Source: a virus. Taken from it: a stretch of 30,111 nucleotides of DNA. The stretch's first letter is position 1; the number at the start of each line of letters is the position of its first letter. The position numbers and the translations under genes are program-made. Below are positions 1 to 30,111 of the stretch, one piece after another. The stretch lies in the IMG/VR virus record IMGVR_UViG_3300017989_000323, positions 1-30,111 of that record; one strand, written 5' to 3'. The notes beneath the pieces are model-generated. The model was not told the DNA's origin. It saw nothing but the letters and a program-made list of their open reading frames with translations, and did no database searches.

Positions 1-3000
1 AGCTACCTGAGCATCGCGTCCAGCAAGCTGACCTTCCCGGCCAATGCCTACTTGTCCGAGTATCTCTATCATTCTGGAGACGTGGACACCTACTGGCAGT
101 TCACGCCGGATCGGATACGCGGGGCTGTAGGCGGAACGGTAGGCATTGATCTTGAGACGAACCTGACTCTCTCCCCGGCCGGGGACGTGATCCTCGATCC
201 GGCCGGCAACGACGTGCTACCCGCGACCGGGTACGACATCGATCTCGGGAGCCTTCAGAAGAAATACCTGACGCTGCACGCCGCCGAGCTCTGGGTCGAG
301 ACCCTGGTGGCCCAGGATACGATCGCGACGATCGGCGGCCGGGTACTCGTCGGGCCGACCACGACGCTGACGTCCGATCTCGGCTCGGGCGCGACCACGA
401 TCTACGTCAAGCACAACCAGATGGCGTCCGGCGATCGGGTGTACATGGAGGCCGACGGCAAAGTCGAGTTTATGGCCGTCACGGGCGGCCCGACCGGGAC
501 CGGTCCCTACGCCTACACCGTGACCCGGAACCTCGACGGCACGGGGGCGAACGACTGGTACGCCGGGGACGCCGTGTTCAACACCGGGCAGGCGGGCGAC
601 GGCTTTATCGACCTGTACTCGTACTCCGGCGTCACGAGCGGCACGACCGGCCCGACGATCATCGGCAACGTCCGCAACTCCGCGACCTACAACGACTGGA
701 CCGAGCACTGGGCGATCGGAAACCTGTGCGGGATCTACGGATACGGGACGGACACATACGGAGTTGGGCTCGGGAAGTACTCGACGACGACGGCCTACAT
801 CACGATCGATGCGACGAACGGGTACCGGATCCACGGCAGCGACTATGTCGTGGCCCAGTGGGACAACGACGGGGACATTCACTTCTACGACAGCGACGAG
901 GATGAGCGGATCTTCATCGGCGATTTCGTCGAGGACACGGACTTCGGCATCAAGATCATCGACCACGGTGGCGTGTGGATTGTCAGCGGTCAGGCGAGCG
1001 ACACGGGCGGCTGGGGAATCTACCTCCAGGACGAGGGTATAACGCCGACTGTCGACACGTTCAATCGCAACGCGATCTTTGTTGACTGGGGCGACACCGA
1101 GACCGGCAACGACGCCGCGATCATCAACGCCGAGCTTGCCACGTCAGGAGAAGTAACCGGCCAGATCGCCGGCATCTTGCTGACGGTCGGGGCCTACGAC
1201 GAGGTGTCCGCCTCCGATCCCCGGTACGGTTACTACATCAATCTCCAGGGATACACGAGCGACGTGACGCATGGCGTGCACTCGATCGTCTACGCCCCCG
1301 ATTCCACCGGCACGGTCTACGCCGGGTACTTCGATGCGAACCAGACGGGGGGCGGCGGGGACAACCCGGCAGGGGCCTACGGGCTGTATGCGGACGGGAT
1401 CGGCGGTGCCCTCTACGCAGCCGGGGACATCTATCTGCACACCAGCACTATCCTGAAGTGCGCCGGATCCGGCAACGACATCGGCGAGAGCGGGACGCGG
1501 TTCGCGACGGTGTACGCGGATGATGGTGACTTTTCTGACGACCTGACCGTCGGGGACCAGCTCAACATCGGCGACAACATCGTCTTCACCGGCTCCTACG
1601 GGCTGATAACGACCAACACTTCCGACGGGTCGGACACGAAGTATCTCGCTATCGCCGGCGGTGGAGCGGTCGGGAACACGCGCGGAGCGGACTTCTACCT
1701 CTACGGCAACGAGCACGGCTCGCACCCCGGCCGGGTGTTCCTGCGTACCGGAGCGATCGTCGGGGCGTACATGGAGTTCGAGATCAACGGCACGAAGTTC
1801 TGGATGGACGAGGATAAGTTTTACTCGGACTCCGATCACGACCTCGGCCGGGCTGCCGACCCGTTCGGGACCGCCTACGTTGCGGGGGTTGACCTCGGGA
1901 CGAACACGATCACCGATGGCAATCTGACAGGTGCCTGGACAGGGATCACGAATCTTACCGCCACGGGCACCATCCAAGCCGAGCACCTGTACTCGACCGA
2001 TGACATCGAGGCCGACGGCGATCTGGATGTAGCCGGCGACGGGCAGTTCGGCACAAGCTACGTCGTCAATATCGCTGAGTCGGGTCTTGCGACAGGCGCG
2101 AACATCTACGCCACCTCAACGCTTTATTTCGGCACTACGAGCAACCACCAGGTTCGGTTCTACACAAATGATGTCTATCGGTGGGCGGTGGACAATGACG
2201 GTACGTTCTTCCCGGGAGACGCAGCTTACGACATTGGGAAGAGCGGCGATCGCGTGGGAACGATCTACTCGCAGGACATCGATCTTTTGGGTGACCTGAC
2301 AGTCGGTGATGACGCGTACTGGGCCGACGGTGGCCGGGCCTACTTCGGGTCCGACGACGATATGGCGATCTATCACGACGGCTCGAACGCCCATATCAGC
2401 AATGGCACAGGCACTCTGCACGTTAACTACACGGCCGAGGGGGATGTGCAGTTCTTCGCTGGCGCGACCTCGGGCGAGAACCCGGTCGTGAAGATGTGGG
2501 GCTACGACACCGGGGAGTCGGCGGCGCGGTACGGGCAGCTCTCGGTGCTCACCAACGGGTGGTTCAGCGTCGAGGCACAGCAGGCGCTCCTGCTGATGTC
2601 GGCCGCCGCGACCTCGATGTACTTCCGGGCGGGCGGGACGTACTACTGGCAGGACCGCGACGACTCGGACGCGAACCGGATGACTCTGAACTCCGCGACC
2701 GGTGACCTGTGGCTCTATGGGGACCTCGATGTCGATGGAGACCTTAATGTGGATGGGGCCGCCGTTATAGACGGGGCTCTGACTATCGGCGGGTATATAT
2801 ACCATCAGGGCGATCTTGATACCTACCTACGATTTCAGACCGACCAGGTCGATCTCTGTGCTGGCGGGAGCGTTTTCCTATCAGTAGACACCGATGGGGT
2901 CTCAGCCGCTGGCGGACAACTTTATGCGACCAGAGATGCCGATGAAACGGCCCTTTTCCATACGGAGACCGCAGCGGCAAACACCATTCTGACCGGACTA

Positions 3001-3636
3001 ACTCTCCGGCGCGCGGTGTCGAGCGGCAATGGCGCTGTCGGTCTCGGAATGGCACTCGATTTCGACATGGAGAACGATGCCGGCGGATCGGTCACGGATG
3101 CTGCACGAATTCTGGCTACGTGGACGGACGCAAGTCAATCCTCCGAGGACTCCCAGATCGAATTCTGGACCTACGCAGGCGGTTCTGGAAACAAAGCAAT
3201 GTACGTGACTTCTGACGGAAAGCTCTACGTCGACGCCAGCACGAATTCCACCTACGCAGACGATAAACACCCTGTCGGGACTTTCGACGAATACGATGAC
3301 GCCGCCCTGGCTGAGAAGTTTGCCAAGCGGACCATCGGGGGATGGACCACACCGGAGGATATCGAAACTCTGGAGCGGCTCGGCATCCTGGTCCCGAAGG
3401 GCCAGGGCTTCCGTGGCCATATGATTGACACCTCCGCACTCTTCCAGCTCTTCGCCGGCGGCATCTACCAGAACGCCTACCGCATGTCCTCGATCGAGAG
3501 AGAACTCAACCAGGCCTGGCGGAGGGTCGATCAGGAATCCGCGCGACGGGAAAAGCTCGAGGAAGAGAACGAGGAACTGAGAGGGAAGCTGGAATCATTC
3601 GAGGAACGACTGACCCGCCTGGAGAAGGCGGCATAG
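1..3636 (+). CDS. Phage tail fibre / receptor-binding protein (5' end missing)
   Basis: The reading frame is open from base 1, so the gene starts upstream; the TTG at 52 is not a convincing start. At least 1,211 residues are visible. The protein is rich in Gly, Asp, Tyr and Thr. It repeats the motif D-(I/L)-G-x(3-4)-R-(F/V)-x-T-(V/I)-Y near bases 1477-1520, 1840-1880 (degenerate) and 2230-2270, a motif common in shafts of phage tail fibres. A second motif, YHxGDxDTYxxF, occurs near 67-105 and again near 2800-2835. The last ~45 residues (from about 3500) are charged heptads typical of a trimerising coiled coil. The C-terminal ~130 residues sit where many fibres carry a peptidase S74 chaperone, but I do not see the SDxRxK start of that domain. 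The likely role is host adhesion at the virion surface. The fibre call is solid from repeats and context; the receptor is unknown. Confidence 0.82.
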   Translation, partial: SYLSIASSKLTFPANAYLSEYLYHSGDVDTYWQFTPDRIRGAVGGTVGIDLETNLTLSPAGDVILDPAGNDVLPATGYDIDLGSLQKKYLTLHAAELWVETLVAQDTIATIGGRVLVGPTTTLTSDLGSGATTIYVKHNQMASGDRVYMEADGKVEFMAVTGGPTGTGPYAYTVTRNLDGTGANDWYAGDAVFNTGQAGDGFIDLYSYSGVTSGTTGPTIIGNVRNSATYNDWTEHWAIGNLCGIYGYGTDTYGVGLGKYSTTTAYITIDATNGYRIHGSDYVVAQWDNDGDIHFYDSDEDERIFIGDFVEDTDFGIKIIDHGGVWIVSGQASDTGGWGIYLQDEGITPTVDTFNRNAIFVDWGDTETGNDAAIINAELATSGEVTGQIAGILLTVGAYDEVSASDPRYGYYINLQGYTSDVTHGVHSIVYAPDSTGTVYAGYFDANQTGGGGDNPAGAYGLYADGIGGALYAAGDIYLHTSTILKCAGSGNDIGESGTRFATVYADDGDFSDDLTVGDQLNIGDNIVFTGSYGLITTNTSDGSDTKYLAIAGGGAVGNTRGADFYLYGNEHGSHPGRVFLRTGAIVGAYMEFEINGTKFWMDEDKFYSDSDHDLGRAADPFGTAYVAGVDLGTNTITDGNLTGAWTGITNLTATGTIQAEHLYSTDDIEADGDLDVAGDGQFGTSYVVNIAESGLATGANIYATSTLYFGTTSNHQVRFYTNDVYRWAVDNDGTFFPGDAAYDIGKSGDRVGTIYSQDIDLLGDLTVGDDAYWADGGRAYFGSDDDMAIYHDGSNAHISNGTGTLHVNYTAEGDVQFFAGATSGENPVVKMWGYDTGESAARYGQLSVLTNGWFSVEAQQALLLMSAAATSMYFRAGGTYYWQDRDDSDANRMTLNSATGDLWLYGDLDVDGDLNVDGAAVIDGALTIGGYIYHQGDLDTYLRFQTDQVDLCAGGSVFLSVDTDGVSAAGGQLYATRDADETALFHTETAAANTILTGLTLRRAVSSGNGAVGLGMALDFDMENDAGGSVTDAARILATWTDASQSSEDSQIEFWTYAGGSGNKAMYVTSDGKLYVDASTNSTYADDKHPVGTFDEYDDAALAEKFAKRTIGGWTTPEDIETLERLGILVPKGQGFRGHMIDTSALFQLFAGGIYQNAYRMSSIERELNQAWRRVDQESARREKLEEENEELRGKLESFEERLTRLEKAA

Positions 3637-3645
3637 GAGGAACCG

Positions 3646-3876
3646 ATGGCAGAGATACGGAATGTGCGCATACAGGTTACGCCGGATGGCGACCTGAAAC
3701 TGTTCCCCCTGGACGGGGACACCATTCACTTCAACGGCGAATATCGGGTGGAGAACAATCTTCCGGCATCAGATGACACCGAGGCGGTTGTCTTTCATCC
3801 GCAGTCGTGGGCTGCGTCGTCTGCGGAGATCCACGCCACCTCGCCGCGAATCGTGGTAGAGGAGGAAACCGACTGA
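3646..3876 (+). CDS. Small hypothetical protein downstream of tail fibre
   Basis: A 76-residue acidic protein not recognised as any family. The start is well supported by AGGAGG eight bases before the ATG, directly after the fibre stop. It reads like a short beta-rich domain (alternating hydrophobic and polar residues in the first 40) with an acidic tail ending EEETD. The tail codons also encode the GGAGG that serves the next gene, whose ATG overlaps this stop codon. Position between the fibre and lysis genes suggests a virion accessory or fibre-associated protein, but nothing in the sequence shows this. Confidence 0.6.
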   Translation: MAEIRNVRIQVTPDGDLKLFPLDGDTIHFNGEYRVENNLPASDDTEAVVFHPQSWAASSAEIHATSPRIVVEEETD

Positions 3877-4166
3877 TGGCAACGAAGGAAGAAGGACAGG
3901 CCAAGTACGACGAACTGCGATCGGTTATCGCCAGCGGTGTCCGGAAGGCACGCGGAGCCGAGCGATTCGCAAAGCGGGCCGAAGAGATCATCGCCGAGAT
4001 CGCAGCCGATGCCGACCTGAAGACGAAGATCCAGGCCTGCATCGACGCCGGGCCCGACTCCCTGACCGGTCTGAAGAGTCAGGTCACCGGCCTGCGTGCG
4101 ATCGCCGACGTGGCGGCTGAGAAGTTCCCGAAGCCCGAACCGGCAGCAGCGCCTGAGGAAGCCTGA
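3876..4166 (+). CDS. Small helical hypothetical protein
   Basis: A 96-residue protein starting at the ATG that overlaps the preceding TGA (ATGA), with GGAGG just upstream. The frame stays open further upstream, but that part lies inside the preceding gene and lacks a start signal. It is almost entirely predicted helix (long Ala/Glu/Lys/Arg stretches, residues 5-50 and 60-85) and ends in a Pro/Ala/Glu-rich tail. No family is recognised. Its position, cotranscribed between fibre and lysis genes, suggests a small structural or fibre-assembly protein; this is inference only. Confidence 0.62.
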   Translation: MATKEEGQAKYDELRSVIASGVRKARGAERFAKRAEEIIAEIAADADLKTKIQACIDAGPDSLTGLKSQVTGLRAIADVAAEKFPKPEPAAAPEEA

Positions 4167-4198
4167 ACCCGAGCACTCAACCCGAGGAGCAGAATGCA

Positions 4199-4639
4199 AT
4201 GAGTGAGAAGAAACGTCCGCCCGCGGCTCCCAAAATGAGGGAGATCGGCGAGTTCAACCAGGTCCTGGCGGCTCTGGATGGTCTCGCCAGCCAGGAACCC
4301 CGATTCCTTCAGCAGGCAGCGAATGCCCTGAAGGCTCTGGAGAAGATCGAGTCCGACGGCAACAAGAAGCTGCGGTTCCACAATTACCTGAACTACGCCG
4401 ACGGTGAATCGGTGGAGAAGCTGGAACGTGACCGGGCTCAGATCAAGCTCACCATGTCCAAGCTGCGCGGTGAGTATACCGAGCCCCTGGGCGAGGAGCT
4501 GCGCAAGAAGACCATCGCGGAGCTCAAGGACTATGCCGAGGCTCTCGGCCTGAACCCGGACGGACTGCCGAAGCGCAAGGCTGACATCATCGATCTGATC
4601 GAGAAGCAGTTCGCGGATGACGAGGGGGAGGGCTCGTAA
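4199..4639 (+). CDS. Hypothetical protein with C-terminal SAP/Rho-N-like motif
   Basis: A 146-residue protein with GAGGAG upstream of the ATG. Residues 1-100 are mostly charged helix. Residues ~103-138 match the shape of a SAP / Rho N-terminal-like helix-extended loop-helix: T-(I)-AELK-x-YAEALGL, a short loop with Gly and Pro, then KRKADIIDLIE. This fold binds nucleic acid in other proteins, and in phage virion gene clusters it is often found as a small C-terminal appendage. It lies in the late transcript between fibre and lysis genes. The motif is seen; any DNA binding is inferred. Confidence 0.65.
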   Translation: MSEKKRPPAAPKMREIGEFNQVLAALDGLASQEPRFLQQAANALKALEKIESDGNKKLRFHNYLNYADGESVEKLERDRAQIKLTMSKLRGEYTEPLGEELRKKTIAELKDYAEALGLNPDGLPKRKADIIDLIEKQFADDEGEGS

Positions 4640-4666
4640 CACAGAACGGAACAGCGGGGTGGTAGC

Positions 4667-5068
4667 ATGCAGGACATCACAGGCCTGAGCGAGGTCGTCT
4701 CTCATTACGGCCCCTGGGGAATCGTGGTCTACCTGATTCTCCGCGAAGGTGGCAATGTCATCGTGCGACTGATCAACGGCGACAGGCGAAAAGAAAACAA
4801 CGGGAGCGGCACCATAAAGACGCTGGCCGATGCGCAGAAAGCCACCGCCGAGGTGATCGAGCAGCTCAACAGGGACGGTTCGGAGGCCCTGAAGGTCCAC
4901 AAGGCTACGAATAGGGGTTGGCAGGTCGGTGTCGAGAAGCGTCTGGACAATCACAGTGAGCGCATTGATGAGGTGGATAATGGAGCGAGACAGGTGCGCG
5001 ATCTGATGAACGGCCTGCTGATGGAGCACCGTACGCATCACCCCGAATCTCAAGTCGGGAGGGGATAA
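4667..5068 (+). CDS. Small membrane-associated coiled-coil protein of the lysis region
   Basis: A 133-residue protein. An N-terminal hydrophobic segment (about residues 14-36, with Tyr, Trp, Gly and Val) is followed by a positively charged stretch (NGDRRKEN) and then a long charged helix (residues 45-125) with heptad character. This architecture, plus its place two bases before a two-TM holin gene, resembles holin-associated membrane proteins of the XhlA or BhlA type. I cannot assign it to either family from sequence. The hydrophobic segment is interrupted by Arg and Glu, so a peripheral location is also possible. Confidence 0.55.
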   Translation: MQDITGLSEVVSHYGPWGIVVYLILREGGNVIVRLINGDRRKENNGSGTIKTLADAQKATAEVIEQLNRDGSEALKVHKATNRGWQVGVEKRLDNHSERIDEVDNGARQVRDLMNGLLMEHRTHHPESQVGRG

Positions 5069-5070
5069 TC

Positions 5071-5373
5071 ATGATCTCCGAACTCGTGAGAGACGAGGAG
5101 GGGCGTCTCAGTAGTGCCAGGTGTTCGTTCTGGCTGACGCTGCTGGTGGCCCTGATCCTGATCGTGCTGGCAGCGCTGAAGATGGTGGAGATCTCGGCTG
5201 CAGCATATGCATTGCTTGGTACGATCTTCACCTTCACCTGCGCCTGGGCAGCGGGCCCGAGGATCGCGAAGTACGTCGGGCCCCAGATCGGCCGGGTGGT
5301 GGATGCGATCGGGAAGGCGAAGGATGATCGCCGGCTTCCGGATATCCGGCGGGATGACGAGAGCGGTCAGTGA
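5071..5373 (+). CDS. Putative holin (two transmembrane segments)
   Basis: A 100-residue protein with two clear hydrophobic helices (about residues 19-38 and 41-62) joined by a very short turn, and a basic, charged C-terminal tail (residues 63-100). That size and topology fit small phage holins, which oligomerise in the inner membrane and open it at the time of lysis. Its stop codon overlaps the start of the amidase gene (TGATG), so the two would be translated together. A short charged N-terminus (residues 1-14) precedes TM1. The holin role is inferred from topology and the adjacent endolysin. Confidence 0.72.
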   Translation: MISELVRDEEGRLSSARCSFWLTLLVALILIVLAALKMVEISAAAYALLGTIFTFTCAWAAGPRIAKYVGPQIGRVVDAIGKAKDDRRLPDIRRDDESGQ

Positions 5374-5915
5374 TGGCCCGGCTCACGTTTCACCCTGCGC
5401 TCCGACGGACGATCAGAAATGGAGCATGGCACGAGACGACCCGGGAGGATCGCCTCGGGGTGATGATTCACTTCGATGCCTCTGCCTCCGATGAGGGGGC
5501 GATAGCCTGGTTCCAGGATTCCCGCTGCCGGGTGAGCTACAACTACCTGGTCCTGGACGACGGCTCCTATGTTGAGATCGCTCCGCTCTCCGCCCGGGCC
5601 TGGCATGCAGGTGTGTGCCGGCCGTCTCATGACGGTCTCGCCTACAAGGATGCGAACTCCGCCTTCTACGGGATCGCCGCAGCTACCAACCTGAAGCACT
5701 CGGTTACCGGTCTGCAGCTGCTCACGATCGCCTACTTGGTGCGGAAGCTCTACCAGAAGCACAGTTGGAATCCCCTCGAGGTCTGGCGGATCGTCGGGCA
5801 TTCGGATGAGTGCTGGCCGCGGGGGAGAAAGGTGGATCCGGTCGGTCTGGATCCGGATCGGCCGATCCTATCTGTGGAGGCGGTGCGGAACCTCGCGCCG
5901 ATGATCGTGATATGA
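5373..5915 (+). CDS. Endolysin: N-acetylmuramoyl-L-alanine amidase (amidase_2 / T7 lysozyme type)
   Basis: A 180-residue protein that should cut the amide bond between MurNAc and L-Ala of peptidoglycan at lysis. It is a single catalytic domain with no visible cell-wall-binding module, the normal size for phages of diderm hosts. Expected zinc ligands of the amidase_2 family are visible: His33 in VMIHFD, His143 in IVGHSDE, and Asp155 in the GRKVDP motif; AWHAG around His78 is also typical. There is no signal peptide, so it would rely on the holin encoded just upstream. The ATG at 5373 overlaps the holin stop; a GTG one codon earlier is possible but less likely. Confidence 0.9.
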   Translation: MARLTFHPALRRTIRNGAWHETTREDRLGVMIHFDASASDEGAIAWFQDSRCRVSYNYLVLDDGSYVEIAPLSARAWHAGVCRPSHDGLAYKDANSAFYGIAAATNLKHSVTGLQLLTIAYLVRKLYQKHSWNPLEVWRIVGHSDECWPRGRKVDPVGLDPDRPILSVEAVRNLAPMIVI

Positions 5916-6565
5916 GATCCCGATTCTGGCCCGTCCTCACCGTGATCCTCGCCGCTCTCGTGGTCTGGGGAACCTTCGCTCGGGCCCGGAAGGAGAGCGA
6001 GATCCGCGCCTGGCAGCGTCAGGCGGCGCTGAACGACTCCCTGCACCAGATCGAAGCCGGCAGATACCAGCGGGCAGCCGTCGTCCTCGAGCGTGAACGA
6101 GACCTGCGGCACACGCTCCAGGACTCCCTTCCGGATCTGCACCGGGAGCTGCGGCGCCTGAGGGCGAACACGCGGGACTACATCAGCACGATCGCGCAGC
6201 TGCAGGACCTGGTGGCCGAGGGATCCGCGACGGACACTGTCTACGTCTCGCCGGCAACGGGCGACACAGTCCACCGGGTCGACTTCGAACACACCCAGCC
6301 GGGTATCCGGATCCAGGGCTTCACCATCACGCCTCCGCCGCGGTATCAGCTGCGGGCTCAGTTCGATCCCATCCCCATGCATATCGTGGTCTCGGAACTC
6401 CGCAACGGATCCCTGCAGGCCAACGTGGAGGTCCCCCCCTGGGTAGACATCAGTTCCCTCGATACCCGCATTGTGAGACGGCCGAAGTCCTGGCTGAGAA
6501 AGAACCACCCCTGGATCATGTCGGTCGGGCTGCTGGTGATCTGGGAGTGGATCCGGCCATTCTGA
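5912..6565 (+). CDS. Putative spanin-like membrane protein of the lysis cassette
   Basis: A 217-residue protein whose ATG overlaps the amidase stop (ATGA). Layout: an N-terminal transmembrane anchor (about residues 6-23), a long charged coiled-coil (about 28-100), a beta-like middle part containing DTVYVSPATGDTV, then a second hydrophobic segment close to the C-terminus (about 200-213). An N-terminal anchor plus periplasmic coiled coil directly after holin and endolysin is the usual place and form of an inner-membrane spanin, which helps disrupt the outer membrane. The second C-terminal hydrophobic segment is unusual for i-spanins; it could make this a unimolecular spanin variant. No lipoprotein partner gene is visible beside or inside it. 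The frame extends upstream inside the amidase gene, but without a start signal. Confidence 0.55.
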   Translation: MRSRFWPVLTVILAALVVWGTFARARKESEIRAWQRQAALNDSLHQIEAGRYQRAAVVLERERDLRHTLQDSLPDLHRELRRLRANTRDYISTIAQLQDLVAEGSATDTVYVSPATGDTVHRVDFEHTQPGIRIQGFTITPPPRYQLRAQFDPIPMHIVVSELRNGSLQANVEVPPWVDISSLDTRIVRRPKSWLRKNHPWIMSVGLLVIWEWIRPF

Positions 6566-6722
6566 CAGATATCTGACAGGGATTGTCATGACCGTGCGTT
6601 ACTGTGCATGCCCTTGCGCAACCTGATCATCGGCGGGAGGCCTTTATTTCCTGCGCTCTGACGGCCGAATTCGATGTGAATCCGCATAGGTAAAGGATAG
6701 GCGAAAATGGCGGGTAGCATTT

Positions 6723-6767
6723 CTCCGGAGCAAGAGGTCGTGAGTTCGAATCTCGCCCGGGGTACCA
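6723..6767 (+). other. tRNA-Arg(CCG) 3' half serving as attP core
   Basis: Bases 6723-6767 fold exactly as the 3' part of a tRNA. They comprise the anticodon loop CTCCGGA (6723-6729, anticodon CCG at 6725-6727, U33 present), the 3' anticodon strand GCAAG, variable loop AGGTC, T arm GTGAG/TTCGAAT/CTCGC (6740-6756), acceptor strand CCGGGGT, discriminator A and encoded CCA (6765-6767). The 5' half is absent: the bases before 6723 do not pair with GCAAG, and no ACCCCGG acceptor strand is found upstream. This is therefore not a working tRNA gene. It is the portion a phage carries to restore a host tRNA-Arg gene after integration at the anticodon loop. Confidence 0.85.
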
Positions 6768-6799
6768 TCTAACTCTTTGACAGGTACGATGTTAAGCTG

Positions 6800-6838
6800 G
6801 GGCGCTCAGGGCGCGACAACCTGAGCGCCCTATTTTTC
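6800..6838 (+). terminator. Rho-independent terminator beside attP
   Basis: A perfect 11-bp GC-rich stem, GGGCGCTCAGG (6800-6810) with CCTGAGCGCCC (6820-6830), a 9-base loop, then TATTTTTCT. The T-run is on the + strand only, so it stops rightward transcription, i.e. the lysis/late transcript. Its 3' stem touches the integrase stop codon (6830-6832). After integration it would lie just downstream of the restored host tRNA-Arg gene. Confidence 0.88.
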
Positions 6839-7930
6839 TGACGGATTTCTGACAGCCGGCGCAATGAATCCCACGTCGAAAACCACCCTTTCGGCCTCTG
6901 TCTGCAGGTGCTGATCGGTCAGGTGGCTGTAGTGTTTTTTTAGCACGGGCTCTGAAGTTCCAACGATTGAGGAGACTGTTGAAACCGGCACACCGCTTTC
7001 GAGCGCGCGGGTCACGTACGTGGCCTTGAAGGTATGCAGGGATCCCTTGATCGGAGGGGGCGGCTGCTCGCCGGCTTCCTGGGCCGCCTCCTCGTTCTTG
7101 CGGTTGATCCGATCGATCAGGCGAAGCAGGTGGCGCAGGGTAATCTTCCTGGTCGTAAAAGGTGCGGCGCCACCGAAGACGTACGGGCGGCTCTCGACGT
7201 GCCGCTGCAGGATCGTTCTCAGGGCCTCAGTGAGCGGGACCTTGCGGACCCGGCCGCCCTTGGCGTTGCGGACCTCAATGAAGTTCGGCCCTACATCTTC
7301 CCATTGCACAGCCAGTGCCTCAGATATCCGCATGCCGCTGTAGAGCAGGAAGAGCCAGAGATCCCGGTGCCGAGGATCCCCGCGGACCTGATCGAATATC
7401 TGGGCCAACATCGCATCGCTGAAGATGTACTTGCGTGCATCCTGGACGTTGAGCGAGATCCCGGTGGCCGGGTTCCTGGCGATGAGACCGTTTTTCAGAG
7501 CCCAGTTGAGGGCCGTGGTGATCACCCGCCTGTCCTGGTCGATGGTCGCCGACGACTTGCCGGCTTTCCGCCGTGAACCCAGGTATGCCTCGACGTGTTG
7601 GCGTGTTATCTGTCCGACGCGAGAAACGTCCAGGCGGCCGATGAATTTTGTCAGCGTCCTCTCGTCGAGCGAGGTTGTCTTCGGGTCTTTCTTCATCCGA
7701 GAGTAGCTGAGGTAGGCCTTCAGAAATTCCTCCACTTCCGGATTCTTCGGATACCCGAGGCCCCAGTGGATGATCTCATCCTCTTTCTGTGACCTGATCC
7801 TTTCTGCGATCCGCCTGTCCTTCGTCCCGGTGGATTTCCTCAAGCGCTTGCCAGTGGGGGAGAGCGCTGCCGGGATGTCGACATACCAGTACTTGCTCCG
7901 GGAGCACTTGTAGAGACCGACGTGGAGCAT
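6830..7930 (-). CDS. int: Site-specific tyrosine recombinase (phage integrase)
   Basis: A 366-residue integrase that should recombine attP with a host tRNA-Arg gene. Layout: an N-terminal arm-binding domain (about 1-60), a SAM-like core-binding domain (about 62-150) and a catalytic domain (about 165-345). Catalytic residues visible: Arg201 in SGMRISEAL, Lys224 in the beta-hairpin, His299 in SLHTFK, and nucleophile Tyr334 in KKHYSHL. Two positions deviate from the usual R-K-H-R-H/W-Y set: the HxxR box reads HTFK (Lys302), and the Gly-His before the tyrosine reads Gly-Thr (Thr325). The gene starts one base after the stop of the upstream zinc-ribbon gene, so it is the last gene of the leftward lysogeny operon, and its 3' end contains two arm-type repeats. 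Confidence 0.93.
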   Translation of the reverse strand: MLHVGLYKCSRSKYWYVDIPAALSPTGKRLRKSTGTKDRRIAERIRSQKEDEIIHWGLGYPKNPEVEEFLKAYLSYSRMKKDPKTTSLDERTLTKFIGRLDVSRVGQITRQHVEAYLGSRRKAGKSSATIDQDRRVITTALNWALKNGLIARNPATGISLNVQDARKYIFSDAMLAQIFDQVRGDPRHRDLWLFLLYSGMRISEALAVQWEDVGPNFIEVRNAKGGRVRKVPLTEALRTILQRHVESRPYVFGGAAPFTTRKITLRHLLRLIDRINRKNEEAAQEAGEQPPPPIKGSLHTFKATYVTRALESGVPVSTVSSIVGTSEPVLKKHYSHLTDQHLQTEAERVVFDVGFIAPAVRNPSEK

Positions 7931-7931
7931 G

Positions 7932-8447
7932 TTATGGGATCATATACGTTGAATGAGCGATCACATATTCTCCTCTGCTTGAAGTATCGTTGCAGAGCTC
8001 TCCGTTGACTAATATGCTGGCGCGAACGCTTCCGGTGGCTCCTTTATTCTGGGCCATTACCTGAGCGAAAAATCCGCTTGAAGCTGTAAAGGATAGTTCC
8101 CATGGAAGATCGGCTTCGGCAATCTGCGCAGTGCCCCCATCAGGGTCAGTATATGTAAGCGAAACGGACACGGCTGATCCGGTTACGCTATATTGAAGTT
8201 CATAACTAGCGGGGCTGAGATCTATCAGCCCTGAAGAAATAGCTAAATATGCAAGAACACCTGCCAGAACGATGAATATCAATAGAGACAATGAACCGCC
8301 GAGCGAGAAGCTCTGCTGTGAGGGCTCATTGGCCTCCGGTTGAAGCCGTGATTCGTCGGTTCCTTCTCCCTCCAACATCGATCCGCAGTGCTTGCATTTG
8401 ATGGCGTCGTCTTGGATTTCTTCTGCACAGTATGGACAGGTTTTCAT
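7932..8447 (-). CDS. Zinc-ribbon / single-TM protein with MmpS-like extracytoplasmic domain
   Basis: A 171-residue protein, with GGGAGG upstream of the ATG. An N-terminal zinc ribbon has ligands Cys4, Cys7, Cys18 and Cys21 (CPYC...CKHC). A Ser/Gln/Glu-rich linker leads to one transmembrane helix (about 52-74), then a ~95-residue beta-rich domain. The latter's pattern (YxVTGSAxxVSLTYTD, then PWELSF, then a Cys-containing final strand) resembles the small Ig-like MmpS domain of mycobacterial and other membrane proteins. It sits between an outer-membrane-like protein gene and int and shares a transcript with both. It is probably lysogenic-conversion cargo affecting the envelope, perhaps superinfection exclusion; that role is a guess. 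AT content is higher than in the flanking phage genes. Confidence 0.72.
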   Translation of the reverse strand: MKTCPYCAEEIQDDAIKCKHCGSMLEGEGTDESRLQPEANEPSQQSFSLGGSLSLLIFIVLAGVLAYLAISSGLIDLSPASYELQYSVTGSAVSVSLTYTDPDGGTAQIAEADLPWELSFTASSGFFAQVMAQNKGATGSVRASILVNGELCNDTSSRGEYVIAHSTYMIP

Positions 8448-8484
8448 TGAACGTCCTCCCTGTGATAGGCGTTATCGCGAAGAA

Positions 8485-9069
8485 TTAACCCGCTTTCTGG
8501 GGGCGCGATCCATAACCGAATGTTACCCAGATGCTACTGGAATACATGTCGACTGTGATTCCGTATGCCGTCAAAGATCCTTCAAGGCGATGGTACCTGA
8601 CGCTTATTGAAACAGGGGGCGCGAGAACGAGAAAGCCCGCACCATAACCCAGACCACCCTTCACAGTAAAACCTTCTTCATGATCGAATCTCCACCAGGC
8701 ATAGTTGACTGTCGGGTGAACGAATATCCAGGAGTCGGAGTTTGCGGACCCCGCAGCCAGACACAATCCCGCCCATGCGACATTCTGAGACACCTTGTTG
8801 CCCGTGCCCGAGACCGAGCGAGAATGGGACCCGTCATAGCCGGCGATGAATCCGAAGGTTCGACCCCAGAACATTGCCTGACTGCTGATGGAGAAGCCGG
8901 TATCCACTTTAACGTCTTCCCCGGTCTCGTCCGAGCATATGTTCCCGAAGGTTGCACCCAGGGTGATGGTTGATGCCGCTAAAGTGCCGACAGTGTCAGG
9001 AATGGCAGATTGTGCGGCAACCGAGAGGGGCAACATTAATGACACGAGAAGCGTAGATGTATACCTCAT
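8485..9069 (-). CDS. Secreted outer-membrane-like beta-barrel protein (prophage cargo)
   Basis: A 194-residue protein with a clean Sec signal peptide (about residues 1-20, ending VAAQ). The mature part is made of alternating hydrophobic/polar strands rich in Gly, Ser, Tyr and Trp, and contains FxFIAGYDGSHS, WAGLCLAAGS and a final WVTFGYGS strand, as in small outer-membrane barrels. AAGGA lies before the ATG. No named family is recognised. It is transcribed with the lipoprotein gene upstream and the zinc-ribbon/TM gene downstream. Expression in the lysogen is expected, since the repressor heads this strand, so a change in the host surface is a fair inference. Codon and base use are less GC-rich than in the phage core genes. 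Confidence 0.68.
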   Translation of the reverse strand: MRYTSTLLVSLMLPLSVAAQSAIPDTVGTLAASTITLGATFGNICSDETGEDVKVDTGFSISSQAMFWGRTFGFIAGYDGSHSRSVSGTGNKVSQNVAWAGLCLAAGSANSDSWIFVHPTVNYAWWRFDHEEGFTVKGGLGYGAGFLVLAPPVSISVRYHRLEGSLTAYGITVDMYSSSIWVTFGYGSRPQKAG

Positions 9070-9087
9070 GATTTCCTTATCGGATCC

Positions 9088-10224
9088 TCACAGTATTGGA
9101 GTGCCTACCAGAACAGCCTTTCTCCATCCTTCCCATTCGCGGTAATCCCTGAATGCATCGTCTCCGTAGTAGAGCCAGATGGCCGATCCTCCGGGATCCT
9201 TATAGGTGAGCGGAGAGAGATTGGTGCAGCTGACACCCCCGTAGCTGGTGCCGTTGTATCCGTTATGCCACCAGACAGCTCCGAGGGATCCCACCTTCTG
9301 ATAGAACGTTCGGTAGATTCCCGTGATGTCAATCGACGTCGATGCTCCATTAGACCAGAAGTATGTGTAGTTCCCGCTCAGGGTCATTGAGAATGCGAGT
9401 TTGTCATCTTCTGGCCAGGTGTCCGGTCCGTTGTAGTACTCAACGGCTGTCGATTCTAACGAAACGACGATCGAGTCGATGCCTACGCTGTCGATCAGGG
9501 CATAGGTGGCAGTCCAATCGTATTCGGTGAGATCGTGGAAGAAATACAGGGGGGAACTGAGGTTGAGATCCCCGGCAGAAACATGAACGTTTGTTTCGAT
9601 TTCAGAGCCCGACATCAAGGTGTCACCAGCGATTGATATGAATTCATGATCGGTTGTGATCTCTACGTCCCCACCCGTCCAGATCACTGCATTGCCATAC
9701 TGATCCTCACACGTGATCCAGTCTGACAGAACCAAGGGCTGATCCACGAAAGCTCGTATCGAATTGACATCGATATCAAGTTCTGCCGGCGGGCCTGGCT
9801 CGGCCGTTGCCTCGAAGGTTTCATACACGACCGGGGTTCCGTCCGAGCGAACTGCGCGGGCCTGCATACGCTGGGCTCCGGCGGTCACTCCGAGCGCCCA
9901 GAGATCTGCAGCCCTCCCCAATGTGTCGGTCAGGGCGCTGCCGGCGTAGACGGATCCGCCGCCCTCGGTAACCACGAAATTAATCAGGACGCCGGGGATT
10001 GGATTCCCGATATCCTGCGCCCCCCCAGGCGCCCGCACCTCCACGATGCAGGCGTCGGGGAGCGTGTCTGTTACGGCCGCAATCTGGCCATTGCCCTGGA
10101 TGATGCTCAGGTTTACTCCCTGAGCGAGGATGGCATCGGTGTCGGGCCCGGGGTTAGTTGGGTTTGATTCTGATGAACATGAAATGAGAAGAATAGTCGC
10201 GGTAATCAGTGGTAACGCCTTCAT
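9088..10224 (-). CDS. Lipoprotein with bacterial Ig-like (Big-1-type) domain (prophage cargo)
   Basis: A 378-residue protein preceded by GGAAGGGAG. The N-terminus has a hydrophobic core and lipobox LISC with Cys16 as the lipidation site, then a Ser/Asn/Pro-rich tether. Residues ~35-145 look like a Big-1-type domain: a PxxxPGVxINFxVTEGGGSVY strand pair, then TDxxGRA and GAQxMQARA, as in invasin/intimin-like and many surface proteins. Residues ~150-378 are beta-rich, with many Trp and Tyr, and unrecognised. It should sit in the outer membrane or be surface exposed. As a moron gene in the lysogeny operon it may alter adhesion or phage adsorption; I infer this from location and context only. Confidence 0.72.
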   Translation of the reverse strand: MKALPLITATILLISCSSESNPTNPGPDTDAILAQGVNLSIIQGNGQIAAVTDTLPDACIVEVRAPGGAQDIGNPIPGVLINFVVTEGGGSVYAGSALTDTLGRAADLWALGVTAGAQRMQARAVRSDGTPVVYETFEATAEPGPPAELDIDVNSIRAFVDQPLVLSDWITCEDQYGNAVIWTGGDVEITTDHEFISIAGDTLMSGSEIETNVHVSAGDLNLSSPLYFFHDLTEYDWTATYALIDSVGIDSIVVSLESTAVEYYNGPDTWPEDDKLAFSMTLSGNYTYFWSNGASTSIDITGIYRTFYQKVGSLGAVWWHNGYNGTSYGGVSCTNLSPLTYKDPGGSAIWLYYGDDAFRDYREWEGWRKAVLVGTPIL

Positions 10225-10316
10225 GGTCTCCCTTCCAGATCGTTCGGATTCCGGTTTTCAGTGGTATTGTTCTCTTGAGTGCCATCACCCCCCGTAATTG
10301 ATAGTCAGGAGAATAT

Positions 10317-10333
10317 GCGGCCGACTTGGCCGC
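10317..10333 (-). terminator. Weak hairpin between repressor and lipoprotein genes
   Basis: GCGGCC (10317-10322) and GGCCGC (10328-10333) form a 6-bp stem around a 5-base loop. On the minus strand it is followed by ATATTCTCC, not a true T-run. It lies 5 bases after the repressor stop and could reduce readthrough from the repressor into the cargo genes, but it is not a convincing terminator. The rest of 10225-10337 shows only the lipoprotein Shine-Dalgarno; I do not see a strong promoter. Confidence 0.3.
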
Positions 10334-10337
10334 CGCC

Positions 10338-10733
10338 TCAGCCACCCTCCTTTTCTGTTTCGGTCTTTCGCTTGATGTCGGATAAGAAATTTTCAAGGGC
10401 GCGCTGGCCGCCCTGCTCTGCGGCCTGTCTGATGTAGTCGGCTACTTCTTCTGAGACGCGGCCACCTCCGACTGAGATCTGAATGCCTTCGTATTCGGCG
10501 ATGATCTCGGCCATGGGGATATCAAGTGCTTCAGCGACTGCCTGAAGCTGGGGCCAGTCCGGGAATGTATGCCCGCGCTCCCAGGAACTGATGGTCTCTG
10601 CTCGTATTCCTGAGAGAGCTGCCAATTCCTTTGCCAAGAGCCCGTGCTTGTTTCGCAGCCGTCGAATTGCATCGCCCATTCGCTGCTTCTCTTCTGGGCT
10701 CATAATCTTGGTGTCCTTGCGCTTTTCGGGCAT
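10338..10733 (-). CDS. XRE-family phage repressor (CI-like)
   Basis: A 131-residue protein. Residues ~20-78 form a HTH_3/XRE domain: GDAIRRLRNKHGL, then LAKELAALSGIRAETISSWERG, the recognition helix region, and FPDWPQLQAVAEALDIP. The C-terminal part (85-131) is helical and short, with no LexA-type peptidase domain, so induction cannot be by self-cleavage. The frame is open to 10838, but that longer version would run over an operator, so the ATG at 10731-10733 (GGTGAG upstream) is preferred; an ATG ten codons later is possible. The gene is divergent from an HTH gene at 10869 with two operator-like palindromes between them. It heads the leftward operon that ends in int. Confidence 0.85.
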   Translation of the reverse strand: MPEKRKDTKIMSPEEKQRMGDAIRRLRNKHGLLAKELAALSGIRAETISSWERGHTFPDWPQLQAVAEALDIPMAEIIAEYEGIQISVGGGRVSEEVADYIRQAAEQGGQRALENFLSDIKRKTETEKEGG

Positions 10734-10752
10734 GCGGTAATACTCACCGAGA

Positions 10753-10768
10753 TTTCGCTGATGCGCAA
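10753..10768. promoter_or_regulatory. Putative repressor operator O-left
   Basis: TTTCGCTGATGCGCAA fits TTnCGC-N4-GCGnAA, the same dyad as the second site at 10829. It lies 20 bp in front of the repressor ATG, where a bound repressor could control its own transcription. The two sites are 76 bp apart centre to centre. Confidence 0.55.
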
Positions 10769-10828
10769 GAAGCAAGCCGGGCAATTCAGTCACCCCTGAA
10801 ATGAATTTCCACTGCCGCCATTTTTCAC

Positions 10829-10844
10829 TTGCGCGCACGCGTAA
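10829..10844. promoter_or_regulatory. Putative repressor operator O-right
   Basis: TTGCGCGCACGCGTAA fits TTnCGC-N4-GCGnAA, and the dyad extends to 20 bp (10827-10846, ACTTnCGCGnnCGCGnAAGT). It lies 25 bp before the first gene of the rightward operon. A weak promoter could overlap it (TTCACT at 10825-10830 and TACTTT at 10847-10852, 16-bp spacing), which would put the operator inside the spacer; the promoter itself is tentative. Confidence 0.6.
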
Positions 10845-10868
10845 GTTACTTTAGACTGCGCCGTAGCT

Positions 10869-11084
10869 ATGAAAACTACGACAGAACAATTCATCGGAAC
10901 GCGCGAGGCCGCGGAAATCATCGGCATGTCCCAGCGTTGGGTTCAGGTCGAATCCAAGCAGGGGGGCCGGCTCCACCACCTCGCGCACAATGTCGATGCT
11001 GGTCGCTGGTTCGTCTACCTCCGCTCCGACATCGAGGCTTTCGCGGAGGAATACCGGGCGGCCACTGAGCCTCAACCTGTCTGA
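10869..11084 (+). CDS. Small HTH protein (excisionase/Cro-like, HTH_17 type)
   Basis: A 71-residue protein, first gene of the rightward operon and divergent from the repressor. Residues ~8-60 have the winged-helix pattern of MerR/excisionase-like HTH_17 proteins: GTREAAEIIGMSQRWVQ, then a wing ending in GRWFVYLRSDIEAF. By position it could act as Cro (turning off the repressor) or as an excisionase for the integrase; sequence alone does not separate the two. No Shine-Dalgarno is visible before the ATG, unusual for this genome, and suggests a very short leader. A GC hairpin follows its stop codon. Confidence 0.72.
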   Translation: MKTTTEQFIGTREAAEIIGMSQRWVQVESKQGGRLHHLAHNVDAGRWFVYLRSDIEAFAEEYRAATEPQPV

Positions 11085-11100
11085 CACCCTCCGGGGTGTC
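11083..11100 (+). other. Perfect hairpin after the first early gene
   Basis: GACACCC (11083-11089), loop TCCG, GGGTGTC (11094-11100): a 7-bp perfect stem with a stable tetraloop that begins within the stop codon of the preceding gene. No T-run follows, so it is not a normal terminator. It could be an RNA stability element, a regulator target or an operator. Confidence 0.45.
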
Positions 11101-11130
11101 AACGGCACTCCAGCGTGAGGAGGTGCCACG

Positions 11131-11631
11131 ATGAAACATACTGATGAGGAACTCGCCCGGATGCTCGCCTCGAAGGCGCGGCGCCCAGACCTTCCAACCG
11201 TCAAGCGGGTTATCCAGGAGGAGTGGGGCAGCACACTCTCGCGCGATATCATCATGCATGTCCTTGGCGTTTCCCGCCGAACTGCCTACCGCCTCTACGA
11301 ACCTGACCAGCCGCCGCCGCACCCCTTCCAGATCCTCGAACTACACCTGCGCCTCGAACTCCCCCAAATCATGAACGCCTTCTACCGGGACATGGGATTG
11401 CCCTGGTGGACGGTGCCGAGAGTCATCTGGGAGAACAGCGTGGATCCGGAGGCGCGGGCCCGGATCGAACTGGAGGGTATGCAAAGCGCAGATGATCAGG
11501 CGCGCACCGTCGAGGAGGTCCTGGCCGACAACGTAGTCACCGAGGATGAGGGCCGCCTGGTGGATCGGGTGACCGAGGAGGCCCACCGTGCGATTGCCCG
11601 CATGGGATCCCTGGCGAAGGTCGAACGATGA
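11131..11631 (+). CDS. Early HTH-containing hypothetical protein
   Basis: A 166-residue protein with GAGGAGG seven bases before the ATG. Residues ~35-57 (LSRDIIMHVLGVSRRTAYRLYE) look like a helix-turn-helix. A Pro-rich joint follows, then a helical, acidic C-terminal half. The family is unknown. Position as second gene of the early operon fits a regulator of early transcription. The last codons overlap the next small gene (ATGA). Confidence 0.65.
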   Translation: MKHTDEELARMLASKARRPDLPTVKRVIQEEWGSTLSRDIIMHVLGVSRRTAYRLYEPDQPPPHPFQILELHLRLELPQIMNAFYRDMGLPWWTVPRVIWENSVDPEARARIELEGMQSADDQARTVEEVLADNVVTEDEGRLVDRVTEEAHRAIARMGSLAKVER

Positions 11632-11768
11632 CCTGGGCTCAGCGGATATGGAGGGAGATCAGGCGGGCGTGGAAACGGGCCCGCCTGGTGGCTGGCGGGG
11701 CATCCGCAATCGAACGGGCGACCCGGGCCTACGTCAACAGCCGGGAATACCGGGAGGCACGAGCGTGA
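11628..11768 (+). CDS. 46-residue basic protein
   Basis: A small ORF whose ATG overlaps the preceding TGA and whose TGA overlaps the GTG start of the next gene. The product is strongly basic (Arg-rich, several Trp in the first 15 residues) and predicted helical. Coupling at both ends and the absence of any other gene in this gap support it being translated. Its last codons contain GGGAGG, the Shine-Dalgarno of the next gene. The function is unknown; nucleic-acid binding is possible from charge only. Confidence 0.55.
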   Translation: MTWAQRIWREIRRAWKRARLVAGGASAIERATRAYVNSREYREARA

Positions 11769-11983
11769 CGCAGAAGTGGTTCAGCCTCAAAGAGACCGCG
11801 AAGCACTTCGGCATAAGCGTTGACACCGTTCGTCGCTGGCGGCTGAGAGGTCTCATACCGTCAGAGGCGATGATAGAGGTGGGGGGGTTCCGCAAGTACG
11901 ACATCAGAGAGATCGAGAAACACCTGACGACGAAAAGGCGCCGAGGCCGACCATCGACTCCGGCGCTGCAATCCCTAGCGTGA
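11765..11983 (+). CDS. Small HTH_17/MerR-like DNA-binding protein
   Basis: A 72-residue protein starting at a GTG (GTGA overlap) with GGGAGG at good spacing. The same frame is open further upstream, but no start signal is seen there. Residues ~6-55 match the excisionase/MerR-like fold: FSLKETAKHFGISVDTVRRWRLRGLIP, then the wing GGFRKYDIREIEKHL. A basic tail with RRRGRPST (an AT-hook-like GRP) follows. It is the second excisionase-like protein in this operon, so either this one or the gene at 10869 could be the directionality factor of the integrase. Confidence 0.7.
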   Translation: MTQKWFSLKETAKHFGISVDTVRRWRLRGLIPSEAMIEVGGFRKYDIREIEKHLTTKRRRGRPSTPALQSLA

Positions 11984-11993
11984 GGGGAGAACG

Positions 11994-13376
11994 ATGACAG
12001 AGGCAACTTCAACACTCCCGGTTCCTGCGGAGCTCCAGCATGCTCCCTCGGACGAGGAGATACAGCAGATCCGGAAGCGCGGCACCGCAGTAGTCGCGTA
12101 CCGGAAGGAAGTGAACGAGATCTTCCGAACACTCGAGGGGATGGAGTGGGGATCCGGGACGAGTGCCGTAAGGGGAACTCAGTTCTCAGAGCAGACGCGG
12201 TATGCCCTGGCGGTGTTCTGCCGGATCACCGGTGCGAACCCACTCACCCAGGTCGATATCTTGGGAGGCAAGCCCTACCTGAACGCGGCGTTCTGGTCCG
12301 ACAAGATCAACCGGAGCCCACACTTCCACCACTTCGATCAACGCGATCTCTCGCCCTCAGTACAGGCAGCCCACGAGGACAAGGCGAAGCAGCTGCGAGA
12401 GATGGCGAAGGAGATCAAACCGACTGACGAGGCAAAGGCCGCGGAGTACACCACCCGGGCATTCGAAGCCGAGGAGATGGCCGAGGAAATCCGGGACGCA
12501 CGTGTCAGCTGGAGCCCACCGGCATGGGCGGAGGTGGTGATTGAGACCTCGATCTACCGGTTCATCGACGCCGCTCCCCTCGAGAAGATCCGCGCCGGTG
12601 AGATCACCGATCTCAATTCCTGGCTCATCTGCGTGCGTGAATGCAACTGGGCTGGTGGGCGACCGAAGGAGAAGAAGAAGAACCGGCAGACCGGGAAGGA
12701 ATACGAGTATCAGCCGGATCCGGTCGGTAACGCCGAACCTGCAAAGACGGCACGGACGCGGAGCCTGCGTCGGGCCTCCACCCGGGCATTCGCTGCCTGG
12801 GGGCAGGACTACGAACAGCAGGTCCGGAAGGCCGAGGAAGCGATCGAGGCCGAATTCGAGATCATCACCAACGGGAATACAGACGGAGCGCCAGCCGCTG
12901 GCGAGCCTCAGGCGGTACACACCGGCAACGGTGAGCCCGAGGCAGCGAGAGAGGAGGGGGCGGTCGATCTCCCGGAGACCGGGAGGATCTCCGAGGAGCA
13001 GGAAGAGCCTGAGGCCGCTCCCTCCGAACCGGAAGCCTCCGAGCCCTCCTGGAATGAGGAGGACGACCGAAAACGCCTCTTCGCAACACTGCGAGAGGCG
13101 GGGATCGAGGACCGGAAGGCCTGGCAGGCCGAGCATGGGCTTCCCGAATCCACGAAGGACTGGGGCCCGGATGAGTACCAGCGGGCCTTTCAGGAACTCA
13201 CAGCGGGGCCGATCTCAATGTTCAAGGACGGTTGTGAGGTCCTCGGTCTGGATCCCGCCGCAGTTGCCCAGGAGGTTCTCGGCCACGAGCCCGACACCCT
13301 GAAGGACTACAACCTCCTCAACAACCACCTCGCGACCCTGGCAGACGGGGAAGCCCAGCAGGACCTCCTGTCATGA
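11994..13376 (+). CDS. RecT-like single-strand annealing protein (putative)
   Basis: A 460-residue protein. Residues ~68-105 carry a pattern seen in RecT/Bet-type annealases: ALAVFCRITGANPLTQVDIL, then GGKPYLNAAFWSDKI. A later ARTRSLRRASTRAF segment (~residues 255-275) matches the family's conserved TRA-x-RA helix. The C-terminal 150 residues are an acidic, Pro/Glu-rich linker and a small helical domain, longer than typical RecT (about 270), perhaps for partner binding. The next two genes encode an SbcD/SbcC-like nuclease, so this protein is likely the annealase of a two-part recombination system. The RecT call rests on pattern, not alignment. Its stop overlaps the next start. Confidence 0.6.
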   Translation: MTEATSTLPVPAELQHAPSDEEIQQIRKRGTAVVAYRKEVNEIFRTLEGMEWGSGTSAVRGTQFSEQTRYALAVFCRITGANPLTQVDILGGKPYLNAAFWSDKINRSPHFHHFDQRDLSPSVQAAHEDKAKQLREMAKEIKPTDEAKAAEYTTRAFEAEEMAEEIRDARVSWSPPAWAEVVIETSIYRFIDAAPLEKIRAGEITDLNSWLICVRECNWAGGRPKEKKKNRQTGKEYEYQPDPVGNAEPAKTARTRSLRRASTRAFAAWGQDYEQQVRKAEEAIEAEFEIITNGNTDGAPAAGEPQAVHTGNGEPEAAREEGAVDLPETGRISEEQEEPEAAPSEPEASEPSWNEEDDRKRLFATLREAGIEDRKAWQAEHGLPESTKDWGPDEYQRAFQELTAGPISMFKDGCEVLGLDPAAVAQEVLGHEPDTLKDYNLLNNHLATLADGEAQQDLLS

Positions 13377-14548
13377 GGGGGGCAGCCACTTCCGACCTCC
13401 ACCTGGGATTCCGGGCGTTTTCGGCCATGATCGACGGCCGGAATGCCCGGGAGGTGGATGTCGAGCGCGCATGGGCGCAGGCGGTCGATCGGATCTGTGA
13501 GGCAGGTCCGGACTTCGTGGGGATCCCCGGGGATGTCTTCCACCATCCCCGGGTCGGAATCCACTCCGTGAAGGCCTGGCGGAACGGGATTCTCCGGATA
13601 GTAGAGGAGACCGAGGCGGAGATCGTCATCGTGCAGGGCAACCACGATGCGGCGAAGACCTCCGAGACCCTCTCACCGATCGTGATCCCGGATGATTACG
13701 CCCGGGTTCATATCCTGACCGAGCCTGGCCGGGTACGGTTCGAGACGTCCACCGGTGAGAAGGTGGCGGTGGCATGTTTTCCCTTCGTGAAGCTCGGCCA
13801 AGAGTTCTCCTACAAGCTCGAGCCCGCAGATGATGCGGACACGAACATCCTACTCCTGCACGCCGCGGTAAAGACCTCTGTCGACGGAAAGGCACTACCC
13901 CATTTCTACGGAGGGGCAGGAGCCCTCGACATGGGCCGGGAAGCCGACCGCTGGGATGCGATCATCGTCGGCGATTACCACGAGTACACCCAGCTGGTTC
14001 CCGACCGGATCGTTCTCTACCCCGGTTCACTCGAACGGACCTCCTCGAATATCTGGAACGAGCATGATCCGAAGGGCCTGGTGTTCTTCGACACGGCGAA
14101 CCAGACGCACGAGTTCGTGACGGTCTCCACCAGGGAGATGGTCGACCATGTCTTCAGATCGAACGAGGAGGAAGACGAGGATTACGTCTACATCGACGCG
14201 ATCGACGCTGAGAGCGTGAACTCGGAACTCCTCCGCCTCCTCGATGGAGGGTACATCCCCGAGGACAGCATCTTCCGCGTCAAGGTCGACAACTTCCCCC
14301 GCGGCGATCGCGACCAGATCGACTGGAAGCTGGTCCGCGAACTCAAAGCCCACTGCCTCCACTTCTATCTCGATCTCCGATACGCAGAGCGCACAGCAAC
14401 CGATCTCGGCGACCGCCGGGACGGGGCGGGGCGTTCCCTACGCGACGAGGCCGTGGCCTTCCTCGAGGAAGACCCGCCGGAGGTCCGGGACTGCGCCATG
14501 GGCTACCTCTTCCCACCGGAGGAGGAGACGGAGGAGGTGCCGGCATGA
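13373..14548 (+). CDS. sbcD: SbcD/Mre11-like metallophosphoesterase nuclease
   Basis: A 391-residue protein with all the calcineurin-type metal-binding motifs in order: DLHLG (Asp8, His10), GDVFHH (Asp54), GNHD (Asn90-Asp92), LLLHA (His163) and GDYHEY (His203). It is expected to be the manganese-dependent exo/endonuclease subunit partnering with the SbcC-like ATPase encoded next, comparable to T4 gp47 or T5 D12. The C-terminal ~130 residues form the capping and SbcC-binding part. The ATG overlaps the preceding stop, and its own stop overlaps the sbcC start (ATGA). The role would be DNA end processing for recombination-dependent replication. Confidence 0.9.
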   Translation: MRGAATSDLHLGFRAFSAMIDGRNAREVDVERAWAQAVDRICEAGPDFVGIPGDVFHHPRVGIHSVKAWRNGILRIVEETEAEIVIVQGNHDAAKTSETLSPIVIPDDYARVHILTEPGRVRFETSTGEKVAVACFPFVKLGQEFSYKLEPADDADTNILLLHAAVKTSVDGKALPHFYGGAGALDMGREADRWDAIIVGDYHEYTQLVPDRIVLYPGSLERTSSNIWNEHDPKGLVFFDTANQTHEFVTVSTREMVDHVFRSNEEEDEDYVYIDAIDAESVNSELLRLLDGGYIPEDSIFRVKVDNFPRGDRDQIDWKLVRELKAHCLHFYLDLRYAERTATDLGDRRDGAGRSLRDEAVAFLEEDPPEVRDCAMGYLFPPEEETEEVPA

Positions 14549-17010
14549 AGCTGATCAGCTTGAAGCTGGAGAACTTCCGCCAGCACGCGGATACCGAGAT
14601 CACCTTTCCGATTACCGGACTGACCGGGATCCTCGGAGCGAACGAGAGCGGGAAGAGCACGGTCGTCGAGGCAGTCGAGTGGATCCTGTTCGGCGCCCGG
14701 GCCACCCGGGGAACGGTGAAGAGCATCCGCTGGACCGGCGCCACAGGCCGTCAGATCGCCCGTGGCGAGCTCGTGTTCGAAGTGGGCGGGACGGTCTACC
14801 GCTGCAAGCGCACCGAGAATGACGCCTCGCTGAAGATCGAGGGCCAGGCGACACCTGTCGCCGCGAGCATCAGCGGTGTTGATTCGATGATCCCCCGGAT
14901 CCTTGGGATGGACCTCGACGAGTTCAGCGCCACCTACCTCTGCCGGCAGAAAGATCTGAACCGGCTCTCCATCATGGGCGGTACCGATCGGAAGCAGTTC
15001 GTGCTGAAGCTCATGGGGGTGGGGAAGGTCGACCAGGCGCTGAGATCCTGCAGGGCGACGAAGAACGCCCTGAAGAACGAGGTGCAGGGATTGAAGGAGG
15101 GCCTCGGGGAACGGGAGCCGCTCGAGGAGGAGAAGCGGGTGGCCCAGGCTGTGGAGGCTGCCGAACAGTCTGCACACCACGAAGCGGAACAGAAAGTAAC
15201 CGACACCGAGGTTCAGTACACCTCGGCGAAGGAAGCCCTCGATACTTCCACGGAGAAGCAGAACCAGCACCGGGAACTGGAGCAGAAGCGCACCCAGGCA
15301 TCGGGCGAGATCAACTCTGCCGAGCGTGAGCTCACCCGCCTGAGGAACGATGAAGAGAAGGCCACGGAGGCCCGGGAGAGGGTTGCGAAGGCGGACGAGC
15401 AGCTGGCCGACCTGAAGATCCTGCGAGAGGAACGCGACTCGATCAGGGAGGCGAAGGCTAGAGCCAACGAGCGGATCCGCCTGCAGAAGTTGATCGACGA
15501 ACAGACCTCCGAGATCTCCGCCCTGAAGGAAAAGGCAGACGAGTTCGCGGGATCGATACCAGAGGAACCGATGGCAAATCTCATCGGTCTCTCTGAGGCC
15601 CAGCAGGAACTCCCCGTCCTCCAGGAGGACCGAAAGACCCGTCTGATTGAGGCGGAGAAAGCACGAGCAGTAGCTCTCTCGAGGAGTGAAGAAATCGGGA
15701 AGCAGCTGCAGACGATATCAGCTCTCGGCCCTGACGGAGAATGCCCAACCTGCACGAAAGTGATCGGCGAGGATTACGACACTATCCACTCTGCTCTGAG
15801 CGAGATCGTCACCCAGGCGGAGAAGGATGCGATCGACCTGCAGAAGAAGATCGATTCCCTGAAATCTCCGACCGACGAGGAGATGGAGCTCCAGGCTCGT
15901 ATCGAGGAGCTGCAGGAACGGGCTGCAGCCGTGAAGCAGGCTCGTGAGAAGCGGGAGCAGATCACCACCCGCATCCGGGAGATTCAGGAAGAGGTCACCC
16001 GAAAGGAGCAGGTCCTCTCTGAGAACCGCAACGAGCTCGCCGGTATGCCTGGCGGGGCCTACAACCAGGACCGGCTCACCGAGGTTGAAACCCGGATCCA
16101 GAACCTCGAAAAGCTCGAGGAGCAGGTCCGGGCGGACCGATCGCTTGCCGACCGCCTTCCCTCCATCCAGGAGGAGAAGCAGCGCAGGACGAAGCAGGTC
16201 GATCTCGGCCAGGAGGTTATTACCGAGGTCAACCGGGATATCGAGGTGCTCGGATTCAATGCCGAGAGACATCAAGAGATCTTCCGGGACACGGAGAAAG
16301 CGCGAGAGGACCTGACCGGGGCGAAGACTGCCCGGGCCCGGGCCGAGGAGGCTCTGAAGGGGGCCCGCGACCGCCTGGAGAGGGCAGAGAAGGCCCTGCA
16401 GGGCTACGACGAGCGCGCGGAATCCCTGAATGCGAAGCAGGAGTCCCTACGGATACACGAGCGCGCCTCCGAGCGTCTGGCGGACTTCAGGACCGCCATG
16501 GCCGCCTCGATCCGCCCCGAACTCGAGGAACTCACCAGCGGATTCATCCACATTCTCACAGACGGCCGTCACGAGGCGGTCACGCTGACGGAGGAATTCG
16601 ACGTCGTGCTGCAGGAAGGCGGCCTCGATATGGAGGTCGTCTCCGGTGGCACCGAGGACATCTCCTCAATCGCCCTGCGCCTGGCGATCAGTCAGATGAT
16701 CGCCGAGCGGGCCGGTCACCCTCTCTCCTTGCTCGTGTTTGATGAGCCTTTCGGATCCCTCGACGAGACCCGCCGGCGGAACGTCACCGACCTGCTGGAT
16801 CGCCTAAAGGCAACCTTCGAGCAGGTCCTGGTGGTGACGCACGTCGACGAGGTCAAGAACACGGTCGACCAGGTCTTGCTGGTGGAATTCGACGAATCGA
16901 AAAGCCGGAGCCAGGTGATGGCGGACTGGGCGATGGAAGTCCCCGGGGAACCTGAGGAAGTCCCGGAGCAGACGCAGGAAACCGCCGAGCTCGTGAGCGA
17001 GTCGGCATGA
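14545..17010 (+). CDS. sbcC: SbcC/Rad50-like ATPase with zinc hook
   Basis: An 821-residue SMC-type ATPase. The Walker A motif is GANESGKST (31-39), the signature-like motif VSGGT is at 699-703, and Walker B VFDEPFGSLDE has Asp733-Glu734. In between are two long antiparallel coiled coils meeting at a zinc hook, CPTC (Cys400-Cys403), very near the centre of the protein. It is shorter than E. coli SbcC (1,048 residues) because of shorter coils, as usual for phage versions such as T4 gp46. It should form a complex with the SbcD-like protein to open and resect DNA ends. The C-terminal ~35 residues are an extra acidic tail. Confidence 0.92.
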   Translation: MKLISLKLENFRQHADTEITFPITGLTGILGANESGKSTVVEAVEWILFGARATRGTVKSIRWTGATGRQIARGELVFEVGGTVYRCKRTENDASLKIEGQATPVAASISGVDSMIPRILGMDLDEFSATYLCRQKDLNRLSIMGGTDRKQFVLKLMGVGKVDQALRSCRATKNALKNEVQGLKEGLGEREPLEEEKRVAQAVEAAEQSAHHEAEQKVTDTEVQYTSAKEALDTSTEKQNQHRELEQKRTQASGEINSAERELTRLRNDEEKATEARERVAKADEQLADLKILREERDSIREAKARANERIRLQKLIDEQTSEISALKEKADEFAGSIPEEPMANLIGLSEAQQELPVLQEDRKTRLIEAEKARAVALSRSEEIGKQLQTISALGPDGECPTCTKVIGEDYDTIHSALSEIVTQAEKDAIDLQKKIDSLKSPTDEEMELQARIEELQERAAAVKQAREKREQITTRIREIQEEVTRKEQVLSENRNELAGMPGGAYNQDRLTEVETRIQNLEKLEEQVRADRSLADRLPSIQEEKQRRTKQVDLGQEVITEVNRDIEVLGFNAERHQEIFRDTEKAREDLTGAKTARARAEEALKGARDRLERAEKALQGYDERAESLNAKQESLRIHERASERLADFRTAMAASIRPELEELTSGFIHILTDGRHEAVTLTEEFDVVLQEGGLDMEVVSGGTEDISSIALRLAISQMIAERAGHPLSLLVFDEPFGSLDETRRRNVTDLLDRLKATFEQVLVVTHVDEVKNTVDQVLLVEFDESKSRSQVMADWAMEVPGEPEEVPEQTQETAELVSESA

Positions 17011-17264
17011 GTGACGCGGGGGCACAACTCACTGAGGTAGTCCTGTTGAAACGGAACAGCGGCGGTTCCGGTGCCCCCGCACAGAAAAACCAGGGGGGCG
17101 GCGGGTCTAGAGCAGGCCTCAGCGGGCCTGTCCGGAAACGACCGGGGACCGTCCCCCGCCACAAACAAACGGGGAGCGGCGCTCAGGGAAAGCCGAGCAC
17201 CTATTGTCAGGCCAGAGACTGGCTCGGCGCGCTGCTCCCCGTAGGAACGAGGAAGGGACAATGA
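17007..17264 (+). CDS. Low-complexity hypothetical protein (doubtful)
   Basis: An 85-residue frame whose ATG overlaps the sbcC stop and whose TGA overlaps the next ATG. That double coupling supports translation. Against it, the product is Gly/Arg/Pro/Ser-rich with no hydrophobic core or recognised motif, and its second half coincides with a long perfect-to-near-perfect RNA hairpin (17169-17242). It may be a real short disordered protein, or the bases may be kept for RNA structure. Confidence 0.4.
   Translation: MSDAGAQLTEVVLLKRNSGGSGAPAQKNQGGGGSRAGLSGPVRKRPGTVPRHKQTGSGAQGKPSTYCQARDWLGALLPVGTRKGQ
17169..17242 (+). ncRNA. Possible structured RNA element after sbcC
   Basis: A nested inverted repeat: outer stem ACGGGGAGCGGCGC (17169-17182) with GCGCTGCTCCCCGT (17229-17242), 14 bp with one G-U pair; a 9-base bulge on the 5' side only; then inner stem GCCGAGC (17192-17198) with GCTCGGC (17222-17228), stacked directly on the outer stem's 3' strand; and a 23-base loop. 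It ends 18 bases before the ATG of a tiny membrane-protein gene. It could be a translational control element, a processing site or a small RNA. I know of no matching RNA family. Confidence 0.4.
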
Positions 17265-17347
17265 AATGGCGAACTTTCGATCGGGCCGGCTGGGCGACAA
17301 TCGTCTTCGCCGTCCTGTACTTCGGCTGGCAGGCGTTTCTCCGATGA
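17261..17347 (+). CDS. Micro-protein of 28 residues with one transmembrane helix
   Basis: The ATG is preceded by a strong GAGGAAGGG. The product begins with a short basic head (MKWRTFDR) followed by one hydrophobic helix rich in Trp, Phe and Tyr. Its TGA overlaps the next ATG. The Shine-Dalgarno and coupling make translation likely. Function unknown; it is the first of four consecutive small membrane proteins. Confidence 0.5.
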   Translation: MKWRTFDRAGWATIVFAVLYFGWQAFLR

Positions 17348-17448
17348 CCTGGCCGCTCTGGGTGCGTCTCGTCGTCTCTGCCGGCCTCCTCCTCATTGCT
17401 ACGGGCGCCGGTCTGGCTCTGCGGTCAACCATCAATCGGAAGAGGTGA
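17344..17448 (+). CDS. Micro-protein of 34 residues with one transmembrane helix
   Basis: The ATG overlaps the preceding stop (ATGA). The product is a single hydrophobic helix (about residues 5-27, Leu/Val/Ala-rich) followed by a basic end (RSTINRKR), giving an inner-membrane orientation with the C-terminus inside. The same frame is open upstream to 17266, but the TM-only version has the coupled start. Function unknown. Confidence 0.48.
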   Translation: MTWPLWVRLVVSAGLLLIATGAGLALRSTINRKR

Positions 17449-17452
17449 CCAC

Positions 17453-17776
17453 ATGAAACGAATCCTGCGTGCTCTCGGGCGGGCGCTTAAGCGTATCGGT
17501 GTATTCGCGGAACGAGTAGGTGCCTTCGTAGCCGCTGCATTCCCCTGGATCATGCTCGGGGTGATGATCACCGGTATCGGCTGGTTCGTGACGAGTGGCA
17601 TCAAGGTGCCTGCATGGGCGGCTTTTCTGTGCTTCATGGTCGGTGGCATTTTCGGGCTTCTGATTGCCTCAATGTGTGCCGTATCTGGCCGGGCCGATGA
17701 TCATCTGTTCCGAGTCATCAAACACGGTCCGGAGAAGAGCGAAGAAATCCGGGAAGCGCTCGGGATCGGCGCCTGA
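17453..17776 (+). CDS. Small two-TM membrane protein
   Basis: A 107-residue protein with AGAGGTG before its ATG. A basic amphipathic N-terminus (residues 1-20) precedes two hydrophobic helices (about 24-45 and 50-73, with Gly/Pro turns), then a soluble charged tail (78-107). Size and topology overlap with holins, but it lies in the early operon far from the endolysin, so I do not call it a holin. Its stop overlaps the next ATG. Confidence 0.62.
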   Translation: MKRILRALGRALKRIGVFAERVGAFVAAAFPWIMLGVMITGIGWFVTSGIKVPAWAAFLCFMVGGIFGLLIASMCAVSGRADDHLFRVIKHGPEKSEEIREALGIGA

Positions 17777-17949
17777 TGCGGGACAGCAAATCAGAGCTGA
17801 GGGTGCTGTGGACCTTTTTCAGGGTCGCAATGGTTGGGGTTTTAACCCTGCTCGCCTTGAAAAACATGATCATTGGCAACCTCGATGGGGCAACCCTCGA
17901 CTGCGTGATCATCCTGATGCTATCGCAGGGATTTAAGGAGGCATCGTGA
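17776..17949 (+). CDS. 57-residue membrane protein
   Basis: ATG overlaps the preceding TGA. After a charged N-terminus (MRDSKSELR) there is a clear hydrophobic helix (about residues 11-30) and a second, shorter one (about 42-51). Its final codons (GFKEAS) carry AAGGAGG, the ribosome-binding site of the next gene. It is the fourth consecutive small membrane protein in this early cluster. Function unknown. Confidence 0.55.
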   Translation: MRDSKSELRVLWTFFRVAMVGVLTLLALKNMIIGNLDGATLDCVIILMLSQGFKEAS

Positions 17950-18074
17950 GCCGCCGGCGAAGGCGCAAGAAGATCTTCACCTGCAATCACAAGGGCTTCG
18001 GGAAGTACTGCCATCGGTGCTGGCAGCGGGAGGGCGTGAAGAAGGGCCGCAAGCCGAGGGATCCGGATGCCTGA
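17946..18074 (+). CDS. 42-residue basic zinc-binding-like protein
   Basis: A GTG start overlapping the previous stop (GTGA), with AAGGAGG at ideal spacing. The product is extremely basic, starting with a run of Arg/Lys. It contains Cys13, His15, Cys22, His23 and Cys25 in a compact TCNH...YCHRCW arrangement that could bind one zinc ion. Nucleic-acid binding is plausible from charge. The stop overlaps the following gene. Confidence 0.55.
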   Translation: MSRRRRRKKIFTCNHKGFGKYCHRCWQREGVKKGRKPRDPDA

Positions 18075-18366
18075 AGTCGCCGCCCAGCTGGACATGGAAT
18101 TCGCGGTCGTGACCGATGGTCCTCCGCCGCCGAATCCGAAGTGGCGAGAGGGGACTGCGAAGTACGAACTCTACTGGCTTCTGCGCAACTACTGGCCCGA
18201 GTGGTGCCCGGTCAGCCGCATCCAGGAAATCACCAGCAAGTATACCCAGCGCTTCAACAACGCTGGCGAGATGAACGACTACTTCCGCCCGCTCGGGTGG
18301 GAGATTCGTAACCGTGAAGACAAGAGCCGGAACCTGTCCTGGTACCGGTTTGAGAGGATCTGCTGA
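18067..18366 (+). CDS. Hypothetical protein, possible winged-helix fold
   Basis: A 99-residue protein overlapping the previous gene by eight bases. Residues ~32-95 contain a helical segment (KYELYWLLRNYWPEW, VSRIQEITSKY) followed by a Trp/Tyr-rich strand pair (LGWEIRNRED, NLSWYRF). This is reminiscent of a small winged helix, but no family is recognised. It is a member of the early operon with coupled neighbours on both sides. Confidence 0.6.
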   Translation: MPEVAAQLDMEFAVVTDGPPPPNPKWREGTAKYELYWLLRNYWPEWCPVSRIQEITSKYTQRFNNAGEMNDYFRPLGWEIRNREDKSRNLSWYRFERIC

Positions 18367-18599
18367 TGACAGCTGCAACCATGCCACTTGAAGGAGACCG
18401 GGTTGTCCTGGCAGGCGATAGCCGGGTGCTACGGGTGTTCTCGCTGGTGGAGGAAGACGGCGAGGTCATCGGGGTCAACCTCTACGATACCTGGCGTGCG
18501 CCGAAGCCGGTCGGATTCATCCGACTCGATGACCTGGAATATGATCCTGTCCCTGTTCTCCACCGTGGCCTTGCGACAAAGATGGGGCCGGCGCGGTGA
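18366..18599 (+). CDS. Small beta-rich hypothetical protein
   Basis: A 77-residue protein with an ATGA-type overlap at its start and its stop overlapping the RusA-like gene. The first 55 residues look like a compact beta barrel of SH3 type (GDRVVLAGDSRVLRVFSLVEED, then IGVNLYD). No family recognised; likely a small replication or recombination accessory protein by position. Confidence 0.58.
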   Translation: MTAATMPLEGDRVVLAGDSRVLRVFSLVEEDGEVIGVNLYDTWRAPKPVGFIRLDDLEYDPVPVLHRGLATKMGPAR

Positions 18600-19030
18600 T
18601 GACCATCCAGTCCGACATCTTCGTCGGCCAGGAGGTTACCTCCCTCACCTTCAACCTGCCTATTCCCCCGCGACCGTGGGCCCGCACAGGCGGCCAGGGG
18701 AAGCGACGGTTCACTCCTGAGCACCTGCGCGAGTACTACAAGACGATCGCGTACTACGCCACGACTCAGCTGCAGCCGGGCTGGCGGGAATTCACCGAGC
18801 CCTGCACTCTCACGATCTATCTCAACCCTGAATACGCACAGATCCACGTCACTCGGGATCTCCGCCTGAGACGGCTTCTGCGCGGGGATCTCTCCAACTA
18901 CGTGAAGAGCATCGAGGACGGCCTGCAGGGCGTGCTCTGGCAGAACGATCGCCAGATCGCCCGCCTGATCGTCGAGGAAGTCGACGTGCCCCTCGAAGAT
19001 TTCAAACCTTCAGAAAGCGAGGCTGACTGA
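18599..19030 (+). CDS. rusA: RusA-like Holliday-junction resolvase
   Basis: A 143-residue protein with the size and key pattern of RusA: an N-terminal PIPPRPWART segment, then GDLSNYVKSIEDGLQGVLWQND-type catalytic region (residues 96-117). By comparison with E. coli RusA (Asp70, Asp72, Lys76 and Asp91 needed for cleavage), Asp97, Lys103 and Asp117 are conserved, but the Asp72 position is Ser99. RusA cuts four-way DNA junctions as a dimer, and here would resolve recombination intermediates made by the RecT-like and SbcCD-like proteins upstream. Start at the ATG overlapping the previous stop; a GTG one codon earlier is an alternative. Confidence 0.82.
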   Translation: MTIQSDIFVGQEVTSLTFNLPIPPRPWARTGGQGKRRFTPEHLREYYKTIAYYATTQLQPGWREFTEPCTLTIYLNPEYAQIHVTRDLRLRRLLRGDLSNYVKSIEDGLQGVLWQNDRQIARLIVEEVDVPLEDFKPSESEAD

Positions 19031-19528
19031 ATGTTCCGACAGAACGCACGTGTTCGCTGCCAGATCGGTGATCCGAAGGCAACGCATGGGAAAGAGCACC
19101 TGCAGCAGGTGATCCCCTGCGTATTCACCGTTCCGCTCTCCGAGGCCCAGGATCAGCTGGGTATCCCGATACACGATTTCATCGACGGCCTCGAGGGCCA
19201 CATGACCAATCCTCACGTTCAGGGAAAACTCCCCGTCGACGATGAAGATGAACCGAAGGTCTTCGAGGTTCTGATCTGGGGAGCCTCTGACAACGACCTC
19301 GAGCAGGAGGAGTACTACAACCAGAGCCCCCTCCAGCTCGACGACGCGACGCTGAGTCGCTTCACGGCCTATCCGACGAAGGCTTACGAGGGCTCGGTCG
19401 CGATCAAGGCCTACGTCACAGTGCCCTACCGAAGTGAGGCCCTGGCGGGGAAGATCGACAAGCTGGCCGGCGAGTCGGTTCGGATGCAGCTGACAGAGCT
19501 CCAGACAGAGCTCGAGCTGAGGGAATAA
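19031..19528 (+). CDS. Hypothetical protein next to rusA
   Basis: A 165-residue protein starting immediately after the rusA stop, with its stop overlapping the next ATG (TAATG). It appears mixed alpha/beta, acidic, with two central strands (KVFEVLIWGAS, VAIKAYVTVPY) and a helical C-terminus (KIDKLAGESVRMQLTELQTELEL). No family recognised. The operon position suggests a role in replication or recombination, for example a single-strand-binding or nuclease accessory protein; this is inference. Confidence 0.6.
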   Translation: MFRQNARVRCQIGDPKATHGKEHLQQVIPCVFTVPLSEAQDQLGIPIHDFIDGLEGHMTNPHVQGKLPVDDEDEPKVFEVLIWGASDNDLEQEEYYNQSPLQLDDATLSRFTAYPTKAYEGSVAIKAYVTVPYRSEALAGKIDKLAGESVRMQLTELQTELELRE

Positions 19529-19824
19529 TGCCCCTCTCAGCCCGGATACGATACGCCACGGGCGCCGATACCTTCGAGGTCCTCAGCGACTTCAACAAGA
19601 AGGCGAACGAGGCCTGGAAGGCGGCTGTGCCGCTCACACACCGCCGCTGGAGCGAAGAGGACTATCGCTGGACCTTCAGCCTCGACTACTACCCCCAGGT
19701 CGAACGGATCCTCCTGAGCTTCTACGACCACGTGACGAAGGAGATGGTCCTACCGACCGGGGAGGTGGAGGTCACAGACCTGATCACTGGTGAGGTGACA
19801 ACCCAGGGGAACCTCTTCACGTGA
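19528..19824 (+). CDS. Small hypothetical protein, HARP-like pattern
   Basis: A 98-residue protein coupled to genes on both sides. The central segment (FNKKANEAWKAAVPLTHRRWSEEDYRWTFS, written here as its key parts FNKKANEAWK and HRRW...RWTF) is like the short domain in which a protein measures the host-type motif W-(D/S)-x-x-x-x-x-W before a helix, as in HARP/HepA-related domains that bind forked DNA. The match is loose. The C-terminal 25 residues form a Thr/Val-rich beta segment. Confidence 0.55.
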   Translation: MPLSARIRYATGADTFEVLSDFNKKANEAWKAAVPLTHRRWSEEDYRWTFSLDYYPQVERILLSFYDHVTKEMVLPTGEVEVTDLITGEVTTQGNLFT

Positions 19825-20075
19825 CCGCCACCTACGGCACCCTCTGCGCCTGGCTCGGGGATTTCGCGAAGGAGATGATGGTTGCCACGACGCCATTCAG
19901 GCGGCGAGAGCTCATGACCAACATCAGCACTCGGGCCCGGAGGGATGGATTCACAGAGGACGAGATCGATCACATTCGCGTACTGGCCGTCCGGGAATTG
20001 AGGCGGATCCAGCGAAGCGGCACCCCGGGGCGGAAGTCGTCGGGTAGACCACAGAGCATTCCAGGGGAGGAATGA
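19821..20075 (+). CDS. Small hypothetical protein
   Basis: An 84-residue protein starting at a GTG that overlaps the previous TGA. It is largely helical (residues 5-68), then has a basic, Gly/Ser/Pro-rich tail. The sequence before its stop includes GGGGAGG, the Shine-Dalgarno of the DUF5131 gene. No family recognised. Confidence 0.55.
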   Translation: MTATYGTLCAWLGDFAKEMMVATTPFRRRELMTNISTRARRDGFTEDEIDHIRVLAVRELRRIQRSGTPGRKSSGRPQSIPGEE

Positions 20076-20971
20076 TGCCGACCAAGATCGAATGGACCGA
20101 GGAAACCTGGAACCCCGTCACCGGATGCACGAAGGTCTCTGCCGGCTGCCAGAACTGCTATGCCGAGCGCATGGCGAAGCGGCTGGCAGGGAGGTATGGA
20201 TATCCGGCCGATGATCCTTTCCGGGTGACGCTGCAAGAGGACCAGCTGAGTAAGCCACTCTCCTGGCGGAAGCCCCGGATGGTCTTCGTCTGCAGCATGG
20301 GGGATCTGTTCCACCCGGACGTGCCGGACGAGTACATCACTCAAATCTTTGATGTGATGGCAAAAGCACGTTGGTACAGGCAAACGTTTCAAGTTCTCAC
20401 TAAGAGACCGGAAAGAATGAGGGAGCATCTACTCGCTCGTAAGGCACTAACTGCGCCCAACGTCTGGCTAGGTGTAACGGCCGAGAACCAGGAGACCGCC
20501 GACCAGCGTATACCAATCCTGCTCCAAACCCCGGCCGCGGTCAGGTTCGTGTCGTGCGAGCCGCTGCTGGGGTCGTTGGACTTGGCAGAGGGCGGACACG
20601 GGTGGCTATTCGTCACTGACTTAACAGACGGCAGACGCACCCATCTCGATTGGGTGATCGTCGGCGGTGAGTCGGGACCGAAGGCCCGGCCGGCTCACCC
20701 GGATTGGTTTCGCTCTATCCGCGATCAATGCCAGTCCGCCGGGGTGCCGTTCTTCTTCAAGCAGTGGGGTGAGTGGATTCCAGTAGATGAAGTGCCGAGC
20801 GGATATGCCCACTACAACGACGTAAAAACGCCGGGCAAAGGCGGTCACGTCAGACGTTCGCGGCTGGTCGATGATGTGCTGATGGTACGTGTCGGTAAAA
20901 AGGCCGCCGACCGCATACTCGACGGCCGCACCTGGGACGAATTCCCGAACACTGGAGAGGAGCAGCGGTAG
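20075..20971 (+). CDS. DUF5131 (phage Gp37/Gp68) three-Cys protein, radical-SAM-like
   Basis: A 298-residue protein of the phage Gp37/Gp68 family. The hallmark is near the start: Trp-Asn-Pro-Val-Thr-Gly-Cys18, then Cys25 and Cys28 followed by Tyr-Ala-Glu, a CX6CX2C cluster thought to hold an iron-sulfur centre in a TIM-barrel related to radical SAM enzymes. Other family segments present are FVCSMGDLFH, VLTKRPERM, NVWLGVTAENQ, RFVSCEPLLG, WVIVGGESGP and PFFFKQWGEW. The biochemical activity is not established. The tandem ATGs at 20072 and 20075 are both possible; the second fits the GGGGAGG spacing better. The middle of the gene (about 20340-20480) is more AT-rich than its ends. Confidence 0.9.
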   Translation: MPTKIEWTEETWNPVTGCTKVSAGCQNCYAERMAKRLAGRYGYPADDPFRVTLQEDQLSKPLSWRKPRMVFVCSMGDLFHPDVPDEYITQIFDVMAKARWYRQTFQVLTKRPERMREHLLARKALTAPNVWLGVTAENQETADQRIPILLQTPAAVRFVSCEPLLGSLDLAEGGHGWLFVTDLTDGRRTHLDWVIVGGESGPKARPAHPDWFRSIRDQCQSAGVPFFFKQWGEWIPVDEVPSGYAHYNDVKTPGKGGHVRRSRLVDDVLMVRVGKKAADRILDGRTWDEFPNTGEEQR

Positions 20972-20975
20972 GGAC

Positions 20976-21812
20976 GTGGCTCGGAATAAATCACCGGCAT
21001 TCCAGTTCTACCCGAAGGACTACCAGGCTGATGAGAATGTCCGGCTGATGTCGCCGGCAGAGCGGGGGTGGTACGTGGACCTGATGTGCTTCGAGTGGAT
21101 TGAGGGATCCATTCCGGATGACCCGGACGAACTCGCCCGGCTGGTCGGGGCACAACCCACTCAGTTCCGAAAGGCATGGGAACGAATCGGTCCCTGCTTC
21201 AAGAAAAAGCCCCGTGTTGAGGGTCGCCTAATCCATCCACGACTCGCTCATGAACGAAACGTGCAACGTAAACGGCGCGAAAAACTCTCAAGCGCAGGAA
21301 GAAAGGGGGCGGAAAAGGTGTGGGGCAACTCTGCGCAGGGTAAAAAGATAGATGGCCACGCCACCGAAAGGCCTATGGCCTCCGATGGCTCTTCATCTTC
21401 ATCTGCTTCTTCTACTGCTATTAAAGATAGATATACGGATCATTTTGAAGAATTCTGGTCAACCTACCCTCGTCGCCTCGGTGGCAATCCGAAGAAGCTC
21501 GCTTTCAAAGCCTGGACCGCCCGGCTCAGGGAGGGAATCAACCCCGCCGATCTGATCACCGCCGCGAAGGTTTATGCCCGCGACTGTGATCGCAACGGTC
21601 GTATCGGGACGGAATTCGTCATGCAGGCAGGTACGTTCCTGGGGCCGAATGAACGATGGAAGGAATACCTAGAGATGGCCGGCCAGGAACGAGAGCGGGT
21701 CCAGAGGCAGGTTGAGGAATCAAAGCCACTGCCGGAGATCTCCAAAGAGGAAAGGGCGGGGCAACTGCAGGCGATACGTGAGGCCAAGGAAAAGATCGGG
21801 GTGCCGAGATGA
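20976..21812 (+). CDS. DUF1376-type phage replication protein
   Basis: A 278-residue protein starting at a GTG five bases after the DUF5131 stop; the frame extends upstream within the previous gene but without start signals. Residues ~5-60 are a DUF1376 domain (PAFQFYPKDYQADENVRLMS, ERGWYVDLM). A low-complexity Ser/Ala linker (about 142-153) follows, then a second domain beginning FEEFWSTYPRR with KAWxxRL and a TEFVMQAGTFLGPNERWKEY-type ending, the form seen at the C-termini of phage replication-initiation proteins. It likely acts at the replication origin or in helicase loading. The C-terminal tail is charged and helical. Its stop overlaps the next gene. Confidence 0.78.
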   Translation: MARNKSPAFQFYPKDYQADENVRLMSPAERGWYVDLMCFEWIEGSIPDDPDELARLVGAQPTQFRKAWERIGPCFKKKPRVEGRLIHPRLAHERNVQRKRREKLSSAGRKGAEKVWGNSAQGKKIDGHATERPMASDGSSSSSASSTAIKDRYTDHFEEFWSTYPRRLGGNPKKLAFKAWTARLREGINPADLITAAKVYARDCDRNGRIGTEFVMQAGTFLGPNERWKEYLEMAGQERERVQRQVEESKPLPEISKEERAGQLQAIREAKEKIGVPR

Positions 21813-22339
21813 CCTGCGAAACCCCCGGTTGCCCGCACCACCAGGCGTGGGAGGTCACCACGGCCGACGGCTGGATCCGGCGGATATGTCAGCATTGCTA
21901 CGAAACCGAAGGATGGAACCGACCAGGGGCAGGAGGGAAAGCTGTGCCGATCGAGGGGATAGACCGCCCGGAATTGATCAAGCAGGGACGAAAATGGCAT
22001 TACACGACCGAGGCTGTGCAGGAACTCAACCGGCTGCACGAAGAATGCGGGACATGGCAGCTGGTGGCCGATCGTCTGAGCCTGTCGATCAGCGACATCA
22101 ACAATTACCTCCACCGGCTCCGGGAGAAGGGGTTTGAGGTGGAGTCGGGGCGTAGGAGGGGAGGCGCGCCGAAGGTCAGCGAGACCAGCAGACGAAAGGT
22201 TATGTCCCGGGGCGCCCAGGCGAGCCTGAACGATGCCAGCGCGGCCAAAGTGGTCGTCGAAATCACGTGCCCGCACTGCAAGCGGCACCTGCGAACGACC
22301 CTGTCATCCAGCAAGGTGGTGGGAATCCATGCCGACTGA
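21809..22339 (+). CDS. Zinc-finger and HTH-like hypothetical protein
   Basis: A 176-residue protein with an N-terminal Cys cluster (Cys3, Cys8, Cys27, Cys30, with His10-His11), a central helical segment (about 68-108: WQLVADRLSLSISDINNYLHRLREKG) resembling a helix-turn-helix, a basic Arg/Gly-rich linker, and a C-terminal CPHC pair near residue 152. It probably binds DNA or RNA. No family is recognised. It overlaps the replication gene by four bases and the next gene by eleven. Confidence 0.6.
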   Translation: MTCETPGCPHHQAWEVTTADGWIRRICQHCYETEGWNRPGAGGKAVPIEGIDRPELIKQGRKWHYTTEAVQELNRLHEECGTWQLVADRLSLSISDINNYLHRLREKGFEVESGRRRGGAPKVSETSRRKVMSRGAQASLNDASAAKVVVEITCPHCKRHLRTTLSSSKVVGIHAD

Positions 22340-22730
22340 CCTCACCGTCGTGGCAGAGATCCGCTCGGAGGCCTTCAAGGCCTGGCTACGGGAACACAAG
22401 CACTGGTGCCAGCGGTGTGGATCGATACGGGCGAGTGAGTTCGCACATCCCCCGCGTCGCCGGCCTTGGATCGGGATGGTCAATGGGACCTTCAGCCCGT
22501 CAAAGGCGAAAGCCAGCGACCTGGGCGGCCTGCATCTGTGCATCTACTGCCACCGCGAAGAGACCGATGATCCCCGCGGAGCCTGGCCGGATCCCCGTGT
22601 CAGAGACCGAATCGCCCTGCAGAACCTTCTCGAATACGCCGAGACACTGGATCCCGGCCGGGACCTGGAAGCCGAGTTCATGGAGCACCTGCAGCAGCTG
22701 ATAGTGGAGATGGAGGGATCAGGGCAATGA
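22329..22730 (+). CDS. HNH-like nuclease / zinc-binding protein
   Basis: A 133-residue protein. Start at the ATG that lies inside the end of the previous gene, with GGTGGG upstream. It has a treble-clef arrangement: CQRCG (residues ~27-31), EFAHPP (His near 38), GLHLCIYCHREE (CxxCH near 72-77), the layout of HNH nucleases and of related phage proteins such as DUF968/NinG-type. The helix after CxxCH is present, but a second catalytic His/Asn in the classical position is not obvious, so nuclease activity is uncertain. Early-operon position fits a recombination or homing-type function. Confidence 0.62.
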   Translation: MPTDLTVVAEIRSEAFKAWLREHKHWCQRCGSIRASEFAHPPRRRPWIGMVNGTFSPSKAKASDLGGLHLCIYCHREETDDPRGAWPDPRVRDRIALQNLLEYAETLDPGRDLEAEFMEHLQQLIVEMEGSGQ

Positions 22731-22987
22731 GCCTTCTGAGAGATTTAACAGAGGGGATAAATCGCAAGTGTCTCAACATCATCCCAGGCAAGACGGGACG
22801 CGCCTTAAATGTCTTCGCCAACTGTCGGGAAGAACTGTGCTCGTTGGATTATTTGACCGACCTCCTGCTCAATGATGATCGAGAATCGCCCGAGTCGCTT
22901 GCGCTGATACTCTCAAAGATTGGGCGCACGAAAGACGCTCTCCAGGCAAAGCTGACGGCACTCAAAGAGGAGCCCGACCATGACTGA
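22727..22987 (+). CDS. Small helical hypothetical protein
   Basis: An 86-residue helical protein with ATGA overlap at its start and an eight-base overlap with the next gene. It has two Cys (near residues 33 and 38) and a leucine-rich middle (SLDYLTDLLLND, ESLALILSKIG). No recognised family. It marks the point where the operon becomes less GC-rich. Confidence 0.55.
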   Translation: MSLLRDLTEGINRKCLNIIPGKTGRALNVFANCREELCSLDYLTDLLLNDDRESPESLALILSKIGRTKDALQAKLTALKEEPDHD

Positions 22988-23957
22988 GCCAGCAGGGAAG
23001 CCGGAGCGGCTTTGCAGAACGTGCGAAGCATACAGAGTATCACCGGACGGTGATGAGGGGTGTTCTGACCGGCGGACCAACTTTCAGTTTGCGTGGTATC
23101 TTGATGAAGATCCCGTGACCTGCCCCTATTGGCGTGTTCCCACCCCCGAAGCAGGGAAGCCGGAGCGGTGCGTCCACATGCACGCCGACGGTATCTGCGA
23201 GAAGCCCGATAATCTGACGTATGGACTCACCTGCCGAGAGAACAATCGCCCGTATTGCCCGGACTACACCCCCGAAGCCGTGGAGCCGGAGCGGAGAGAG
23301 TGGTGGTGTGCCCACTGCCGAGTATGGGTTCCGCCCGAGCGAGTGACCTATGAAGAGGTGCATGAGGATTGCGGATTCCCCGTATATCCAACGCCAGACC
23401 CCACCCCTTGGCCCGGCTTCCCGGGCCTAACACCGTGTCGTTTTTATTCGCATTCGGGACACTTTAACCTGTGCTTTATTGCGGATGAGGCGTCTCTGTG
23501 TGTTGACCCACACAACTGCACTGACTATGAGCCCACCCCCGAAGCCGGGGAGCCGGAAGAGAAAACACTTGGTTGGCTGCGGACTGGTTCCACTCCAGAG
23601 TTAAGAGCTTCCGCTGCTTCACCAGAGCCGGGGGGAGAGGGGTTGGACGTGCTTCGCATGATGGGGGGAGAGGTCTGGAGGGCAATCAGGGGAGCCATAA
23701 AGTCAACGATTGATGCACACGGCCCCATCACAGAAGAATACATCGAGAGCGCCGTGAAGAGAATTGCAGGACAACTTGCCGCCTTCAATCCCTACGACGT
23801 TTTCAAGGAAAACGCCACCCTCACCGAGCGGGTACGGGAACTGGAGGGGGCGCTGGAACAAATAACCCTGAAGGATGCTCATTCTATTAGCGAAAGTATG
23901 GACATGAAAGCAATCGCCCGCGCTGCTCTACCCCCTAAGGAAGGTGAGGAGAGATGA
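22980..23957 (+). CDS. Cys-rich multi-module protein built from repeated small zinc-ribbon-like units
   Basis: A 325-residue protein. The first ~190 residues contain about four Cys-rich units of 35-45 residues of the general form Cys-x2-Cys-x2-(Tyr/Phe)...Cys...Cys-x-(Asp/Pro)-Tyr, e.g. CRTCEAY...CPYW, then ...YCPDY, WCAHCRVW, and PCRFYSH...NCTDY. Units are separated by a repeated linker TPEAxxPE, and the repetition is also visible at DNA level. The C-terminal 120 residues are helical, with a coiled-coil stretch (ENATLTERVRELEGALEQ). It probably binds several metal ions; function is unknown. The next gene encodes a single free-standing copy of the same unit. Confidence 0.65.
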   Translation: MTEPAGKPERLCRTCEAYRVSPDGDEGCSDRRTNFQFAWYLDEDPVTCPYWRVPTPEAGKPERCVHMHADGICEKPDNLTYGLTCRENNRPYCPDYTPEAVEPERREWWCAHCRVWVPPERVTYEEVHEDCGFPVYPTPDPTPWPGFPGLTPCRFYSHSGHFNLCFIADEASLCVDPHNCTDYEPTPEAGEPEEKTLGWLRTGSTPELRASAASPEPGGEGLDVLRMMGGEVWRAIRGAIKSTIDAHGPITEEYIESAVKRIAGQLAAFNPYDVFKENATLTERVRELEGALEQITLKDAHSISESMDMKAIARAALPPKEGEER

Positions 23958-24105
23958 AGTGTGAAGATTGCGTTTATTTCAGATTTGAACGGGAGCAGTG
24001 GGGGCGGTGTCACAGATATCCCAAGCAACCGGGAGTAAAGTGGCCGCAAGTGAAGTGTCACGATTTTTGTGGAGAGTATGAAGCCGCCACCCCCGAAGAG
24101 GAGGG
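22995..24105 (+). repeat. Dispersed linker repeat (ACCCCCGAAGC..GAGCCGGAGCGG type)
   Basis: Five related DNA copies encoding the TPEAxxPE(R) linker: 22995-23009 (partial), 23139-23168, 23266-23294, 23532-23561 and 24086-24105 (partial, in the next gene). Copies share ACCCCCGAAG and, except for the last, (G/T)GGAAGCCGGA or GGAGCCGGA. They are spaced about 130-550 bases and are separated by the diverged Cys-rich units. This is the footprint of repeated duplication. Confidence 0.6.
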
Positions 24106-24109
24106 CTGA
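23954..24109 (+). CDS. 51-residue Cys-rich single-module protein
   Basis: ATG overlaps the preceding TGA. The product is one Cys-rich unit: CEDC at residues 3-6, CH at 19-20, CHDFC at 35-39 followed by GEY, and a short TPEEEG tail that matches the linker of the preceding gene. It likely binds one zinc ion. It can be seen as a free-standing copy of the unit repeated in the 325-residue neighbour. Function unknown. Confidence 0.58.
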   Translation: MKCEDCVYFRFEREQWGRCHRYPKQPGVKWPQVKCHDFCGEYEAATPEEEG

Positions 24110-24113
24110 GAAG

Positions 24114-24284
24114 ATGGCAGGAGAAAACCTACACACACCATGCATTCTGACAATAACACCGACTCAGCACGACGGGGTGTTGGTCAACGAATGGCACGTA
24201 ACAGATGACAATAGCTACACACGCACCCGAGAGTTTGAGAGCGGGGATGAGTTTCTGGAGTGGATAAACGAATGGTGGAAATAG
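24114..24284 (+). CDS. 56-residue hypothetical protein
   Basis: The ATG is preceded at good spacing by GAGGAGGG that lies in the 3' end of the previous gene. The product is acidic, with a strand-rich first half (CILTITPTQHD, VNEWHVTDD) and a C-terminal helix with WINEWWK. No family recognised; such small FLEWINEWW-type accessory proteins are common in phage early regions. Confidence 0.52.
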   Translation: MAGENLHTPCILTITPTQHDGVLVNEWHVTDDNSYTRTREFESGDEFLEWINEWWK

Positions 24285-24314
24285 CCCAGCCCCACAGAGA
24301 GGAGGGTGAGTGAG

Positions 24315-24473
24315 ATGACAGAGATGAAGCGGTTTGGATTGCGAATCGCTCTCTGGGTTGCTGATGTGATCCTGAGAGGTGAGTTGGAGCCTGATGAGCG
24401 GGACGGTCTGAAGCACATTCGGACTCATCTTCACGTCACAAGGTTTGAGGAGAGTGAGCCCGACCATGCCTGA
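24315..24473 (+). CDS. 52-residue hypothetical protein
   Basis: ATG preceded by GGAGGGTGAG. The product is basic-acidic mixed helix (KRFGLRIALWVADVIL as an amphipathic start, then ELEPDERDGLKHIRTHLH). Its end overlaps the next gene by eight bases. The overlap and Shine-Dalgarno support expression; no function can be read from it. Confidence 0.5.
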   Translation: MTEMKRFGLRIALWVADVILRGELEPDERDGLKHIRTHLHVTRFEESEPDHA

Positions 24474-24843
24474 TGCAGAGAGAGTGGAAGAGATACGGCA
24501 TCACGTTGAGACATTCAGAATACACTCAAGAGACGTATTGGGTCGAGAAGAACTACACGGTGAAGTGCTGATGTTGGCAGACCTCCTCACCGCCCTCGAC
24601 GAGTGCGAGAGAATGAAAAACAAGGTCGCTGATATCGGTGCAAAGGCGATTGCCGAGCGTGATAGCCTGCGGAGAGTGCGGGACGCTGGCAAGAATTACC
24701 GGGAAGCGGAACTGGACTTCAACAGGCGGCGATCAGACATCGACGATGCTGATTTCGATGATCTTTATAACCACCTTGTTCTGGCGGAAGAGGAGTTTGA
24801 CGCCGAACTCACCCGCCACAACACCGAACACCCGGAGGGGTAG
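24466..24843 (+). CDS. Helical hypothetical protein
   Basis: A 125-residue acidic, largely helical protein (coiled-coil-like from 20 to 110, rich in Glu, Asp, Arg and Leu). The ATG lies inside the end of the previous gene, with GAGGAGAG upstream. It ends HPEG because the codons for Glu-Gly carry the GGAGGGG used by the next gene. No family recognised. Confidence 0.55.
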   Translation: MPDAERVEEIRHHVETFRIHSRDVLGREELHGEVLMLADLLTALDECERMKNKVADIGAKAIAERDSLRRVRDAGKNYREAELDFNRRRSDIDDADFDDLYNHLVLAEEEFDAELTRHNTEHPEG

Positions 24844-24844
24844 A

Positions 24845-25048
24845 ATGGCAAACACGCGACTGATGATCCGCAGATATTGGGATGCCAAGATCGCCATACT
24901 GAAGACCGCCCGCGCCGCGACCAACGTGGCTCATGCGCTAGAACGCAACGTGCGTGCGAGCAAGGTGGTGGCAATGGCCATGTTCATTCTGCGCCTGGGC
25001 CGTGGCGGGGAGCGAAAGCTATTACAGCCCGGACACCAGGAGGGGTAA
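24845..25048 (+). CDS. Small basic hypothetical protein
   Basis: A 67-residue basic helical protein starting just after the previous stop with GGAGGGG upstream. It contains KTARAATNVAHALERNVRASKVVAMAMFILRLG, i.e. one long amphipathic helix. It too ends in QEG, with GGAGGGG at its 3' end serving the next gene. No function recognised. Confidence 0.52.
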   Translation: MANTRLMIRRYWDAKIAILKTARAATNVAHALERNVRASKVVAMAMFILRLGRGGERKLLQPGHQEG

Positions 25049-25050
25049 GG

Positions 25051-25320
25051 GTGACCCGCGACCGCTCCTATACGTCCAACGAGCAGTACATCTTCCAGAT
25101 GTGCGGAGTCGAGTCCTGGGCGGAACTATGGGAGCGGAAGACGGACATCGAGGTTGTGGCCGCCATGCTGGCCGAGGGTATAATCAGTGAGGCGGCACTG
25201 CGAGGGCGTATGATTGTCGAGAGGGTATCGCGGGCAGAGGTCAGGCGGGAAGAGATTCGGCGGATCGCCAAGGAACTCAACATGAGCATAGCGTCCGTGA
25301 GGGCGTGCGCATATCGATAG
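25051..25320 (+). CDS. Small helical, possibly HTH protein
   Basis: An 89-residue protein starting at a GTG two bases after the previous stop, with AGGAGGGG at correct spacing. Residues ~60-88 (VRREEIRRIAKELNMSIASVRACAYR) have the spacing of a helix-turn-helix with a terminal recognition helix. A Trp-containing helical part precedes it. It could be a small transcription regulator acting before the late genes; this is inference from fold and place. Confidence 0.58.
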   Translation: MTRDRSYTSNEQYIFQMCGVESWAELWERKTDIEVVAAMLAEGIISEAALRGRMIVERVSRAEVRREEIRRIAKELNMSIASVRACAYR

Positions 25321-25329
25321 GAGCGGGAG

Positions 25330-25662
25330 ATGAAGGAACCGACGATAACAACGAGCGAATGGGCGCTCACAGAGGAACAACTGAAATCTCTTGGCGGGAA
25401 ACCGATCACAATAGAAGGCGGGTTTGAAGCCACCCCAGACAGCTTACGCGCCAAGTTGGACAAGAGCCGAGGTCGAGATCTTGAAATAACGGTCGATATT
25501 ACTCCGCGCATTCTGCGCCTACTGGCACGGCTCAAGATCGTGCCCCGCCGCTGGGCTACGATAGACGTGATGGTCGAGCAGGCAGGTATCACCGATGAAT
25601 CATTCGATGTTGTTGTGACTGGCCAGCCGAGAAACGAATGGCGCATCAAGTGGCATTGGTAG
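25330..25662 (+). CDS. Hypothetical protein
   Basis: A 110-residue mixed alpha/beta protein preceded by AGGAGCGGGAG. Features: LTEEQLKSLGGKPITIEGGF, a charged middle, and a C-terminus with paired strands ending IKWHW. No family recognised. It belongs to a run of short unlinked genes with individual ribosome-binding sites. Confidence 0.55.
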   Translation: MKEPTITTSEWALTEEQLKSLGGKPITIEGGFEATPDSLRAKLDKSRGRDLEITVDITPRILRLLARLKIVPRRWATIDVMVEQAGITDESFDVVVTGQPRNEWRIKWHW

Positions 25663-25675
25663 GAGGATAATCGCA

Positions 25676-25957
25676 ATGAAAGAATTGAAGATCGGCGGCT
25701 GGACGTTCACAAAGCCCGGAGGAAGATGGCTCGTTGTGGGTGCGGCGAAAGATCCCATCCCCGCCACCATTCCCGACTCGGTTCTTGATGAGGTATATGA
25801 TATGACCGAAAGGCTGAAGCGATGGGAGACGGCAGAGGGGCTCACGGAGCTTTCCGCCGATATCGCGGCAACAAAAGGCATCAGCCCCGAGACAGTAGCA
25901 GAGACATTCAGGCTGATCAACGACAGGCTTGTTCCCCCTGACGAGATGGGAGAGTGA
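25676..25957 (+). CDS. Hypothetical protein
   Basis: A 93-residue protein with AGGAGGATAA upstream of the ATG. The first 30 residues are strand-like (LKIGGWTFTKPGGRWLVVG); the rest is two or three helices (VLDEVYDMTERLKRW, SPETVAETFRLIND). No family recognised. Its stop overlaps a GTG that is an alternative start of the next gene. Confidence 0.55.
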   Translation: MKELKIGGWTFTKPGGRWLVVGAAKDPIPATIPDSVLDEVYDMTERLKRWETAEGLTELSADIAATKGISPETVAETFRLINDRLVPPDEMGE

Positions 25958-25959
25958 AG

Positions 25960-26370
25960 ATGGAAGTCACGGTCATGCTCTGTGATGCGGCACAGGTAAG
26001 CCAGGGTAAACTGTTTGTTCTCGGCGGCGGCTGGAATGTCGCCAACGATCACCGCCAGGTGCCCGCAGCACTTGCCATCGTTGTCGATGTTCCGTGGGAT
26101 AAGTGTAACATCGAGCACAATCTGAAGGTTGAGCTTCTGGACGGTGATGATCAGCCCGTCAGATTTGCCGAGGAGAAGCCCGTCACGATCACCGGGCGCT
26201 TCGAAGCTGGCCGACCAGCCGGTATGCCTCAGGGTGCATCGGTCAACGCCGCCATGGTGCTGGGTGGGCCACCCCTGTCGCTGGATCCCGGCCAGCGGTA
26301 CGAGTGGTGCCTGTCCATCGATGATGAGGTCATGGCCCGGGCCCCATTCACGACAAGGCGGAAGCGATGA
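25960..26370 (+). CDS. DUF6941-like beta-rich protein
   Basis: A 136-residue protein with the pattern I associate with DUF6941: an opening EVTVMLCDAAQVSQGKLFVLGGGW, then PAALAIVVDVPWD, N-x-EH-x-L-KVELLDGD, and FEAGRPAGMPQG followed by a C-terminal strand pair. It is a stand-alone small beta-sandwich; members are found in bacteria and phages and lack an assigned function. The start at the ATG 25960 fits GGGAG spacing; a GTG two codons earlier overlaps the previous stop and is possible. The final codons overlap the next small gene. Confidence 0.68.
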   Translation: MEVTVMLCDAAQVSQGKLFVLGGGWNVANDHRQVPAALAIVVDVPWDKCNIEHNLKVELLDGDDQPVRFAEEKPVTITGRFEAGRPAGMPQGASVNAAMVLGGPPLSLDPGQRYEWCLSIDDEVMARAPFTTRRKR

Positions 26371-26543
26371 AGGTATGTCTTCAGCACCGATTGGTTGCAG
26401 ACGATGTTTCGCGGGAGAGGTGGCGCTGCATCGGGTGTGATCGAGTTTTCAGCCGAAGAGAACTTGAGGAGATGTCGACACTAGCGTTCTATTCCATGAT
26501 CTCGTTCGTTCGAGTCTCGACCCTGAAAGTTCTCCCAAGATGA
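26367..26543 (+). CDS. 58-residue zinc-finger-like protein
   Basis: ATG overlaps the preceding TGA. It contains Cys4, His7, Cys21 and Cys24 (CLQH...CIGCDRVFSRREL), the ligand spacing of a small zinc finger. The C-terminal half is hydrophobic-basic (TLAFYSMISFVRVSTLKVLPR). Its stop overlaps the next ATG. Function unknown. Confidence 0.52.
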   Translation: MKVCLQHRLVADDVSRERWRCIGCDRVFSRRELEEMSTLAFYSMISFVRVSTLKVLPR

Positions 26544-26674
26544 CCAGGCCGACCACCTTCGAATTATTGAGAGAACTCAACCAGCACCTCCTCAAGCTAT
26601 GCGATGAAATTCTACGAGCGATGAAGATCCCGGAGTTGATCAGCCTTATCCGGAAGGTGTTCACAAAAGTGTGA
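26540..26674 (+). CDS. 44-residue helical protein
   Basis: ATG overlaps the previous TGA (ATGA). The product is one or two amphipathic helices (FELLRELNQHLLKLCDEILRAM, then ELISLIRKVFTKV). It is the last gene of the early operon before a 153-base gap. Coupling is the main support; no function recognised. Confidence 0.48.
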   Translation: MTRPTTFELLRELNQHLLKLCDEILRAMKIPELISLIRKVFTKV

Positions 26675-26771
26675 CACCTGGCATTATCTCCTACCTGAGT
26701 GCCAGAGGACGTCCGTATCCTGATAGCGTGGTGTGGCGAATTCCTCATCTTCGTTCACGCCCTCACGCACT

Positions 26772-26808
26772 CAACCCCTCGTTGCCGGCCGGCGGGAACG
26801 GGGGGTTG
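26772..26808 (+). terminator. Strong hairpin in the gap between early and packaging genes
   Basis: CAACCCCTCGTT (26772-26783) pairs with AACGGGGGGTTG (26797-26808): 12 bp including one G-U pair, around a 13-base GC-rich loop, followed by TCCTTTATC. The T-run is weak, so this may be a leaky terminator separating early from packaging genes, or an RNA control element in the leader of the methyltransferase gene 19 bases downstream. The rest of 26675-26827 shows no gene, and I see no convincing promoter there. Confidence 0.5.
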
Positions 26809-26827
26809 TCCTTTATCGGGTAATGAA

Positions 26828-28126
26828 GTGGCGGAAAAACTAAAAATAGAAATGGTGCCCACGGAAAGCCTCAAGCCGGCACCGTATAATCCCCGGAAAA
26901 TCAGCGATGATGCACTCCAGAGACTACGCCGCGGCATCAGGGAATTCGGCATTGTGGATCCGATTGTGGTCCGCCGCAAAGGCAAGGTTGTAATTGGCGG
27001 TCACCAGAGATTGCGTGCTGCGATCGAAGAGGGAATAAAAGAGGTTCCTGTTATTTTTCTTGCAGGATTGAGCGAGGCGAAGGCAAAAGCACTAAACGTA
27101 TTATTGAACAATCCAAACGCCCAGGGTGAATGGGATGTTGATGATCTACACGAACTATTGCGTGAACTTGATGATGATGATTTTGATGCGACATTGACCG
27201 GATTCGATGAAAACGATCTTGAAGAAATGCTGGCCCAGGACGCCCCCCAGGAAGAGCGCGCTCCTGATTTAACACCACCTGAAAAACCGAAATCGAAGCG
27301 CGGAGAAATATACGAACTCGGCCCCCACCGTCTGATGTGTGGTGATGCGACGAGCGAGGAGGATGCCGAAAGCATAGTTGGGACAAAGTGTGTCCACCTT
27401 GTAATAACATCACCCCCCTACAACGTAGGAATTGATTATAGCGATCACCAAGACACTATGCCCCGAGATGACTATCTCGGACTGATTCGATCTGCCGTGA
27501 ACGTTTGGCGCGAGCGCCTTTGCAATGGGTGTTTTTTCGCGTGGAACATCGGCGTGAGACCCAAAACATATCCATATCAACAAGCAGTTATTCTCGAGAA
27601 TGCCGGGCTGGTGTTTTATAGGCAGATCGTGTGGGAGAAGGTGGGTGTTCCATATCCAGTGTGGTCATTTACAACGAAAACAAAATCTGCTCGGAAGTAT
27701 TATCCAAACTGGACGCACGAGATGATATATCTGTTTCACAAGGGCGAAGAGCCCACCGCTGGCGGGAAAATAGTCCCCGACGATGAGTTCTCGCGAGACG
27801 TGATCAATGTACCACAACACCTCGCAACAAAGGACCTGAAAACCGTTGGTCAAGCATCTGACACGCTAATAAAACGCGGTAAACCATCACACAGGGTAAA
27901 AGAGCACCCCGCTGCGTTTCCTGTCCGGCTTGCGGCCGGGTATATCAACCACCTGACGGCCGATGATGAGGTGGTATGTGATCCATTCGCGGGGTCCGGC
28001 GCAACCATCATCGCCGCCGAACAACTCGGCCGCACCTGCTATGCAATGGAGATCGATCCCGCCTACTGCGATGTCGCCCGCCGTCGATATGCCGAATACG
28101 TCAACCGCCCGGAGCTTGCACCATGA
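26828..28126 (+). CDS. ParB-like nuclease domain fused to N4/N6 DNA methyltransferase
   Basis: A 432-residue protein. Residues ~10-95 are a ParB/Srx-type domain (LKPAPYNPRKIS, then GIVDPIVV, GGHQRLRAA). The rest is a beta-class methyltransferase with the catalytic motif TSPPYN (194-199) before the AdoMet motif DPFAGSG (385-391). SPPY is more typical of N4-cytosine enzymes than the DPPY of adenine enzymes, though exceptions occur. No restriction partner lies beside it. It probably modifies phage DNA against host restriction or takes part in packaging-site marking. The GTG at 26828 is my choice of start; the frame is open further upstream, through the hairpin, without a start signal. The gene is clearly AT-richer than the early genes. 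Confidence 0.88.
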   Translation: MAEKLKIEMVPTESLKPAPYNPRKISDDALQRLRRGIREFGIVDPIVVRRKGKVVIGGHQRLRAAIEEGIKEVPVIFLAGLSEAKAKALNVLLNNPNAQGEWDVDDLHELLRELDDDDFDATLTGFDENDLEEMLAQDAPQEERAPDLTPPEKPKSKRGEIYELGPHRLMCGDATSEEDAESIVGTKCVHLVITSPPYNVGIDYSDHQDTMPRDDYLGLIRSAVNVWRERLCNGCFFAWNIGVRPKTYPYQQAVILENAGLVFYRQIVWEKVGVPYPVWSFTTKTKSARKYYPNWTHEMIYLFHKGEEPTAGGKIVPDDEFSRDVINVPQHLATKDLKTVGQASDTLIKRGKPSHRVKEHPAAFPVRLAAGYINHLTADDEVVCDPFAGSGATIIAAEQLGRTCYAMEIDPAYCDVARRRYAEYVNRPELAP

Positions 28127-28593
28127 AGATCTGCGGAGACTTCGGTGGAAAGAAACGCGACGGCAAGCCGTGTGAGTTGCCGGCGGGCTGGGGAACCGGT
28201 AAGCGGACGGGACGATGCAAGCATCATAAAAAGAAGCGCGGTCGCGGAAGACCGCGCCTCAATCTTGATAAAACACAGATAGAGACCCTGGCGCGTATTA
28301 ACTGCACTCACGAAGAAATAGCAGCCGTAATGGGCTGTTCTGTGGATACCATTTCCAGGAATTATGCGGAGTTAATAAATAAGGCTCGATTAAACGGAAA
28401 AACAAGTTTGCGTCGTGCGCAATGGAAGAAAGCACTATCAGGAAACACTGGCATGTTGATTTGGCTCGGCAAGCAGGAGCTTGGTCAGAGCGATCGTCAC
28501 GATTTTGAGCATTCCGGGCCCGACGGCGGACCGATCCCCTCCCAAATAAACATCCACCTGGTCAGTACAGATGAACCAGACGACGGCGATTGA
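28123..28593 (+). CDS. terS: Terminase small subunit (putative)
   Basis: A 156-residue protein. It opens with a Cys/His-rich segment (CGDFGGKKRDGKPCEL, then CKHHKKK) seen at the start of some phage terminase small subunits, followed by RGRPRL and a helix-turn-helix (ETLARINCTHEEIAAVMGCSVDTISR, residues ~55-80), then SLRRAQWKKALSGNTGMLIWLGKQELG, a typical oligomerisation helix region of TerS. The tail is acidic and overlaps terL by 23 bases. Its role would be to recognise the pac or cos site and load the large subunit. Confidence 0.82.
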   Translation: MKICGDFGGKKRDGKPCELPAGWGTGKRTGRCKHHKKKRGRGRPRLNLDKTQIETLARINCTHEEIAAVMGCSVDTISRNYAELINKARLNGKTSLRRAQWKKALSGNTGMLIWLGKQELGQSDRHDFEHSGPDGGPIPSQINIHLVSTDEPDDGD

Positions 28594-29779
28594 AGTCGAG
28601 TTGCCGAAGGCCATGAGCTTCCTGCTCGACCCGCCCCTGGGTGGCATCCGATATCGGGTGGCCTACGGTGGCCGCGGTAGCGCGAAGTCCTGGAGCTTTG
28701 CCCGTGTGTTGCTGCTTCATGGTATGCAGCGGCCGCTACGGATCCTCTGTGCTCGGGAGTACCAGGTATCGATTAAAGACAGCGTGCATCAGCTGCTGTC
28801 CGACCAGGTAGACGCCATGGGTTTGAGCAGTTTCTACGACGTTCAGACCAGCGTCATAGCCGGGCTGAACGGGACAGACTTCCTGTTCAAGGGTCTACGC
28901 AGGAACATCCAGGAGATCAAGTCCACCGAGGGAATCGATCTCTGCTGGGTAGAAGAAGCCGAGGCTGTCAGCGATAATTCCTGGCGGATCCTGATCCCCA
29001 CCGTGAGAAAGTCGGACTCCGAGATCTGGGTGTCCTTCAACCCCGCTCTGGCCTCTGATCCCACTTACCGTCGCTTCGTCCAGGATCCGCCCTCCAGGAG
29101 CATCGTGCAATTCGTGTCCTGGAAGGACAACCCCTGGCTGCCTGAGGTGCTCAAGGACGAGGCCGAAGAACTGCGTATCAAGGATCCTGAAGCCTATGCC
29201 CACGTCTGGGGCGGTGAGCCCTGGCAGCGGTCTGATGCCCAGGTCCTGGCCGGCAAGTGGACCGTGGAGGAGTTCGAACCCCGGGACAGCTGGAACGGAC
29301 CCTACTACGGAGCCGACTGGGGATTCGCCCTGGATCCCACAATCATCGCGCGCGTGTGGATCGCCGATTCTCGGCTCTATATCGACTACGACAATGGCGC
29401 ACCCCAGATGAATCTGGACGATATCGAGCGGGAATGGGCGAAGGTCCCCGGGGCCAGGCAGCACACCATCCGGGCCGACAGTGCCCGCCCTGAGACGATC
29501 AACGAAATGGCCTCCCGCGGCTGGAAGATTGTCGGCGCGAAAAAGTGGTCGGGATCCGTCGAGGATGGGATCGAACACCTGCGCAGTTATGAGAAGATCG
29601 TCATTCATCCGCGCTGCAAACGGGCCAGGGAGGAGGCCCGCCTCTGGAGCTATAAGACCGATCCCCGCACAGACGACGTAATCCCGAAACTCAAAGATGG
29701 GTTTGAGCATGTCTGGGACGCCGTCCGGTATGCCCTGGCACCGATCATCCAGAAGGGCAGGGGGTTTGCCTTCGGATGA
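28571..29779 (+). CDS. terL: Terminase large subunit (PBSX / Terminase_3 family)
   Basis: A 402-residue DNA-packaging motor. ATPase domain: Walker A GGRGSAKS (33-40) and Walker B DLCWVEEAE with Asp123, Glu128 and Glu129. Nuclease domain: Asp249 in GADWGFALDPT, Asp303 in IRADSARPETI and Asp383 in HVWDAVRYAL, the three acidic metal ligands expected. PBSX-type AREYQVSIKDSVHQLL and FNP motifs are also present. Length is normal for the family. The start overlaps terS; the ATG has a poor Shine-Dalgarno, consistent with coupled translation. Confidence 0.95.
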   Translation: MNQTTAIEVELPKAMSFLLDPPLGGIRYRVAYGGRGSAKSWSFARVLLLHGMQRPLRILCAREYQVSIKDSVHQLLSDQVDAMGLSSFYDVQTSVIAGLNGTDFLFKGLRRNIQEIKSTEGIDLCWVEEAEAVSDNSWRILIPTVRKSDSEIWVSFNPALASDPTYRRFVQDPPSRSIVQFVSWKDNPWLPEVLKDEAEELRIKDPEAYAHVWGGEPWQRSDAQVLAGKWTVEEFEPRDSWNGPYYGADWGFALDPTIIARVWIADSRLYIDYDNGAPQMNLDDIEREWAKVPGARQHTIRADSARPETINEMASRGWKIVGAKKWSGSVEDGIEHLRSYEKIVIHPRCKRAREEARLWSYKTDPRTDDVIPKLKDGFEHVWDAVRYALAPIIQKGRGFAFG

Positions 29780-30111
29780 CGATCGTCTGCGTGCTCAGAA
29801 GCGGTGGCGACTTCGACCGCCAGTGGGTGACAGCCCTGAGAAACGGCATGGCTGACTATGCACCGAGGCACACCTTCGCCTGTCTGACAGATACTCCGTC
29901 TGAGAAATACGATATCCCGCTCACACACGGTTGGCCAAAGTGGTGGGCGAAGTTGGAGATCTTCCGGCCGGGTTTGTTCTCCGACAAGGTTCTGTACTGC
30001 GATCTCGACACCCTGCCCGTGGGTGACATCGGCCAGATCGCCAGCTATGACGGACCGCTGGCCATGCTGAACGACTTCTACCGCCCGGGCCGGGCACAGT
30101 CGGGTGTAATG
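29776..30111 (+). CDS. Glycosyltransferase-like protein (3' end beyond window)
   Basis: The ATG overlaps the terL stop; 112 residues are visible before the window edge. The N-terminus TIVCVLRSGGDF, then FACLTDT, HGWPKWWAKLEIF and the DxD-type motif YCDLDTLPV (Asp76 and Asp78) resemble GT-A fold enzymes of the GT8/glycogenin kind. Similar short proteins occur between terminase and portal genes of other phages. If active it could glycosylate a virion protein or a host surface. The downstream part that would show the second half of the fold is not in the window. Confidence 0.7.
   Translation, partial: MTIVCVLRSGGDFDRQWVTALRNGMADYAPRHTFACLTDTPSEKYDIPLTHGWPKWWAKLEIFRPGLFSDKVLYCDLDTLPVGDIGQIASYDGPLAMLNDFYRPGRAQSGVM

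Follow-up and report, generated by a model that had tools for sequence, protein, structure and literature searches.

The question raised by this locus is whether a tRNA fragment lying beside an integrase gene is the attachment site of a temperate phage and, if so, where in the tRNA gene the strands are exchanged and which bacterium provides the target. The window, i.e. the whole stretch of DNA analysed, is a linear IMG/VR fragment of 30,111 bases. The relevant features are as follows.

5370-5915: amidase gene, upstream of attP
ending at 6565: small gene, upstream of the tRNA half
6561-6579, plus strand: putative arm-type Int sites of the P arm, TCTGACAG twice, at 6561 and at 6572, with a spacing of 11 bp (repeat search)
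6717-6722, plus strand: GCATTT, putative left core-type half-site (host GCATGC, 4/6 match; alignment, wider search)
6723-6767, plus strand: attP common core, the tRNA-Arg(CCG) 3' half from the anticodon loop to CCA (alignment to host genes)
6723-6729, plus strand: CTCCGGA, anticodon loop and presumed 7-bp overlap for strand exchange (left edge of phage/host identity)
6776-6783, plus strand: lone arm-like repeat TTTGACAG, a possible extra site (repeat search)
6798-6837, plus strand: hairpin with T tail resembling an intrinsic terminator, about 30 bp past CCA (folding)
6837-6855, plus strand: putative arm-type Int sites of the P' arm, also a pair, with TCTGACGG at 6837 and TCTGACAG at 6848 (repeat search)
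6830-7930, minus strand: tyrosine integrase gene, 366 aa, 3' end facing attP, Lys302 at the Arg-II position (PF00589, E 1.9e-11; PHROG 1 integrase, E 7.7e-55)
10338-10838, minus strand: Cro/CI-type repressor candidate (HTH_3, E 7.7e-11; PHROG 3 repressor)
28571-29779: TerL

The segment 6723-6767 reads CTCCGGAGCAAGAGGTCGTGAGTTCGAATCTCGCCCGGGGTACCA and is divided into CTCCGGA GCAAG AGGTC GTGAG TTCGAAT CTCGC CCGGGGT A CCA, which correspond in order to the anticodon loop (CCG), the 3' strand of the anticodon stem, the variable loop, the T arm, the 3' acceptor strand, the discriminator and CCA. Alignment to four complete tRNA-Arg(ccg) genes placed its first base at C32, the start of the 7-nt anticodon loop, and its last at the end of CCA. 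Since the parts run from the loop to CCA and no complete tRNA was called by ARAGORN across the 30,111-base window, the segment is a 3' half alone, as the initial annotation had described it. The D arm and the 5' acceptor strand were not found upstream of 6723, either by alignment to the four host tRNAs or in a wider search. The same wider search limited the host match 5' of 6723 to GCAT at 6717-6720, so the annotation's view that the tRNA homology runs no further upstream also held.

The same arrangement was found in a second phage, IMGVR_UViG_3300031553_000005 (L057; G001 hereafter), the sole close relative by TerL (84 % TerL identity) and the only one of 25 TerL-related records in which an integrase was found. 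The two integrases are about 43 % identical. A single-protein query with the window integrase retrieved no relatives among viral contigs, and a two-sequence alignment query retrieved G001 again and nothing further. G001 has a 127-bp terminal repeat and therefore looks complete or circular. Its order is that of the window: a late small gene, the tRNA-Arg half (CTCCGGAGCATGAGGTCACAGGTTCGAATCCTGTTCGGGGTACCA at L083 1929-1973), a hairpin and the integrase gene, whose stop codon comes immediately after the CCA of the tRNA half. By alignment, host identity in G001 starts two bases before the anticodon loop. Neither record represents an integrated form, because attP is intact and phage genes lie on both flanks.

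Candidate hosts were sought through the tRNA half. The exact 45-mer 6723-6767 had no match in the viral or species-genome collections searched, and a first relaxed pattern requiring GCAAG had none among viral contigs. A relaxed pattern covering both halves matched four contigs, and nothing else, in about 85,000 species genomes:

L085: MAG labelled Zixibacteriota, complete tRNA-Arg(ccg) of 77 nt
L086: MAG labelled Latescibacterota, complete tRNA-Arg(ccg) of 77 nt
L087 and L088: MAGs labelled 'bacterium' (Meg19/Meg22 bins), complete tRNA-Arg(ccg) of 77 nt

These four are every genome of one phylum in the searched species-genome set. When 19.6 kb of phage sequence was compared with each of them, the 6723-6767 block gave the best phage/host match every time (E 3e-14, 4e-14, 4e-4 and 1e-3), which excludes chance. 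The window half is identical to the tRNA-Arg(ccg) of L085/L086 at 44/45 positions and the G001 half to that of L087/L088 at 45/45, whereas 8 or 9 positions differ in the cross-group comparisons; each phage half thus tracks one host group. The initial annotation had expected host genes with an identical 3' half: tRNA-Arg(CCG) genes were indeed found, with 44/45 identity in L085/L086, but the exact 45-mer occurred in no genome. The prophage junctions to which it had also pointed were not encountered, as neither attL/attR nor a lysogen was found in the four MAGs; the integrases there are only distant (at most 30 % identity) and TerL is absent, hence no lysogen. In the stretches read, the tRNA-Arg(CCG) gene of L085 and L086 is preceded by a gene whose end looks like an excisionase helix-turn-helix (RYLIMKDEF), and a similar end occurs in L088.

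The core is flanked by paired repeats, spaced 11 bp within each pair in both phages. Such two-sided pairs were reached in 0 of 2000 shuffles, in the window phage and in G001 alike. The arm word of G001 differs (TCCGCAAG/A at 1779, 1790, 2044 and 2055 in L083 coordinates) and the layout is closely similar: counted from the core start, the right pair lies at +114/+125 in the window and +115/+126 in G001, and the left pair at -162/-151 and -150/-139, respectively, an offset of 12 bp or about one helical turn. These repeats would bind Int as arm-type sites. Because the right pair (6837-6855) sits within the 3' end of the int coding region, attP extends over about 6561-6855, which is more than the 6561-6767 proposed as a complete attP in the initial annotation; the core and the left arm pair stand, and the interval fell short by omitting the right arm sites. 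Between the core and the right pair, the sequence 6798-6832 can form a hairpin of 13 pairs, with T5 behind it (-27.3 kcal/mol, z -4.8). A consensus terminator scan did not pick up the 6798-6837 hairpin, whose loop of 9 is longer than the 8 that the scan allows, and an Rfam search of 6400-7000 gave chance matches only. A similar hairpin occupies the same place after the tRNA half in G001, and a strong hairpin soon follows tRNA-Arg(CCG) in three of the four host genes. The phage may well deliver a terminator along with the tRNA half, at which transcription of the rebuilt tRNA would stop, and the lysis operon may be served by it equally.

The whole of this arrangement very probably serves a temperate tailed phage as its attP, for integration into the tRNA-Arg(CCG) gene of its host by means of the adjoining integrase. 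It shows near-identity to a host tRNA from the anticodon loop to the 3' end (44/45 with L085/L086) and an adjoining tyrosine integrase gene (6830-7930), as expected of anticodon-loop sublocation A, or class I, attP sites. The integrase would bind the paired arm sites on either side of the core, and strands would be exchanged between attP and attB inside the 7-bp segment CTCCGGA. The host anticodon loop is bordered by the stem dyad CATGC/GCATG, which is what core-type Int sites would be expected to show. Integration would then join the host 5' half to the phage 3' half with its CCA and downstream hairpin, rebuilding tRNA-Arg(CCG), while the displaced 3' half of the host would come to lie at the opposite prophage end.

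Rebuilding of the tRNA was modelled with in silico hybrids of host 5' and phage 3' halves, all of which were called as tRNA-Arg(ccg) by ARAGORN. The G001 hybrid with L087/L088 is identical to the original gene. Against L085/L086 the window half shows a single difference, A in place of T, which falls in the anticodon stem, and its hybrids with all four candidate hosts carry a single stem mispair, A42 opposite A28. Given this mispair with the known hosts, U28 is the likely base in the true host, which is probably not among the genomes searched. Restoration of the host tRNA in vivo is predicted from the hybrids. Integration at the anticodon loop with restoration of the gene, as initially proposed, is supported by the host genes, the identity edge and the hybrids; the strand exchange in the loop itself we infer from that edge.

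Other readings of the same elements were weighed. The site could be a real attP whose crossover lies in the T loop or close to the 3' end of the tRNA, since tRNA-targeting integrases with such sublocations are known (PMC8371274, PMC4383910) and the identity block takes in these parts as well. However, a T-loop crossover would need no identity 5' of the T arm, yet the anticodon loop is retained in both phages together with the 3' strand of its stem, the variable loop and T stems that match by lineage, and identity stops at the anticodon loop; we regard this placement as very unlikely. Far less credible still is that the tRNA half is a decayed leftover of a phage-borne tRNA gene with no relation to integration. 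Phages do often carry tRNA genes, and the window holds no complete one, but the diverged relative G001 has the same truncation point, the same place next to the integrase and the same flanking arm pairs, and the 45/45 identity of its half to host genes implies that this half is under selection or was recently exchanged with the host.

A doubt of another kind concerns the integrase. From the tyrosine recombinase set R-K-H-R-(H/W)-Y, four members (R201, K224, H299 and Y334) are in place in the window integrase, K302 and a Thr deviate, and the family profile matches. The box III His is absent from both integrases, being replaced by Thr in the window phage and Ala in G001. Arg-II, an almost invariant residue, matters for catalysis, which leaves the catalytic activity of the window integrase uncertain: it reads HTFK where G001 reads HAFR, and the other compared integrases likewise have Arg at this position. 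The Lys could impair catalysis, and the phage might then possess an intact attP anatomy and yet be unable to integrate, living lytically or relying on another integrase. This seems unlikely, as the gene is intact, four other catalytic residues (R201, K224, H299 and Y334) are kept, Arg to Lys is a conservative change and Lys302 (codon AAG) could be an assembly error of one base. In the N-terminal region, where a lambda-like heterobivalent attP expects an arm-binding domain, only sub-threshold Pfam matches were obtained.

If the preferred reading of an attP with its crossover in the anticodon loop is followed, the mechanism is an ordinary, textbook one, as this type of tRNA attP is already well known from mycobacteriophage Omega and SSV1. 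The attP of SSV1 is the 44-bp 3' half of a tRNA-Arg and lies inside the int gene, which is split upon integration, whereas the window phage core lies outside int. Integrase overlap regions coinciding with the tRNA anticodon loop are established, and that of the archaeal fusellovirus SSV1 is the anticodon loop, as proposed for the window phage, although the SSV1 virus and integrase are archaeal (PMC8371274). The cluster J mycobacteriophage Omega also has an anticodon-loop tRNA attP (PMC3706429); its integration into a tRNA-Leu gene of Mycobacterium was shown by experiment, whereas the window phage, with tRNA-Arg(CCG) and an uncultured host, is known by computation alone. Among catalogued tRNA islands, 2083 of 3919, about half, have anticodon-centred sites (Islander, PMC4383910), with a 3' tDNA fragment and an anticodon-centred crossover; the window is the same in kind, except that an integrated copy was not found. 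Like the window phage, those of the tRNA-dependent lysogeny class, e.g. Fionnbharth, rely on an integrase for exchange at a tRNA gene of the host; they have a shared core of ~10 bp and a complete replacement tRNA (PMC10865867); assignment to this class was rejected, given the 45-bp core and the lack of a complete tRNA in the 30-kb fragment. In Roseobacter phage CRP-810 (L105:2505-2579) a complete tRNA-Thr(ggt) was observed 9 bp past the integrase stop codon, which might be an att site exceeding a half or a carried tRNA.

Elsewhere in the window, the Cro/CI-type repressor gene is a candidate indication of a temperate lifestyle, as judged by its family matches. Between int and this gene, three genes at 7932-10224 (minus strand) look like lysogen cargo. 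One codes for a zinc-ribbon protein that has a hydrophobic segment; the products of the other two, a small protein whose N-terminus is signal-like and a putative lipoprotein (LISCSSESNPTNPGP), had no family match. Adjoining genes at 13373-17010 (plus strand) resemble an SbcD/SbcC (Mre11/Rad50-like) pair, of which Pfam backs SbcC and the first gene is without a match. A DUF5131 protein (E 9e-102) is encoded at 20072-20971 (plus strand), and a single protein combining a ParB-like N-terminal domain with an N6/N4 DNA methylase at 26699-28126 (plus strand), right before the terminase genes.

It appears fairly probable that the window phage and G001 belong to a temperate lineage using the tRNA-Arg(CCG) gene of one uncultured candidate phylum. 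As the tRNA half of each phage tracks a different host clade, the att core would serve as a host barcode. A possible attP/integrase pair is delimited for such bacteria, subject to the caveat of Lys302 in the integrase. The value of the finding lies in the host to which it points: through the att core, two environmental phages are linked to a phylum that has only four genomes in the searched set, and this connection to a barely sampled bacterial group was obtained without spacers or culture.
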